DNA of 64,000 nt from Methanosarcina acetivorans C2A (lineage in GTDB: Archaea; Halobacteriota; Methanosarcinia; Methanosarcinales; Methanosarcinaceae), in assembly GCF_000007345.1 (NCBI RefSeq), contig NC_003552.1:2294001-2358000 (forward strand), given 5' to 3'. Numbering within the stretch: the stretch's first letter is position 1; each line of letters begins with the position of its first letter. Both the position numbers and the translations under genes were made by a program. Below, in pieces: positions 1 to 64,000 of the stretch. The notes under the pieces are model-generated. The model searched no databases, was not told where the DNA came from, and saw nothing but the letters and a program-made list of their open reading frames with translations.

Positions 1-344
1 CTATTGGAATATGTGAGGTATGGAAATACATAGCGTTCCATGAACGATCTCATCTCGCCTGTCAAATTCCCAAGATAGATTGGAGATCCCAGGATTACAG
101 CATCAGCATCTTCCAACCTCTCAAGTACAGGTGTCAGCTCATCTTTCATTGCGCATTTTCCATAGCTTTTCCCGCTCTTCAATTTGCAGGCAAAACAACT
201 TGTGCAGCCTTTAAAATCGAGGTCGTAGAGGTGGATTATTTCTGTTTCCGCGCCCTCCGAAGCTGCGCCTTCAAGAGCTTTTTCCAGCAGGGTGGCTGTG
301 TTCCATTTCTTTCTGGGGCTTCCGTTTATGGCTATTACTTTCAT
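1..344 (-). CDS. Isf-like flavodoxin-fold iron-sulfur flavoprotein, 3' end outside window
   Basis: The product begins MKVIAINGSPRKKWNTATLL, the FMN-phosphate loop typical of the NADPH-dependent FMN reductase/flavodoxin fold. Cysteines at about residues 47, 50, 53 and 64 form the compact cluster seen in archaeal iron-sulfur flavoproteins (Isf), where it holds a [4Fe-4S] centre; members move electrons between ferredoxin and FMN or reduce oxygen species. The motif GSPIYLGNLTGEMRSFMER (about residues 86-104) is the second FMN-contacting segment. The ATG at 342-344 has AAGGT about 8 bases upstream. The frame stays open to base 1, so only 114 residues are visible. A related gene lies at 49222-49944. 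The family is clear; the physiological substrate is not. Confidence 0.85.
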   Translation of the reverse strand, partial: MKVIAINGSPRKKWNTATLLEKALEGAASEGAETEIIHLYDLDFKGCTSCFACKLKSGKSYGKCAMKDELTPVLERLEDADAVILGSPIYLGNLTGEMRSFMERYVFPYLTYSN

Positions 345-629
345 GGTTTTACCTTCATTTTCATTCTATTCAGATTTTCAGGAATAGGGACCGATCAGTT
401 AACGGAGAATAGAGTTTCCAGTCAGTCTAATAATGTCCTGTTTTTATATAAATAAGCATAAAACCCATGAGTCTTTAGCTGAGTGGTAGTTCATATAACT
501 CTTTGACAGGATGATCCAGAATTGAGAGGAACCTTAATTAGATACAAAAAAATATTATATGTGTTAAATAAACTCATTCCCGAAATAACTTCGGTACTCA
601 TCACAAAAACATCAGGCTAATGACTTTAT

Positions 630-2309
630 ATGCTGCATAAAAGATTCCGCCGTTATTCAATGTTGAAAAGATACGGCCAGATAATTGAGGTTCTCCAGAA
701 ATACGGGTTCGGATATATTGTTGACCAGATCGGTCTGGGCAGTTTCGGAGACTTTACTTCCAGGCTCAAAAAACAGGAAAAAAGAGATGAACATAATCTC
801 TCAGGCCCGGTTAGAACCCGCAGGATCCTTGAAGAACTCGGTCCGACCTACATCAAGTTAGGCCAGTTGCTGAGCATGAGGCGGGACCTCGTTCCTCTTG
901 AATACGCCGCCGAATTTTCAAAACTTCAGGACGATGCCCCTTCCTTTGGTTTTGAGGAAGTTGAGCTGATTATAAGAGAAGAACTCGGACTTCCTGTTGA
1001 GGATTTGTTCGAGTCTTTTGAGAAAAAACCACTTGCATGTGCGTCAATCGGGCAGGTGCATCGGGCAAAGCTAAAAAATGGTGACGACGTCGTTGTGAAG
1101 GTCCAGCGTCCTGGAATAAAAGAGGTAATCGAATCCGATCTGGATATAATGTACAGTTTATCCAGGCTTTTAACCGAACACATCCCTGAAGCCAGACTTT
1201 ACAGGCCGGTTGAACTTGTTGACGAACTATCGCGCAGTATTCTTGCAGAAATAGATTATTCGCAGGAAGGCTGGAACACAGACCGGTTTGCAGAGAATTT
1301 TAAGGACAGCGAGCAAATCCACATCCCCAAAGTGTACTGGGATTATACAGGCACCCGTGTGCTGACCCTCGAATATATCGAAGGGATAAAAGGCGGGCGC
1401 GTGGATTTACTTGAAAAGCAGGGGTTTGACAGGAGTGCAATAGCTCTTGCAGTTGCAGGTTCTTTTCTTAAGCAGGTCTTTGAAGACGGTTTTTTCCATG
1501 CTGACCTGCATCCAGGGAACATCCTGATAATGGAAGATGGAATAGTGGCATTTCTCGATTTCGGAATGGTTGGGCACCTATCTTCAGAAACAAGGGATAT
1601 GTTCCTGAACGGGATGACGGCAATGGTTAAAGGGGACAGCTCGCTTTTTGTTGAAGTCTTACGGGATATGGGAGGTATAGATTCTCATGTGGACACAAAA
1701 GTCTTGAAAGTGGATTTTGATTACTTCCGTTCCAAATATTACGGCAGGGCTCTGAAAAATCTCGATGCTTCGGTAATAATAGAAGAGTTAATAGAGGTCC
1801 TGAGAAAGAATCAGGTTAAAGTGCCTTACAATATTACGCTGCTGGTAAGGGGTACGCTTGCTGTTGAGGGGTTCGGGCTGATAATCGATCCCGATTTGAA
1901 TTTAGCCGAGCTTGTAGAGCCTTATGCGAAAAACGCAATAAAAGAGAGTTTTTATCCGCAGAACATTGCCAGGGTACTTTACGACAACATTTCCAGCTGG
2001 TCCCGCATATTCCAGAGAGCCCCTACAAAAATCTCCCATATCCTCGATAATGCCGAAAACGGTTATCTGGGAATAAAGCTTGAGTCCGAAGAGACTAAAA
2101 GGCTGATCTCAGAGATAAATACCGCAAGCAATCGGCTGTCTTTCAGCCTGATCATCTCTGCCATAATCGTTGCTTCATCCCTGATAACTCAGACAAACAT
2201 GAAACCCCTTCTCTGGGGAGTGCCACTTCTGGGAATATTCGGTTTCCTTCTTGCCAGCATTTTTGGGATGTGGCTTATATTCAATATCTTCAGGACAGGC
2301 AGGATATGA
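630..2309 (+). CDS. ABC1/UbiB (ADCK) family atypical protein kinase-like ATPase
   Basis: A 559-residue protein with the full UbiB signature: the KLGQ motif (residues 76-79), the Ala-rich nucleotide loop ACASIGQV (136-143), the lysine in VVVKVQRPG (157), HADLHPGN (290-297) and the metal-binding DFG (310-312). Two hydrophobic segments close the C-terminus (about 505-555), a usual membrane anchor. In bacteria and mitochondria the family supports isoprenoid-quinone biosynthesis as an ATPase; methanosarcinas use methanophenazine, so a role in polyprenyl lipid metabolism is an inference. Two in-frame ATGs (630 and 660) are possible; the second starts MLKRYGQI, also a common family start. It converges on lon at 2460. 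Confidence 0.9.
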   Translation: MLHKRFRRYSMLKRYGQIIEVLQKYGFGYIVDQIGLGSFGDFTSRLKKQEKRDEHNLSGPVRTRRILEELGPTYIKLGQLLSMRRDLVPLEYAAEFSKLQDDAPSFGFEEVELIIREELGLPVEDLFESFEKKPLACASIGQVHRAKLKNGDDVVVKVQRPGIKEVIESDLDIMYSLSRLLTEHIPEARLYRPVELVDELSRSILAEIDYSQEGWNTDRFAENFKDSEQIHIPKVYWDYTGTRVLTLEYIEGIKGGRVDLLEKQGFDRSAIALAVAGSFLKQVFEDGFFHADLHPGNILIMEDGIVAFLDFGMVGHLSSETRDMFLNGMTAMVKGDSSLFVEVLRDMGGIDSHVDTKVLKVDFDYFRSKYYGRALKNLDASVIIEELIEVLRKNQVKVPYNITLLVRGTLAVEGFGLIIDPDLNLAELVEPYAKNAIKESFYPQNIARVLYDNISSWSRIFQRAPTKISHILDNAENGYLGIKLESEETKRLISEINTASNRLSFSLIISAIIVASSLITQTNMKPLLWGVPLLGIFGFLLASIFGMWLIFNIFRTGRI

Positions 2310-2459
2310 CTTTCGGCTATTTTCCCGTTTTTGAATTAAGAGTTTGAATTCAGCTTTGAGTGGATGGACGGGGTAGGTCACGTTTCTGGAAGCTTTAACC
2401 TAAACCCCATCTTTGAATATCTCCCAACCAGGTCATTGCCCTGTCCTGCACTTTCAAAC

Positions 2460-4853
2460 TCAAACATTCTGGGTAGCTGTAAAACTGTTACCTGCAAATG
2501 ACGACGACAGCACATGTCCGGGGAGGTCAAGACCCAGTGCTTCTTTTAAGACCTCTTCAATGGTCTCTACAGGAACAAACTTAAGCTCGTTTCTGACTTC
2601 TTCAGGCACGTCCTCAAGGTCTCTTTCGTTTTCTTTTGGCAGGATTACTTTCTTTATGCCTGCCCTGTGGGCTGCCAGGACTTTCTCTTTTATGCCTCCA
2701 ACGGGCAGTACTGCACCGCTCAGCGTTATTTCCCCAGTCATGGCAAGTTTGGGGTCAACCGCTTTACCGGTTATGAGGGACGTAAGGGCGGTAAAGAGAG
2801 TCACGCCTGCTGAAGGTCCGTCCTTCGGGGTCGCACCCGAGGGTACGTGGATATGGACATCGCTTGCCGTAAAGTTAAAGCTGTTTTCGGTGCTGGCAAG
2901 TCTGGACCTGACAAGGCTCAAAGAGATCTGTGCCGACTCTTTCATCACGTCCCCTAGCTGGCCTGTAAGGGTAAGCTTACCGTTTCCGGGCATGAATGTT
3001 CCTTCAATGAAAAGGATGTCTCCTCCCACAGGGGTCCAGGCAAGGCCGGTTACCACTCCGGGAACATTTTCTTTTCTGGCTTCTTCCTGCCTGATTATCT
3101 CTTTTCCGAGAACCTCTTTGAGCATGTCCGCTCTGACCACGTAAGGGAGGTCGGTTTTTCCTGACACGATCTTTTCAGACACAAACCTTGCAGTCCTAGC
3201 AAGCTGTTTTTTCAGTCCACGGACCCCGGCTTCGCGGGTGTATTTGTCGATGATCCCTTTCAGGGCTTCATCTTCAATTTTGAGCTTGTCCGCATCAAGG
3301 CCGTGTTCTTCCAGTATGCAGGGCAGCAGATGATCTTTTGCAATTGCAAGTTTTTCATTTTTCGTGTAACCCGAGATCTCGATTGTCTCCATTCTGTCAA
3401 GCAGAGGCCAGGGGATACTTGCCAGTGAATTGGCAGTGGCTATGAAGAATACTTCGGACAGGTCATACGGGACTTCCAGATAATGGTCCGAGAATGTGTT
3501 GTTCTGCTCGGGGTCAAGGACTTCCAGAAGGGCACTTGCCGGGTCTCCTGCGTAGGAAGTTGAAAGCTTATCGACCTCGTCGAGGATGAAGACCGGGTTT
3601 TTAGTACCTGCTTTTCTCATGCCCTGAATAATTCTTCCGGGCAGGGCTCCTATATACGTTCTTCTATGCCCTCTTATCTCGGCTTCGTCCCTGACGCCTC
3701 CGAGGCTAATCCTGACATACTCCCTGCCGAGGGCATCTGCAATACTTTTTCCGAGGCTCGTTTTCCCTGTTCCGGGCGGGCCCGTAAGGAGCAGAATCGA
3801 ACCCTGTTTTTCCTTTTTCAGTTTCATTACCGCCAGGTGCTGGATTATTCTTTCCTTGACCTTTTCAAGCCCGTTATGGTTGCTTTCAAGGACACGGCGA
3901 GCTTCGTCAATATCGATGCTCTTTTTCTCCTCCGTCACCCAGGGAAGGTCGAGCATGAGGTCCAGGTAATTTCTGATAACGGAGCTCTCAGGGTTGTGAG
4001 GGCCTCCGGTTTCGAGTTTCTTCAACTCTGACAATGCCTTCTTTTTGACCTCTTCAGGCATCGTTGATTTTTCAATCCTTTCCCTGTATCCTCCTTCGCC
4101 TGAAGCGGCATCGTCGCCTCCGTTAAGCTCTTCCTGAATCATCTTCAGCTGCTCCCGCAGCATGGCTTCACGGTTCGACTTGCTTATCTTGTCGGTAACT
4201 TTTTTTGCCATTTCCATCTGGAAATTGATGTTTTCTTTCTGCTTCATCAGGATCTCAAAAAATGCAAAATACCTTTCACGAACAGAAACTATCTCCAGAA
4301 GGGCCTGTTTTTCTTCCAGTTTTATCGGCATGTACGGCATAACATATCCAATGAGCTGGTCAATGGAGTCCATCTTCTCAATTGGCTTGGTAAACTGTTC
4401 AGAGCCCTGGAAGCGGCTGCTTATCTCTCGGATTGCCTTTTTAATGTTCGCCATCATTTCTGCCTGGATATCTTCATCAAGGTCAGGGATATCAAAAACA
4501 GGCTTGAACATGGCATAGAACAATCCATTTTTCCGGTACACAGAGACTGCCTCTACCTTCTGGACAGCCTTCGCAATAACCAGATATCCGTCATCAGCAG
4601 GCTGTACATAGCCAATTTTAAGCAGGTTTCCGGTTTTGTACAGACTATCTTCCGATATCTCCGAAGGTTTCGTGCCGCTTTTCACTGTCAGCCCGACGGC
4701 ATACACAGCCTCGGTAGTTTTCATCTCAGCTAACAGTATTTCTCCCGTAACTTTGTCTGCCAGGAATTTCGCCCGGCCTTTCGGGTAAACCACTACCTCA
4801 AAGAGCGGCATTATAAGGCTTTCTCTGTTATTCTCGGCTTGTTCTGTGTACAT
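2460..4853 (-). CDS. lon: ATP-dependent Lon protease, bacterial LonA type
   Basis: A 797-residue LonA protease: an N-terminal substrate-recognition domain (about 13-205), a helical linker (210-300), the AAA+ module with Walker [10 protein letters not shown] (358-366) and Walker [10 protein letters not shown] (422-430), and the C-terminal Ser-Lys protease with PKDGPSAG (Ser681) and GGIKEKV (Lys722). The two transmembrane helices that define the usual archaeal LonB are absent, so this is the soluble bacterial form, presumably acquired by transfer. It degrades misfolded and regulatory proteins in the cytosol. An internal ATG at residue 15 ([10 protein letters not shown]) is an alternative start, since family alignments usually begin near there. 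The gene is about 100 bp downstream of the marR gene on the same strand. Confidence 0.95.
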
Positions 4854-4954
4854 TGTTTATCGTCTCAATTATTATCAAAAATGCTGTCCCGGTTATCCCG
4901 GTTATTTAGTTATTTAGTTTGAATTAACCTAACTTTTTCGCCGGACAAAAAAAA

Positions 4955-5374
4955 TTACCATACCTTTTCCAGGAGGTTGATAAGCGTGTCAATTTCTTTC
5001 TCGTCCAGAGAACCTGCCATTTTTTCAATGACCCTCAACAATGCGTTTTCTTCGGCACGAGCTATTCTCCGTCCTTTTTCAGTCAGGCGAATGTAAAAGA
5101 TTCTCCCGTCCTCCGGGGACTTTTCCTTGTACACGCAGTCCATTTTCACGAATTTGTTAACCATCTCCGTGATGGTTGGCTTTGAGTTTCGGGTGATCTT
5201 AGCAAGCCTGCTAAATGTCACGTCCCCATGTTCATCAATAATCTTCAGGTATCCGATCTGTTTTACAGTGATATCCGATAACCCACATTCAGAGAGGATC
5301 TCACAAGAGCACTCATTTTTGGTTTTGCTCAGGTTTTCAAAGACTATTAACAAATGCTCTTTTTTCTCTGTCAT
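4955..5374 (-). CDS. MarR-family winged-helix transcriptional regulator
   Basis: A 139-residue protein with the MarR layout: N-terminal dimerisation helix, then a winged helix with ITVKQIGYLKIIDEHGDVTF and LAKITRNSKPTITEMVNKFV (recognition helix about residues 55-80), a wing rich in charge with the RIFYIRLTEKGRR strand (about 90-103), and a C-terminal dimerisation helix. Such proteins usually repress their own promoter and nearby genes until a phenolic ligand or oxidant binds. A perfect palindrome sits 20 bp upstream of the ATG (5394-5408), consistent with autoregulation. The next gene on the strand, lon, begins about 100 bp downstream of the stop, so co-transcription is possible but not shown. 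Confidence 0.85.
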   Translation of the reverse strand: MTEKKEHLLIVFENLSKTKNECSCEILSECGLSDITVKQIGYLKIIDEHGDVTFSRLAKITRNSKPTITEMVNKFVKMDCVYKEKSPEDGRIFYIRLTEKGRRIARAEENALLRVIEKMAGSLDEKEIDTLINLLEKVW

Positions 5375-5393
5375 ACTAGATCCAGGTTGTTAG

Positions 5394-5408
5394 TTAGGCA
5401 TTGCCTAA
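5394..5408. promoter_or_regulatory. palindromic operator in the marR promoter
   Basis: TTAGGCATTGCCTAA is a perfect palindrome with 7-base arms and one central base. On the minus strand it directly follows an archaeal TATA box (TATTTAAT, about 5409-5416) and lies before the expected transcription start near 5388. A repressor bound here would block transcription initiation of the MarR gene. Inferred from position; no second copy was noticed in the window. Confidence 0.6.
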
Positions 5409-5525
5409 TTAAATACTTTTTGGTGGTTGAGGGAAGATTGGAAAATGAAAATTTAGTCATAAGACTGCCCATTTTTTTAATGCACGGTTCTGTCTTTATT
5501 TAATAATCTATTTTGAATTTTGGGG

Positions 5526-6782
5526 TCAGCTTAGGTTTGCACATGTGAAGGCAGAAAGATCCAATTGTTTTTGCTTGCATCCATTGTTTCCGTAAAACTT
5601 GCATTCCCATACCTTTTTATCGCTTTCTGGAACTGCAATTACTAGAATTTTTTGAGGTCTTGTGGTACCAACATATATAATTCGTTTTTCTTCATTCTCA
5701 TTTATATTTTCGTTTATAAGATCAACATATTTTTTATTTCTGTAAGCTTTTTCTTTTAAAATCAAGAGAACAGCTTCAAAAGTTCTTCCTTTTACCGAAT
5801 GAACTGTTCCTAAAGTATAATTCTCAGTTTCCACTTCTTTATCTACGAAGATTTGCCCAAATTTTATTTCGTTAGTACCTTTCTTAATTTTAATTTCAAA
5901 ATCACTTATGCCGAAAAAACAGTCACCCCTAATAACCTCGTTTGCAAGATCCACCCACTCTTTCAGACTTACATCAGTACTTGGTAACCTTGCAAGAAGA
6001 TCAAATAATCCTATTCGCCATTTCTTAAAATCAATTTGCTCAATGAACTCCTTTAGCTCATCATTTGAAACATACTCTTTCCCGTTTTTTATCGCGAAAA
6101 TAGTTTTTTCAAGTAATCTAAAAGACTCTTTATAATCTTTCTTATCAAACAGATATTTGCTTTTGCTTATATTCCTATAGTGAATTCTATTTACATCCAT
6201 CTCTTGTTTGCCATTATTTCTTATTTGTTCTTTCCAAGGTTCCTTTCTAACAAAATCACCTTGATTTCTAATTTCGGTTAAAATATCTTTACCTCTAACC
6301 AAGATCGCTACTTTTTCTTTACTAATTGAAATGCCTTTAATTATACAGATTCTTATGAATTCTTCAATTAGTCTATTTGTCTCTAAGTTCAGGGATTTAT
6401 TTACGTCATATCCCCAAATTTCTGGTTTAAAATTAAAATCTTTGATTTCTTCATTACAAGCGGTTGAAACATAATCAGTTGAGACTATTTTGTCTGTAAA
6501 AGCACAAATCTCCTTTGAACTTCTCCAATTTTCATAAAGATTTAGCGTTTCCCATTCTATTTCTTTTCTTGTAAATACTTCCGGATTCGCTGTTCTCCAT
6601 TCGTATATTGCTTGATTTGGATCCCCTATTAGCATAAGCCTTTCTAATCCATTTTCCAACAAAAGTTCAAAAATTTTCATTTGGACATCAGAAGTATCTT
6701 GAGCTTCATCTATAAGAAATATAGGAAATCTGTATACAATAGCTTTTGCAATGTCTGGATACTTTTCCAGCAACTTCATCAC
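5526..6782 (-). pseudogene. gajB: gajB C-terminal part (UvrD-like helicase), separated from its N-terminus by a MITE
   Basis: This open stretch of 418 residues carries the second half of a superfamily-1 UvrD-like helicase: motif II FLIDEAQDTSDVQ (about 22-34), motif III LMLIGDPNQAIYEW (about 49-62), motif V TVHSVKGRTFEAVLL (about 330-344) and motif VI YVGTTRPQKILVIA (about 371-384). The homologous frame continues upstream to 6914, covering SYSDSSHFSNC and LTQADANFFV, where the MITE copy of AATGGAAATT ends. Motif I and Ia are on the separate piece at 7031-7504. Deleting 143 bp joins the two into a 611-residue GajB next to gajA. As it stands no full helicase can be made, so the Gabija system is probably inactive. 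Confidence 0.8.
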
Positions 6783-6914
6783 AAAAAAATTTGCATCAGC
6801 TTGAGTTAAATAACCACTTTGACGTAGTTGGATTTTTGCTGCCTTACAGTAACGATGGCTTAGACTACAATTTGAAAAATGACTGCTATCACTATAACTA
6901 ATTAAATTTCCATT

Positions 6915-7047
6915 CTTTTGTCATCGGTTAACGAATTTTATGCACAACTTCGAATACGATGTGTAGTGTTTTTCCAATATAATCCGCTTACATGTTGCAT
7001 AAAAAATAACACTTTTTGATGTTTTGTTCCTTAACCGAATCCAAATG
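6915..7047. mobile_element. 133-bp MITE inserted in gajB, 10-bp target duplication
   Basis: The segment is flanked by identical 10-bp direct repeats AATTTCCATT (6905-6914 and 7048-7057). Its ends are imperfect inverted repeats of about 21 bp sharing the core TCGGTTAA followed by G or C and GAA: it starts CTTTTGTCATCGGTTAACGA and ends with the complementary core TTAACCGAATCCAAATG. It holds no coding capacity. A 10-bp duplication suggests mobilisation in trans by an IS4-like or similar DDE transposase; no autonomous partner with these ends was seen in the window. Insert plus one target copy is 143 bp, which shifts frame by two and brings in stop codons. Confidence 0.8.
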
Positions 7048-7504
7048 AATTTCCATTAATGTCATAAGAGAGATTACTTAATTTACATCCACTTTTCTTA
7101 CATTCGAGCTTTCCTCTGATCTCAGGTTCCCAATTCATTATAATTTCTGGCCTATTTTCGCAATTAAGAACCAAGTGCCCAAAAGGTAATAATAGATACT
7201 TATCTATGAAACTATCAATAGTTCCAATGAAATGTGGGTAATATAACCCTGAATCTGCTCCAAAATCCTTTTTCAACTTATCTTCAATTTCTTGCCAAGC
7301 AACATTAGTAAATGATATTGCTGCTATTCCTCTATTAGGAGATATCCATTCTTTTAGTAATGAAGAAATTTTAGCAGCAACTACACATGTTTTTCCACTC
7401 CCTGCACATGCCTTGACAACAAATACACCATCTTTTTTTATTATATTTATTTTATCTTTACTAAAATCTTCAATCCTCAATACCCAACCACCCATTTTAC
7501 ACAT
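7031..7504 (-). pseudogene. gajB: gajB N-terminal part (UvrD-like helicase motifs I and Ia)
   Basis: The 157-residue frame carries helicase motif I, KACAGSGKTCVVAAK (about residues 29-43), and Ia, AAISFTNVAWQEIED (about 60-74), then a region with IGTIDSFIDKYLLLPFGH typical of UvrD-like helicases that work with OLD-family nucleases. The genuine sequence ends with DINGN at about 7048; the last residues come from the MITE. The start overlaps the end of gajA: the 5'-most ATG is at 7504, and a TTG overlaps the gajA TGA as TTGA, so translational coupling is likely. In intact Gabija systems GajB helicase activity acts together with the GajA complex. Confidence 0.8.
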
Positions 7505-9333
7505 TCTTCTATATATTCTGGAACTCTGAATTTATTTCTTACATCTTCTTTCTCGATTAGTTCCATCATTAAGAATTGAGAAAATTCACCCTTGTCCTTG
7601 TTTGATTTTAACTTTTTTACTAAATCATCTGCATTTTTTTCAGTATTTTCATGAGGATTAAAGCGAGGGTGTAACTTTTTATATAAATTTGTTAAAAGGT
7701 CTTCATTTAAGAGAAATAGTTCATACTCAAAAGTTTTTTTACCTAAAAATACCTTCAAATTTTCACTATTAAGTTCATCCAGATTCCTTGCTCTGCTAGA
7801 TACTTCTCCGTCTGATTCATCATCATCTGACAGTATAGCAGCTCTTACTTTTATTTTTTTATCCATATGTTCTGAATTAAATAATTTCGCAAAAGGCTTA
7901 AAAGCTACTCCACCGATGTTTACAACTTCAATTCCGTTTTTCTCTAAATCAATACCCAAAATTTTTGAAAAAATATGGAGAAGCATAGCTTCTGAGATTC
8001 CTTCTACAAATATTACTCCATTTGCAAAAAATAACTGTGATTTTGTGACGTCAAGAAATCGCTGCAAATATTTTTTATCTGTTTCATCTTCAAATTCAAT
8101 ATCTTTTAAAGGCAAAATGTCTACATTAAAACTATTTTCCATTAAAATAACTGTATCGATATCAGTTTTAGCTGTAATTGTAGGCGAATGTGAAGTGAGA
8201 AAAATTTGAATATTTTTTGATTCTATATTCTTAAAATAATTAAACAATATATTTTGTAGTTGAGGATGGAGGTGCGCCTCTGGTTCTTCGATTAAAAGTG
8301 CGATGTAATTCTCACTTTTCCTATTTACTCTCTCAATCAAATCGCCTATTATAGTTGCTATGTATATCAAATTGTTATATCCTAATCCATTTTGATATAT
8401 CTCAAACTTCTGAATGAACTTTTCTAATTTTGAAATCTTGAATTTAAGTTCAGAGTTTGCTTCATTTTTCAATAAGTCTTTTATGTCTTTCTTTAATATC
8501 AGTTCGTCTGAATGTGGATATTCAAAGTATTTTTCCCATCCTTCTTCTTCAAAAATATTTTCTATCATTTCTCTTTTTATCTTTTTTAAGATAGGTATAT
8601 AAATTTTCAATCTTTCTGCAATCTTCGTAAAATCCACTGGAGCAAAATCAATATCTATGCTAAGAGTATCATGCTCAAGAGTCGTATTTTCTAAGTGTTC
8701 ATTAATCTTTTTTCTTGCATCCGTTATTAGTTCATTCCAATCTTCGTTTGCAGTAATACTTTCGTATATTTGCTGGGCGTGTTTTTCTTGTGCAGTTTCG
8801 TCTGGAACTAATTTTAGAAACAGTTGGCCTAATTTGTTTCCTCTATTAGGCTTTAGATAATTCTCAGAATCTCTTAATGCCTCCAAATATACGATGTGAA
8901 ATAGTTCCATAACTTCTATTGGAATAGTATTTGCCTCTTTTTCTCCTCCCCAATATCTAACCCGAATTTTTTCAATTCCGTTTTTTTTCTCAATTTTATA
9001 CCTAACGTGAAACTCTAATTCATGGTTTCCATCACCATTAACTTTTAACATCTCAATGAAGACTCCCCTATCCTCTGGAGTCAGTTCAGAAAAAGTAAGG
9101 TCTATCTCAATAGTTTGGGCTTTCTGTCCAAATTCATCTACAAAAAAATCCTCATTTGAAACATAAATGCTTCTACTGTAACTACCAATGCCTAGAGCTA
9201 ATCTCAATGAGTCCAGTATAGAAGTTTTTCCAGAATTATTGGCACCAATAATTACATTTAATCCCGAGTTAAGTTCTAAATTAATCTCTTTAATACATCT
9301 AAAGTTTTTGACATGCATTCTCTTTAGATACAT
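7477..9333 (-). CDS. gajA: Gabija anti-phage protein GajA: OLD-family ATPase with TOPRIM nuclease
   Basis: A 618-residue overcoming-lysogenization-defect (OLD) family protein. The N-terminal ABC-type ATPase has Walker A GANNSGKTS (30-38) and the signature/Walker B run ALLIEEPEAHLHPQLQ (around 345-360) with a SHSP-type H-loop (LTSHSPTIT). The C-terminal TOPRIM nuclease shows FVEGISEAMLL (catalytic Glu) and ILSDDDESDG (metal-binding Asp pair). In Gabija systems GajA forms a tetramer that cuts DNA when nucleotide levels fall during infection. The downstream helicase gene is broken by a MITE, leaving GajA alone. Its promoter lies in the AT-rich gap up to 9664. Residue use and domain order look intact. 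Confidence 0.85.
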   Translation of the reverse strand: MYLKRMHVKNFRCIKEINLELNSGLNVIIGANNSGKTSILDSLRLALGIGSYSRSIYVSNEDFFVDEFGQKAQTIEIDLTFSELTPEDRGVFIEMLKVNGDGNHELEFHVRYKIEKKNGIEKIRVRYWGGEKEANTIPIEVMELFHIVYLEALRDSENYLKPNRGNKLGQLFLKLVPDETAQEKHAQQIYESITANEDWNELITDARKKINEHLENTTLEHDTLSIDIDFAPVDFTKIAERLKIYIPILKKIKREMIENIFEEEGWEKYFEYPHSDELILKKDIKDLLKNEANSELKFKISKLEKFIQKFEIYQNGLGYNNLIYIATIIGDLIERVNRKSENYIALLIEEPEAHLHPQLQNILFNYFKNIESKNIQIFLTSHSPTITAKTDIDTVILMENSFNVDILPLKDIEFEDETDKKYLQRFLDVTKSQLFFANGVIFVEGISEAMLLHIFSKILGIDLEKNGIEVVNIGGVAFKPFAKLFNSEHMDKKIKVRAAILSDDDESDGEVSSRARNLDELNSENLKVFLGKKTFEYELFLLNEDLLTNLYKKLHPRFNPHENTEKNADDLVKKLKSNKDKGEFSQFLMMELIEKEDVRNKFRVPEYIEECVKWVVGY

Positions 9334-9664
9334 AGCAAGGTCTCTCTTCTATTATCGTACTTCAAAAATTTCCAAAATATGAAACATATTTCAGATCTTT
9401 GTTGAGACTTGCCATATATATATGCATATTGTTTTCTATTTGAATCATAATTAATTTAAAAAGAATATTGCAATTATCCTATGATTTCTTTAGTTTCTAC
9501 CAATTTGATAGGTTTTGATAGATATTAATAGAAAAATCATAATTTTACGGATGATGTCAAGCTGTAAGAAGATTTAGAGTCAAAGTTCAGATTCCAAAAT
9601 ATACCAGCCCCCACAAATCAATTGATGAAAATTTATATCTCCTGCTTCTCATACTCTTAGCATT
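9334..9664. other. AT-rich divergent intergenic region between gajA and the phosphatase gene
   Basis: 331 bp without a gene. It holds divergent promoters, a TATATATATGCATAT run near 9413 and one copy of the Fic-locus repeat (9498-9531). Confidence 0.5.
9498..9531. repeat. copy A of the 10-bp-phased TTGATAG repeat
   Basis: Three units with the core TTGATAG or TTAATAG start 10 bp apart (about 9505, 9515, 9525), preceded by a partial inverted arm CAATTTGAT. It matches the repeats at 10332-10396 and 11724-11918 and lies about 135 bp upstream of the phosphatase start. Confidence 0.65.
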
Positions 9665-10183
9665 ATGCCCTCGTTGTTGAGTCCAAGGGAGATGCCTTCA
9701 ATAGAAGGTATCCGAATTCCACTGAATTTCTATGTCGTGCTCAAAGAGCCTGTTCTTCTTGCTGGCATGTCTCGTCCACGGGAGTCTACCCCCTGGGAGA
9801 AAATTGGGGAAGCCGGTTTTTCAAACGTAGTCTGTCTCAGCAGTTCGGAGGTTAATTACAATCCATATCCTCTCAAATTGCTGTTCTCTGCAGAATTGGA
9901 AGACCTTTATTTTGGTTATGGGCCGGAGGACCCTGAAAGAGAGGAGCGGCTTATCAGGCAGGCAACTGCTGTCATAAGATCAAAAATGGATGAAGGAGAA
10001 GGGATTGTTGTCCACTGTCTGGGGGGCATAGGCAGGACAGGCACGGTTCTCGGATGTGTGCTCAAGGACCTTGTTTTTTCGGTGGCCGAGGTACTTAACT
10101 ATCTTGATGAACTAACTATGCATCGAGGCTTTGGAGGGTGGCCTGAAGCTGAATGGCAGGAAGAAATGATACGAAAATACTAA
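9665..10183 (+). CDS. dual-specificity/tyrosine protein phosphatase (cysteine-based)
   Basis: A 172-residue protein with the cysteine phosphatase P-loop HCLGGIGRTG (about residues 119-128, Cys120 and Arg126 of CX5R). An upstream Asp-rich stretch (YFGYGPEDPE, about 80-89) may carry the general acid. It resembles small archaeal dual-specificity phosphatases that act on phosphotyrosine, phosphoserine or phosphorylated small molecules. The ATG at 9665 fits the ORF; another at 9695 (MPSIEGIRIP) is possible. A copy of the Fic-locus repeat lies upstream and another between this gene and the convergent fic gene, hinting at shared regulation. Confidence 0.8.
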   Translation: MPSLLSPREMPSIEGIRIPLNFYVVLKEPVLLAGMSRPRESTPWEKIGEAGFSNVVCLSSSEVNYNPYPLKLLFSAELEDLYFGYGPEDPEREERLIRQATAVIRSKMDEGEGIVVHCLGGIGRTGTVLGCVLKDLVFSVAEVLNYLDELTMHRGFGGWPEAEWQEEMIRKY

Positions 10184-10331
10184 CAAAATATTAAGATTTG
10201 TCTGACGACTTTTTGTTGAATTCTGATTGAAATTGATAGGAGTGTTTTTTTGATAGCTTTTGATAGTGAGCACTCCGAATTTCGCTGATGAGTTTGCGCT
10301 TACTCTTTCAGCCTTTTAAAATCAGGTCTTT

Positions 10332-10396
10332 TCTATCAATTTGATATGTCTTGATAGATCTTGATAGATTTTGACAGATTCTGATAGATTCTGATA
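10332..10396. repeat. copy B: six TTGATAG-type units with an exact 10-bp period
   Basis: After the inverted arm CTATCAA the sequence runs as six consecutive 10-base units (10341-10396+) beginning TTGATATGTC, TTGATAGATC, TTGATAGATT, TTGACAGATT, CTGATAGATT, CTGATAACAA. Ten bases is close to one helical turn, so the same base pairs face one side of the DNA. It lies just past the 3' end of fic, between the convergent genes. Two weaker units occur at 10250 and 10260. Confidence 0.75.
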
Positions 10397-10420
10397 ACAA
10401 ACCACTCAGAGAAGATATAT

Positions 10421-11713
10421 TCAATAAGCCCTCTTGCATACGAAAATAAACTCCTTCCCAGCCTTCCTTTTTTCAACATATCCCAGTTCTGCAAGCCGGA
10501 AAAGGTCACTTCTGGCTGTAGCATACGCCACACTGTAAATGGTCACTATTTCTTTGATTGTGACGGGTTTTTCAGGCTGCTTCAAGAACTGCTTGAGGAT
10601 TTCTGCCTGCCTTAAAGTAAGATTTCCGGATTCGGTAATGATTTTAAGGGTTTGAGCCTGCTCTTTTTGTTTTCTTTCCAGATACTCGAGGGTGTCATCA
10701 AGGGCTTTTTGTATGCAGTCGAGATTGTATTTGATGAAATATGTGAGGTCACCGGAATCGTTGGGGGTTCTGTCGGATTCGGTGTAGATGTAGGCATTCC
10801 GATACTGTTTTTTTGAGTTATTTATTACTCTTGAGACTGCCATGTACTCGAAAAGCCAGTAGTCGTTTTTGATGAGATACCAGTAGAAAAGAGCCCTTGC
10901 GGTCCTGCCGTTTCCGTCGTTGAAGGGGTGGATGTATCCGACCAGGAAATGGATGATTATCCCCTTTATCACGGGATGAATGAAATCTTCATCCTTGCTT
11001 TTGGCAAAATCACATAATTCCTTAACCAGCTTAGGGACTTCGGTGTATTCCACAGGTTTATGAAGCAGTGTCCCGTCATGGGAATAAACGGCAATCTCGT
11101 TGCTTTCCCTGAAATTGCCTTCGTATTGGGGTTGTTCAAGTGTTCCTCCTGTGATCATCCTGTGGATTTCAAGAATTCTCTCGGGGGTGAAGGCTTCATT
11201 TTTTATATCCACTATATGCTTTACTGTATCGTAATTGTTTACAATCATTTTTTCGTCTTTATTTTTGGGCTTCCTGTTTTCCTGCAGCATCTTTTTTGCA
11301 ATTTCCCTTGTAGTTGCTGCTCCTTCTATCTGGCTTGAAGCGATTGCCTCTTCCATCAGGGAACTGATAATGTATTTTCTTCTATTGTCCTGTAAGGCAT
11401 CAAGGCTGCTTAGAAGATTTCCTGCTGCGGATTTATCAAGGATGTGAAGTCTTTCATGAAATTCATCTATTAAGTTATACTTGAAAACCCAGTCCCCAAA
11501 TTTTAAGGATTTTGCTTTTAATTCTCTCGACAATTTCATCAGGTTCCATACAATGACAGGGTCAAGGGGGAGTTTTCTATGTTTTAACTCCTCCCAGTGC
11601 AGATACCTTTCATTATATTCATTAACCAAATCTGCAATTTGATCGTCATGACGAAATTTTTCAGCTTCTTCAAGGGCTTCTTTTGAAAATTCAGGGACTT
11701 TCGGGAGTTTCAT
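10421..11713 (-). CDS. fic: Fic-domain protein (AMPylase) with C-terminal winged-helix domain
   Basis: The Fic active site HPFNDGNGRTAR is intact, with an upstream N-terminal inhibitory helix motif SSQIEG of the S/T-x3-E-G type, so this is a self-inhibited class II Fic protein (AMP transfer onto protein hydroxyls). The C-terminus (about the last 80 residues) is a winged helix: TLRQAEILKQFLKQ, VTIKEIVTIYSVAYATARSDL. I choose the ATG at 11711-11713 (MKLPKVPEFSKEAL, 430 residues) because the longer frame to 11842 is encoded by repeats C and D and translates to the low-complexity run SIKINQIDRN. Repeats of the same kind flank the gene, so the winged helix may bind them and regulate its own promoter (inference). 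Confidence 0.9.
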   Translation of the reverse strand: MKLPKVPEFSKEALEEAEKFRHDDQIADLVNEYNERYLHWEELKHRKLPLDPVIVWNLMKLSRELKAKSLKFGDWVFKYNLIDEFHERLHILDKSAAGNLLSSLDALQDNRRKYIISSLMEEAIASSQIEGAATTREIAKKMLQENRKPKNKDEKMIVNNYDTVKHIVDIKNEAFTPERILEIHRMITGGTLEQPQYEGNFRESNEIAVYSHDGTLLHKPVEYTEVPKLVKELCDFAKSKDEDFIHPVIKGIIIHFLVGYIHPFNDGNGRTARALFYWYLIKNDYWLFEYMAVSRVINNSKKQYRNAYIYTESDRTPNDSGDLTYFIKYNLDCIQKALDDTLEYLERKQKEQAQTLKIITESGNLTLRQAEILKQFLKQPEKPVTIKEIVTIYSVAYATARSDLFRLAELGYVEKRKAGKEFIFVCKRAY

Positions 11714-11723
11714 ATTACCATTT

Positions 11724-11918
11724 CTATCAATTTGATTGATTTTGATAGATATTGATAGTTTATTTCCTATATTCTTTTCTATCAATTTGATTGATTTTGA
11801 TAGATATTGATAGTTCCAAATTATACTTCTCCATATCTGCACTATCGTTTGATAATGTTTTTAATCAATTCTCTTTCTTTTTCCTATCAATTTGATGAGT
11901 ATTGATAGATATTGATAG
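11724..11918. repeat. copies C, D and E of a 35-bp repeat upstream of fic
   Basis: Three near-identical 35-bp blocks at 11724-11758, 11779-11813 and 11884-11918. Each opens with CTATCAATTTGAT and ends TTGATAGATATTGATAG, so the first seven bases are the inverted form of the last seven and the TTGAT units are 10 bp apart. C and D differ from each other by nothing I could see; E differs in three central bases. Copy C begins 11 bp upstream of the chosen fic start, where promoter and leader must lie, so they look like operators. Confidence 0.8.
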
Positions 11919-12125
11919 TAAAATTGAAGATTGACGACTCGACATCAGCCAGTAAAAAAGAGAATAGAAGAGGTAATTAAGAGATATAATTCAAAAATAA
12001 TGCTGCCCCTTCAATTTCAAAAAGAGTTTAGTGCTTAGCTAATAGTGCATGGCTAATAGTGTATAGCTAAGTAGGTTACTTTAGTGCACTTATACTGCCC
12101 TTTACAGATTTCCGCGACTTATTTT

Positions 12126-12332
12126 TCAGGCATTGTAAGCATCATAGAGCTGCCAGACCCATATAATCGCCCATATTAAAAATCCAGTCCCGAAGAAATG
12201 CATGGCTCCGGTAACCATGAAGGCTAACCAGATGCCAAGTGCCTTGAGAAAATCTCCCTTTACAAGCTGCCCCAGGCCGGGTACGAAAAAAGAAAATAGG
12301 GCGGGAACTCCGTGTGTTCTCCTGCATTCCAT
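12126..12332 (-). CDS. small membrane protein, TM2-like, paralogue of 15251-15457
   Basis: A 68-residue protein beginning MECRRTHGVPALFSFFVPGL, with a GLGQLVKG turn between two hydrophobic segments (about 10-22 and 30-60) and ending WQLYDAYNA. The layout (short basic N-terminus, pattern PGLGQLYxG, two helices, polar tail with YDAYN) is that of TM2-domain-like small integral membrane proteins of unknown function. The gene at 15251-15457 encodes a clear paralogue with the same ends; both are on the minus strand and flank the pepF gene. Function unknown. Confidence 0.75.
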   Translation of the reverse strand: MECRRTHGVPALFSFFVPGLGQLVKGDFLKALGIWLAFMVTGAMHFFGTGFLIWAIIWVWQLYDAYNA

Positions 12333-12714
12333 AGAACTTACCTTTTTTAAGAACTTATCTTTCTAAGAACTCGTCTTTTATAAATACTTAATGAGAGGAC
12401 GGATATAAATAATTCGATCTGGATGAGTCTTTTTCCTTTAAATTTGTTTCTTAATCTGTACTCTGCAGATCTACAATTCTAAATTTGAGGTTTTAGATTG
12501 CATTTCTGGATTCTTTTTAACAGCAGGTTCATATGAGTTAGTCCCGATATATTCTTAGTCAGATGCATATGTTTTCAGTAATAGGATAACAGAATGATAG
12601 TCGGAGGGTAACGGATTTTGGGACGAAAGTTAGGTAAAGGTTTTTGTAGTCTTTTCAGGGTATGGGATTTCCGAAAAAGTAGAGAAATCTTCCATAAGTA
12701 CAGGAGAGAATCAC
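12333..12714. other. intergenic region upstream of pepF
   Basis: 382 bp between divergent genes. TATA-like AT-rich stretches (around 12375-12410) and the GGAG ribosome site before pepF are visible; I see no gene or clear repeat. Confidence 0.5.
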
Positions 12715-14553
12715 ATGTTTAAAGAACTTAATCCCGATGAGATTACTACGGAGTGGAATGATTCTTATCTTTTCAACAGCAGAGAAGATGCTCTGGAAAA
12801 ACTCGGGGCGTTAAAAAAGAGCTCGGAAGAAATAAACGAAACTTTCCGTCCGGAGTTTGAGAGATTGTCCGGGTCAGTTCTACTGGATTATCTGGAAACT
12901 GAAAAGGATTTCTCAAGGTCCACTGATGTTCTCTATATTTACGCATATACCCAGTTCAGCAAAAATGTGAATGACCAGTTTTTTATTTCTCTTATCGAGG
13001 GGTCTCAGAACCTGATTACAGAACATAAAATGGCCAGCGCATTTGCAACCGTGAAACTGACCTCGCTTAATAAAGAGGAGTGGGACAGGCTCTTTTCCGA
13101 AGAGCCCGGACTTGAGGTATATCGGCCTTATCTTGAAGCAACATATATGAGGTTTGTAGAGCACAGGCCTATGAATGAAGCCCATGCTATATATCTTGCA
13201 GATCTGGAAAACCAGCGCATGAAACTGGAGACTGAGGCTATTTCGAAAATAACCAATAAAGTCACGATGGCAGGAAATATAACTCTTGAGAGCGGAGAGG
13301 AGTTTCAGGTCAATTCTCAGTCCTATAACACTTTGCTTTCGACAGACCAGAGCCGGGAAAACAGGAAAAGGTGTTATGATAAGAGGTTTTACCATCTGGT
13401 AAATGAATCCGATTCAATGGCTTTTCTTTATTCTAAAAAAGCCCGACTTGACGACCTTATAGCAAGAGAACTGAATTACAGGGACTCTTATGAATCCAGC
13501 CTGTACGACCTTTATCTCACAGAGGATCAGGTTGATGACATGAGTACGGTTTTCAAGAAGAGAAAACATGTATTTGAGGATTATAACGGGCTCAGGAGGA
13601 AAAAGCTCGGGCTTGAAACGCTCAGGCCATACGACCTTATGTTGCAGTTGACTGATCAACCGGGCAAAAATTATACTTACTCAGATGCTTTGCAGGAGGT
13701 CCAGAAATCCTATTCCGGGATGGATTCCCGTTTCAACGAGATTTTTCTGGAGATGGCTACAGGGAAGTTCATAGACGTGTACCCTGACCCCGAACATGGA
13801 AAACAGCCCGGAGGTTACTGTTACGGGCTCTGTGCCCTGAAGGCTCCTGCCCTGATTTTTATGAACTACAACGGCATTATCAGTGACCAGAAGACTCTTA
13901 CTCATGAGCTCGGGCACGGAATCAATTTCTATCTGATGGGCAATTCCGTGGATTATCTTTATTGCACGGGTCAGATCTACGAAATGGAGGTCCCGTCCAC
14001 TTTCAACGAAGAACTCTTTGTCGATCACATGGTCGAAAATTCTGATAAAGAAACTGCAGTTGCCGTGCTTGCCCAGCATATCGGGGAATACCAGAACTAT
14101 TTTACTCGCCAGCCCATGATTACGGAATTCGAATACAAGGCACACAGCTTATGCGCTGAAAAAAGTAATGAAAACGGAACTGTCAGCGGAGCAGAACTTA
14201 ATGCCCTCTGGACAGCCCTCTCTAAAGAATACAGGAGTGACTCAGTAGAATATTACGATGAAGACTCTGCGGAATGGACTTACATTAACCACATCTACCT
14301 GACAAATAACTACTATACTTTCAACTACGCGATTTCAAAGGCAATCACTCTCGCCCTCTTTAAGCAGTATCGGGAAACCCCGGAGACCTTCAACAAAAAC
14401 TACATTGCATACCTCTCAGCAGGTTCGATAATGCCTCCTGAAGAAAAACTCAAGAAATGTTTCGGGATCGAAATCAACAGGCAACTCTTTGAAGATGCAA
14501 TGGACATCGTGGAGTTGAGAATTCAGGAATTGAATGAACTGGAAAACGGATGA
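12715..14553 (+). CDS. pepF: oligoendopeptidase F (M3 family zinc metallopeptidase)
   Basis: A 612-residue M3B peptidase. The N-terminal helical domain (1-200) is followed by the thermolysin-like core with zinc motif HELGH (His397, Glu398, His401) and a downstream ligand in YEMEVPSTFNEELF (about 424-437). It cleaves oligopeptides in the cytosol, recycling peptides from protein turnover. No signal peptide is visible. The ATG follows GGAGAGAATCAC, a good ribosome site. The length matches PepF (about 600 residues). It is flanked by two paralogous small membrane proteins, which may be coincidence. Confidence 0.93.
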   Translation: MFKELNPDEITTEWNDSYLFNSREDALEKLGALKKSSEEINETFRPEFERLSGSVLLDYLETEKDFSRSTDVLYIYAYTQFSKNVNDQFFISLIEGSQNLITEHKMASAFATVKLTSLNKEEWDRLFSEEPGLEVYRPYLEATYMRFVEHRPMNEAHAIYLADLENQRMKLETEAISKITNKVTMAGNITLESGEEFQVNSQSYNTLLSTDQSRENRKRCYDKRFYHLVNESDSMAFLYSKKARLDDLIARELNYRDSYESSLYDLYLTEDQVDDMSTVFKKRKHVFEDYNGLRRKKLGLETLRPYDLMLQLTDQPGKNYTYSDALQEVQKSYSGMDSRFNEIFLEMATGKFIDVYPDPEHGKQPGGYCYGLCALKAPALIFMNYNGIISDQKTLTHELGHGINFYLMGNSVDYLYCTGQIYEMEVPSTFNEELFVDHMVENSDKETAVAVLAQHIGEYQNYFTRQPMITEFEYKAHSLCAEKSNENGTVSGAELNALWTALSKEYRSDSVEYYDEDSAEWTYINHIYLTNNYYTFNYAISKAITLALFKQYRETPETFNKNYIAYLSAGSIMPPEEKLKKCFGIEINRQLFEDAMDIVELRIQELNELENG

Positions 14554-14696
14554 TGAACCTGAATTTCTCTTAAACCTTTTTTCTCTTAACCTATTTTTTG
14601 GTGATTCACCAGGAGATAATGAATTCAGAACTTTCTTACCTATCCAAGGAATATTTTCCTTGACCTATTGAACCTCATTCAAATTCTCAGGTGAAT

Positions 14697-15178
14697 ATAA
14701 ACGCCTCCGCCAGCTTATCTGGCGGCCCTTTCCAAAAAGAAGAAAATACAGATTTGAATGAAAAACAAGACCGAAATTTAAGTTCATTTGACCTGTTTGC
14801 TTATCTTTTTCACTCACAAGCGTCTCAGAAGCTTTTACTTGCTGGCATGTTGTTTTTATTCTTCTTTACGTTTACGTTCTCTTTTTCTTCTTTTTTGTCT
14901 TCTTGGGAAAGACCGCTCTCCTGCATCGAGCGGGACAGGAAAGACTCGGTATGGCGAATAAGGTTATATGGTTAAAAGTATCGTAATGTAGTCCTCTTGA
15001 GCACAGCGAAGCTCATGACTATAACTATAAATTAGTCTGCTTGAGTGAAACTTACTACTAAAACCCATCAAGTAGTCCTCTTGAGCGAAACGGAGTGGAG
15101 CGAAAAGGACCTCGTGCTCCCGAAGCGAAACTCGGGAAGCGGAACTCGGGAAGCGGAACTCGGGAAGCAAAACTCGGA
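14697..15178 (+). repeat. long non-coding repeat, copy 1 (second copy 63049-63480)
   Basis: The stretch starts with the hairpin CCGCCAGCTTATCTGGCGG (about 14707-14725), runs through a T/pyrimidine-rich stretch, then the block GGGAAAGACCGCTCTCCTGC with AGCGGGACA (around 14907-14940), and ends with several copies of AGTCCTCTTGAGC or AGTCTGCTTGAG and CTCGGGAAGCGGAA repeats. The same order of blocks recurs at 63049-63480. The 94-residue frame over it (14691-14975) has the look of chance translation (FLFFFTFTFSFSS). Probably a decayed mobile or structured repeat. Confidence 0.7.
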
Positions 15179-15250
15179 AAACGAAATAACTCAGAAAACG
15201 AAATTAGAGCAAGATCTCAATCATGTAACAGTGGCTGATCTATTTTCCGT

Positions 15251-15457
15251 TCAAGCGTTATAGGCATCATAGATCTGTGCGACCCAAACAACCATTCCCA
15301 TTAAAATCCCGATTCCGATAATGCTCATGAATGCACTGATCAACAGGGCTGCCCAGACGCCAAGCGCCTTGGATACTTGCCCCTTTACAAGCTGGCCCAG
15401 GCCGGGGATGAAAAAAGAGAATAGTGCAGGGACTCCATGTGTTTTCTTATAGCTCAT
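15251..15457 (-). CDS. small membrane protein, TM2-like, paralogue of 12126-12332
   Basis: A 68-residue protein starting MSYKKTHGVPALFSFFIPGL and ending YDAYNA, with the same length, PGLGQLVKG turn and two hydrophobic segments as the protein at 12126-12332; about half of the residues are identical, with substitutions concentrated in the second helix. Function unknown. The gene reads convergently toward the non-coding repeat that ends near 15178 and has its own upstream AT-rich promoter near 15500-15540. Confidence 0.75.
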   Translation of the reverse strand: MSYKKTHGVPALFSFFIPGLGQLVKGQVSKALGVWAALLISAFMSIIGIGILMGMVVWVAQIYDAYNA

Positions 15458-15698
15458 AAGTTTACTCTCCCTTATTTTAGAAAATATGCCGATTGAATAC
15501 TAATTACTATAAATATTCGTTACTTTAATTAATTTGTTTAATTATTAAAATTTGAGGGTAATAAGTTCTTAGTAATATGAATGACTTCAAGCTCCGAAAA
15601 AAGCTTTGAAAAAGGCTTCGAAAAAAAAGTCAAAAAAGGCTTATATTCTCGGAACTCGAAAACACCGGTAACTCAGACCAAAAAGCTCAAAGAAAGTT

Positions 15699-16880
15699 AT
15701 GATCCGCAAAGACAAAATCGAAAAGCCCTTTGAATGGGACCCGCCTGCTCCTTCAACAGTCTATATTAAAATCAAAAATATTCCTTACGAGACCTTCAAA
15801 ACAAGGCTGAACCAGGGGCTGGTTACTACCGAGCTTGACCAGATACGGTACCGTCTGGAGAGGCGCATCTACTGCTGCGGAGTCTGTTCAAAGTACATAA
15901 ACGGGTACTGCATAATCACTAACCGAAGGGTTGAACCCGGATGGATTTGCAAGTCTTTCGTGCCAAAAGAGGAGTTCATATATCTTGATGCCAGGCCTGC
16001 CCGAGGGGATTCGGAAGGGTTCAGATACCTCTCGGAAATCGGGCTTGAAAGAGACAGAACGGAGGAGAAAGGGGAAGCCGGAAACCCGGAAACCGGAGGG
16101 GCAGAAAGCATTTACGAAGAAGGAGTGGCTCTCTACAGGCAGGGAAGGCTGAGGCTTGCACTCAAAGCTTTTGACCGTGTGCTGGAGGAAAATCCTCGGG
16201 ATTTTCCAGCCCTATACCATAAGGGAAATTCCCTCCTGAAACTCAAACGCTATGAAGAAGCTCTTGAGATCTTCGAAAGAGCTGCCGAAATCAAGCCTGA
16301 GAATGCAGGGCTCTGGACTAACATGGGTTTTGCTTTAAAAAAGCTCGAACGTTTCCGGGATGCGCTTGAGGCTTTCGAAAAATCCATTTCCCTGAACCCT
16401 GTGCAGAAAAATGCCTGGGAAGGCAAGGACTCCGTGCTCTCCCTAATAAGCCTGTGTGAAGAGAAGCTCAGCGAATATGAAAAAATCCTGGAAAGAAATC
16501 CCGGGGACCCCGATGCCCTGTTCAAAACCGGGAAGCTCTGGCTCAGGTTTGGCGAGCAGGAAAAAGCCATGCAGGCGTTTAAAAACGCCCTTGAGGTAAA
16601 GCCTGAAAATGCCGAAGCCTGGAAGCTCCGGGGAAAAATTCTCTTTAAAGCCGGTTCGGAAAAAGAGGCTTTGCACGCTTTTGAGAATGCAACCCGGCTT
16701 AAGCCCGATCATCCCGAAGCCTGGTATGAAAGGGGAAAGGTTTTCCTGAAACTCGGAAACCTGAGAGCTGCAGAAAATGCTTTTAAGATTGCAGCTGACC
16801 TCTGGGAGAGTAAAGGGCTTAAAACAAGAGCTGAAAGTGCACGTGAAAATATTCGTAGAATGAGCCCAGGAAAGGCATAA
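15699..16880 (+). CDS. tetratricopeptide-repeat protein with N-terminal cysteine cluster
   Basis: A 393-residue protein. An N-terminal module (about 50-95) has cysteines in CCGVCSKYINGYC and PGWICKSF, suggesting a metal-binding or redox knuckle. From about residue 135 onward there are at least six TPR units with the pattern W/A-x-x-G-x3-x4-A-x3-F-x2-A-x4-P, such as ALYHKGNSLLKLKRYEEALE and AWKLRGKILFKAGSEKEALH. TPR arrays bind partner proteins; no enzyme domain is visible. The start ATG at 15699 lacks a strong ribosome site. A T-rich tandem repeat lies directly behind the stop. The combination is common in methanosarcinas, but no function is known to me. Confidence 0.85.
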   Translation: MIRKDKIEKPFEWDPPAPSTVYIKIKNIPYETFKTRLNQGLVTTELDQIRYRLERRIYCCGVCSKYINGYCIITNRRVEPGWICKSFVPKEEFIYLDARPARGDSEGFRYLSEIGLERDRTEEKGEAGNPETGGAESIYEEGVALYRQGRLRLALKAFDRVLEENPRDFPALYHKGNSLLKLKRYEEALEIFERAAEIKPENAGLWTNMGFALKKLERFRDALEAFEKSISLNPVQKNAWEGKDSVLSLISLCEEKLSEYEKILERNPGDPDALFKTGKLWLRFGEQEKAMQAFKNALEVKPENAEAWKLRGKILFKAGSEKEALHAFENATRLKPDHPEAWYERGKVFLKLGNLRAAENAFKIAADLWESKGLKTRAESARENIRRMSPGKA

Positions 16881-16901
16881 GCTTTTCCGGACTTTTTCTG
16901 T

Positions 16902-17104
16902 AGCTGGCCTTTTCTTTAACTTGCTTTTTTAGCTGACCTTTTCTTTAACTTGTTTTTTTAGCTGACCTTTTCTTTAACTTGTTTTTTTAGCTGACCTTTT
17001 CTTTAGCTTGCTTTTTTAGCTGACCTTTTCTTTAACTTGTTTTTTTAGCTGACCTTTTCTTTAGCTTGCTTTTTTAGCTGACCTTTTCTTTAACTTGTTT
17101 TTCT
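16902..17104 (+). repeat. seven tandem copies of a 29-bp T-rich unit
   Basis: Exact 29-bp units starting AGCTGACCTTTTCTTTAACT begin at 16902, 16931, 16960, 16989, 17018, 17047 and 17076; they vary only at a few positions (GGCC for GACC in the first, TTAGCTTGC in two). A degenerate eighth unit follows. Each unit ends with 6-7 T, so read on the plus strand the array is a chain of oligo-T tracts behind the TPR gene. There are no spacers. Confidence 0.9.
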
Positions 17105-17166
17105 TTCAAATGACCTTCTTTAACTGACTTTTTCCTTCAACTTTCCGAGCAACCAATTTCTAAAGA

Positions 17167-18816
17167 TTACAGGTAAGCATGCGTAACATAACGCCTCATC
17201 ATCCTGTGGCTGTTGAAATAATATGCAATCATGCCTATCGAGTTATTTATCAGTTTAAACCATTCGTCTCTGCGTTCGTAGTAGGTGGGGACGATAATGT
17301 AGTAGAGTTTGTTGTAGAGGTCATCAAGCTCAGCAAGCCTTGCTTCCTCTCCTGAGAGGTGTTCTTCGGGCTTGGGCCCTATGGACCAGCCGGTTACCCC
17401 TTCGATCCACCCTTCAATCCACCAGCCGTCAAGTACACTGAAATTTACGACCCCGTTATGGGCAGCTTTCATGCCGCTTGTGCCCGAGGCCTCGTAGGGG
17501 CGGGTCGGAGTGTTCAGCCAGACGTCAACTCCGGAAACCATTTTTGCGGCAAGTTCCATGTCATAGTTTTCCAGAAAGACGATCTTGATCTCGTTTCGGA
17601 GCGTTTCGATACTTCTGAAAATATCTCGTATAAGCTGTTTGCCGGCTCCGTCATTCGGATGGGATTTGCCTGCGAAGATCAGCTGAATTCTTCCCCTTCT
17701 GTTAATCTTTCTAAGTCTTTCAAGGTCGGATAGGATCAGGGTTGCACGTTTATACTCAGCCATACGCCGTGCAAAACCTATTGTCAGGGTCTCATAGTCC
17801 ATGCCTGCTCCTGTCCTTTTGTTGACCTCGTCTATGAGGGCTTTTTTTGCATTTCTGCGGGCTTGCCAGATTTCATCGTCCGGAATTCCTCCGATCCTTA
17901 CCAGAAGTTCAGGCTCATTTGCCCAGCCTGGCAGATAATGGTCAAAAAGTTTCCTGAAAAAAGGAGAAGTCCAGGTATAGGAGTGGACACCATTTGTTAT
18001 TGCCTGAATAGAGTAGCCGGGGAATAGTTCGCTTGAGACACGGCTGTGCCGCTTCGTGACGCCATTGACATAGTTAGACAGGTTTAGGGCAAAAAGGCTC
18101 GTATCAAAGCGGTCTTCCCCTCCGAACCTTCTGAGGATCTCCACATCGTTTTTATCTCGGATAAGGTCGTCCACAAGCCTGTAATCGAACTTGTCATGCC
18201 CGGCTTCCACGGGAGTATGAGTGGTAAAAATGCAGAGGTCCTTTACTTTCGTAGCGTCTTTATTATTGCACTTTAAGAGTTCCAGGGCGAGCAGGCTTGA
18301 ATGCCCTTCATTCATATGATATTTCCGGACCTTAAAGCCCAGAGCATTAAGCATCCTCACTCCCCCTATCCCGAGCACTATTTCCTGTTTGAGCCTGTAG
18401 GTGTGATCCCCTCCATAAAGAAAATCTGTGATCCCACGATCTTCCCATGCGTTCCCCTCTACATTGGTATCGAGGAAAATAATGGGTACGCATCCCCCTG
18501 TAAGGCTCTTGCAGTTATATTGCCATGCCTGGATTTTAACCTCTCTGTCCTGAATTTTAACACTCACTTCCTGAGGCGTTCGGGTCATAAAACTCGAAGG
18601 GGTCCATTCTTCAATTTTTTCGGTCTGGTTCCCCATGACGTCAAGGCTCTGTCTGAAATATCCTTTATTGCTGACCAGAGTAACTGCTACAAGCGGAATT
18701 TTGAGGTCTGAAGCCGAACGGATTGTGTCACCTGCGAGCACTCCAAGTCCACCTGCATATGTAGGGATTTCATTGCGAAGTCCTATCTCCATCGAAAAAT
18801 ATCCTATAGTCGCCAT
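17167..18816 (-). CDS. glgP: alpha-glucan (glycogen/starch) phosphorylase, short GT35 type
   Basis: A 549-residue protein starting MATIGYFSMEIGLRNEIPTY with the YAGGLGVLAGD motif of GT35 alpha-glucan phosphorylases. The pyridoxal-phosphate site is conserved: EASGTSGMKAAHNG, with the PLP lysine in GMKAA, plus NTPTRPYEASG and the catalytic loop HTPVEAGHDKF. The enzyme removes glucose-1-phosphate from glycogen. The length (about 550 instead of 800) is that of the archaeal/Thermotoga form lacking the long N-terminal regulatory part. The gene stands alone; glycogen synthase is not in the window. Confidence 0.92.
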   Translation of the reverse strand: MATIGYFSMEIGLRNEIPTYAGGLGVLAGDTIRSASDLKIPLVAVTLVSNKGYFRQSLDVMGNQTEKIEEWTPSSFMTRTPQEVSVKIQDREVKIQAWQYNCKSLTGGCVPIIFLDTNVEGNAWEDRGITDFLYGGDHTYRLKQEIVLGIGGVRMLNALGFKVRKYHMNEGHSSLLALELLKCNNKDATKVKDLCIFTTHTPVEAGHDKFDYRLVDDLIRDKNDVEILRRFGGEDRFDTSLFALNLSNYVNGVTKRHSRVSSELFPGYSIQAITNGVHSYTWTSPFFRKLFDHYLPGWANEPELLVRIGGIPDDEIWQARRNAKKALIDEVNKRTGAGMDYETLTIGFARRMAEYKRATLILSDLERLRKINRRGRIQLIFAGKSHPNDGAGKQLIRDIFRSIETLRNEIKIVFLENYDMELAAKMVSGVDVWLNTPTRPYEASGTSGMKAAHNGVVNFSVLDGWWIEGWIEGVTGWSIGPKPEEHLSGEEARLAELDDLYNKLYYIIVPTYYERRDEWFKLINNSIGMIAYYFNSHRMMRRYVTHAYL

Positions 18817-18898
18817 ATTTCCCCATATGTTTTAAGACTATAAAAAATAATGACAGTGCACCCATTCTGATCACCTTCTTCGAGCGTCACCATTGTGC

Positions 18899-18932
18899 CA
18901 GGATCTGGGCTTGCATCTTCCCCCAGATCCTG
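18899..18932. other. perfect 11-bp inverted repeat (hairpin)
   Basis: CAGGATCTGGG at 18899-18909 is mirrored by CCCAGATCCTG at 18922-18932 with a 12-base loop. It lies between the convergent-free gap of the glucan phosphorylase start and the stop of the gene at 19019; a 3' stabilising hairpin of that transcript is possible. No T tract follows on either strand. Confidence 0.5.
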
Positions 18933-19018
18933 AAGCTCTCTCCAACCTGTTTTCTATTTCTGTGATCGGTCTGCCTGTGTCGTACCGAGTGCAGAATCAT
19001 CGCCGTAGGCAGTCGTAC

Positions 19019-19315
19019 TCACTTTTCTGCTTTTCCTTCAATGCACTCTCCCACGTTGATGTATTCCCATACACCAATGGGGATTTCGGCAGAGCATACG
19101 CACACACCATCCGCCAGAGTACTCCTGCGATAGACACCGGCCACGACTTTTTCGGGATCTTCACCTTCGATTTTGAGCTTGACAGTTTCCCCGTCGAGGA
19201 TATCCTGTTTTTCCGAAACATACTGCTGGACATCGCGATATTTTGCAAGTCTTTCGGTCTCGATTTCTTCAATCAGTCCTCGTATAATCACTTCATCAAA
19301 TTTCATGTTCTCCAT
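19019..19315 (-). CDS. hypothetical 98-residue protein
   Basis: I do not recognise the family. The protein begins MENMKFDEVIIRGLIEEIET with an acidic helix (about 1-40), then a beta-rich half (GETVKLKIEGEDPEKVVAGV and DGVCVCSAEIPIGVWEYINV) that could be a small barrel. AAGGATGTG lies 8 bases before the ATG. A small GGGGC-ATC-GCCCC hairpin (19332-19344) just precedes that ribosome site and may affect translation. Its promoter (19371-19395) is nearly identical to the one of the gene at 19503-19706, so both are probably expressed together. Confidence 0.65.
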   Translation of the reverse strand: MENMKFDEVIIRGLIEEIETERLAKYRDVQQYVSEKQDILDGETVKLKIEGEDPEKVVAGVYRRSTLADGVCVCSAEIPIGVWEYINVGECIEGKAEK

Positions 19316-19370
19316 ATTTTTTCACATCCTTGGGGCGATGCCCCACAATATGCCCATAGACTTTCAAAAT

Positions 19371-19395
19371 ATATAAATATTTCTTTCACTATCGA
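19371..19395 (-). promoter_or_regulatory. promoter shared in sequence with 19731-19755
   Basis: On the minus strand this 25-bp box reads as BRE-like GAAAGAAA plus TATA TATTTATAT, preceded by TCGATAGT. It differs from the box at 19731-19755 by only two bases. TCGACAT-like words recur just upstream (19418-19442). Confidence 0.6.
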
Positions 19396-19502
19396 CGTCT
19401 AAATAAACACCTATTGATGTCGAAAACTGAAAAATCTATGTCGACCGGTACAAAATACAGGGAGGTCGGGAAAAAAAGAAATATAGCGGGAGTGGGCTGA
19501 GT

Positions 19503-19706
19503 TCACATTTTCAAAAATACGTAGGTTGCGCCGTCATCCACTGCGACCTTCTTGGCAGCGCCGGATGCTACAAGTTTGTCGAGGGCTGCTTTTGCGGTTG
19601 AGAGGGCGCAGCCCACCTGTTTTGCGACAAAAGCAGCAGTACGGAATTTTTCGGGATCGAGAGCGGCGAGGAAATCCTCATCGGCATACGTTTTCTGGAA
19701 TGTCAT
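19503..19706 (-). CDS. small winged-helix-like protein, 67 residues
   Basis: The protein MTFQKTYADEDFLAALDPEK... has the look of a single winged helix: helix 1 (DEDFLAAL), helix 2 (TAAFVAKQVGC), recognition helix (ALSTAKAALDKLVASGAA) and a wing KKVAVDDGATYVFLK. Such stand-alone wHTH proteins of about 65 residues act as small transcription regulators. The TATA box lies about 29 bp before the ATG, so the message has a very short leader. The promoter duplicates that of the gene at 19019-19315. The DNA target is unknown; the repeated TCGACAT words near both promoters are candidates. Confidence 0.7.
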   Translation of the reverse strand: MTFQKTYADEDFLAALDPEKFRTAAFVAKQVGCALSTAKAALDKLVASGAAKKVAVDDGATYVFLKM

Positions 19707-19730
19707 ATTGTTTTATATGTGTATGAAACT

Positions 19731-19755
19731 ATATAAATAGTTCTTTCACTGTCGA
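19731..19755 (-). promoter_or_regulatory. promoter of the small winged-helix gene, twin of 19371-19395
   Basis: Minus-strand BRE/TATA GAAAGAACTATTTATAT preceded by TCGACAGT. It matches the twin promoter at 23 of 25 positions. Confidence 0.6.
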
Positions 19756-19928
19756 TATTCATATTCATTAGGAAGAGTCACAAAGAGCTAAATATTCGAA
19801 TGGTCAAATAGAACCAATAGAAAGTGACTGAAATGATGGACCCTATATTCGTCAGGTCGACATTATAAATGATATATTTTTTCTGGTATTGTTTTTAAAC
19901 ATTCTGCAAATTTGTAATATACTTGAAG

Positions 19929-20077
19929 CTGGTTAACATATGACTCAAATCTTACGCCCTATATAAGTAACGAAACATTTTTGCAGTAATGTTTTATGTG
20001 GAAGAAAATGTGTTTTCCCACAAAAACGCCATCATTAAAAATCCTTGGAAAAAATCAAGTTACCTGCCGAAAGTAGG
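19929..20077 (+). ncRNA. candidate small RNA with its own promoter, copy A
   Basis: This 149-bp segment aligns without gaps to the reverse strand of 40002-40150. Conserved parts are GGTTAACATATGAC and CAAATCT upstream, a TATA box (TATATAA, about 19961-19967), TTTTTGCA, TAATG, AATGTGTTTTC, CAAAAACGC, TAAAAAT and the terminal hairpin CCTGCCGAAAGTAGG (stem CCTGC/GTAGG). Expected transcription start is about 19988-19992. Copy B has CCTGCCGAAAGCAGG, a change from a G-U to a G-C pair in the same stem. A local hairpin TGTGGAAGAAAA/TTTTCCCACA also forms in copy A. Not expression-tested; a MITE is the alternative reading. Confidence 0.55.
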
Positions 20078-20203
20078 ATGGACGAAAAAGAACAAAAAAT
20101 GAGGCATGGGCTTTATATCAAGACCGATGCAAATTTTAACCATATGCTGGCTGAGATCCTGCGAGAAGATAGAGAAATCCTCATCGCTCTTGGCAGGTGC
20201 TGA
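20078..20203 (+). CDS. possible 41-residue small protein directly behind the candidate sRNA
   Basis: An ATG at 20078 immediately after the CCTGCCGAAAGTAGG hairpin opens a 41-codon frame (MDEKEQKMRHGLYIKTDANF...ALGRC) ending at 20203. It is charged and helix-prone. The hairpin overlaps where a ribosome site (AGG) would be, so translation could be gated by it or the frame could be chance. The other two copies of the RNA element lack the ATG. The stop is followed directly by a 20-bp palindrome. Confidence 0.35.
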   Translation: MDEKEQKMRHGLYIKTDANFNHMLAEILREDREILIALGRC

Positions 20204-20222
20204 GAGTCCTCCGGAGGACTCT
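20203..20222. terminator. 20-bp perfect palindrome between convergent genes
   Basis: AGAGTCCTCC (20203-20212) followed without a loop by GGAGGACTCT (20213-20222), then TTCATTTTG. It separates the plus-strand sRNA/small frame from the convergent minus-strand gene ending at 20223 and probably acts as a transcript end on both strands. Confidence 0.5.
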
Positions 20223-20519
20223 TCATTTTGCTGGATATTCGTTTTCTGTTAAAACATACTTGAGATTGTTAGCTGTCCCTTGGGCAGTATCTGCAATCTG
20301 AACCGGGATGTGTCCTGCGGCTATGCCATTACCGAAGTCAAATTCAAAAGTAGTTCCATCCAGCGTTATAGTGTCGCAGTCTACCGGATTTTCTGTCAGG
20401 TGGATTGTGAGGCCTCCGGCAGCCATGCTGGATGTTGTGTCATTGACCGCTGCAAGAATGCTCACGCCTATGATCATAATGACCGCTACGCGGATGATGC
20501 TGACTGCGGTTTTGCCCAT
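20223..20519 (-). CDS. small exported or pilin-like hypothetical protein
   Basis: The 98-residue protein has an N-terminal hydrophobic helix (IIRVAVIMIIGVSILAAV, about 8-25) followed by a polar beta-rich domain with DCDTITLDGTTFEFDFGNG. An N-terminal class-III-like helix suggests an archaeal pilin or a membrane-anchored surface protein, but no clear FlaK-type cleavage site is seen. It follows the histidine kinase gene by about 75 bp on the same strand, so co-transcription is possible. Function unknown. Confidence 0.55.
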   Translation of the reverse strand: MGKTAVSIIRVAVIMIIGVSILAAVNDTTSSMAAGGLTIHLTENPVDCDTITLDGTTFEFDFGNGIAAGHIPVQIADTAQGTANNLKYVLTENEYPAK

Positions 20520-20593
20520 CCTGTTTTTCTGTTATTGGCAGCCCTAGCGGGTTCAGGCTGTTCTGTATTATAGCATAGATGGGCATCGTTGGC

Positions 20594-22282
20594 TCATTTC
20601 TCGATGTTGTTAAACCATATCGTGAATTCTGTTCCTTTATTTCTTTTAAGCTCGATACACCCATCTATTTGTTCAACAAGGATATTTACAAGCTGAAGTC
20701 CGAGAGAATCAGCAGTCTGAATGTCTATTTCCTCTGGAATGCCTTTTCCATTATCTGTTACTGTAAGCATATAGTGGAAACTAGCCTTTTTATATACATT
20801 CTCTTCTTTTTGCAATGTTATTTTTATTTCTCTTTCCCTTTTATTTGGGAAGGCATGCTTCAAAGAATTTGAGAATAATTCATTGACAATGATGCCAAGA
20901 GGAACCGCAGTATCCATCCCAAGGTAAACCTGCTCAAAATCCAGTTTCAGATTTATATCATCAGCGTCTATATTATATGACTTTAAAAAATTTTTAGTGA
21001 GTTTTTGAAGATAAGCCGCAAAATCTAGACTGTCCATTCCTTTACTTTTGTATAGCTCTTCATGAATCAGCGCCACTGAAACTACACGATTTTGGCTTTC
21101 TCTAAAAGCCTCAATAACTTCTGGGGTCTTACATATTTCACGATTAGAGAAAATATCTATTTGAAGGTCAAGCAAGGATGAAATCACCTGTAAATTATTC
21201 TTAATCCTATGATGGATTTCTTTTATGCTAATTTCCTTCATATTTTCCAGAGATTCTTCAGCCTTTTTTCGCTCAGTGATATCCTGAGTTGTTCCTTTCA
21301 TTCGGATGGGGATATTTTTGTTATCAAAAATGACTTTTCCATATGAATGGACTGTGCGCTCTCCGCTAGGCAAAACAAGCCTATAATCAATGCTATAGGA
21401 TTCTCCTTTTAAAGCTTTTTCAACAGCATTCTCTATGGGGTTTCGGTCGTCTGGGTGAACATAGCTAAAAAATAAATCGAAAGTTGCCTCTAATTTTTGA
21501 GGGTCAAGCCCAAAAATACAATATGTTTCATCAGACCAATATACTTTGTTGGTTACAATGTTCCAATCCCAATTTCCGATATGAGCTATTCTTTGAGCCT
21601 CAGCAAGGCTTTCTTCACTCTCTTTCAATGAATTATAAGCTTTCTCAAGTTCTGCTGTGCGTTCTCTAACTCTATCTTCCAAACTCTGATATGCTTCTTT
21701 AAGAGCTTCCTCAGCATACTTTCGTTCTTGTTCTACCTTTTTTCTTTCTAGCGCCTGCGTCACTGCCGGCGCTATAGCTTCGAGATCTTCCTGCTGCACC
21801 AGACTATAGCCGCCTTCGCGGTTTGCAACAGCAAGTATACCTTTTGTATTTCTATCTAGGATAAGGGGCACACCCAGAAATGAAATGAGTGAGGGATGAC
21901 CTTGAGGCAGCCCGATACTTTCAGAATGTGATGACGGATTGTTAGTAAAGAAGCTCTTTCCACTATTGATTACGAAGCCATATAGTCCGTGAAGGATAAA
22001 ATCACCTGGAGGGCGACGATGTCCTGTTTTGTCGTACATCAAACATTCCTCCCATCCTATCTCGCTTATTGCGATGTCATGCAGTAGCCCGTCAGCCCCG
22101 ACTTCACCAACGAAGCCAATTCGGCTACCGGTTATTTCTAGTGCCACAGATAGACAAGCATTCCCCAACTCCTCTTCTGTTTCAACATTCACAACACTGC
22201 TGAAGATTCGATTAATTCCCTCCAGAACACTATTATATCTGCGTATTCTGCGCTCCTCTTGCCCGCATTCTATCTCGTACAT
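20594..22282 (-). CDS. soluble GAF-PAS sensor histidine kinase (HisKA_2 type)
   Basis: A 562-residue kinase without membrane helices. A GAF domain (about 20-165, with SRIGFVGEVGADG and GILAVANREGGY) is followed by a coiled coil (170-225), a PAS/PAC domain (230-345, AHIGNWDWNIVTNKVYWSDE), the HisKA_2 phosphoacceptor EIHHRIKNNLQVISSLLDLQ (His at about 358) and a HATPase domain (450-560) with NELFSNSLKHAFP and DNGKGIPE. Kinases of this layout are numerous in Methanosarcina and usually lack a neighbouring response regulator; none is found here. The ligand of the GAF/PAS sensors is unknown. Confidence 0.88.
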   Translation of the reverse strand: MYEIECGQEERRIRRYNSVLEGINRIFSSVVNVETEEELGNACLSVALEITGSRIGFVGEVGADGLLHDIAISEIGWEECLMYDKTGHRRPPGDFILHGLYGFVINSGKSFFTNNPSSHSESIGLPQGHPSLISFLGVPLILDRNTKGILAVANREGGYSLVQQEDLEAIAPAVTQALERKKVEQERKYAEEALKEAYQSLEDRVRERTAELEKAYNSLKESEESLAEAQRIAHIGNWDWNIVTNKVYWSDETYCIFGLDPQKLEATFDLFFSYVHPDDRNPIENAVEKALKGESYSIDYRLVLPSGERTVHSYGKVIFDNKNIPIRMKGTTQDITERKKAEESLENMKEISIKEIHHRIKNNLQVISSLLDLQIDIFSNREICKTPEVIEAFRESQNRVVSVALIHEELYKSKGMDSLDFAAYLQKLTKNFLKSYNIDADDINLKLDFEQVYLGMDTAVPLGIIVNELFSNSLKHAFPNKREREIKITLQKEENVYKKASFHYMLTVTDNGKGIPEEIDIQTADSLGLQLVNILVEQIDGCIELKRNKGTEFTIWFNNIEK

Positions 22283-22479
22283 GTTATCACCACCGTTTCA
22301 GAATGAGTATGCATGTTACTATAAGATCACCTTTGTAGCCAAAATATTCCCGTTTGATTAATTATATGGTAAATAGGAACTTAGAACTATATTAAGGATA
22401 GTATTGTTTGTGCTCTGTTTTCTTTTTGTAAGTAGTTGATACTTCTTGGTTTTGGCACTATCTGCGAATTAATTGGTGG

Positions 22480-22640
22480 GAAAACCATCTGAGATGGCTG
22501 TCCTTACAGGATGTCTGCGCCAGCCTCCGTAAGACACTGCCTCCCTGAATACAGGACGGAGCAGTGAGCCACAAGCCTACGGCTGGGAGATCGGGAGGAC
22601 GGGCAGGGATTTACCGGGATGGGTCTTGGAGAGGCTGCAA
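22480..22640. other. GC-rich, hairpin-rich island in AT-rich DNA; possible relic RNA element
   Basis: The stretch stands out from its AT-rich surroundings. It contains CCATC-TGA-GATGG (about 22486-22498), TCCT-TAC-AGGA, and a nested hairpin in which CACTGC (22535-22540) pairs with GCAGTG (22561-22566) around TCCCTG-AATA-CAGG. The run CACAAGCCTACGGCTGGGAG resembles the 3' ends of IS200/IS605-type TnpB loci, but no tnpB frame remains beside it. I cannot name it. Confidence 0.35.
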
Positions 22641-23005
22641 AAAAGTAGGATTACAAAAATGAGTTTAAGTTGGCATGAGCGTTTCTAATTATTTTATGTA
22701 ATCTCTTTACATCTAATCTAATACCTATGAGTATATATCAGCTTGTCCTATTATGAAAATAAGTCTCAAAAATTTATTTGCTTTGAGTTTATTGTTTTAA
22801 TAATTGAGGGTCAGTACTTTTATGATCAGCTTTATTAATATAATTAAGTTCAGAGTTTATATACAGAAAAACAGACTCTAACCCGGAGATGAAAAGTATG
22901 ATCATAATCCATTTTATTTTCAAATGCATCTCTTGAGTTACAGGCATGAATAACAAAGGTAACAAAATGCCTACAATTGATACATAAATAAGCGATCCAA
23001 AACAC
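22641..23005. other. intergenic region without a recognisable gene
   Basis: AT-rich stretch between the GC-rich island and the IS1; many stop codons in all frames. Nothing recognised. Confidence 0.4.
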
Positions 23006-23756
23006 TTTTTGGTATTGGTAGTTAATTATAGTTATATATTATGAAAACCTATATTTCTGCATGAACTGCCCAAGATGCAAAAGTTCCAATCACACAAAAA
23101 ACGGTATAGTTTGTGGACGTCAACGCTACAAATGCCACGATTGTGGATATAACTATTCAGTCGAGCTAAAATCAACTGCTAGTTCTCCTTTAGTTAAGAG
23201 ACAGGCTTTGCAACTTTATCTTGAAGGATTAGGATTTCGCTCAATAGGACGATTTTTAGGGGTAAGTCATGTTTCTGTCCAAAAATGGATAATGAAATTT
23301 GGTCAGGAGATAGGGGAGCTAAAAAGCGAAAATGAGATCTCTATTGTTGAACTGGATGAGATGCACACTTACATCGGTAACAAAAAAAATATTGCTGGAT
23401 CTGGATTGCTGTTGATAGAGTTGGGAAAAAGTTCATCAACTGCTCTTTTGGTAGCAGAGGAACGAAAACTGGACAACTACTCTGGGAAAAATTAAAGAAG
23501 AAAGAGATTGGAGAGGTGATGACTGATCACTGGAGGGCATATGCAGAGTTTATTCCTGAAAATATTCATACTCAATCCGAAGCAGAAACGTATACAGTTG
23601 AAGGATATAATGGCATATTAAGGCACTTTCTGGCAAGGTTGAGACGAAAGACAAAGTGTTATACGAAGAGTCTTGAAATGCTAAAGTACTCTGTTCTTCT
23701 ATTGATGAAACACAGAAATAAAGAGTTATCTATATTTAGTTAACAATACCAAAAAA
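23006..23756 (+). mobile_element. IS1-family insertion sequence
   Basis: Bounded by inverted ends with TTTTTGGTATTG (23006-23017) and the complementary CAATACCAAAAA (23744-23755); inner bases diverge. It carries an IS1 transposase (23061-23743). I see no matching 8-9 bp target duplication, so one end may have been rearranged. Confidence 0.75.
23061..23743 (+). pseudogene. IS1-family transposase, frameshifted within an A8 run
   Basis: The N-terminal frame (23061-23495) has the InsA zinc ribbon CPRCKSSNHTKNG...YKCHDCG and a HTH (RSIGRFLGVSHVSVQKWI), then the first catalytic Asp in ELDEMHTYIGNKKN. Frame changes at AACAAAAAAAATATTGC: a minus-one shift gives YCWIWIAVDRVGKKFI, the expected IS1 continuation, which joins the frame at 23516-23743 with TDHWRAY and EGYNGILRHFLARLRRKT (second Asp and Glu). 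The slippery A8 run could be a programmed minus-one site, as in IS1 of enterobacteria (there at A6C, at a different place), or a disabling mutation. Fused length would be 227 residues, right for the family. Confidence 0.75.
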
Positions 23757-23768
23757 TTTAGAGGATAT

Positions 23769-24285
23769 TTGAGGAACATTTTTGAATTAAACCCTTCGCT
23801 TGGTTCTTATTTTAATGACATTCAGGTATCAATGGGGTATAAACCTCAACTTAAAGAATTATCTTTCAATAATATTTTCAAGCTAGAGTTATCAAGATGC
23901 AAACTTGGATATTCTAATCTTGAATCATTTATCAGAGATTACAACCAGAACCAAGCTCTAAGGAATGAATTAAAAATCAAAAGCGGAGAAAAGATTACTC
24001 TTTCTTCTTATCGACGAAACCTAAAAATGATTTATCCTTATCTGGACAAATATGCAGAATTACTAATCCAAGAATGTAGAAATCTTAACCTTATTGGTGA
24101 CAAAATCTGGATTTGGGATCGAAGATTTTTTGAGTGTAATTGCAGTGGTTTGAAAAATAAAGAGACTGGACAGCTTTCCGATCCAGATGCTGGACATTAT
24201 GTCAAGAAAACAGGTAAATTTAGTGTATTATCAGGAACAGGATACACTGATACATGTATTGTTGATAGCTGGTGGGGTTTACCTG
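23769..24285 (+). pseudogene. truncated DDE transposase, cut by the IS21
   Basis: About 172 residues of a larger IS4-like transposase are readable: the helical N-terminus (LGYSNLESFIRDYNQNQALR) and the start of the catalytic domain (DKIWIWDRRFFECNCSG, GYTDTCIVDSWWG, with the first and second Asp). The frame is ended by the IS21 that begins at 24286 and its start adjoins the IS1, so both ends are lost. No continuation was found beyond the IS21. Confidence 0.65.
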
Positions 24286-24373
24286 TGTCAAGGGCGGTTA
24301 AGAATCTTCCAATTTCGGCGGTTTAAAAACTTCCAATTCTCAATCCTTGTGAAAAGTTCGAGGATTGTAGATA

Positions 24374-25618
24374 ATGCTGAAAACGGAGGAATGGCTATCG
24401 ATACGAGATTTGTATTCACAAGGCTTCAGCATCAGTGAGATCTCTAGAAGAACAGGTTATGCTAGGGAAACTGTGAGGAAATATCTTAAAAAGAAAACTG
24501 CCCCAGAACCTCAGAAACGTCCGCCAAAACCGAGTAAACTTGATCCTTTCAAACCTTACATACAAGAAAAACTCAAAGAAGGTCCTTATACTGCTGTTCG
24601 CCTTTATAGGGAAATCAAAGAAATGGGTTTTGATGGAGGAAAAACCATAGTCAAGGACTTCGTAAGAGAAGTCCGACCTAAACAGGGAGTCCCTGCTGTA
24701 CTCCGCTATGAAACAAAACCAGGTGTACAGGCTCAGGTTGACTGGGCAGAGATGGGAACAGTTGAGGTTGATGGAAAGATAAAGAAACTCTTTTGCTTCA
24801 ACATGATTCTTGGATATTCCAGGATGAAATATGTTGAATTTACACTGGGCATAGACACTTCCACTCTTATCCAGTGTCATCTGAACGCCTTTGAGTACTT
24901 TGGAGGATTTACACAGGAGATTCTCTATGATAACATGAAACAGGTTGTTATCAAAAGAGCCTTAAAATCATCAGATTCTGAATGGAACTCACAGTTTGAG
25001 GATTTCTTCAAATGCTTTGGTTTTATTCCACGGTTATGCAGGCCTTACAGGCCTCAGACAAAAGGTAAAATTGAAAATACGGTAGGCTATGTCAAGAGGG
25101 ATTTCTTCCTTGGAAGACGATTTACCTCTCTCGAAGACCTGAACGCCCAAGTTCACAGGTGGTTGGAAAGGGTAAATTCAACTGTCCACGGAACAACCTA
25201 TCAAATCCCCCTTGAACGTTTTAAGGAGGAGAAACTGATCCCTCTGGATCAGGTTCCTCCTTACAAAGTTGTCCATAAGGAGACCAGAAAGGTCTCCAGA
25301 GACTGTTATATTTCGTTCCTTGGAAATAAGTATTCTGTTCCTTACAGGTTTGCAGGGAGAACTGCAGAGCTTCAGATCCTTGAAGGAATATTCGAGGTCT
25401 ATGTTGATTATGAGAAAGTCTGTGAACATGAAATCCTTCCTGGAAACTGCAGAGTTTCAAGGAAAAAGGAACATTTCCAGGGTCTCCTGAGTGAGATTCT
25501 TAAAGAGAACTCAAAATGCAAAAAAGATTCACAGATCCCGTTGAAGTTCTCAGATCCCGAAGTTGAAAAAAGGTCTCTTGATGTCTATGAAATATTTAGT
25601 GAAGGTGGTTTTGAATGA
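24374..25618 (+). CDS. istA: IS21 transposase IstA
   Basis: A 414-residue DDE transposase. The N-terminal HTH (GFSISEISRRTGYARETVRKYL, about 18-38) binds the ends. The rve/integrase core has QVDWAEMGTVEV (first Asp), ILYDNMKQVV (second Asp) and KGKIENTVGYVKRDF (Glu). The C-terminal beta domain follows. It cuts and joins DNA with IstB as the ATP-dependent helper. The frame is complete and overlaps istB as ATGA. Confidence 0.93.
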   Translation: MLKTEEWLSIRDLYSQGFSISEISRRTGYARETVRKYLKKKTAPEPQKRPPKPSKLDPFKPYIQEKLKEGPYTAVRLYREIKEMGFDGGKTIVKDFVREVRPKQGVPAVLRYETKPGVQAQVDWAEMGTVEVDGKIKKLFCFNMILGYSRMKYVEFTLGIDTSTLIQCHLNAFEYFGGFTQEILYDNMKQVVIKRALKSSDSEWNSQFEDFFKCFGFIPRLCRPYRPQTKGKIENTVGYVKRDFFLGRRFTSLEDLNAQVHRWLERVNSTVHGTTYQIPLERFKEEKLIPLDQVPPYKVVHKETRKVSRDCYISFLGNKYSVPYRFAGRTAELQILEGIFEVYVDYEKVCEHEILPGNCRVSRKKEHFQGLLSEILKENSKCKKDSQIPLKFSDPEVEKRSLDVYEIFSEGGFE

Positions 25619-26388
25619 ACAACTTCACCTATGAGAGACTTCACAATAACCTGCAATACCTGAAACTTAATTCTATCGAAGAGCTTCTGGATAACTACCT
25701 TGAAATTGCTGCAAGGGACAACAAGACAACAATGGAAGTCCTTGATTACTTGTTTGAACAGGAAAAGAAACACAGAGAAGCTGTTGCAATTGAGAGAAGG
25801 ATGAAAAGTGCAGTTTTTCCCGTTAAAAAGACTCTTGAGGAATTCGATTTTGAATTTCAGAAATCCATTGATAAAAAAGCAATCGAAGACCTTGCAACCT
25901 TGAGATTTGTTCATAATTCAGAGAATGTCGTTTTCCTTGGTCCTCCCGGAGTTGGAAAGTCTCATCTTGCAATCGCTCTTGGGATTGAAGTAGCAAAAGC
26001 AGGGATTTCGGTTTACTTTACCAATACAGGAAACCTTATCGAGAAGTTGAAAATAGCAAATCGAGAAGGAATGCTTGAAAAGAAACTAAGGGACTTGATG
26101 AAATATAAAGTGCTGATAATTGACGAAATAGGGTATCTCCCATTTGACGAAGAAGGAGCTCACTGCCTATTTCAGCTGATCTCAAGACGGTATGAAAAGA
26201 GTTCAACGATCTTGACATCAAATAAATCATATGGAGAATGGGGAGAGATATTCAAGGACCATGTAATAGCGGCTGCTGTACTTGATAGGATTCTCCACCA
26301 TTCAACTACGATTAACATCAAAGGGGAAAGTTACAGACTGAAAGAAAGGAAGAAACAGGGAATAAAAACAGGAAATATATGCCAGTAA
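25615..26388 (+). CDS. istB: IS21 helper ATPase IstB
   Basis: A 257-residue DnaC/DnaA-like AAA+ ATPase: Walker A FLGPPGVGKSHLA (about 104-116), Walker B VLIIDEIGYLPFDEEGAH (about 165-182) and an arginine-containing sensor region (AAAVLDRILHHSTTINIKGESYR). IstB forms an oligomer on target DNA and recruits IstA. The start overlaps the istA stop, so translation is coupled. The frame is intact, so the element may still move. Confidence 0.93.
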   Translation: MNNFTYERLHNNLQYLKLNSIEELLDNYLEIAARDNKTTMEVLDYLFEQEKKHREAVAIERRMKSAVFPVKKTLEEFDFEFQKSIDKKAIEDLATLRFVHNSENVVFLGPPGVGKSHLAIALGIEVAKAGISVYFTNTGNLIEKLKIANREGMLEKKLRDLMKYKVLIIDEIGYLPFDEEGAHCLFQLISRRYEKSSTILTSNKSYGEWGEIFKDHVIAAAVLDRILHHSTTINIKGESYRLKERKKQGIKTGNICQ

Positions 26389-26484
26389 TTTCTAAAAGTT
26401 TATGAAAAATTGAGTAAAATTTATATTAAAAGGTTGGCAAATTCTAAACCGCCCAAAATGGAAAAAAGTTAACCGCCCTTGACA

Positions 26485-26690
26485 ATAAAGCCACTTTTTG
26501 GATATTTAGGCTTTTTTAATTTCGGATTTGTTTTCCGTTCTTCTGCTTTCTTGGCTTTTATCTGTGCCCCTAGTTCTTTTTTCTGAGCTTCTAGTTCTTC
26601 AAGATTCAAGTCTTTCTTTTTTCTTATAAAACTGACTATACATTGAAAGTATTTAAAACAATGTATTTTCTAGTCTAGAGACAAAATAAA
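26485..26690 (-). pseudogene. relic C-terminus of a basic protein, probably a transposase
   Basis: On the minus strand a frame reads KKKDLNLEELEAQKKELGAQ then IKAKKAEERKTNPKLKKPKY and PKSGF before running into the IS21 end. The basic, helical composition is like the tails of transposases. It lacks a start and its beginning runs into stops. I cannot assign its family. Confidence 0.35.
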
Positions 26691-27006
26691 GTCATTTTGA
26701 GATGTCAAAATCACTATCAGCAAAAATGATCAAAAAAGATAATTAATTGATACTATGTTAAAAACAATGCATTAAACTCCATACTTTATTTTCCAAGTTT
26801 TGAGAACCTTAAATTTTCTGCAAAATAGATGATCTCAAGAAAGAGCTATGAAGCGGTTTGAAATTGAGATGATATAGATGTCTCGAAAATCCGCAATGAC
26901 CCTTTGTAAGGCTTCTAAAGGGTTTTGAGCATTTTTCAGGATATAAGCTGAGTTATAAAAACATCAATATTGCGGAAAAGAAAGAAAGTCGAAAATAAGC
27001 TAGATG
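26691..27006. other. AT-rich intergenic region
   Basis: 316 bp between the relic frame and the membrane protein gene. Short T- and A-rich tracts only; nothing recognised. Confidence 0.4.
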
Positions 27007-28068
27007 TTATCGTGGATGTAGAGATTTACAGTTAATTATTTTTGTTGAATTTATTTCTTCTTTATTATTCATTTCCATCGTTCTTATTTGATCCCAGGGT
27101 ACTGCTTTTAATATATTGTTCCCATTTAAAATTAACATTGACTTATTTTCAAAATTATATAATTGACCATTTATCTCCCCAGATTCCATTTTTATTGTGA
27201 CATAAGGGAACTTCGCATTATAGAAATTGGTTACTTGTTTTTTGAATTTAGCAGAAAAGCCTATGATATTAAAATATAAAATCATTAATGACGAAAAACT
27301 AAGAAAAAGACCAATTGCATAGCGGAATACTATATCTAATCCCTTTTTTGCAGGTATTTGTGCCACTAAGTTTGTGGACATATTATAAATATATATCCAA
27401 ATATTAGAAAAATCAAAATTTATGGAACTAAAATAGGAAATTGAAACCCCTGTGAAAAACATAATTAGGATATTGATTCCAACAAGTGTTCCTATAAAAA
27501 ACCAATAGCTATAGTGAACAAATATTGACCATTTTGTTAAGTAAAGTTCTTCTGTAAGTCTTGACAGTGAATAATTTTTATTTTCTAAAAATATTAGCCA
27601 CCCGAAAATAATAAAACCAGTAATGACACTTATATAATTAAAAGTTGATACAAATACAAAGAGATCCACATTAAAGTTGTCATATTTCTTTGATGTGTAT
27701 AATATTAAATTGGGAAATATATTGATAAGAAAACTATTTACCAAATTGTCAGCGATAGAAAAAATATAATTGATTACTTTAACTGAATAAATAATTCCAA
27801 ATAAAACACCTTCAAATAAAATCAAACACTTTATCGAAGTGTAAGAATTATAGGCTGATATTTTTTGTAAAAAGTCACTAACAGATTGCGAATTATCTTT
27901 TAGAAAAATTAGATATTTATCTTTTCCAGTCTTGGTTACATAATGTTTATCAAAACGTGCTAATAAAAAAGAAGTAATTAAGATAATTATTGAAGGAATT
28001 AAAATTTCTTTTATAGTAATATCAGATACATTTGATAGAATCCCATACAAGTCTTTATTTTCCAACAC
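27007..28068 (-). CDS. multi-pass membrane protein of unknown function
   Basis: The 353-residue protein has about six hydrophobic helices: IIILITSFLLA near 25-40, LILFEGVLFGIIYSVKVI, the 145-165 segment (ISVITGFIIFGWLIFL), WFFIGTLVGINILIMFF, and YAIGLFLSFSSLMILYF near 250-270. A soluble tail follows: VTIKMESGEINGQLYNFENK and ILKAVPWDQIRTMEM, which looks like a small beta-barrel. I do not recognise the family. The gene is AT-rich like the rest of the island and divergent from a second membrane protein gene at 28273; the two may form one module. Confidence 0.65.
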   Translation of the reverse strand: MLENKDLYGILSNVSDITIKEILIPSIIILITSFLLARFDKHYVTKTGKDKYLIFLKDNSQSVSDFLQKISAYNSYTSIKCLILFEGVLFGIIYSVKVINYIFSIADNLVNSFLINIFPNLILYTSKKYDNFNVDLFVFVSTFNYISVITGFIIFGWLIFLENKNYSLSRLTEELYLTKWSIFVHYSYWFFIGTLVGINILIMFFTGVSISYFSSINFDFSNIWIYIYNMSTNLVAQIPAKKGLDIVFRYAIGLFLSFSSLMILYFNIIGFSAKFKKQVTNFYNAKFPYVTIKMESGEINGQLYNFENKSMLILNGNNILKAVPWDQIRTMEMNNKEEINSTKIINCKSLHPR

Positions 28069-28272
28069 GTCTTTTTCAATATGTAAATAAGTAAATATTC
28101 TTTTTGATTTTGTTCAATATTTGTATCATTATCATCGATTTATATAGGCGTTTTTGATTAGTATTTAAATCAAAAGTTATAACGTCAATAAATTTAGAAG
28201 CTCTTAAATAAACAAAAGGATAATGTTTTTGGTCATATAGAGTATTTTTGTGTAGTTACAGTTGGGGTTGAT

Positions 28273-28890
28273 TTGTTGACAAAAAAATCCTCTAATCCAA
28301 AATTCGATAATTGTAACATTGAACACACTATTATTGGGGATAATTCACAATATTATGAACATTATACTGATAACTCCCAACGCACACATATTTCTGAAAA
28401 TTATTCTACATTCGAAGGTAGAAAGGAAAATGAGAACATAATCTGGAATATTTTTACAGCATTTATTGAAAAATTGGCTCCGTTCTTTATCAGTCGCTTT
28501 GGTGAAACAAAAACCACAATTTTAGGCTTTTCTATTTCCATTTTGGGAGTTTTATTTTGCAGTTATCCAGTTTTATTTAACGATAATAATCTTTCAATTA
28601 TATTGGATAATACTGGACAAAAATTTGAGTTTACATTTGTTTTTGGATATGCTTTAGTCATTATAGCTGTTATAATTTTATCTATTGGGCTAATCAGCGA
28701 CCACACAAAATGTAAAAAATGCAATAAAGGTTTCGGTTATAAGGAGATAAAAAGACCACTGATTGAAGAGACAAGATGCTCGAAAGGAATAATACAAAAG
28801 ACAACAAGGTACTATAAATGCCAATATTGTGGTGATGAAAAAATTGTGTCTAGTAAAAGGATAATAAAATATAAAGATTTGTTAAAATAA
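28273..28890 (+). CDS. two-helix membrane protein with C-terminal zinc ribbon
   Basis: The 205-residue protein has a polar N-terminus (NIEHTIIGDNSQYYEHYTDN), two transmembrane helices (about 85-105, TILGFSISILGVLFCSYPVL; and 120-145, FVFGYALVIIAVIILSIGLI) and a C-terminal zinc ribbon with CKKCNKGFGY and CQYCGDEK. The start is a TTG (28273 or 28276); no ATG is near, so the true start is uncertain. No family is recognised. It diverges from the membrane protein gene 27007-28068 with about 200 bp of shared promoter DNA. Confidence 0.6.
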   Translation: MLTKKSSNPKFDNCNIEHTIIGDNSQYYEHYTDNSQRTHISENYSTFEGRKENENIIWNIFTAFIEKLAPFFISRFGETKTTILGFSISILGVLFCSYPVLFNDNNLSIILDNTGQKFEFTFVFGYALVIIAVIILSIGLISDHTKCKKCNKGFGYKEIKRPLIEETRCSKGIIQKTTRYYKCQYCGDEKIVSSKRIIKYKDLLK

Positions 28891-29029
28891 ATTACCAATC
28901 CAGTGAAAAAATTAAAATTCTCTTATCGTTTTTGCAATATTTCTTTTCTCGTTAGTAAGATTCCCTATCTATTTTTGCTGTTTTCGGTTTATAGGGCTTG
29001 CAGAGAGCTTACACTGAAACACAAGGTAT

Positions 29030-29119
29030 GAGGTAGAGGGTTCATAGTTACATCCTACCTTGAGCCGCCTCCTCCGGCTTCGCCTCCCCCGTCGCCTCAA
29101 TTTATGAACTCTCTACCTC
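29030..29119 (-). ncRNA. structured GC-rich element, copy 1 (covarying with 39690-39779)
   Basis: Read on the minus strand, GAGGTAGAGAGTTCATA pairs with TATGAACCCTCTACCTC (one G-U-type mismatch) as an outer 17-bp stem. Inside, TTGAG pairs with CTCAA around a GC-rich core containing GGCGACGG, GGCGAAGCCGGAGG and GTAGGATGTA. The copy at 39690 keeps the core but has different bases in both stems that still pair (see finding). This compensatory pattern suggests a functional RNA or a hairpin mobile element. Confidence 0.55.
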
Positions 29120-29236
29120 GCCGACAACTTAAAATTCTATCAGTAATCGAGGCATCACGTAGAAAGCTTTTGAGAAGCCCTAGAAAACAAATCCTGTTGT
29201 CAAGTAAATGAAATTCAAAAAAATCAGAAGGAAGAT

Positions 29237-29674
29237 TTAAATTAGCAAATTTGGAATAAAATAACTTTTAACTATATTCAGAAGGTGATCACAGTTTTCT
29301 CCTGAAGCTTTGATAGTACCGTCTATTCCCATATGAAGAACAAAATGAAGTATTGCTCTTGACTGTGCATTTGCTTCAGTAAATTCATAATCTTTCTTTT
29401 CAATGAAGAGACGCTTGATTATTTTATTATATGGAGTAATATCAATATTGTCTCTCTGCGTAAAGTTCTTTGATTCCATGCAATATCGTTCAGAAAAAAA
29501 CCATAGGTTTTCATACATCCTGTTTCCGTTTTCTTCTGTATACTCGCTTACAAAAATTCCTTTAATCTCTTCAGGACAAATGTTTTCGCAGTTTTTGTAG
29601 GCATTTTCTGCTTTATCTATTATTGGACCCGTCGCGCCAATATTATGCAAATAGTCTGTGAATTCTCTATTCAT
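29237..29674 (-). CDS. hypothetical 145-residue protein, partner of the RelA/SpoT-like gene
   Basis: The protein begins MNREFTDYLHNIGATGPIID and is mostly alpha helical, without membrane segment or known motif. Its start overlaps the end of the upstream RelA/SpoT-like gene by 8 bases, so both are made from one message. In toxSAS modules the small neighbour neutralises the alarmone-synthetase toxin, so an antitoxin role is a reasonable guess from position alone. It is larger than most such antitoxins. Confidence 0.6.
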   Translation of the reverse strand: MNREFTDYLHNIGATGPIIDKAENAYKNCENICPEEIKGIFVSEYTEENGNRMYENLWFFSERYCMESKNFTQRDNIDITPYNKIIKRLFIEKKDYEFTEANAQSRAILHFVLHMGIDGTIKASGENCDHLLNIVKSYFIPNLLI

Positions 29675-30554
29675 GAAATGTCATCTCTTTAGTATCAAAC
29701 TTTTTAATATCTTGTTTGTCTCTAATATCCATGATCATTCCTTCAATGTAATGAAGTATATGACCCAAATAATTTGAAGCAAATTGATCGCACTTATAGT
29801 CCCATTGCCACTTCGTTGATTCAATCTCTATTTTTTTTCTATTTTCCTCATAGTGCTGATGTAATAACTTTCTTATGACTTCTTGAAGCTGGGTTGTTAT
29901 CTGAATCTCAACTAAAATGTCTTCTTTTCTAGTGCTCCAATTAAAGTCTGGAATTTCGAAAGTTCGTGTAATATAAACATGAGCTGCATAATATCCATCA
30001 TCTTTTGCTTTATATTCAACTTTACAATTATTATCAATCTCTTTGATTTTTTCTACTATAAAGTCGACACCGTCTAGATATTTTACTACAATTAACGTTC
30101 TTAGAAGATCATTGATTTTACTAAATCCTTTACTTGGAAGCATCCATCCTTCTTCAGGTTCATTCGGCCAACTATTATTATTTATAACATTGTATCTAAA
30201 TGTCTTGAGTATAAATGAATCATAAGGTTTAATTAGTATTTCAGGTTTCAACCCTGATTCTAAATAGTTAGCAAATAAAGTGTAACCCGTACTAACACGA
30301 TAGTAGTCGCTGTATTCTTTGAAATTATTAGTTAGTGCAGTCCAAAAGTTTGATTTTTCAAAATCCTGTTTAGCCTTAAGAAACACAGATTCGTAATAAG
30401 ATTTATTTCTTTCATTTGAACTTGCGTCCTTGAATTTAGAAAGTAGCCATTGTTGATATTCAGGAACATTTTTGGGTTTTTCGTCTTTAGGAATATTTCC
30501 AGAAATAGTATCTAGATTTACACACGTATCTTTAATTTTTGTTATTTCTGGCAA
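29667..30554 (-). CDS. RelA/SpoT-type nucleotide (pyro)phosphokinase domain protein, possible toxSAS toxin
   Basis: The 295-residue protein has a divergent RelA/SpoT synthetase fold: KPYDSFILKTFRYN (about 108-121), matching the K-x3-S-x3-K-x2-R strand; INDLLRTLIVVKYLDGVDFI (about 147-166), matching the D-L-x-G-R-x-I strand; DGYYAAHVYI (about 186-195), matching GYR-x2-H; and ILVEIQITTQLQEVI (about 213-227), matching VEIQ-R-T. Small synthetases of this kind make ppGpp-like alarmones or transfer pyrophosphate to tRNA and work as toxins. It overlaps a small downstream gene, as a toxin-antitoxin pair would. Substrate and toxicity are inferred. Confidence 0.65.
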   Translation of the reverse strand: MPEITKIKDTCVNLDTISGNIPKDEKPKNVPEYQQWLLSKFKDASSNERNKSYYESVFLKAKQDFEKSNFWTALTNNFKEYSDYYRVSTGYTLFANYLESGLKPEILIKPYDSFILKTFRYNVINNNSWPNEPEEGWMLPSKGFSKINDLLRTLIVVKYLDGVDFIVEKIKEIDNNCKVEYKAKDDGYYAAHVYITRTFEIPDFNWSTRKEDILVEIQITTQLQEVIRKLLHQHYEENRKKIEIESTKWQWDYKCDQFASNYLGHILHYIEGMIMDIRDKQDIKKFDTKEMTFHE

Positions 30555-31058
30555 TGTGGCACCTCCAAATATGGAATGAACAAAGAATCTTATTCTCTAC
30601 AACAGTTAATCTCTTTATACATAATGAATCAACTTCAATATCTTTCTCTTTTATTAATTCCATCCACATACGCGCTCGAATTAGCTCTATATTTATTTTT
30701 ATTTCCAAACGTGAAACTTTTATATTATGTTTGTGAAATTTTGTGTCTTCAATCTTTTGGTTTTGCTATTATCTACTGAGCTTGACAATTCAATACTCAA
30801 AAGTCCCATTTTTCTATTTTCGTAGAAATTGAGTCCTTTTTAGCTCGCGTTTCAGGACTTTACGTAAAGTTAGTCTGGAAGAAAGATTGTATGTTTTTTC
30901 TTTATATTGAAGTCGAAAATCCACATTCTACTATTTCTATTGATATTTGATATATTAGCTATACTCGTTATATTTCAAAGAGTTTTTTTAGAGAGTGATA
31001 ATAATATATTTACGTGTAAATAAAAATTTTAAATCCCGCAAAACTCTGAAATACTAGC
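30555..31058. other. AT-rich intergenic region
   Basis: 504 bp between the RelA/SpoT-like gene and the HTH gene. Contains their divergent promoters; TTTTAAAT near 31027 could be the TATA box of the HTH gene. I see no gene in it. Confidence 0.4.
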
Positions 31059-31080
31059 GTGTGCATAATTATCTGCACAC
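31059..31080. promoter_or_regulatory. inverted-repeat operator before the HTH gene
   Basis: GTGTGCA (31059-31065) and TGCACAC (31074-31080) are perfect 7-bp arms with an 8-base AT spacer. The site lies near the expected transcription start, about 26 bases after the TATA-like TTTTAAAT and 20 bases before the chosen ATG. Confidence 0.5.
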
Positions 31081-31099
31081 AAAAAAGAGTCGAAGCTAT

Positions 31100-31420
31100 A
31101 TGAAATTATATAAAGAGTCGGTTGGCAAATCTAAAAAAATCAAAGGCAACAGCAAAGAAAAAGATTGCTTGACCAAGAAGCTGATACTAGAGACAATCGG
31201 CTTTGATTCCATTACTATTCAAGATATTTTCAGAGAGTCAGGTTATACTGGAAAATATGAAACTTTACGCGGTCTAGTTCTCAGATACCAAAAATTCGGG
31301 TATGTTGCCAGGGAAGGTAAGATACCATATCATTATTTCCTAACTGACCTGGGTTTTCAGCATTTGGAGAATCCGACTTTAGGTAGGGAGACTGCGGTTC
31401 GTGAATATAATGCTCGTTAG
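31100..31420 (+). CDS. small winged-helix DNA-binding protein
   Basis: A 106-residue basic protein from ATG 31100 (MKLYKESVGKSKKIKGNSKE). A winged helix follows: DSITIQDIFRESGYTGKYET (about 42-61), LRGLVLRYQKFGYVAREGKI (recognition/wing), and YHYFLTDLGFQHL. The longer frame from GTG 31061 would be encoded by the operator-like palindrome, so the ATG is preferred. Probably an autoregulated repressor or partition-type DNA-binding protein. The next gene starts 8 bases after its stop. Confidence 0.65.
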   Translation: MKLYKESVGKSKKIKGNSKEKDCLTKKLILETIGFDSITIQDIFRESGYTGKYETLRGLVLRYQKFGYVAREGKIPYHYFLTDLGFQHLENPTLGRETAVREYNAR

Positions 31421-31428
31421 CAAGCGCA

Positions 31429-32154
31429 TTGGTAAAATATGCTGATACACTGGATGACGAAACGGTTACAGAGATATTTAAAGATAGGGTAATTACACCG
31501 ACTGTAAAGAACGAGAATATAATCAAAGAGAACGTGATTAAAGAGAATATCAAAGTAGTTGATAGCAAACCCGCACCAGACCTCCCTAAGTCCTCAGAAG
31601 GGTTATCGGGCAGTATTGATGCAAGTACTTCTGACAGGTCTGATATAGTTGCTGATCTGCTTGAACGAGTCAAAGACATGGAAAAAGAAAGAGATGATCT
31701 GAAAAGAGAGAATATTGAATTAGGCAATAAACTGGCAGGTAAATCGATTGCTAAAGCTGAAATCACAAGCAATGCGTATAGAGTCCGCAATTATGACAAA
31801 ATACTTCTGAGATACAAAAATGCAGTTGTGGATAACAATTTTTTCAAATCTATTCCTTATAAGCTGTATCTGATAACTGCTATTCCTGTAGACAATCTCG
31901 GTAAGGCACTCAAAGAGTTTATCAAAGTCAAACAGGGCGATATAATTATCTTTCCAGATATTCAAGCAAAACCGCTTGTTGAAAATAGGTTCGTAAGAAG
32001 ACTGACAGATAGCGAACTTAAAAAATTGCAACCCAAGCTTGCATTCGGAAAAAAGAAAGCTTATATTTTAATTAAGTCCAAAAAGCTACAGCTTGAATTA
32101 TGCGATTTGCCCGCAGAAGTGGTTGAAAGACCAGTGAAGATAGTTCACCATTGA
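31429..32154 (+). CDS. coiled-coil hypothetical protein, partner of the winged-helix gene
   Basis: 241 residues from TTG 31429, 8 bases after the winged-helix gene. The N-terminal third is charged and probably disordered (VKNENIIKENVIKENIKVVD), followed by a coiled coil (LLERVKDMEKERDDLKRENI, about 82-110) and a C-terminal alpha/beta domain with LYLITAIPVDNLGKALKEFI and QGDIIIFPDIQAKPLV. I do not recognise it. The spacing indicates co-transcription with the DNA-binding gene. The IS481 has inserted 37 bp downstream of its stop. Confidence 0.6.
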   Translation: MVKYADTLDDETVTEIFKDRVITPTVKNENIIKENVIKENIKVVDSKPAPDLPKSSEGLSGSIDASTSDRSDIVADLLERVKDMEKERDDLKRENIELGNKLAGKSIAKAEITSNAYRVRNYDKILLRYKNAVVDNNFFKSIPYKLYLITAIPVDNLGKALKEFIKVKQGDIIIFPDIQAKPLVENRFVRRLTDSELKKLQPKLAFGKKKAYILIKSKKLQLELCDLPAEVVERPVKIVHH

Positions 32155-32191
32155 ATTGTCCTTTATCTATTTTTCAAGACCTGAGAAGAAG

Positions 32192-33220
32192 TGTTTTGTC
32201 CTGAAATAATTTCGCTTTGAAACTTTTTTCCTCTTGTCCATGTTTTCACCACCCAAACAATCTCACTCCTATTCTGAACTTTGCCTCAACTGGTAATCTA
32301 TTCCAGAATGCTTCCTGTGGCGATTCTAACTGTTCAAGTTTCAAAGCTCCATGAGGCCTCTTGTTATACCACTGTACGAATTCTTCAAATGATTCAAACT
32401 CTCCTCTAAACCTTTGATATGTATCGAACCATTTCTCTATTTTTCCGTTTGTCTGAGGATGTCTTACCCTTGCAAGTATTGGTTTGATTCCAAGTTCTTC
32501 AATGCATCTTTTAAAGTCACTATCCCATGAACCATCCTTATTAATCCTGTGAGCTCCGAATTCACTTCCATGATCCATAATGAGCTCTCTTAAAGGGTAT
32601 ATGTCCCAGTACTCTTTAACAAGTTCATCAATCACTTTAATGGTGTTCTCCGTGTTGCAATGAACGTACTCTCCACCTGCAATTATCATTCTTGATGAAT
32701 CATCAAGAATGGCACAGACTTGCAGTCCTAACAGGGGATTCTCATGCCAATCGATGTGTGCAGCAGACATGCTGTGTTCGCGTTCGTATCTACACCATTT
32801 TCTTCTCTGTTTCTTTTTTCGGTTTTCCTTGGCAAGGTCCATGCTAAGTAGATAGTTATGGATTCTGTTATGAGATATCTTACGATTATATTTGCCTTCG
32901 ATGAGAATCTCAAGGTAACAGGCTCCAAACTTATAATCAGAGTAAGTTTGGTCAATCAATTCCTTATCAGAGGAGGATAAGGGGTTCTTTGGTCTTCCAA
33001 GATTAATGCCAACTTGAGGAAGCTGACCAGTTTCAACGTATTCTTTGTAGATCTGCTGAACTCGACGGGCTGAGATCCCCTGGATCTCAGCTATCGTCGA
33101 GGTAGATTCACCCTTCGATTTTTGAGCAATGATCCAACGTATCTTTTTTCCATTAAGTTTCACAAAAGATAAGGGATTACAACCGACATATTTAGCGCGA
33201 AATAATTTCGGGATAAAACA
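32192..33220 (-). mobile_element. IS481-family insertion sequence (1029 bp)
   Basis: Terminal inverted repeats run TGTTTTGTCCTGAAATAATT at the left and TGTTTTATCCCGAAATTATT read inward from the right, continuing to TTCGC. Direct repeats AGACCTGAGAAGAAG (15 bp) flank it at 32177-32191 and 33221-33235. It carries one transposase gene. Confidence 0.92.
32246..33163 (-). CDS. IS481-family transposase
   Basis: A 305-residue DDE transposase: N-terminal HTH (STIAEIQGISARRVQQIYKE), a DUF-like middle, and an rve core with AAHIDWHENP (first Asp), ELIMDHGSEFG (second Asp) and HPQTNGKIEKWFDTY (Glu). The reading frame is complete from MKLNGKKIRW to the stop, and both ends and target duplication are intact, so this copy may be active. 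Confidence 0.92.
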   Translation of the reverse strand: MKLNGKKIRWIIAQKSKGESTSTIAEIQGISARRVQQIYKEYVETGQLPQVGINLGRPKNPLSSSDKELIDQTYSDYKFGACYLEILIEGKYNRKISHNRIHNYLLSMDLAKENRKKKQRRKWCRYEREHSMSAAHIDWHENPLLGLQVCAILDDSSRMIIAGGEYVHCNTENTIKVIDELVKEYWDIYPLRELIMDHGSEFGAHRINKDGSWDSDFKRCIEELGIKPILARVRHPQTNGKIEKWFDTYQRFRGEFESFEEFVQWYNKRPHGALKLEQLESPQEAFWNRLPVEAKFRIGVRLFGW

Positions 33221-33235
33221 AGACCTGAGAAGAAG

Positions 33236-33638
33236 GGTAAAAAATCTGCAAGCTTTCTCATATCTGTTTTCGCTCTCGAGGGCTTGTAGGGCTTTAGAAG
33301 GGCTTGCAGCACTTATATTGGTGAGTACTAGATTCTGCTTGTCTGTAATCTCTGATCACGAGCTGATGTAAGGGCAGAATCGGTTTTCCTAATATCAATT
33401 GATTTCTGATCATAGAAATAGTTCTGAGATGTTACTTACTTTTGAGAATAAAAATGGTTTTGGTATGAACTTATGATGTAAATAAACAGGAAGAGATTGA
33501 CTTCAGTAAATGTGCTTATGTGATAATAGAATGCCAAAAAACGCTAAGTATCAGATACTCTCAAATATCAATTAGGCTGTATTATTAAATCTCTTCAATT
33601 TAATAGAATTACCTAACTTTTCGAAGACCTTCAACAGA
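33236..33638. other. intergenic region with a relic of the 29-kb element flank
   Basis: 403 bp downstream of the IS481. The words AGGGCTTGCAGCACTTA and GTTTTCGCTC near 33265-33320 resemble the flank of the structured element near 28985-29010. No gene. Confidence 0.4.
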
Positions 33639-35846
33639 TCATAATGTTCTTCCATGGTTAACTGACGTTAGACAATCAGCATATTTACTTTGTTTAATAA
33701 TGCTGATATTTTTTTCGAACACCGAAATCAAATTCTGTGTATATCCTGTATTTTCATTAATCTGTATTAATAAAGAAACATATTGCTCTATCATATCAAT
33801 AATTTCTTTATTTATGTTTGATTTAACTGTTCTAATATTAGACGCAGCTATTGTGCTCAAATAACTGCCATTATTCAAAATGAAACATCTAAATCCATCA
33901 ATATAACTGATATGTGAATCTATTATTCTTATGGAGTGTAGAATCGATCGTCTTCGTACAAAAGTATCATCTTCAAATATGTCGTAATTGTTATATGTCC
34001 TAAAACAATGATTACTGGACTCAAAATTATCTGCGGATCTTGTTTCTAAAAATGTAATAAGAAGATCAATACGCTCCTTTGCAAACTTAAACGTATTTTT
34101 AATATTCTTAATAAACTCAAACTCAATATCATTTCCTTTATTTTCATAACCAAGTGAGCAAAATAAAGGGTTTTCGTTACCGACTCTGAATGAAAAGAAT
34201 TCATAATGTCTTGTGATATCACGAATATATACAAAACCAGCAGGATTTAATCTAATTTTTATATCATTTAATTTATTTATATCGGTAATATTACTATCAT
34301 TTGGCTGTGTTATCAATTTTTTCAGTGCTTTCTTTTCATCAGAGAAACTGTCTTCTGAAAAAACCTGTTTATTGATAAACGTAATTAAGTTACACCAATT
34401 TTCTTTATTGAGTAGGAATAAATTAGTAAGAATTCCAAAATACAAATCAATGCTACCTACGAAGATCTCATCAAATGTACAAAACAGGTTATATAAACCA
34501 ACAGGATTGCTCTTCGCAGTTCGAGTATACTCATCCAAGGAATACTGAGATTTATTAAGTATATCTGTTAGTAGTAGTCTTGCTGGATTAACATAGCCGG
34601 CATGACATCCGACAATTAAAGATTCATTATTAAGAAATAATCTTTCTTTCAAATAGTCATTTTTCAGAAGATACTTAATTACTAAGAAATATTCTATTCC
34701 TCTTGAACCATATCTAGTTGACGCAGATTTAGATAATTTTTTTATGTTAACAAAATAAGTTGGATCTGACTCTTCAGTTATTTCGCAAAGTATTTTTGCT
34801 AATTTTCTAATATTAAAATTGAATAAAGGTAAAAAAGATCGCTTAGTAAATTCCTCATTCAAAATATATTCTAAAAACTCTTCTTGTTGTTGATTTACTT
34901 TTACTGCATGTTGCTTGGCAATAAGGATTCTCTTAAAAATTATTTCTGATTCTTCGGCAAGAGGTCTAAATTCTATGTTATAACGGACAGAAGTATTAGC
35001 TGATTGACAATTCATGAGTGAACAATTAATATCACTAGTACAAAAAATAAAAATAATATCTTTATTGATTTTAATATTACTTTCTTTTTGAGTTCTTTTT
35101 ACATTTTGATAAACGCTTTCAATAACTTTTGGAAACTCCGAATTGTAAAGATCTATCTCCACATGGTTAATGTTATCGAAGATCATCAGCAAAGGTAACT
35201 CTTTATTTATGGAAATTCCAAAGAATTGGCCAAATTCATCGGGATAATTATAATAGTAAAATAATAATAATGTCATTAAATCTTTATATGAACATCCAGA
35301 AGTAAGGTTAATAAAAGCAGTATCATCAACATCTACATGTTTAGTTTCATCAATGTAACGTTTAAGTTTATAAAAGAATTTAGGAGTGAATGCATTTGTA
35401 ATTCTTAATTGCAAATGAAATAAGGTAAACAATAAATTGTTAATAGTTTTCGGGTAGTAGCTAAAAATATTACAAATTAAGTAATAAAAATAATCATCGA
35501 ATAATTTCAGACAATCCATGCATGAATCATTATCGAGAACAGCGTCTTTTAAATCAAAAAATATTTTATTATAATTGTTAATATAGTTCTTTGCGTACCA
35601 TTTAAGATAAGTTGTTTTACCAGTGCCATTATATCCATATAAAAATATACTTATTGGCAATGGCAAAATGTGGGAGTTCAAGGCAGAGTCCATACTCTTA
35701 TTAAGAACCTCATATGTTGAAGATTTGATAAAATATTTTTGGTAAAATAAATCTTCTGTTAAAGTTCCTTGTAAATTAGTATCAATGTTATAAGGGCTTG
35801 CAATTAGAAAATTATTTAGACAAAACATCTTGGCCATTGATTTCAC
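33639..35846 (-). CDS. large P-loop ATPase of unknown function, candidate defence protein
   Basis: A 735-residue protein with Walker A FLYGYNGTGKTTYLKW (about 68-83), Walker B LLMIFDNINHVE (about 215-226) and a sensor-like strand IIFIFCTSD (about 260-268), so an AAA/STAND-related NTPase lies in residues 50-330. The remaining 400 residues are helical with no motif I know. No membrane segment. The codon use is AT-rich as in its neighbours. It is downstream of and parallel to the three-gene operon 36272-39113, with a 425-bp gap. STAND-like ATPases with large helical tails often act as phage sensors; here that is inference. Confidence 0.6.
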   Translation of the reverse strand: MKSMAKMFCLNNFLIASPYNIDTNLQGTLTEDLFYQKYFIKSSTYEVLNKSMDSALNSHILPLPISIFLYGYNGTGKTTYLKWYAKNYINNYNKIFFDLKDAVLDNDSCMDCLKLFDDYFYYLICNIFSYYPKTINNLLFTLFHLQLRITNAFTPKFFYKLKRYIDETKHVDVDDTAFINLTSGCSYKDLMTLLLFYYYNYPDEFGQFFGISINKELPLLMIFDNINHVEIDLYNSEFPKVIESVYQNVKRTQKESNIKINKDIIFIFCTSDINCSLMNCQSANTSVRYNIEFRPLAEESEIIFKRILIAKQHAVKVNQQQEEFLEYILNEEFTKRSFLPLFNFNIRKLAKILCEITEESDPTYFVNIKKLSKSASTRYGSRGIEYFLVIKYLLKNDYLKERLFLNNESLIVGCHAGYVNPARLLLTDILNKSQYSLDEYTRTAKSNPVGLYNLFCTFDEIFVGSIDLYFGILTNLFLLNKENWCNLITFINKQVFSEDSFSDEKKALKKLITQPNDSNITDINKLNDIKIRLNPAGFVYIRDITRHYEFFSFRVGNENPLFCSLGYENKGNDIEFEFIKNIKNTFKFAKERIDLLITFLETRSADNFESSNHCFRTYNNYDIFEDDTFVRRRSILHSIRIIDSHISYIDGFRCFILNNGSYLSTIAASNIRTVKSNINKEIIDMIEQYVSLLIQINENTGYTQNLISVFEKNISIIKQSKYADCLTSVNHGRTL

Positions 35847-36271
35847 CTTTTCAGAATCTCACTCCATATTTACTACATTGGACGACAACACGTATATTGA
35901 ATTTTATAAAGGAATAGAATAAACACTGAAAATTATTAGCTTGGTAAAAACATCATTGAAATTTCGCTTAGTAAGTAGGCAAGTTTTCCAGAGTTCACTT
36001 TCTCTAAATGAAGATTATTAATTAGTTTTCAGTATCAGGTCTTGTCCATGAGTTGTTTAAGCGATTATAATGAAATCCTTAAATTATTAACTATCAAGAA
36101 AATTGGTCTTAAAGCTGAGGATTTTAAGAGTTATTTACATTTCTTTTTTATTGAGTTAAGGTTCGCTTAAGGTTTATCCGAAAAGGATTATGACCTATGT
36201 AACTTTTATAATTGAACATATAAAGGAAATATATTTATTAAATTGCTATAAAAATTACTTTTTTCTGCTCT
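35847..36271. other. intergenic gap with a possible relic frame
   Basis: 425 bp. A 40-codon plus-strand frame at 36048-36170 (MSCLSDYNEILKLLTIKKIG...) looks like a fragment of an unknown gene. Otherwise AT-rich; promoter for the ATPase gene near 35870-35900. Confidence 0.3.
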
Positions 36272-37954
36272 TTAGTTAGGGTTGAACAGAGTATTTGCGT
36301 CATACTTTGCCATTAGGATATTGACTCCATTCAGATTAGCTCCTCTTAGGTCGATTACACTAAGGTCGACTCCATTTAGATTTGCTTCACTCAGATTCGC
36401 TTCCCTAAGGTCGGCTCCATTCAGATCAGCTTCACTCAGATTTGCTTTTCTCATATATGCTCCCTTCAGTTTTGCTCCCTTCAATTTTGCTTCACTTAAA
36501 TAGGCTCCACTCAACTTTGCTTTACTCAGATCAGCTTCATTCAGATTTGTTTTGCTCAGATTAGCTTCATTCAGGTTTGCTCTTCTCAGGTCAATTCCAT
36601 TTAGATCGGCTCCATTCAAATTGGCTCTACTCAGATCGACTCCGCTAAGATCGGCTCCACTAAGATTTGCTCCACTAAGATCAACTCCACTTAGATCGGC
36701 TTCACGAAGATCGGCTCCACTAAGATCAACCTCCCTCAAGTTGGCTTTACTCAGATTGGTTCCACGTAAGTTTGCACCACTAAGGTTTGCTCCTTTCAGG
36801 TTAGCTTCACTTAGATCGGCCTCACTTAGATCGGCCTCACTCAAATTGGCTCCCCTAGTGTAAGTTGCTTTATTTAGGTAGAATTCATTGAGATCAGCTC
36901 CACTAAGGTTTGCTCCACTCAGATCAACTCCACTTAGTTTTGCTTTGCTCAGATTTGCTTCACTTAAATTCGCTCTCCTCATATATGCTCCCTTGAGATC
37001 TGCTTCGCTCAGATTTGCTTTACTCAGATTTGCTTTACTCAGATCAGCTTCATTAAGATGAGCTTCATGTAAAAAAGCGTCCCTCAGATCGGATTCACTA
37101 AGATCAGCTCCAATAAGATTGTTTATGACTAGAAGAGCTTGAGCCTTACATTTATTAACATTGGCTATTGTTGATAATTGAATACTTTCACAAAAAGCAA
37201 TTTTAGAGTCTTTCAATTGTAGTTCACTTTTACTCAACATTAAGCCAATAAGATAAGCTGATATCGAAGCATCCACAATAACTTTTGAGTTTTTACTTCC
37301 TTGTTTCCAAACTGGAGATAAGAAATACATTGCTTCACGATATCTTTTAGTTTTGTAAGCGTACAATCCACGCATATAATAAACACTAAGTATTTCTTCA
37401 GGAATATTCATTCCATAATCTGAATTTTCCGAAAAATTTTCGCTTAAACACAAATCAACGACCCTTTCTGCTTCGGAGATGAATTCCAAGCTAAACTGAC
37501 CGAAAGAGCCACAAGTATCGAAAATTTTCCTTAAGGCATATATCACTTCTTTCTTATTTTCACCAATAATAAGTGATAACCGAGCAATTTGAATGTAGTA
37601 ATCAATGTATAAATATGGGTCGTTAATTTTACCTAAATATTTTTTCATCTCTGAAAGAACAATTTTTCTAGATACAGCAATATTGTCTATTTTTTCGATA
37701 ATATACTGTCTGACATCTTCATTAAATGTCCAAGTATTATTAGTTCTCTCATGCCATATTGGGTAACATTTAAGCTCTTTTATTAGTTGCGAAGATTCAT
37801 GCTCACTTTTCCCAACTTCAGTTAGTATTGCTTTTGCTAAAGAGTCATCAAGGATATCAGGAATGACTAGAAAATTTAACGAAGTCTTTAGATCAATGGA
37901 TAAGATACGGAGGACACTATCAATAAATATATTGAAACTTAATTTATTGATCAT
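36272..37954 (-). CDS. winged-helix/TPR-like protein with a long pentapeptide-repeat C-terminus
   Basis: 560 residues. Residues 1-110 resemble the winged-helix part after a STAND NTPase (NNTWTFNEDVRQYIIEKIDN); 110-270 are helical and TPR-like (MRGLYAYKTKRYREAMYFLS). From about 275 to 550 there are roughly 50 pentapeptide units of the form A(D/N)LSx (GADLSESDLRDAFLHEAHLN), which fold as a right-handed square helix. It overlaps the upstream gene by 4 bases (ATGA). The domain chain suggests the C-terminal half of a split STAND-type sensor whose inactive NTPase part is the gene before it. Pentapeptide helices mimic DNA or bind proteins; the role here is unknown. Confidence 0.7.
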   Translation of the reverse strand: MINKLSFNIFIDSVLRILSIDLKTSLNFLVIPDILDDSLAKAILTEVGKSEHESSQLIKELKCYPIWHERTNNTWTFNEDVRQYIIEKIDNIAVSRKIVLSEMKKYLGKINDPYLYIDYYIQIARLSLIIGENKKEVIYALRKIFDTCGSFGQFSLEFISEAERVVDLCLSENFSENSDYGMNIPEEILSVYYMRGLYAYKTKRYREAMYFLSPVWKQGSKNSKVIVDASISAYLIGLMLSKSELQLKDSKIAFCESIQLSTIANVNKCKAQALLVINNLIGADLSESDLRDAFLHEAHLNEADLSKANLSKANLSEADLKGAYMRRANLSEANLSKAKLSGVDLSGANLSGADLNEFYLNKATYTRGANLSEADLSEADLSEANLKGANLSGANLRGTNLSKANLREVDLSGADLREADLSGVDLSGANLSGADLSGVDLSRANLNGADLNGIDLRRANLNEANLSKTNLNEADLSKAKLSGAYLSEAKLKGAKLKGAYMRKANLSEADLNGADLREANLSEANLNGVDLSVIDLRGANLNGVNILMAKYDANTLFNPN

Positions 37955-38805
37955 TTTCGATTCTCTCTTATATCAATGAGTAAAGCAGTCAAAAGACACT
38001 TAAAATCATCGTAAGTAATTGGACTATGTTTATGAATATTCGTTATCACAAAGCAAAAACCATAACATATATTTGCATCTTCTACGTACCTATGAGTTTC
38101 ATCTAAAAAAGCTTCCTCTTTAATATTTCCAAGTTCTTCATGATATTCATTCTCAATATCAATGTCCTCTATATCTCCTTTATTCAGTACACAGATCCTT
38201 ATATTAGATTTTTCGATAGTATTACGGCAAAATCCGTCTATAAACCAATCTTTGAATTTTGGATGTAGCGCATTAAATCCTTTTCCGCCAAATTTAAACA
38301 ATAGTAACACATTAGATCCATTTAGACATAAATCTTCTAAGAATGAATCACGTAACTGCTCAATACGATCTTCTCTTATTTTTTCTAGAGGCAGATATTC
38401 TAAATATACATTCGCTTTTTGATTAATATTTTCAGTTTTAACTCCTCCAAGCGCTGATCTAATGTCAATTTTTTGGTCTAAATTTATTGGCCTAGTTACC
38501 AAACTATCAATTTTGCTTAACGTAGACGAATAAGTTACAAATTTTACATTTTTTTTCTTCAGATCTTTAACGAGTGTATCGATTAATTGGTGTTTCACAT
38601 TGAATGTTTCAGATCGAGTTTTGAATTCACCCACAACCGTATCATCATTGGTATGATCTATTATCCATTCTGAAAGGTCCGTAAGTTGTATAAAACTGTC
38701 AGCTACAAAAGTAGAAAATCGACTATTTGATGTAAGCCAGTATTTAATTCTTGTTTTAGCTTCACAGTTATCGAGCCACTCTATTTTCGGAAACAGAGGA
38801 TTCAT
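37951..38805 (-). CDS. inactive-STAND-like protein (284 residues)
   Basis: Central residues read NVLLLFKFGGKGFNALHPKF then KDWFIDGFCRNTIEKSNIRI and CVLNKGD (about 167-212), which matches the pattern of inactive STAND domains: a hydrophobic strand in place of Walker B, then a tryptophan-containing helix and a strand. No Walker A loop is visible. Residues 1-90 may be an effector-associated adaptor. It overlaps its neighbours by 4 bases on each side (ATGA), so it is the middle gene of a tight operon with a membrane protein and a pentapeptide-repeat protein. The match is by eye and would need profile confirmation. Confidence 0.55.
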   Translation of the reverse strand: MNPLFPKIEWLDNCEAKTRIKYWLTSNSRFSTFVADSFIQLTDLSEWIIDHTNDDTVVGEFKTRSETFNVKHQLIDTLVKDLKKKNVKFVTYSSTLSKIDSLVTRPINLDQKIDIRSALGGVKTENINQKANVYLEYLPLEKIREDRIEQLRDSFLEDLCLNGSNVLLLFKFGGKGFNALHPKFKDWFIDGFCRNTIEKSNIRICVLNKGDIEDIDIENEYHEELGNIKEEAFLDETHRYVEDANICYGFCFVITNIHKHSPITYDDFKCLLTALLIDIRENRK

Positions 38806-39113
38806 TTTGTACCCTCTTTATTTTCTTTCTTTGTATTTGTTTCCACATTTTGTTTAATGTCTTTAATTTTTACAATACTTAATACAGATTTAATTGAAGC
38901 TATTTGTTTAATTGATTCTTTATGATCAGAAGATGGGATTTCATCTTTCGCTTCTGTCTTTGTATCTTTAGAAAGTTTGAAAATTATCAATAATACGAAT
39001 ATTATGACTAAAAGAGCTTCAAAAGTAAATTTTGCTCCATACTTTTCATATAAGCCTAATGAACATGCTAAGATCGTTAGTAAAGGTGCTAAAATTTTTA
39101 CCAAGTTTTCCAA
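38802..39113 (-). CDS. small two-helix membrane protein, first gene of the conflict-type operon
   Basis: 103 residues with two hydrophobic helices (VKILAPLLTILACSLGLYEK, 4-23; and ALLVIIFVLLIIF, 33-45) followed by a charged, lysine-rich cytosolic tail. It is the first gene of the operon and overlaps the next by ATGA. In conflict systems such small membrane proteins may be pore-forming effectors; this is inference from layout only. The start ATG at 39113 is preceded by an AT-rich promoter region; the ribosome site is weak. Confidence 0.6.
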   Translation of the reverse strand: MENLVKILAPLLTILACSLGLYEKYGAKFTFEALLVIIFVLLIIFKLSKDTKTEAKDEIPSSDHKESIKQIASIKSVLSIVKIKDIKQNVETNTKKENKEGTK

Positions 39114-39363
39114 AGAATCAAGCTCCTTTTTGGCTAATATGAAATTTAATACGAGAATGGAAACTTTATAAAACTGGCATCGATGTTTTTTGTTCTAGTA
39201 AATGCAATACAAATAAATAAATCTTTATAAATTATCGAAAACTTTAATGTAGACATTCAACACTGAACAATTAATTAGCTAATAAATACAGACAGCAGAA
39301 GCCTTAATGAATTTAACTACTTATCAAAATTCCCTCAGGAATTAACTATGTTAAAGGTATTAA

Positions 39364-39461
39364 TTTATCAGGCGAGATTTTCTGGCATTCCTCCGGTGAA
39401 TATCCTGATTGAATGGTCTTTCCACTTGAGCAAGTTCTAGGCTGGATTTTCGTCTGATAAA
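39364..39461. repeat. 98-bp MITE-like segment with inverted ends
   Basis: TTTATCAGGCGA (39364-39375) is mirrored by the complement of TTTATCAGACGA (39450-39461), 11 of 12 matching. No coding capacity and no obvious target duplication. Confidence 0.4.
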
Positions 39462-39689
39462 ACTTGAAGCAAAATAGAATCTTTTTGATTATTTGCACAA
39501 GAAAGGTGCCATTATCAGTCTTAAAAGTTCAGGATTGGGTTTATTTTGAAATAAGTCATTGAACGATCAAATTGCGTTGTTTGTTATTCTAGGACTTCTG
39601 AAGGGCTGATAGGCAAGCAGTTCGGCAGGTTAAAGCTGTCCGCACTGCGATAACTCTTTATATCTCTCTTCCTTCTCTCCGAGTTAGAT

Positions 39690-39779
39690 GTCACAAAATT
39701 CATATCGTGAGTGGCGACGGAGGCGGAGCCGAGGGCGGTACTCACCGTAGGATATATTTATGAATTTTGTGCCCGTGAC
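39690..39779 (+). ncRNA. structured GC-rich element, copy 2
   Basis: CACAAAATTCATA (39692-39704) pairs with TATGAATTTTGTG (39759-39771) over 13 bp; inside, GTGAGT pairs with ACTCAC around a core GGCGACGGAGGCGGAGCCGA then GGGCGG, followed by GTAGGATATA. The core matches copy 1 (29030-29119, minus) while both stems differ but remain paired. A TATA-like TTTATATC lies about 30 bases upstream (39656-39663), so transcription could begin at the stem. Confidence 0.6.
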
Positions 39780-40001
39780 CGAAATGAAGGACTATAAATA
39801 CGCAAGCTTAGAACATCTATGAAATGTGCAACGTAATGTGCAACGCAGGGACATTTGCACATTTGGTCTTTTCCTATAAACTGTCTAAACGAAAAAGTAC
39901 TATTTTTTTTGCCCTTTACCGATACGTAATGTGCTAATGTGCTTTTTTTTCAGAAATAGAGACATAATATTTTATTTGAATTTAGTTTTACTAAGATAGA
40001 A

Positions 40002-40150
40002 CCTGCTTTCGGCAGGTAACTTGTTTTTTTCGTAATATTTTTACTGATAGCGTTTTTGCTAGAAAACACATTATTCCTGATACTAGACATTATTGCAAAA
40101 ACGACTCATTGTTTATATATGCCGTGAGATTTGGGTCATATGTTAACCAG
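40002..40150 (-). ncRNA. candidate small RNA, copy B
   Basis: The minus strand aligns over all 149 bases, without gaps, with 19929-20077. It has the same upstream word GGTTAACATATGAC, a TATATAA box and the 3' hairpin CCTGCCGAAAGCAGG with a perfect 5-bp stem. The middle hairpin of copy A is not kept. It lies inside the iteron region. Confidence 0.5.
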
Positions 40151-40184
40151 TTTTGAACCCAACATATATTACATAATGTTTGAA

Positions 40185-40243
40185 AAACGCCATCATTAAA
40201 AATACTTAAAATCTAATGTCGACCTGCCGACTATAGGATAGAA
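40185..40243 (+). repeat. truncated copy C of the candidate small RNA element
   Basis: GAAAAACGCCATCATTAAAA (from 40183) through CCTGCCGACTATAGG matches the 3' part of copy A on the plus strand, back to back with copy B. The 3' hairpin is weakened (CCTGC against ATAGG). Confidence 0.5.
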
Positions 40244-40448
40244 GAGAAAAAAAGAAAATAATTTATTATCTATTTATTTTTAGCACATTTAGCACATTTG
40301 GTCTTCTCCTATATAATGTGCAGTTTAACTTTGTAAACACATTACAGCACATTTGCTTGAAAATAATGAATATAATCCACAAACGCTACTGCTATTGGTT
40401 AAAAAATAAGTTGTGGACTGTAAAAAGAATAAAAAAGGAAAATGAAAA

Positions 40449-42368
40449 TTAATTCGATAATGCTTCGCTTTCTGATCTCATTTTTGCAACCATTTCATCG
40501 GACATTTCTTTATGTCTTTCTGGTGTGGAAGGTTTTTCAATATCAGTTGAGAAATCAGGCAGCACAACTGCGGTTTTATCTTCCGCACCATGCTTATTAT
40601 CTCTTTCATACTCTCCGTCAGTACCTAAATTTTTAAGCACATCTTTTGGAGTTAAACCTAATATAACGAGTAGTCTATCAACATAAAAGACAACTACATC
40701 TCCCGACAATGATTTACCATCCGAAGTTGAATAAATTTTTGGTCTTGTGTATTTGTTGCCCCTATCGCCTCTTGAATATGGGTTTATAACTTCTAATTTA
40801 TTCCAGGCTTTACACATTTGGTTAAAGCTTTCTTTTCTATCCTTGAGTACTTCATTCATTAATTTATCTTTTAATATAACCAGCTCATATCTATTTGTTT
40901 TTGAGTTTGTTTCTAACCAACCTATTCTTGGTTGAGATGGTGGAATAACATTAGCAAAGTATTTTTCATATTCAGAGTTAACTAAATTCAAAATTGTTTT
41001 TAATGTTGTGATGTCCAATGTTTCTACCGGTCTTTCATTTAGTTCTTCTTCAAAGAAATGTTTTTCAGTTTCTTCAAAGCCTTGAATCTCGAATGTGGTT
41101 CCGTATTTTTCATTCAGCCTTTCGAGAGTCTTTTCAAACAGGAATCCACCAAGCATTATCGAAGCATAGAACTTTGATATTCTACTTTCTATTTTGGTTA
41201 AACCTTTTTTTGATAGTTCAGTCTGATATTTTTTATATAAATCTCTTAATTCATCTTTGTACTTGAATATAATTTCCATTATTGTTTCACTAAAAAGTCC
41301 GTAATGATCCACCATTGCGTCTTCTAAAAGTTTAATGTCTTCTATTCCCATATCTGGAATATATGTTTCTGCTTCGATGAATCTGGTTCTTACTTGTTTT
41401 CCTTGTTGATCAGTTGTATTAATTATTGGAAATTCACTAGTCATGAAGACACAGTTAGTATGGTCTCTTGAATTTTTAACTGTATTGTCTTGATTGGATA
41501 GGATTCTACTTAATCCATTTACTATGTCATAAATTGATAAACCAGCACTATTTTTTTCTTCTTTGTCTTCGCTTTTTGATTCATCAAAATAAACTGGTCG
41601 ATCGTTATATCCATATAATAAACTTTCAAAACCTGATTTTGATCCTGCGGCAGCGTGAACCAATCCATTATTTCCTTTTTCCGGTGCAAAACCATATTGA
41701 GACATCACTAATCTGCAAATTAGTGTCTTACCTACAGTAGTTTGTGAATAAATGTTTATTAATATGCTTTCCGCACCTATTATTCTAAGTACTAGAGAAA
41801 GTATGGCTATGTAAGATAAGTGCCTGTATGCTTTTGTATTGAATAATTTTTGTGTAAGTCTTTCGAATTCTTTTATATCTCCCTTTGATGAAATTCCTTT
41901 AGTAACGTCATTCTTGAATTTCTCAGGGATGTGGATATCTTTGAATCCTCCTTCAAAGTAAACTCTGTTTCCGAAAACAAATTGTGTAAAGTCTGCATTC
42001 CATCCATTTTTGTCTGCAAATACACTTTCTTTTAAAATATCTTCGTTAAGATCATAAAAGCTAACAAAAAACTTGGCTAAATCTTTTTCTTTATCTTCAA
42101 AATGCAATAGCTTTTTGTTGTATAGCCCACCGAGTCCTTTTTTACCTTTAGTAAATATATCTTCGGGAGTAACTACTAGTTCCTCTATTTTACCATTTTT
42201 ACTGTGTATTTCAATTCCAAGAAATTCTTTTTCCTTCAATGTAACATTTTTATCGAAATTTTTAAATTTGGAAGTTATATATACTGGCCTCTGAGCAAGG
42301 ACTATTGGTTTTTCTTCTGTTTTGCCTTCTTCGTTTTTCTCATATGAAATTTTGCAAATTCCATTCAT
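40449..42368 (-). pseudogene. C-terminal part of a DUF927 replication-type ATPase, separated by an IS
   Basis: 639 residues remain readable from MNGICKISYEKN. The DUF927 domain has a P-loop-like SQTTVGKTLICRLV (about 206-219) and Walker B-like RPVYFDESKSED (about 253-264), with NSRDHTNCVFMTSEFPI as a sensor strand. It belongs to helicase/primase-associated ATPases carried by archaeal plasmids and viruses. Joining across the IS (one copy of AATTTTAT removed) gives EYDIYKIPYGFSIDPMNGIC in frame, so with the piece at 43998-44687 the original protein was about 876 residues. The internal ATG could still allow the C-terminal part to be made alone. Confidence 0.75.
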
Positions 42369-42400
42369 AGGATCTATGGAAAAACCATATGGAATTTTAT

Positions 42401-43997
42401 GAGTCTTTTTAATTTTTTCTGGTTTTTCTTCAATCTCAAGACAACCACAAAATTTTATCCCAATTTGAGCAAATCAATTCACTCATTTAAAAATGTTGAT
42501 TCATTCACACAAGCATCCACCAAAATTTTCCAAATTGTGGAACTATTTTTGTGGGAATTTCCGACAGCTACAGCTATAAGCCATCAAGTTTAAGAACTAA
42601 TTATTCTCCAATTCTAGCATTATCCATATTGGAATCTTGCTCTCATTAAAGGTGAGAAACCTTTCCATTTTCCAGTGCTGAAACACCGTTTGTTGAAAAA
42701 AGTAAATAGATTGTAACAAAAATTAGTTAGTCCATTATCGGTTTTGAATGACCTTACTTTGTCTACTATATCACATATCAAAGAAAATATTTGTTCCATT
42801 GTATTATCTGTCTCAGGTGTAAAACCTTTTTTCAAGAAGCTCACATTCTTGCTGAAAATCTCTTCGGCATAAGAAATCGCTTTATGAGACGCTTCAGAAA
42901 GTTCAAGATCAGAGTTAAATTCTCGTATCTTCTGAATATGCGCAACAGCACTGATAACCGTATCAGAAAGTATCAATTGAGATATCTCATTGTAGGTAAT
43001 CTTATCGTTATCTGGAATCTCTTCAACAGAACTGAATTCCTCATAATACCTCTTACTAACGTTTTTTAATTGATGAAACACACAAAAAGAATGAGTCACT
43101 TCAGGAAAGACCATTTTTACGGCTCCAATGATCGCTTTATCCTCATCAGAAACAATCTTTTTGATTTTATCTTCAGGAAATCGGTTCTTTATTCGTATAA
43201 AAAGAGGCATCAGAGCCTCAATTGTTGGTAACCTCTCAGTTACTTCAAAATCTAAAATGACCTTCTCTTTGGTAGCAACAACGTAAACAGATTTATATCG
43301 CATTTTTTTCCATTCTTTCTTTGTGAGTTTCGTTCCAATAAATTCTTCAAGCTTTTTTTTCCATCCATTCTTGATCCAATTCCCATCAACATACAATGTT
43401 TCTTCAAAGCTAACTCCTTGGTTCAAAAGTTCTTGCTTTGAAAGTTTTGCTAGTTTCTGTTCATATAACCACAATGAAGTGGGACAAGGAGCTCTTCCAC
43501 AGACATTTATTACTCCTTCTGTATATGTTTCCCCAATTCGCCGAGAATTGTGCAGACTGCATCGTCCATCGTATCTGACATTTATTTGTGTATCATAATA
43601 TTCAGAACTGTAATTTGCAGAACCCTGAACACCAATAACCCGATCATGATAATGTTTCTTACAAGTGGGACAAAGCCAGTATGTAACATTGAGAGATATA
43701 GTGCCGTAACGTGATATAATAAAACGAGTGTGATGAGAGTTAACATGTAATTTACTTCCACAACTATCACACTGAGTAGGGGAGAATATAGAGAACATAG
43801 GATAGTATCGATTTTCAACCAAAACTTTTGGCAAAGGAATTATTATTTTGCCGTCAACTATCGTTTTTATCATTGATTTATCTATTGCAATGTTTCCTTT
43901 TCCCATAAATAGAAAAAATATATCAATATAATTAAAATTTTATTGTTTTGCACGATATAGAGGGAAAACGAAAAACCAGAAAATAATAAAAAGTCTC
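42401..43997 (-). mobile_element. 1597-bp MULE/ISNCY-like insertion sequence, copy 1
   Basis: Ends are about 28-bp inverted repeats: GAGTCTTTTTAATTTTTTCT on the left and GAGACTTTTTATTATTTTCT read inward from the right, both followed by GGTTTTTC. Target duplication AATTTTAT at 42393-42400 and 43998-44005. It splits the DUF927 gene. An almost identical copy of the same length lies at 46074-47670. Confidence 0.92.
42620..43906 (-). CDS. transposase of the 1597-bp element, copy 1
   Basis: 428 residues: an N-terminal zinc-finger-like region (CDSCGSKLHVNSHHT, CPTCKKHYHD) for DNA binding, then a Mutator/IS256-like catalytic core with ETLYVDGNW, KIVSDEDKAIIGAVKMVFPE and the C-H motif SFCVFHQLKNVSKRYYEEF, and a Glu-containing C-terminal helix region. 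An 8-bp target duplication fits the MULE/IS256-like or ISM1-like groups. It differs from the second copy at only three residues (R/Q, V/I, V/A), indicating a recent duplication. Confidence 0.85.
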   Translation of the reverse strand: MGKGNIAIDKSMIKTIVDGKIIIPLPKVLVENRYYPMFSIFSPTQCDSCGSKLHVNSHHTRFIISRYGTISLNVTYWLCPTCKKHYHDRVIGVQGSANYSSEYYDTQINVRYDGRCSLHNSRRIGETYTEGVINVCGRAPCPTSLWLYEQKLAKLSKQELLNQGVSFEETLYVDGNWIKNGWKKKLEEFIGTKLTKKEWKKMRYKSVYVVATKEKVILDFEVTERLPTIEALMPLFIRIKNRFPEDKIKKIVSDEDKAIIGAVKMVFPEVTHSFCVFHQLKNVSKRYYEEFSSVEEIPDNDKITYNEISQLILSDTVISAVAHIQKIREFNSDLELSEASHKAISYAEEIFSKNVSFLKKGFTPETDNTMEQIFSLICDIVDKVRSFKTDNGLTNFCYNLFTFFNKRCFSTGKWKGFSPLMRARFQYG

Positions 43998-44687
43998 AAT
44001 TTTATAAATGTCGTATTCTGTATTTCTGAAAATTTTTCTTGCGGAAAATACCGTCCGAACCAACTGTTCTTTCTTCTCACCAGACAGCCCTGGACAGGTT
44101 GAGTCCAGATATTTCATGAATGCATTACTATCATTAGCGAATTCTTTATTTAGTTTGATATTTATTCCATATTCTTTATTTATGTATGTGGTTAAATCTT
44201 CAATGCTCTTTTCTGGATTCGTTAGGTCACATACGGGTATTGGATTACGTTCTTCAGGTGTGGGTTTTTTGAGTTTTATGTCTTCATCGGTTTTCAGTCT
44301 TGCACATTGACCGCCTTTTTCCCAAACTAGAAGTTTATAATTTAGTATGGTTCTTTCCTGTTCTATGAGTTCCCTTGTTTGAATAAATTTTTTATCCACA
44401 ACTCCCCTTGACATTAAATAATCTCTAAGTGCTTGTGGATCGCTTGTTATTTCTCCTGTAAGCTCAATATCGTCCCTATTAAGATATTTTCTTACTGAAT
44501 CAGTTAAATCGGTAGCTAAGAAATCATCCAGTATTCTTAATTTCTCATTACCTTTCATTCCCTTTTTATAGACAATAACATAATTTTCATCATCAGTTGT
44601 GGATTCAGTCGGCGTGACCTCAGGTTCAGAAGTCTCAATTTCAGAGCTGTTTTCAAGCTCTACATTTTTAAGTTCATTTTCTTTCAT
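43932..44687 (-). pseudogene. N-terminal part of the DUF927 protein, ended by the IS
   Basis: The first about 229 residues (MKENELKNVELENSSEIETS through EYDIYKI) belong to the original gene; the last 22 (ETFYYFLVFRFPS...) are read through the IS end. The region is acidic at first, then has two similar helical segments (SVRKYLNRDDIELTGEITSD and YINKEYGINIKLNKEFANDS) that look like repeated small modules. GGTGAG lies before the ATG at 44687. The gene was last in a series with the ribbon-helix-helix and 123-residue genes upstream. Confidence 0.7.
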
Positions 44688-44831
44688 GATTTCATCTCAC
44701 CATTATAAAATCATGAGCGAAAGAACCAGTTCCACAGAAAAAGTTAAATAGTTATAATACAATTGTACTTATTAAGTCGTAAAATTGTTTTTGAACTATT
44801 TCTGTCGGCGTTGGTTTTTACGCTCACAACA

Positions 44832-44866
44832 GAAGTCCTGATCCAAACAGGACTTCAGTTTTTTAT
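44832..44866 (+). terminator. intrinsic-type hairpin with T tract on the strand opposite the operon
   Basis: GAAGTCCTG (44832-44840) and CAGGACTTC (44848-44856) form a perfect 9-bp stem with a 7-base loop, then AGTTTTTT on the plus strand. No plus-strand gene precedes it, suggesting the end of a counter-transcribed RNA. Confidence 0.45.
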
Positions 44867-44896
44867 ACCATTCTTTTAAGTCTCCTTTTCGTCAGT

Positions 44897-45142
44897 TTAG
44901 CATTCAAAACCTTCCACAGTTATTGCATTGACTGTGGTTCCTACTGCACTAACAATTTTGGCTGGTTCTTTGTCGTTCGAGTCTTTTAGATCTCTCAGAT
45001 TTTCAATATAAGATTCTATAATCTCTCTTAGGAAAGCGCTCATTGGTTTGTTTCCTTTCTCTCCATCGAGAAATATTGCATCTTTAATTTTTAAGCAAAG
45101 ACTGATCGATACCTTTCTATCGCCATCTTTCATATTTTTCAC
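44897..45142 (-). CDS. ribbon-helix-helix DNA-binding protein
   Basis: 81 residues; RKVSISLCLKIKDAIFLDGE then KGNKPMSAFLREIIESYIEN (about 9-49) has the strand-helix-helix spacing of CopG/Arc/MetJ-type proteins. Such proteins control copy number, partition or toxin operons of plasmids. GGTGA lies 9 bases before the ATG. It is part of a minus-strand run with the 123-residue gene and the DUF927 gene, a plasmid-like replication module. Confidence 0.65.
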   Translation of the reverse strand: MKNMKDGDRKVSISLCLKIKDAIFLDGEKGNKPMSAFLREIIESYIENLRDLKDSNDKEPAKIVSAVGTTVNAITVEGFEC

Positions 45143-45302
45143 CGACTCATGTTTTTATTGGATATTTTTTATATTTTATTTCATATGTAGTATGTTTTCT
45201 AACTATATAAATTAATCGAGAGGGAAATTTTGAAAAAAAGGTGTCAGGAGGCATTAGTTAGCACCTCCATTGTTATCTAAAAAAAGAAAAAAATAAGGCA
45301 TA

Positions 45303-45674
45303 TCATATGGGGTAAACATGCTTCATTTTTTCACTGATTTTGAATATGCTAGGTGGATTCATCGCCTTCATCTGCCTATCAAGTTCAGCATATAAAGCAC
45401 GCGATTCTTTTTCAAATTCAGCTATTTCTTCTTCGGTGCATTTCATATTAAATATAATCAAAGTTAGTTTTATACGAACATGTTCTAACGCATCATGAGG
45501 ATCTCCACGACCTCTTGCACCATGAATTAGCTCTCTTACTCTTTCATTCTCATAAAGTTTAATCCATCTTTCATCTTCCTGTATTGTAAATTCATAATTA
45601 AAGTATCCGTTCTCATCTATGCCGATTTCTATTGGCTGTTCTTTGTCTTCATTATTATTGTTATTACTTTTCAT
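45303..45674 (-). CDS. hypothetical 123-residue acidic protein of the plasmid-like module
   Basis: The protein begins with an Asn-rich run (MKSNNNNNEDKEQPIEIGID), followed by a mixed domain with ENGYFNYEFTIQEDERWIKL and a C-terminal helix region (CTEEEIAEFEKESRALYAEL). I recognise no family. GGTGA lies before the ATG and an ATATATAAAA box (about 45690-45699) gives a clear promoter; a palindrome lies upstream of it. It is the first gene of the minus-strand replication-like run. Confidence 0.6.
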   Translation of the reverse strand: MKSNNNNNEDKEQPIEIGIDENGYFNYEFTIQEDERWIKLYENERVRELIHGARGRGDPHDALEHVRIKLTLIIFNMKCTEEEIAEFEKESRALYAELDRQMKAMNPPSIFKISEKMKHVYPI

Positions 45675-45713
45675 AAGATTTCACCTTTTATATATTTATT
45701 ATTTGTTATCATA

Positions 45714-45729
45714 GTTAGCCTAAGCTAAC
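45714..45729. promoter_or_regulatory. palindrome upstream of the plasmid-like module promoter
   Basis: GTTAGC-CTAA-GCTAAC, a perfect 6-bp inverted repeat with a 4-base spacer, about 15-20 bp upstream of the TATA box for the gene at 45674. A site for the ribbon-helix-helix protein is possible. Confidence 0.5.
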
Positions 45730-45759
45730 CGATTTTTAGATTTTTGTAGAAAAAACAGA

Positions 45760-45925
45760 AAATGTATGTCATTCAATTTTGGGACTCTAATAATCCCTTG
45801 AAAATTGAATATCACTACATTCTGCTTCTTATTCTATACGACATTAAGCTTATTAGCAATAAGAACGTAGAGATGTTGCTATCTTATCGAGAAAAGTCTT
45901 GTCTCAATACAAGACCTCTTTTTTT
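45760..45925 (+). ncRNA. candidate structured RNA with three hairpins and a T-tract end
   Basis: Three stems in a row on the plus strand: ATTCAATTTTGGGA (45771-45784) with TCCC and AAAATTGAAT (to 45810); TTCTTATT with AATAAGAA (about 45829-45866); and GTCTTGT-CTCAAT-ACAAGAC (45897-45916) followed by CTC and T7. It diverges from the minus-strand replication-like genes. An 89-residue frame over it (45762-46031) has no protein-like features. A copy-number control RNA is a possible role. Confidence 0.45.
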
Positions 45926-46073
45926 ATCTAGTTCTTATTTTTATTTTCCATATTTTTTTTGTCTTTTAACAACTATGTTTGATCTTTTAGTTTGCGAATT
46001 TATTCCAATGCTGATCTTACTAAAGCATTAAACAATTATTATTCAATATTAATCAGCAAATATCTTTAATTTT

Positions 46074-47670
46074 GAGTCTTTTTAATTTTTTCTGGTTTTT
46101 CTTCAATTTCAAGACAACCACAAAATTTCATCCCAATTTGAGCAAATCAATTCACTCATTTAAAAATGTTGATTCATTTACACAAGCATTCACCAAAATT
46201 TTCCAAATTGTGGAACTATTTTTGTGGGAATTTCCGACAGCTACAGCTATAAGCCATCAAGTTTAAGAACTAATTATTCTCCAATTCTAGCATTATCCAT
46301 ATTGGAATCTTGCTCTCATTAAAGGTGAGAAACCTTTCCATTTTCCAGTGCTGAAACACCGTTTGTTGAAAAAAGTAAATAGATTGTAACAAAAATTAGT
46401 TAGTCCATTATCGGTTTTGAATGACCTTGCTTTGTCTACGATATCACATATCAAAGAAAATATTTGTTCCATTGTATTATCTGTCTCAGGTGTAAAACCT
46501 TTTTTCAAGAAGCTCACATTCTTGCTGAAAATCTCTTCGGCATAAGAAATCGCTTTATGAGACGCTTCAGAAAGTTCAAGATCAGAGTTAAATTCTCGTA
46601 TCTTCTGAATATGCGCAACAGCACTGATAACCGTATCAGAAAGTATCAATTGAGATATCTCATTGTAGGTAATCTTATCGTTATCTGGAATCTCTTCAAT
46701 AGAACTGAATTCCTCATAATACCTCTTACTAACGTTTTTTAATTGATGAAACACACAAAAAGAATGAGTCACTTCAGGAAAGACCATTTTTACGGCTCCA
46801 ATGATCGCTTTATCCTCATCAGAAACAATCTTTTTGATTTTATCTTCAGGAAATCGGTTCTTTATTCGTATAAAAAGAGGCATCAGAGCCTCAATTGTTG
46901 GTAACCTCTCAGTTACTTCAAAATCTAAAATGACCTTCTCTTTGGTAGCAACAACGTAAACAGATTTATATCGCATTTTTTTCCATTCTTTCTTTGTGAG
47001 TTTCGTTCCAATAAATTCTTCAAGCTTTTTTTTCCATCCATTCTTGATCCAATTCCCATCAACATACAATGTTTCTTCAAAGCTAACTCCTTGGTTCAAA
47101 AGTTCTTGCTTTGAAAGTTTTGCTAGTTTCTGTTCATATAACCACAATGAAGTGGGACAAGGAGCTCTTCCACAGACATTTATTACTCCTTCTGTATATG
47201 TTTCCCCAATTCGCCGAGAATTGTGCAGACTGCATCGTCCATCGTATCTGACATTTATTTGTGTATCATAATATTCAGAACTGTAATTTGCAGAACCCTG
47301 AACACCAATAACCTGATCATGATAATGTTTCTTACAAGTGGGACAAAGCCAGTATGTAACATTGAGAGATATAGTGCCGTAACGTGATATAATAAAACGA
47401 GTGTGATGAGAGTTAACATGTAATTTACTTCCACAACTATCACACTGAGTAGGGGAGAATATAGAGAACATAGGATAGTATCGATTTTCAACCAAAACTT
47501 TTGGCAAAGGAATTATTATTTTGCCGTCAACTATTGTTTTTATCATTGATTTATCTATTGCAATGTTTCCTTTTCCCATAAATAGAAAAAATATATCAAT
47601 ATAATTAAAATTTTATTGTTTTGCACGATATAGAGGGAAAACGAAAAACCAGAAAATAATAAAAAGTCTC
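46074..47670 (-). mobile_element. 1597-bp MULE/ISNCY-like insertion sequence, copy 2
   Basis: Same length, ends and orientation as the copy at 42401-43997. The flanking 8-mers (TTAATTTT and GAATTGAA) do not match, so this copy has lost its target duplication, probably by recombination or deletion. The two copies bracket a 2.1-kb segment as direct repeats. Confidence 0.92.
46293..47579 (-). CDS. transposase of the 1597-bp element, copy 2
   Basis: 428 residues, the same as the product of 42620-43906 except Gln for Arg near residue 90, Ile for Val in the SS-EEIPDND segment and Ala for Val in DIVDK-RSFKT. The zinc-finger-like N-terminus and MULE-like catalytic core are intact, so both copies may be active. 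Confidence 0.85.
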   Translation of the reverse strand: MGKGNIAIDKSMIKTIVDGKIIIPLPKVLVENRYYPMFSIFSPTQCDSCGSKLHVNSHHTRFIISRYGTISLNVTYWLCPTCKKHYHDQVIGVQGSANYSSEYYDTQINVRYDGRCSLHNSRRIGETYTEGVINVCGRAPCPTSLWLYEQKLAKLSKQELLNQGVSFEETLYVDGNWIKNGWKKKLEEFIGTKLTKKEWKKMRYKSVYVVATKEKVILDFEVTERLPTIEALMPLFIRIKNRFPEDKIKKIVSDEDKAIIGAVKMVFPEVTHSFCVFHQLKNVSKRYYEEFSSIEEIPDNDKITYNEISQLILSDTVISAVAHIQKIREFNSDLELSEASHKAISYAEEIFSKNVSFLKKGFTPETDNTMEQIFSLICDIVDKARSFKTDNGLTNFCYNLFTFFNKRCFSTGKWKGFSPLMRARFQYG

Positions 47671-47802
47671 GAATTGAATTAAAAATAAAATTCAAGTTTC
47701 CATCCTTAGTAATTATAAATAACACTACAGCAGATTAATAGGCGGGGTATTATAAAAAACATTGAAAAAAATAATTGTTTTGAGAAGGTTGGTGTGAATA
47801 AT

Positions 47803-48864
47803 ATGAAAGGATTTGCAATGCTTGAAATCGGGAAAGTGGGCTGGATTGATGCTGAAAGACCTTCAGCAGGACCATATGATGCAATCGTGAGGCCTCTTGC
47901 GGTCGCGCCGTGTACATCAGATGTTCATACTGTCTGGGAAGGTGCGCTTGGAGAGCGCAAAAACATGATTTTAGGACACGAGGCTGTAGGTGTTATAGAT
48001 GAAATCGGATCAGAAGTCAAAGATTTCAAACCTGACGATAAAGTAATTATTCCTGCAGTTACACCTGACTGGCGGTCCATGGAAGCACAGGATGAAATAC
48101 CTATGCACTCAAATGGAATGCTAGGTGGATGGAAGTTTTCAAACTTCAAAAATGGGGTCTTTGCAGAATATTTCCATGTAAATGATGCAGACATGAATTT
48201 AGCTCTACTTCCAAAAGGAATGCCACTCGAACAAGCTGTCATGCTATCAGATATGGCAACTACTGGGATACAGGGTGCGGAAATGGCAAATATTAAAACA
48301 GGCTCCACAGTTGCAGTCATAGGAATTGGTCCTGTCGGTTTGATGGCAGTGGCAGGCGCATCTATTCTTGGTGCAGGCAGGCTCATTGCAGTAGGTAGTC
48401 GGAAAGTCACCGTTGATCTTGCTCTGGAATACGGAGCATCTGAAGTTGTTGATTACAGAAAAGGCGGACTCGTTGGGCAGATTCTTGAAAAGACGAATGG
48501 AAAAGGTGTGGACTCCGTAATCATAGCAGGAGGAAATGAAAACACAATTTCGGATGCAGTCAAAATTGTAAAACCCGGAGGCACGGTATCAAATGTCAAC
48601 TACTACGGAACCGGAGACACACTTCCTATTCCACGTATTGAATGGGGGTCGGGTATGGCTCACAAAGATATACGTGGTGGCCTGACAACCGGAGGTCGTC
48701 TGAGAATGGAAAGAATGGCAGCTCTATGCACCTACGGAAGAATAAAACCGGAAAAAATGGCCACCCACGTATTTGAAGGGTTCGACAAAATAGAAGAGGC
48801 TCTCATGCTCATGAAAGATAAACCAAGAGACCTGATAAAACCTGTTGTGCTTCTGGAGGAATAA
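47803..48864 (+). CDS. adh: NADP-dependent zinc secondary alcohol dehydrogenase
   Basis: The 353-residue product closely follows the Thermoanaerobacter TbADH type: MKGFAMLEIGKVGWI start, catalytic zinc ligands Cys37 (VAPCTSD), His59 (LGHEAVG) and Asp150 (MLSDMATTG). The Rossmann loop GIGPVGLMAV is followed by GSRKV (Ser199, Arg200) and a later Tyr near 218, the residues that read the NADP phosphate. It interconverts secondary alcohols such as 2-propanol and ketones; in methanogens this can supply reducing power, there usually with F420 in other enzymes. ATG 47803 preceded by GGTTGGTG is chosen over the GTG at 47794 since it matches the family start. Confidence 0.93.
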   Translation: MKGFAMLEIGKVGWIDAERPSAGPYDAIVRPLAVAPCTSDVHTVWEGALGERKNMILGHEAVGVIDEIGSEVKDFKPDDKVIIPAVTPDWRSMEAQDEIPMHSNGMLGGWKFSNFKNGVFAEYFHVNDADMNLALLPKGMPLEQAVMLSDMATTGIQGAEMANIKTGSTVAVIGIGPVGLMAVAGASILGAGRLIAVGSRKVTVDLALEYGASEVVDYRKGGLVGQILEKTNGKGVDSVIIAGGNENTISDAVKIVKPGGTVSNVNYYGTGDTLPIPRIEWGSGMAHKDIRGGLTTGGRLRMERMAALCTYGRIKPEKMATHVFEGFDKIEEALMLMKDKPRDLIKPVVLLEE

Positions 48865-49221
48865 GCGAGTCAACTCCCCTTCCCTGAACTCTTCGCAAAG
48901 CTCAGAGTTTTGAGGGAGGGATATTCTCTCCCCATGGGATAAAAGGACTGAGCAGATAGATAGGATAGGGGCGTAAAAGCCCGGCAGAGTAGCCCTTCTA
49001 AAACCGAAAAATCACGGGTTTTCAATTTCGCTTTTCTTACGATTTTCTTAACAAACCTATTCTGGGAGATTTAAGCAGCCCGTTGACAGGTAAAATATAT
49101 TTCAAATTAATTAGATATACCCCGGAAAAGTCCAGATTAAAAACCTGAAAAATTTATATTCAAGCCATTAGCCTCAAAAAATTAAAGAATTAGAGATACG
49201 GATCACGTCAGATTGCGTTAA
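48865..49221. other. intergenic region with a 3' hairpin
   Basis: 357 bp between convergent genes. CCCTTCCCTGAACTCT pairs with AGAGTTTTGAGGGAGGG around 48878-48919, a strong hairpin after the adh stop that may end its message. The rest shows nothing. Confidence 0.45.
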
Positions 49222-49944
49222 TTACCTATCCAGCGATTCCAAGCACTGCCGGAAGGTCTGATTTGCAATCTGAATATACATTTCCTTTGGCAGGAGTTCA
49301 CGACTTACAATATCAAGGGTTTCTTGTGACATTTTTCCTTCCTTTACAAGCTGGCGGCCTACCTCCCTTGCTGCTTCAAAAACATCATCTATCGGAGCAC
49401 CCATCTCCAGCATAGAACTTAGGGCTTCCCCGTGCGGGCGTAAAAGTGCTCCTGCAAATTCTGTGGATGCATTCTTGCAAAAAGCTTTCATAAACACAAG
49501 CAGGGAATCAAAATTATCCATTTCCCAGAATCCGCAGTTGGAAACAAGTACAAATTTGAGGGCTTTGGGTCCCCCACGTACCGGGTGGCGACAGTGTCCA
49601 TCTCGCAGCTCAACAAAAGGCTCTACTCTGGGAAGCATCCTGTCAATAAAGTTCTTCATCTGACCTGTGACCCCGTCTACATAGACGGGAGTAGCAAATA
49701 CTATAACATCAGCCGCATCGATCCTGGGATATAAAATGTTCATATCGTCATTTTGGTAACATTTACCCGGAGTTTTCAGCCAGCAGTTAAATTCACCCGT
49801 GCAGGGACTGATTTTTAGCTTCTTTGTATAGAAGAGTTCGACCTCTGCCCCTGCCTCTTTCATCCCTTCAAGAAAGGGGTTTAATATCAATGCTGTGTTG
49901 CCTTTATCCATCCTGGGACTGGAATTTATTGCCAGAACTTTCAT
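49222..49944 (-). CDS. Isf-like flavodoxin-fold NADPH-dependent FMN reductase
   Basis: 240 residues from the ATG at 49942-49944 (MKVLAINSSPRMDKGNTALI), which has GGAGGG about 10 bases upstream; the longer frame to 49983 has no such site. The FMN loop NSSPRMDKGNT and the second FMN segment TPVYVDGVTGQMKNFIDRM are clear. Cysteines in SPCTGEFNCWLKTPGKC (about 49-65) take the place of the compact Isf cluster but with wider spacing, so iron-sulfur binding is uncertain. It is a relative of the gene at 1-344. Probable electron-transfer flavoprotein. Confidence 0.85.
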   Translation of the reverse strand: MKVLAINSSPRMDKGNTALILNPFLEGMKEAGAEVELFYTKKLKISPCTGEFNCWLKTPGKCYQNDDMNILYPRIDAADVIVFATPVYVDGVTGQMKNFIDRMLPRVEPFVELRDGHCRHPVRGGPKALKFVLVSNCGFWEMDNFDSLLVFMKAFCKNASTEFAGALLRPHGEALSSMLEMGAPIDDVFEAAREVGRQLVKEGKMSQETLDIVSRELLPKEMYIQIANQTFRQCLESLDR

Positions 49945-50223
49945 ATGTGATTCCCTCCAACATACCTCAACCACTCTTAGCAAAGAACAGGCTGGTATTT
50001 ATTGCATCAAACGCAGTCTTTCCACACTTCTGTTTTACAAATCACATTTTTTTGGATCTTACCAAAATTAAAAAAGTTCCACTGAAAAAAATATTACATT
50101 AAATCAGAAATTACATCCATACATAAAAATTTATTTGAGAAATTGTCACATGAAATATAGCGGTAAAGAATGATCTTATTTTTTTCCAGTGTCCTATGAA
50201 GACACGGGAAGAAAAACACATTT

Positions 50224-50470
50224 TCAAAATGAAGTTAAACTGCACTTACCAATGCATTCCCGCAGTTCGTCTTCTGCGGGGGATTTCAGGCAAGATTTCA
50301 GAAAAGATTTCAGAAAAGATTCCAGGCAAGATTCCAGGCAGACCTGGATCGCTCTTTTTTGATTCTCAATAAATTCTTCTACAGTATCTCCCTGTGAAAA
50401 ACAGCCTGGGAAGCCGGGACAGCTGGCAATAAACCCTCTGACTTGTTCGTCTTCTCAAGGACAAGTTTGT
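50224..50470 (-). pseudogene. hicB: HicB-like antitoxin relic
   Basis: KLVLEKTNKSE, after one frame change, continues as GFIASCPGFPGCFSQGDTVE then EFIENQKRAIQVCLES, the HicB partial-RNaseH fold signature (GxxAxCPxxPGCxSQGxTxEEAxxN). It then extends by repeated LKSCLES-type units, produced by a near-tandem 12-15 base DNA repeat, to a stop at 50224. There is no proper start and no HicA gene beside it, so it is a relic of a toxin-antitoxin module. Confidence 0.6.
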
Positions 50471-50949
50471 CTCTCCTTTGTCCCCTCCTTTGTTAAACAT
50501 ATCTGTTAATCCGAGAATTCTTCATCTCCTCTTTTCTTAATATTCCGCTTCTTAACATAGCAAAATAAACAGTTAAACCAGTAAAATGCGATGAATAAAT
50601 TTTAGATCTGACCAGATAATGAGTTAAAAAATGCTACAGACAAGCTTTATTATTAATAATTATAAATACAAATAATTATAATTATTATTGAATTGGGCGG
50701 AAACTTTCGAATTCCACAAAGATAACTGAAAGTTGCATGGGGATCTACCACTTTAAGAGACCTCGTTTGTCTGGCATGAAAATACTCAATTCATTTTCAT
50801 TTTTTGTGCCCGGTATTCGAAGAATAGTTTTCGAAGAATATCATGAGCGTTTTTCGAGCATCCAAGTTTGTTGATATTTGGGGGGAATATTCGAAAATAA
50901 ATCCTGACGAATCAATATTGGGGGTAATGAAATAGGTTTAAGAGCAGGA
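50471..50949. other. intergenic region upstream of the secreted nuclease
   Basis: About 480 bp, AT-rich with TATTATTAATAATTATAAAT near 50650; promoter region for the nuclease. Nothing else recognised. Confidence 0.4.
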
Positions 50950-52284
50950 ATGAGTTTTATTTTTCTGGCTGGAGTGACATTAGTTCTCACTATAAATGGC
51001 AGCCTGGCCCAGGAAGATATTACAGAGATTAATGTTATCCAGGGAGAAGGGTTGGCAAGTCCGTTGATTGGCAAAAATGTTTCTGTAGAAGCAATCGTAG
51101 TTGGCGATTTCCAGGGTAAGGATAAACTCAATGGATTCTATTTACAGGAAGAAGACAGGGATGCGGATAACCTGCCGGAGACCTCAGAAGGAATCTTCGT
51201 CTATGATCCAGGGGAACTGGGAAAAATCGAAAACATATCCATAGGAGATACGGTGCAGGTTACAGGAATAGTCAAAGAAACATTTGGGCTAACGCAGATA
51301 AAATTGTCCGAAATTACGAAGTTAAACGGGACTGCGAGCTCGTATCAGGTTACTGTTCTGCCAGTTACACTGCCCGCAGCGGATACAAAATACTTTGAGA
51401 GATACGAGGGCATGCTGGTCGAATTGCCACAGGAATTTATCATCACTTCCAATCACAACTTTGCTCTTTATGGCGAAAAAACTCTCTCTCCCTCCTCACG
51501 GTTACCAAACCCTACAAGTTTATCCAAACCCGGACGACCGGCCATCACCCTCCAGGCTTTAAATCAGCGCAGCAAAATTATCCTCGACGATGGAAGTAAA
51601 AAGAGTTATCCCGACCCTGGGGCCTTCCCCCTAACGCTGCGTAGTGGAGATTCCGTTCAAGGTATTACCGGAATCCTGAGCTTTGGTTTCGGAGAATACA
51701 GGATCCATCCTCAAAGTATCCGGAATATGTCAGTATCAAACCCACGCCCTGATAAACCTGAATCCGTGGGTGGTATTATAAAGATCGCCAGTTTTAATGT
51801 GGAAAACTATTTCAACGGTGATGGCCAGGGTGGAGGATTCCAGACCTCGAGAGGGGCTAAATCGCAAGCAGAATTCGAACGCCAGCGAGCCAAGATTTTC
51901 GATGCCATAACAGATCTGAATGCCGATGTGATCGGGCTGATGGAGATTGAAAACGATGGTTATGGAGAGTTCAGTGCCATCCGGGATCTGGTAAACGGCC
52001 TGAATGCTTATGAAGACAAACCTGATAATGTGACTTACGCATTTATTGACCCGGGATTACAGAAGCTGGGTACGGATGCCATTTCAGTCGGGATCATCTA
52101 CAATTCCCAGAAAGTCGTACCAATCGGCACAGCAGCGACAATATCTACAGGAGCATTTTCGTCCAGAAACCGCCAACCTCTGGCCCAGACATTCGAGGAA
52201 ATCGCCACCGGAGAGAGGTTTACCTTAGCGATCAACCATCTCAAATCAAAAAACCCCCCCTGGACAGGGCGATGTGGTAGATAG
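50950..52284 (+). CDS. secreted ExeM/NucH-type endonuclease, N-terminal part (frameshifted at a C7 run)
   Basis: A signal peptide (MSFIFLAGVTLVLTINGSLA) is followed by an OB-fold-like domain (about 25-260, with NVSVEAIVVGDFQGKDKLNG and FYLQEEDRDAD) and the beginning of an endonuclease/exonuclease/phosphatase (EEP) domain: IKIASFNVENYF, NADVIGLMEIEND (catalytic Glu) and LAINHLKSK. The frame breaks after HLKSKNPP at a run of seven C (52254-52260). With six C the frame would continue as GQGDVVDSEDDDKEDGQG into the next frame, giving 591 residues in all. Such proteins degrade extracellular DNA. The break may be a sequencing error, a phase-variable run or a real mutation. Confidence 0.8.
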   Translation: MSFIFLAGVTLVLTINGSLAQEDITEINVIQGEGLASPLIGKNVSVEAIVVGDFQGKDKLNGFYLQEEDRDADNLPETSEGIFVYDPGELGKIENISIGDTVQVTGIVKETFGLTQIKLSEITKLNGTASSYQVTVLPVTLPAADTKYFERYEGMLVELPQEFIITSNHNFALYGEKTLSPSSRLPNPTSLSKPGRPAITLQALNQRSKIILDDGSKKSYPDPGAFPLTLRSGDSVQGITGILSFGFGEYRIHPQSIRNMSVSNPRPDKPESVGGIIKIASFNVENYFNGDGQGGGFQTSRGAKSQAEFERQRAKIFDAITDLNADVIGLMEIENDGYGEFSAIRDLVNGLNAYEDKPDNVTYAFIDPGLQKLGTDAISVGIIYNSQKVVPIGTAATISTGAFSSRNRQPLAQTFEEIATGERFTLAINHLKSKNPPWTGRCGR

Positions 52285-52726
52285 CGAGGACGATGATAAG
52301 GAAGACGGACAGGGGTACTTTAATGGTGTCAGGACAAAAGCTGCAAATGACCTGATAACCTGGCTTGCCAGTGACCCGACACAAAGTGGGGATAATTATT
52401 ATCTGGTCATGGGTGACATGAACTCTTATGCCCTTGAAGACCCGATTACCGCCATGAAAAACGCGGGCTACACCAACCTGGTTTCAGCTTTCATCGGCCC
52501 TGATGCCTACACTTATGTCTTTGATGGGCAGTGGGGAACCCCCGATTATGCTCTTTCAAATACAAACATGACTCGGCAAGTCACAGGTGCAACAGTATGG
52601 CATATTAACTCCGATGAATCCCCAGAATTCGGTTACAGGGGGAAATGGAATAGTACTGATAAATGTCGATCCTCAGACCATGATCCTGTAATCGTCGGGC
52701 TTAACCTTTCCGGCAATGCAGGGTAA
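52274..52726 (+). CDS. secreted ExeM/NucH-type endonuclease, C-terminal part
   Basis: 150 residues that continue the EEP nuclease in the other frame: GVRTKAANDLITWLASDPTQ, YLVMGDMNSYALEDPI (metal and catalytic Asp/Asn), TPDYALSNTNM and the final SSDHDPVIVGL (catalytic Asp-His). All motifs needed to complete the domain are here and match those missing upstream, so the gene was recently whole. The ORF start (GTG at 52274) is not a natural one. Confidence 0.75.
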   Translation: MVDSEDDDKEDGQGYFNGVRTKAANDLITWLASDPTQSGDNYYLVMGDMNSYALEDPITAMKNAGYTNLVSAFIGPDAYTYVFDGQWGTPDYALSNTNMTRQVTGATVWHINSDESPEFGYRGKWNSTDKCRSSDHDPVIVGLNLSGNAG

Positions 52727-53048
52727 TTCGATGAAAGTAATACTTCCGGGATGAAATTCAAAATATCAAAGGTTGGGAACAGTGTATCAAGAAGTTCTGC
52801 AACCATAAATGCCCAACTACAAAAAAGAGTTAACTCCCAATAGACAGCAAAAAATTCGAAGAGACCGATATATCAAAGGGTACATATCGGGGAGCTCTGT
52901 GGAAATCCTCAGAAAGAACCGATCCCAATTAATTAAAACTGAATGTCAGGACATCTTTTGATAAGTTTTCAGCCTCTTGAAGCTGATATGGATGGATTTC
53001 TACAGAGCCATTTTTTCGATCCGGTATATTTACTTACTGACTACGATT
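52727..53048. other. intergenic region between convergent genes
   Basis: 322 bp with no recognisable gene. Two copies of TTTACTTACTGACTACGAT (53029-53065) overlap the end of the surface-protein gene. Confidence 0.4.
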
Positions 53049-56000
53049 TTACTTACTGACTACGATATATCTGGTCCTGGCTTCACTACTGATGCTTTCC
53101 GAATTATTTACCGTTAAACTAACAGTATATCGTCCTGCTCTATTGTATATGTGGACAGGATTCTGTTCCGTTGAAGAATTTCCATCACCAAAAGACCATT
53201 TCCATGCAGCCGGCGATCCTGTGCTGTTGTCAGTAAAATTCACACTGAGCGGTGCAGGCCCTGAAGTTGGGAATGCGGAAAAAGCAGCAACAAGGGAGTT
53301 TGAAACAGCAATATAACCCGTCTTTGACAACGTATTACTGCCGTTTGCATTAGCTGCGGTCAATGTAACAGAATAGAGTCCTGACTTATTGTATGTGTGG
53401 ACAGGATTCTGTTCCGTTGTTGCATTACTTCCGTCTCCGAAAGTCCATCTCCATGACGTCGGCAGACCTGTGCTCTCGTCGGTAAAGCTAACAGTGAGAG
53501 GCGCACTTCCGGAAGTAGGAGATGCAGAAAAACCGGCAACAGGAATGTCTAAAATACTTGAGACAGCAATATAGCTGGATTTTGTCAAATAATTAAAGCC
53601 ATTTGCATTAGCTGCGGTCAGTGTAACAGAATAGAGTCCTGACTCATTGTATGTGTGGACAGGATTCTGTTCCGTTGTTGCATTGCTTCCATCTCCGAAA
53701 GTCCATTTCCATGAAGAAGGCAGGCCTGTACTCTCGTCAGTAAAACGAACGGTAAATGGGGCTTTTCCTGAAGTAGAGGATGCAGAGAAGCTGGCAACAG
53801 GGCCGTTTAAAACGTTTGAAACAACAATATAGCCGGATTTTCTCAACGAATTAACGCCGTTTGCATTAGCTGCGGTCAATGTAACAGCGTATCTTCCGGA
53901 TTTATTGTAGGTGTGCACGGGATTCTTTTCTTTTGAGCCATTTCCATCTCCGAAAGCCCATGTCCATGCTGTAGGTGAGCCTGTGCTCCGGTCAGTAAAG
54001 CTAACAGTAAGAGGCATGCTTCCTGAAGTCTTAGACGCAGAGAAGCTGGCAACAGGCCCATCTAAAACGTTTGAGACAGCAATATAACCGAACATTGTCA
54101 ACGCATTACTGCCGTTTGGATTGCTTGTTATAAGGGTAACAGAATATTTTCCGGATTTATTGTAGGTGTGTACGGGATTCTGTTCCGTTGAACTGTTTCC
54201 ATCTCCGAAAGTCCATTTCCATGAAGTAGGTGAGTCTATGCTCTCGTCGGAAAAACTAACAGTAAGAGGCATACTTCCTGCAGTTTGACTTGCTGAAAAG
54301 GCGGTGGAAGGGACAATATAGCCCGGATTCGACGTGACAACACCGTTTTCAGCGACTACGCTTATGTAGCTTGTTTTTTGTACCCTATTACTTCCCCCCT
54401 CATTATTTGTTGTCAAAGAAACGGTATAATTTCCGGATTTATTGTAGGTGTGTACGGGATTCTGTTCTGTTGAATTACTTCCATCTCCGAAAAACCATTT
54501 CCATGAAACTGGAGATCCTGTGCTCTGGTCAGTAAAGCGAATAATAAAAGGTGTTTTTTCTGAAGTCTGAGACGCAGAGAAGATGGTGACAGGAATGCTT
54601 GAAACTCTTGAGACGGCGATATAGCCGGTTTTAGTCAATGCATTACTGCCGTTTGCATTACTTACCGTCAACCTGACAGAATAAAGGCCTGATTCATTGA
54701 ATGTATGCACCGGATTTCTATCTGTTGAAGTATTCCCGTCTCCGAAAGACCACTTCCACGAATTTGGAGACCCTGTACTCTGGTCAGTAAAACTAACCGT
54801 AAGAGGGGGGTTTCCGGAAGTGAGGGATGCAGAGAATTTTGGAACAGGAACAGCTAAAGGGCTTGAGACCGCAATATAGCCGGTTTTAGACAAAGTGTTA
54901 CTGCCTTTTTCGTTACTTGCTGTCAATCTAACAGAATAAAGTCCTGATTTATTGAAAGTGTATACAGGATTTTTATCTGTTGAAGTATTCCCGTCTCCGA
55001 AAGACCATTTCCACAACTTTGGATACCCTTTTCCCTCGCCAGAAAAATCAACAGTAAGAGGCGCTTCTCCTGAAGTCTGAGATGCAGAAAAGCTGGTGAC
55101 AGGCCCATCTAAACCGTTTGAAACACGAATATATCTGGATTTTGTTAATGTATTGCTGCCTTTTTCATTTCTTACCGTTAATGTAACGGAGTAAGTTCCT
55201 GCTTCGCTGTATACATGTACGGGGTTCTCCGCAGTTGAATGGGTCCCGTCTCCGAAAGTCCACTTCCATGAGGTTGGAGATCCTGTACTCTGGTCAGTAA
55301 AACTAACACTGAGAGGCTCCTTTCCTGAAACAGGAGATGCGGAAAAAGCAGCAACAGGGACTTCATATCCGTTTGAAACAATAATATAGCTGTATTTTGT
55401 TACTTCACTCTTGGTCCCCGTTTCGTTTAATGTCAACTTAACAGCATATTTTCCTGCTTTTTTATATATGTGTACAGGGTTCTGTTCCGTGGAATAGGTC
55501 CCATCCCCAAAAGTCCAGTTCCATGCCGTAGGTGAGCCAGTGCTCTGGTCAGTAAAACTAACACTAAGAGGTGTTTTTCCTGAAGTTGGGGATGCAGAAA
55601 ATACCGGCTGTGCCAGAACGGTTACTGTGGCAACTTTCGAATCAGTGCCGTTTTTATTGTCTACTGTAAGCGTTACATTGTAATTCCCTGCTCTGGAGTA
55701 AGTATGCATCGGATTCTGATCCGGGGAACTGGTTCCGTCTCCGAAGTCCCAGCCCCACCTCTCCACATTCTTCGAGAAATCCGTAAACTGGACAGAAAGA
55801 GGCGCATAACCGGATGTGAGACTGCTGCTGAAGTTTGCAGCAGGAAGTACCGGTTGTGCCGGGAGAGGACTTATAAACTGACCGAAAGCAACAGGACTGA
55901 AACCTGTTTTTACAGTGGCTATAACCTTGTTTGTAGCTGTGTCAATTATAGAGACAGTTTTTCCGAGATTCTGGTTGTTGCCACAGTTCGCTACATATAC

Positions 56001-58052
56001 CCTTGTTCCGTCCGGGGTGACAGCAATTCCGTAAGGACACCTTCCGACTTTCACGGCAGCTATATCAGTTTTTGTTGCGAGATCAATTACGGAGACATTG
56101 TTGCTGCGTTCATTCGCCACATATACTTTTGTCCCATCCGGACTGACTGCAACTCCCATAGGCCATGTTCCTGCAGGCACTGAGGCTGTAGCGGTGTTTG
56201 AACCTGTATCAATTATCGAAATAGTGTTATTTTCGCAATTTGCCACATATAAGTTTGTTCCTTCCTGGTTTACTGTGATTCCACATGGTCCGGATCCGGT
56301 TTTCACAGTCGCTACAACCTTGTTTGTGGCAGTGTCAATTACAGAAACATTATTGCTGTAACGGTTCGTCACATATACTTTTGTTCCATCCGGGTTGGCT
56401 GCAACCCCTAAAGGGTTGATTCCCACAGGTATCGTGGCTATAACAGTATTTATGGACGTGTCAATTACGGAAACACCATCGATGTCACGATTCGCCACAT
56501 ATAGTTTTTTTCCGTCCGGGGTTACTGCAATTCCACAGGGACTATATTTATCTCCTATATCCACGGTGGCTATAACCTCGTTTAAGGCCGTATCAATTAC
56601 AGAGACAGTACCGCGGTAGTTGTAGAAAGAGTTCGTCACATATATCCTTGTTCCATCCGGGCTGGCTGCAACTCCCAGAGGACCGATTCCCACGGGCACC
56701 GTGGTTGTAAGGCTGCTGTTTCCTGTATTAATTACAGAGACAGTGTTGCTGTTGAGGTTCGCAATATAGGCATATGAAGGCGCAAGAGAACCTTTTGGCA
56801 CGACATTTACTGTAGTAAGCTTCGAATCCGTACCGTTTGAATTGCTTACTGTCAGCTTAACAGTATAAGTCCCTACTTCAGAATATGTATGCACAGGATT
56901 CTGTTTAATTGAAGTAAATCCGTCACCAAAATCCCAGTTCCATTTCGTTGCATTTTCCGATAAGTCCGTAAACTGCACAGGTACGGAAAGGAAAACATAA
57001 TCCGATGTGATGTTGTTGTTGAAGTTCGCTGAAGGATAAACCGGTTGTACCGGGACGGAACCTATAAACCTACCTGAAGCACGGGGACTTTTTCCTACAG
57101 GCATCGTGGCTGTAACGGTGTTGGTAGCAGTGTCAATTACAGAGACGGTGTTACAGAGGTTGATTGCTACATACACTTTTGTTCCGTCCGGGGTGACTGC
57201 AACTCCCACGGGATCGGGGCCTACAGGTATTGTAGCCGTAACTTTGTTTGTAGCAACGTCAATTACAGCGACGGTGCTGAAATATTGATCATAATTAGTC
57301 ACATACACTTTTGCTCCGTCCGGGGTGACTGCAACTCCGAAAGGAGCTCCCTCTACCTTTACAGTGTCTGTAACACTATTTGTAGAAACGTCAATTACAG
57401 AGACAGTCCCGCTATCGGAGTTTGCTACGTACACCTTAGCTCCATCCGGTGTGACCGCAATTTCCCTGGGATCTTTTCCAACGGATACCGTGCTTATAAC
57501 AACTTTTGTGGCAGTGTCAATTATAGAGACGGTTTTGTCCTCGGAATTTGTTACATATACCTTTTTTCCATCCGGACTTACCGCTACGCCCGTAGGATTT
57601 CTTCCCGTTTTCACCGTACTTACAACAGTATTTGAGGTTGTATCGATTACAGAAATACTGTTACCGGCCAAATTTGCCACATATATCGTTTTCCCATCCG
57701 GGCTGACTGCAATCCCCTGAGGAGAACTTCCTGCAGGCACAGTGGCTGTAACTGCATTTGTTGCCGTGTCAATTACAGATACATCGTTGCTGTGATCATT
57801 TGCCACGTATACCTTTGTGCCGTCAGGGTTGATTGCAACTCCAACGGGATTGGATCCCACGGGTATCGTAGCTGCAACTTTGTTTGTAGAAACGTCAATT
57901 ACAGAGATACTGTTGCTTTCTTCATTTGTAATGTAGGCAAATGGTGAGGCGCCTGCGATACTCACCAGCACTAAAAAAGCAAGTGCCATTATGCCTAAAG
58001 TTTTAGTGAAAGTCTGCCCCCCAAATACCTTATTCCATTTCGTCCCTTCCAT
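53049..58052 (-). CDS. large secreted surface protein: two YVTN propellers and 12 PKD domains
   Basis: 1667 residues from the ATG at 58050-58052, which has GGGGGG before it; the frame to 58145 has no ribosome site. A signal peptide (TLGIMALAFLVLVSIAGASP) precedes seven YVTN repeats (such as VYVANDHSNDVSVIDTATNA), one PKD, seven more YVTN repeats, and then eleven PKD domains with FGDG cores and QNPVHTY. Each YVTN set would close a seven-bladed propeller. PKD domains mediate surface and cell-cell contacts. No C-terminal membrane anchor is seen. The PKD units are alike at DNA level, so copy number may vary by recombination. Confidence 0.93.
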   Translation of the reverse strand: MEGTKWNKVFGGQTFTKTLGIMALAFLVLVSIAGASPFAYITNEESNSISVIDVSTNKVAATIPVGSNPVGVAINPDGTKVYVANDHSNDVSVIDTATNAVTATVPAGSSPQGIAVSPDGKTIYVANLAGNSISVIDTTSNTVVSTVKTGRNPTGVAVSPDGKKVYVTNSEDKTVSIIDTATKVVISTVSVGKDPREIAVTPDGAKVYVANSDSGTVSVIDVSTNSVTDTVKVEGAPFGVAVTPDGAKVYVTNYDQYFSTVAVIDVATNKVTATIPVGPDPVGVAVTPDGTKVYVAINLCNTVSVIDTATNTVTATMPVGKSPRASGRFIGSVPVQPVYPSANFNNNITSDYVFLSVPVQFTDLSENATKWNWDFGDGFTSIKQNPVHTYSEVGTYTVKLTVSNSNGTDSKLTTVNVVPKGSLAPSYAYIANLNSNTVSVINTGNSSLTTTVPVGIGPLGVAASPDGTRIYVTNSFYNYRGTVSVIDTALNEVIATVDIGDKYSPCGIAVTPDGKKLYVANRDIDGVSVIDTSINTVIATIPVGINPLGVAANPDGTKVYVTNRYSNNVSVIDTATNKVVATVKTGSGPCGITVNQEGTNLYVANCENNTISIIDTGSNTATASVPAGTWPMGVAVSPDGTKVYVANERSNNVSVIDLATKTDIAAVKVGRCPYGIAVTPDGTRVYVANCGNNQNLGKTVSIIDTATNKVIATVKTGFSPVAFGQFISPLPAQPVLPAANFSSSLTSGYAPLSVQFTDFSKNVERWGWDFGDGTSSPDQNPMHTYSRAGNYNVTLTVDNKNGTDSKVATVTVLAQPVFSASPTSGKTPLSVSFTDQSTGSPTAWNWTFGDGTYSTEQNPVHIYKKAGKYAVKLTLNETGTKSEVTKYSYIIVSNGYEVPVAAFSASPVSGKEPLSVSFTDQSTGSPTSWKWTFGDGTHSTAENPVHVYSEAGTYSVTLTVRNEKGSNTLTKSRYIRVSNGLDGPVTSFSASQTSGEAPLTVDFSGEGKGYPKLWKWSFGDGNTSTDKNPVYTFNKSGLYSVRLTASNEKGSNTLSKTGYIAVSSPLAVPVPKFSASLTSGNPPLTVSFTDQSTGSPNSWKWSFGDGNTSTDRNPVHTFNESGLYSVRLTVSNANGSNALTKTGYIAVSRVSSIPVTIFSASQTSEKTPFIIRFTDQSTGSPVSWKWFFGDGSNSTEQNPVHTYNKSGNYTVSLTTNNEGGSNRVQKTSYISVVAENGVVTSNPGYIVPSTAFSASQTAGSMPLTVSFSDESIDSPTSWKWTFGDGNSSTEQNPVHTYNKSGKYSVTLITSNPNGSNALTMFGYIAVSNVLDGPVASFSASKTSGSMPLTVSFTDRSTGSPTAWTWAFGDGNGSKEKNPVHTYNKSGRYAVTLTAANANGVNSLRKSGYIVVSNVLNGPVASFSASSTSGKAPFTVRFTDESTGLPSSWKWTFGDGSNATTEQNPVHTYNESGLYSVTLTAANANGFNYLTKSSYIAVSSILDIPVAGFSASPTSGSAPLTVSFTDESTGLPTSWRWTFGDGSNATTEQNPVHTYNKSGLYSVTLTAANANGSNTLSKTGYIAVSNSLVAAFSAFPTSGPAPLSVNFTDNSTGSPAAWKWSFGDGNSSTEQNPVHIYNRAGRYTVSLTVNNSESISSEARTRYIVVSK

Positions 58053-58145
58053 TTCAGGCCCCCCTATATATGGATTATTAAATTTGCTGAGTATTTTGAA
58101 AACCTTGAATTTGACCAATCTCTGTAAGGATATATAGCAGCTCAT

Positions 58146-58705
58146 TGCTGTATGAACTATCCCAGGTCAGGCGGGTTAGCGCGACCGAGTTCGATTACGA
58201 GAAAGACTGGGCAAAGAAGATTCACATAAGTTTACAAAATAATTGTAAACTAAAAGATAATAATCTTTCTTTTATTAGCTTTGTAAAATTTTCCCAATAT
58301 TTTATTGAAAAAATTATAAAAATAGTTCTGTAGAATTCCTCAGAAATGATTGATATCCATTAATTTAAACTAATGTCAAGATATCTTTTTGTCAATTTTA
58401 ACCAGTCTGGAATAGGTAGCTTTCTGTAAAGCCAAAAAATCAGATTGTAAAAGTGTTCCTTCTAAAGCTCATTCTAAATATCTTTCCAAATATCTTTCCA
58501 ATATATCTTTCCAAATATCTTTCCAAATATCTTTCCAAATATTCTTCGAAATCTGGAAAAAACCAGGGTTCTCCCAAATTCACTTTTCTTCAACACACGT
58601 ATTCGGAGAAGCGCAAAGAAGACCGCCGGCAGAAAAAAATAGATTCCAAATGAATTGGTAGTGGAAGAAGATTTTCATTTCGTATTCGGCAGTCCATTAG
58701 CTTAT
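58146..58705. other. intergenic region with 12-bp tandem repeats
   Basis: About 560 bp. AAATATCTTTCC occurs five times in tandem (58476-58548, one unit with an extra base). Upstream half is the promoter of the surface-protein gene. No gene. Confidence 0.5.
58476..58548. repeat. 12-bp tandem repeat AAATATCTTTCC
   Basis: Units at 58476, 58488, 58500 (13 bases), 58513 and 58525, then a broken unit. Probably slippage-derived, downstream of cstA. Confidence 0.8.
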
Positions 58706-60145
58706 TCATTGTTCACTCACCGAGTAAGCTGATGATAGAGATCTTTTCCTTAAAAAGGTGGCAAATAATCCACAGGCTGCGGCTGCACAGACTACTCCTG
58801 CAGGATAAGAGACAGTGGCTGGTAAGCCGAACCCCTCAGAAGCCTGTAAGATGTACGTTGTTACAACGGCTGTCATAAATGTAGCGGGGAGGGTAGCGAT
58901 CCAGTGAAATTTGTCGTTATCTGACAGATATACCGCAGATGTCCAGAGGACTATGGTAGCCAGTGCCTGGTTCGAAAAAGAGAAGTAACGCCAGACTATG
59001 CTGAAATCGATAAGGGTCAGACTAAACCCTATGGCAAAGATTGGGAGAGCTATCGTTAATCTGTTCTTTAAAGGTCGCTGGTCCAGGCTCATCGCATCAG
59101 CTATGGTCAGACGTGCACTCCTGAAGGCCGTATCTCCGGATGTGATGGGGCAGGCAATAACCCCCAGGATAGCGAGAATTCCTCCCACGGATCCAAGCAG
59201 ACCCAGTGACACATTCTTTACGACCAGAGCAGCACCTCCTGCACCGGTAACTTCGCTAAGGCCGGCTATTCCTCCCGGAAAGAAAGACATTGCAGCAGCG
59301 GCCCAGATAAGGGCTATAGCCCCTTCTGCTATCATGGCACCGTAAAAAATACGTCTGCCATATTTTTCATCGGGCAGACATCGGGCCATTATAGGGGATT
59401 GGGTTGAGTGGAACCCGCTAACGGCTCCGCAGGCGATGGTTATGAAAAGCATAGGCCACAGAGGAAGACCGTCAGGATGGAAACTCCTGAAGGTTATTTC
59501 AGGGATCTCGTATCCTTTGATGAGGAGCATGGAGCCGATACCTGATGCCATAATCAACAGGACAGCTCCGAATAAGGGATAAATACGGCCTATGATCCTG
59601 TCGATTGGAACGACAGTAGCCACGAAGTAATAAAAGAGAATAATAGCCAGCCAGAAATTCGATTGGGCCAGCAGCCCTGGGAACCCCAGATTTGCCAGAA
59701 GTACTGCCGGTCCGGACATGAACACCGTCCCTATAAGTACGAGTAAAATGACGGAAAATGCAATCATTCCACTCTTCATCTGGCTGCCTAAGTATATCCC
59801 CACAATCTCAGAAATGCTCTTTCCTTCATGACGGACACTCAACATTCCTGAAAAATAATCATGCACCCCGCCTGCAAAAATACTGCCCAGGACAATCCAC
59901 AGGAAAGCAGCCGGACCGTATAAAGCTCCCAGAATAGCTCCATATATAGGGCCTAAGCCAGCAATGTTGAGAAACTGGATAAGGAACGTGCTGCGCCAGC
60001 TGAGAGGAACAAAATCAATACCATCCTCCCGGGTGTGTGCGGGTGTCCTTCGCGAGGGATCAGCGCCAAATACTTTTTCGACAAACGCACCATAAGAAAA
60101 ATAACCCAGCACAAGTGCGGCTAGAGAAAGCAGGAAACTGATCAT
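58706..60145 (-). CDS. cstA: CstA-family carbon starvation/peptide transporter
   Basis: A 479-residue integral membrane protein of the CstA family, with about 12 helices: ALVLGYFSYGAFVEKVFGAD at the N-terminus, FLNIAGLGPIYGAILGALYG, then GGVHDYFSGMLSVRHEGKSI, and FHSTQSPIMARCLPDEKYG. The family takes up peptides or pyruvate in bacteria; substrate in methanogens is not known. It is shorter than E. coli CstA (701) and matches the short archaeal form. The promoter has TTATTAAATTATATG before the ATG at 60145 and five 12-bp repeats just upstream of it. Confidence 0.9.
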   Translation of the reverse strand: MISFLLSLAALVLGYFSYGAFVEKVFGADPSRRTPAHTREDGIDFVPLSWRSTFLIQFLNIAGLGPIYGAILGALYGPAAFLWIVLGSIFAGGVHDYFSGMLSVRHEGKSISEIVGIYLGSQMKSGMIAFSVILLVLIGTVFMSGPAVLLANLGFPGLLAQSNFWLAIILFYYFVATVVPIDRIIGRIYPLFGAVLLIMASGIGSMLLIKGYEIPEITFRSFHPDGLPLWPMLFITIACGAVSGFHSTQSPIMARCLPDEKYGRRIFYGAMIAEGAIALIWAAAAMSFFPGGIAGLSEVTGAGGAALVVKNVSLGLLGSVGGILAILGVIACPITSGDTAFRSARLTIADAMSLDQRPLKNRLTIALPIFAIGFSLTLIDFSIVWRYFSFSNQALATIVLWTSAVYLSDNDKFHWIATLPATFMTAVVTTYILQASEGFGLPATVSYPAGVVCAAAACGLFATFLRKRSLSSAYSVSEQ

Positions 60146-60186
60146 ATAATTTAATAATGATACTTTCTATTATTTGCCCATTTCCA

Positions 60187-60246
60187 TTCAAATTTCCCTT
60201 CAAATTTCCCTTCAAATTTCCATTCAAATTTCCCTTCAAATTTATC
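60187..60246. repeat. 12-bp tandem repeat TTCAAATTTCCC upstream of cstA
   Basis: Five consecutive units (60187, 60199, 60211, 60223, 60235), the third and fifth with one or two base changes. They lie 40-100 bp upstream of the cstA start. Confidence 0.8.
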
Positions 60247-60509
60247 TTTACGTTTCCTTCAAATGTACTCAAAAAACATTCTCTATTAACATGCAGGATT
60301 GTTTCACTTCTTCATAAATAAATTGTAAACTAATGAAAACAGAGGAAAACAGAGGAAAAAAACCTTAAAAAATCTAAAAAAATATTAAAAAGTTGAAGAT
60401 TTAAGCTGGCGATTAGATACGACAGAACAACCCATTTCTATCCGATCTAATCTCCGGCAAACACCTACTCAAATACCTACTGGTACATTACTTCGTATTC
60501 TTTTTAAAC

Positions 60510-60917
60510 TCAAACAGAGACTTCTTTTGCCAGGATATAAGCAATCATTTCGGGGTTCAGCTTGCTTTCACCTGAAATCTGTTTTTCGATCTCCTCATTG
60601 GTTTTACCTTCGATTTTCATTTCCTTAATATTTTCAATCACTGAGGATGGAACCGCATAATATTCGTTTATGTCTTTCCTGTGTCCCCAGATATCTCCTT
60701 CGATAAGCTGAATTCTCTGCATCTGGAAGAACATTTTTATGGAATTTGATACGGTAGCCATATAAGATTTAGGTAACTGAACCACCTCAATCCTCGGGCA
60801 GCTCTCTACCAGCTCAAAAATATCCTTGTTTGAAGGTCTGAATGTCAGGTGAACGAGGCGTTCATTCGGATTAAGTGTTGCGATTTCTTCTCTGGAACTA
60901 ACTACTCTAATTTTCAT
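60510..60917 (-). CDS. DUF1699-like conserved methanosarcinal protein
   Basis: The 135-residue protein (MKIRVVSSREEIATLNPNER...) is like DUF1699 proteins, known only from methanosarcinal and related archaea, of unknown function. It is a mixed alpha/beta protein with RIEVVQLPKSYMATVSNSIK and a C-terminal helical tail (GKTNEEIEKQISGESKLNPE). GAGGGGG lies 6-10 bases before the ATG. It may be a small alpha/beta regulator. The gene stands alone with long upstream AT-rich DNA. Confidence 0.8.
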   Translation of the reverse strand: MKIRVVSSREEIATLNPNERLVHLTFRPSNKDIFELVESCPRIEVVQLPKSYMATVSNSIKMFFQMQRIQLIEGDIWGHRKDINEYYAVPSSVIENIKEMKIEGKTNEEIEKQISGESKLNPEMIAYILAKEVSV

Positions 60918-61386
60918 GTTTTTCCCCCTCTATGACTTTGTTTCAATTTTACTATACTGTAAACTATGCATACTTATTATAAATATTTTTCTTATTAAAC
61001 TAATATTATTTAGGTAGTATTCCGAAATACGATTCATATATGATTTACAAAATTGACCTAAAAAAGCCGAAAATCAAATGAAAGAATGTTTTTACAAGTT
61101 ATTTTTTAATCTATGTTTCGGTTTTTACTCTCAACTTTACTATAGTTGCTTCCGAAGTTTAGATCAATTATTTTATCCATTTGTTTCTATCAGCTTCAGG
61201 CTCTCATGAGATTTCTTGCATATCTTATAAAGTTTGTTCTTTTTTCCTCAAAAACGAGCATTTGACTTAAACCAACTACGATAGACAATAGAAATCCATC
61301 AGATTCAAAAACATTATAAAGAATTAGGTGTTTATACACGACGAGTAGTCCTTTATTAAGATATACATGTTTTTGGTGTTCGCAAC
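60918..61386. other. intergenic divergent region
   Basis: 469 bp between divergent genes; AT-rich promoters on both sides. No further feature seen. Confidence 0.4.
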
Positions 61387-62319
61387 ATGGGTTTATTTGA
61401 CGTTTTTAAAAACAGAGCAAAGCACTCTCAAAAGTCTCCCAAAATAGATTATTCGATAACTGACAACGTTTTATCAGTCGGTGATTTTACGGGGGAATAT
61501 CACCAGTCCCCAAAAGGTAAGTTCATTTTAGCGTGGAAAGATCAAAAAGAAAACGGGAAATATATTTTGCTGGAAAAGGGGAAGATAAAACTTCAGGCTA
61601 AAATGAGACACCCTAATAATGGGATGGTTTCAAACCCCGGAGTGTTTATCCTCAGCGATTTGACTTCTAAGGGCATGTATGGGGTATTCCATATAATTAA
61701 CTCCTATGGAGAGACTCTGATCAAGCAAAGATGTAGGGCAAATATGGGTCCTACCGGTATTTCGGATGACGGACGTTTTGCTGTGTGCCAGGCTCTGGAA
61801 AGTACCAGTAAGTCGGATAGCTGCAAACTGTTTTTCTTTGATATAAAGAATAGAAAACTGTTATGGAAAAAAGTGCCTGAAACGGTCGGAACCGAGCTTA
61901 GCTGGGCAAAAAGCTACCGATTTGACACAAAAAAGAAAATCCTGTATTTGATACACGGTAAGAATAGAGCTTATCGTTACACTTTCGAAGGTACCTTTCT
62001 TGACTCCAAATTGTATAGACATGACTGCATCAGTGTTGGGAACGATATTGAATTTCTTGAAGCCCTTAAAGAACTGAAAGTAGAGCTATCCGAAAATACC
62101 GATCCTCGGGAATATGATGCACTTATAGCTCCTCTAAAAAACAGGTTAAAAAGATTCTCTGACAAAGATAGTAAATCAAAAATTCATAGGGTTTTGGGAG
62201 AAATACTCTATTTACAGGGAAACAATGCCGGGGCAATAGAACATTTTGAAACCGCACTGAAACTTAATCCGAAGGTGGGAGTGAAAAGGACACTTGATAA
62301 ATTAAAGAAAACCGCTTAA
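61387..62319 (+). CDS. hypothetical protein with beta-propeller-like N-terminus and a TPR
   Basis: 310 residues. The middle (about 25-220) is a series of strand-rich segments with SPKGKFILAWKDQ, TGISDDGRFAVCQALES and KKILYLIHGKNRAYRYT that resemble a WD/propeller domain. The C-terminus holds one TPR (SKIHRVLGEILYLQGNNAGA, IEHFETALKLNPK). No signal peptide or enzyme motif. It may be a scaffold or tally protein. The family is not recognised. Confidence 0.6.
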   Translation: MGLFDVFKNRAKHSQKSPKIDYSITDNVLSVGDFTGEYHQSPKGKFILAWKDQKENGKYILLEKGKIKLQAKMRHPNNGMVSNPGVFILSDLTSKGMYGVFHIINSYGETLIKQRCRANMGPTGISDDGRFAVCQALESTSKSDSCKLFFFDIKNRKLLWKKVPETVGTELSWAKSYRFDTKKKILYLIHGKNRAYRYTFEGTFLDSKLYRHDCISVGNDIEFLEALKELKVELSENTDPREYDALIAPLKNRLKRFSDKDSKSKIHRVLGEILYLQGNNAGAIEHFETALKLNPKVGVKRTLDKLKKTA

Positions 62320-62630
62320 CTTGACGATGCAACATTACAGGGTAAAACCCATCTGCAGGACAAAATTCCAGCGTAAAATTTCATATTCCCGGCGTGATAT
62401 GAAGTCAAAAACTCACCATGTTTTGAACCGCTTTAAGGCATGCGCCTGTGTTTTCAATGTTTGAAACTTTAATGTTTGAAACTCAAAAGGATTCGAAAAA
62501 AGACCTGAAAAAATTATCTGAAAACCGGAAAAACTGGAAATCAAAAGGGCATGAAAATTTTTACTACTTCACGGAATTTCACCCAGCGTAACTCATAAAC
62601 AACTTTAACCTTCAAGGGCTATAAATTGCC

Positions 62631-62965
62631 ATGGCTGACAGATCACACTCCCGCATGCGCTACGAAAACATTGCCGGAGAACTCCTGTTCGGTGCAGGCG
62701 TACTGGCTTTCCTGGGGATTATCACGGCTGAGACCCTCTATCCCGGGTAAGTACATCGCAGAACATGATAAGCGACCTGGGCGCAACCGAACCGCCCAAC
62801 AGTATTATTATACAACCATTATACAACCGGCTTCAAGCATTTTCAGTTCTTCAATGGCTGTTACTGGGATCTTTTGTTTTACTGCTACCTCTTACAGGGC
62901 TGAACCTGTCAAATCTGCGACTCGAAAAGAAACAGGTAAGTTATACCGCTTTCGGGATAAACTGA
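62631..62965 (+). pseudogene. DUF998-type membrane protein relic
   Basis: A frame from ATG 62631 reads MADRSHSRMRYENIAGELLF then GAGVLAFLGIITAETLYPG before a stop; in another frame the match goes on as NMISDLGATEPPNSIIIQP, the DUF998 signature, then a hydrophobic stretch. Two frame breaks and a missing middle leave a non-functional fragment, about a third of the usual length. Confidence 0.6.
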
Positions 62966-63048
62966 ATTCAGCACCGTATTTCCTGTCCTCAGAATACTTT
63001 CTCCTGACGCCGGGAGCCTTATTAAATCTCACAGATAAATATAAGCGC

Positions 63049-63480
63049 CTCCGCCAGCTTGTCTGGCGGCCCTTCACAAAAAAGAAGAAAAAGCAAAAAA
63101 CAGGAATTATAGGGCCTTCAGGTCACTTTTACCGGTTAGTTTTTTTACGTTCCATTAATTTTTTTATTTGCTAGCTTTTTCCTTCTTTGTTCTTTTTAGT
63201 CTATTTGGGAAAGACCGCTCTCCTGCGTCTAGCGGGACAAGAACGACTCGATATAGAGAGTAACATTGTATGGGGAAGAAATCTTAATTTAGTTCGGCTG
63301 AGTGAAACGCCTTCTCTAATCTATAAAGTAGTCTGCTTGAGCGGAGCGAAACAGACAGCGCACTGCAGAGTCGCAACTCTGCCGAAACAGACCGCTCACT
63401 GCAGAGCCGCAACTCTGCTGGCGAAACTCGGGCGGGTCAGAATCAAAGAGTTTAAGGGTCAGAATCAAAGAGTTTAAGTT
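63049..63480 (+). repeat. long non-coding repeat, copy 2
   Basis: Starts with CCTCCGCCAGCTTGTCTGGC (hairpin), then GAAGAAAAAG, the conserved GGGAAAGACCGCTCTCCTGC and TAGCGGGACA, and several AGTCTGCTTGAG-type copies, in the order seen at 14697-15178. It ends with a 22-bp tandem pair GGGTCAGAATCAAAGAGTTT (63433-63477). Confidence 0.7.
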
Positions 63481-63865
63481 AGACATTGTTTTTTTCAAAA
63501 ATATCAACCATGTAAAGGTGGCCCACCTACCTTTTAGACCATATTCATATTCTGAGTATATAGAATTCAGGTTTTTGTGATAAGCCGAATAGTACTAATA
63601 ATTATGTTATGAATTCTGAAGTATAAACAAATAAATTTGATTTAGTAATACTTATTTATATAAAATTATTAATTAAGTAATACAAAAGCTCAAAAAAATA
63701 ATATTTAAATATCTTAAAATTATAGATAGATTTGGGAGCATAATATTAGAAAATATTAAAAGACGATCATGATAACCTGTACAGGTGGTGTTTATAAAAC
63801 TGAAAGGACTAAAGTAAAAAAATTATAAAATATCCCACTCCAAGAATTAAGGCTACTATTTTTGA
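63481..63865. other. intergenic region at the right end
   Basis: 385 bp, very AT-rich. Nothing but candidate TATA boxes for the gene at 63866. Confidence 0.4.
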
Positions 63866-64000
63866 ATGGAATGCAAATTGCATAGCATATGTGAAGAAGA
63901 ATTCAGGGTATTCCAGCTTCTATTAATTCCTGGCAAAGTAGTCTACCTTGAAGTAGAGAACATTATCTGCAAAGAGAAAACCGGTTTCCGGGAAGACGAA
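63866..64000 (+). CDS. start of an unidentified gene, cut by the window end
   Basis: An ATG at 63866 right after a stop codon opens a frame of 45 codons to the last base: MECKLHSICEEEFRVFQLLL then IPGKVVYLEVENIICKEKTG. The codon use (CGG GAA GAC GAA) looks coding. The beginning is too short to name. No ribosome site is obvious. Confidence 0.45.
   Translation, partial: MECKLHSICEEEFRVFQLLLIPGKVVYLEVENIICKEKTGFREDE

Follow-up and report, generated by a model that had tools for sequence, protein, structure and literature searches.

The window, the whole 64,000-nucleotide stretch of Methanosarcina acetivorans DNA analysed here, contains two hairpins that share a GC-rich core and have outer stems unlike in sequence, each pairing with its own partner arm. 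Do such paired changes reflect selection on an RNA structure, or do they belong to a palindromic DNA element? The original prediction described the two copies at about 29.0 and 39.7 kb, and both were found there; sequence, fold, and covariance-model match define the two copies listed below.

29030–29119, minus strand: copy 1 of the hairpin element, 90 nt
29103–29119 and 29030–29046, minus strand: copy 1 outer arms
29096–29100 with 29060–29064, minus strand: copy 1 inner stem
29065–29095, minus strand: copy 1 loop
29047–29059, minus strand: copy 1 linker
39692–39771, plus strand: copy 2 of the hairpin element, 80 nt
39692–39704 and 39759–39771, plus strand: copy 2 outer arms
39707–39712 with 39740–39745, plus strand: copy 2 inner stem
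39713–39739, plus strand: copy 2 loop
39746–39758, plus strand: copy 2 linker
39657–39664, plus strand: TATA-like TTTATATC, a candidate promoter read from the sequence

Two copies share a nested-hairpin layout

Both copies consist of an outer arm, 2 nt, one strand of a 5–6 bp inner stem, a loop, the other strand of the inner stem, a 13-nt linker, and the second outer arm. Read on the minus strand from 29119 to 29030, copy 1 contains the arm GAGGTAGAGAGTTCATA, AA, TTGAG, a 31-nt purine-rich loop, CTCAA, the linker GGTAGGATGTAAC, and the arm TATGAACCCTCTACCTC, and its outer arms pair with one A·C mismatch. Copy 2, read on the plus strand, contains the arm CACAAAATTCATA, TC, GTGAGT, a 27-nt loop, ACTCAC, the linker CGTAGGATATATT, and the arm TATGAATTTTGTG, and its outer arms pair perfectly. 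The reported change of the inner stem from TTGAG/CTCAA to GTGAGT/ACTCAC, paired in both copies, can thus be read in the sequence. Compared to copy 2, the loop of copy 1 is longer by 4 nt and its outer stem by 4 bp. The loop centre of both copies is GGC-GRA-GCC within purine-rich GC sequence, and both linkers contain GTAGGATRTA; the unpaired core GGAGGC and the linker GTA are conserved in all copies described below. Predicted folding energies were −33.6 kcal/mol for copy 1 and −28.6 kcal/mol for copy 2 (z about −4 in each case), and the covariance-model match within copy 1 spans 29034–29115. The element has no open reading frame of its own. The TATA box previously placed 30 bases before one copy corresponds to TTTATATC, 28 nt before copy 2. 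A third, decayed flank proposed near 33270 was rejected as a copy, as scanning the entire window with the model, unfiltered, gave no match there and only a short flank motif of the GGGCTTGCAG type is shared.

Other features of the window were also recorded. Beside copy 2, at about 40002–40240, lies a ~238-bp dispersed repeat, probably an active MITE. Several copies in the genome are 98–100% identical, and numerous Methanosarcina species have diverged ones. A pair of almost identical insertion sequences, each encoding a MULE-type transposase, occupies 42397–43998 and 46070–47670 (ORFs 42620–43906 and 46293–47579); their ends are about 98% alike over a 300-nt stretch, and they have similar inverted arms. 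The segment 31429–32154 encodes a 241-aa protein without a Pfam family, with a weak Cas10b profile match (E 9e-4) over residues 159–213.

The element is genus-restricted and low-copy

In the source genome (G000; a single contig of 5,751,492 bases, with the window at 2294001–2358000), BLAST, pattern, and model searches found copies 1 and 2 as the only copies in the 5.75 Mb. We then used a covariance model built from copies 1 and 2 (R1) to search 31 Methanosarcina species, and this two-sequence-seed search, as the original prediction had proposed it, gave matches in three more genomes, one per genome: G007 (E 4e-8), G009 (E 4e-6), and G023 (E 0.1). The G023 match is weak alone, but its position is orthologous to that of the G007 copy. 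A five-sequence covariance model (R2) searched over 186 genomes of the order returned the same five copies only, all of which match R2 by construction. In the source genome the pattern GGCGACGG-N10-40-GTAGGAT occurs at copies 1 and 2 and nowhere else, and it occurs in 0 of 30 other Methanosarcina genomes. Altogether, the four species have five copies, distributed over four intergenic sites that are unrelated to each other. Perfect 13-bp inverted repeats with a 20–100 nt spacer number 1 in the window compared to 0.3 expected in shuffles; such a repeat is therefore unremarkable alone, and significance comes from the core common to both copies and from the homologues.

An Rfam search of the window gave no match at the gathering score, in agreement with the earlier statement that no named RNA family was recognised, and permissive thresholds gave only chance-level matches (E up to 5). 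Pattern scans of IMG/VR and GTDB likewise gave chance-level matches only. The 15 viral matches lack the flanking palindrome and were attributed to chance; the 110 GTDB matches are about the chance number by our estimate, and among the 80 of these 110 pattern-preselected loci that were scored with the model, the best reached 24 and 21 bits (an actinobacterium and Rahnella) and were also taken as chance. We rejected weak model matches in G015 and G016, as well as a 22-nt match recurring in G010 and G008 that is apparently a conserved coding stretch. Copy 2 had no match in plasmids, and copy 1 had none in phages. The element is real, genus-restricted, low-copy, and palindromic, and it is absent from the libraries searched.

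Copies lie at unrelated sites and lack fixed ends

Copy 1 lies between convergent genes, copy 2 is antisense to both neighbouring genes, and a repeat scan detected no mutual similarity between their flanks. In both G007 and G023 the element precedes a TPR gene at the same position, in the same direction as the gene and 14 nt upstream of a conserved TPR promoter block. The intact G009 copy is at another site (L072, 6229–6309, minus strand), 37 nt from a different conserved block. Because these copies are at four unrelated sites, the element was placed repeatedly. At the TPR site of G009, a 21-nt stretch, AACAGGGCACAAAATTCATAA, is identical to the 5' arm region of the G007 copy and is followed by IS200/IS605-like sequence and then by the TPR promoter block. 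We read the 21-nt stretch as a putative remnant of the hairpin element, and the adjoining sequence as IS200/IS605-like from its apparent resemblance.

The TPR promoter block is also present in five other species, where the DNA upstream of it is unrelated and lacks the element; this does not amount to a clean empty site. A search for the element at the TPR site of G000, G006, G008, G014, and G020 gave nothing. No clean empty site defining the element borders was found, and no direct repeat (target duplication) was seen at the borders of the five copies, borders that are not defined by a clean empty site. Beyond the 80 nt, the G007, G023, and G009 copies have common flanks of ~15 nt on the upstream side (around GATTTTTAAACnGG) and ~12 nt on the downstream side (around CCGnnCCTGAG), which could belong to a longer imperfect palindrome, CAGG..CCTG. 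These flanks are absent from copies 1 and 2, indicating that the element ends are not fixed. The inverted-repeat arms span 13–17 bp in copies 1 and 2 and 13 bp in G007, with one mismatch in G009 and several in G023. A search for an autonomous relative with the same ends (GNCACAAAATTCATA, ≤2 mismatches) gave no IS-like pair among the matches listed for G000, G007, and G009. The mobile origin raised in the original prediction thus draws support from the four unrelated sites, but not from target duplications, fixed ends, or an autonomous partner, none of which was found.

Several features were observed near these sites. An intergenic motif of the type TTTTCG..GGGCTTGYAG occurs at 28985–29013 beside copy 1, at 33265–33312 in the window, and at about 1630–1665 of L037 beside the G007 element. 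G009, G000, and G008 share a conserved stretch of intergenic DNA (L072 at about 5825–6192, minus strand; L190; L191) that contains a 12-codon ORF after a strong Shine-Dalgarno sequence (MKVEPPTPYSES / MEVKPPTPYPES), followed by the inverted repeat AACTCTCTGAATAG; the ORF may encode a very small protein or a leader peptide. In the TPR gene (L043–L051), the aligned start codon, after a conserved GGAGG, is ATG in some species and ATA or ACG in others, and is possibly non-canonical or misplaced.

Stem changes are concentrated in copy 1, and the fold has decayed in G023

In the alignment of the five sequences, 91% of stem cells are paired. Both partners have changed in five pairs, more than in column-shuffled or slid controls, although five related sequences make a weak control. 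Four of the five double changes are outer-stem pairs for which the alternative pair occurs in copy 1 alone; the remaining one is an inner pair, U-A or G-C, that varies among copies. The outer-stem double changes of copy 1 form one tract, together with the 4-bp stem extension GAGG/CCTC. Several compensatory changes with a stem extension are the predicted mark of template switching (PMC8794818), and copy 1 resembles template-switch-shaped hairpins in both respects; as its ancestral state at its own site is not available, a single event is what we infer. As all four outer-stem double changes fall in this single tract with its extension, one template switch could suffice to produce them, and the step from covariation to structural selection is weak.

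The G007/G023 pair, the only orthologous one, has no outer-stem double change. In the G023 copy the stems have breaks without compensation, and the predicted fold is no more stable than that of shuffled sequence (z +0.6), compared to z −4.5 for its G007 orthologue. Identity between these genomes is 78% in the element, 87% in the upstream 45 nt, and 95.5% in the downstream 200 nt (partly coding), and the element thus changes faster than the flanking DNA. For copy 1, copy 2, G007, and G009, the opposite strand folded with z-scores at least as favourable; this comparable folding indicates no single transcribed strand and does not favour RNA over DNA. The double-sided stem changes from which selection on structure had been argued are real, but the argument for selection is weak, as the outer changes come from copy 1 alone and the fold is lost in G023. 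Selection on RNA structure is not secured.

Interpretation

We favour, with a probability of roughly one half, a small palindromic, MITE/REP-like dispersed DNA element, whose mechanism of movement we infer, over its main rival, a structured small RNA. The element would be an 80–110 nt non-coding unit with nested hairpins that has spread to several intergenic locations. Its movement would most plausibly depend on a trans-acting transposase that recognises the paired arms, and during replication one arm could serve as template to rewrite the other (template switching), as may have happened in copy 1, keeping the arms complementary. Arm complementarity would then arise largely from template switching and not necessarily from RNA selection. 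Unrelated sites, palindromic arms, the absence of an ORF, low copy number, and decay in place were observed directly. We count for this reading the apparent 5' arm remnant in G009, interrupted by IS200/IS605-like sequence at the TPR site of G007 and G023, and against it the 1–2 copies per genome, which are atypical of MITEs or REPs. That copies 1 and 2 have a conserved core and linker in common could be a sign of function.

Like prokaryotic MITEs (PMC10969869), the element is short and non-coding, has terminal inverted repeats, lies at unrelated intergenic sites, and has no transposase gene of its own; unlike them, it has 1–2 copies per genome, and a target duplication, fixed ends, and an autonomous partner were not found. 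It shares an intergenic hairpin with GTA(G) beside the stem with the GTAG-tagged REP superfamily (PMC3733652). REPs are reported there to be 20–40 bp and high in copy number, in contrast to the 80–110 nt and 1–2 copies of the element. The layouts of retrons, integron attC sites, group II introns, and IS200/IS605 end hairpins appear to be absent from the element, and these candidates were dropped.

The main rival, which we consider unlikely, is that the element forms the body of a structured, trans-acting non-coding RNA of ~80–90 nt with its own transcription, which the outer stem would close and compensatory selection would keep folded. Double-sided pair changes in excess of the shuffled and slid controls, core-strand folding at z about −4 for copies 1, 2, and G007, and the core GGAGGC and linker GTA kept in all copies are consistent with it, but the opposite strand folds equally well, the outer-stem double changes come from one copy, and G023 is broken without compensation. 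TATA-like boxes also precede copy 2 and, as TTTTTAAA, the G007, G009, and G023 copies; however, they stand about 5–9 nt away in four copies and 28 nt away in copy 2, AT-rich 8-mers of this type are common, and no terminator-like end was seen. Slightly less probable still is the narrower proposal of a genus-restricted, dispersed Methanosarcina sRNA whose stems would stay paired despite sequence change and whose purine-rich unpaired core around GGAGGCGAAGCC would be the active part. The M. mazei RNAs sRNA154 and sRNA162 (PMC3177094, PMC3510493) are likewise intergenic and structured and come from the same genus; those RNAs are transcribed and studied, whereas the element is known here from its sequence and is likened to them by description.

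A DNA-level regulatory palindrome, a protein-binding site or insulator beside promoters, is more doubtful again: its spacing and direction relative to the TPR promoter block in G007 and G023 and the proximity of the G009 copy to another conserved block would fit, but in five other species the TPR block stands without the element, and neither the convergent setting of copy 1 nor the antisense setting of copy 2 does. Chance similarity of two hairpins, for which the expectation of about 0.3 such 13-bp inverted repeats per window might speak, is refuted by the homologues that the model matched in G007 (E 4e-8) and G009 (E 4e-6), as well as by the orthologous G023 copy.

Thus, the element, previously unlisted, is also present at intergenic sites in three more Methanosarcina species, and it is more like a tiny dispersed repeat with matched arms than a proven functional RNA. 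If it is an RNA, it would represent a new archaeal RNA family. If, as is likelier, it is palindromic DNA rewritten by template switching, it would caution against taking covariation between two copies of a hairpin as sufficient proof that RNA structure is under selection.
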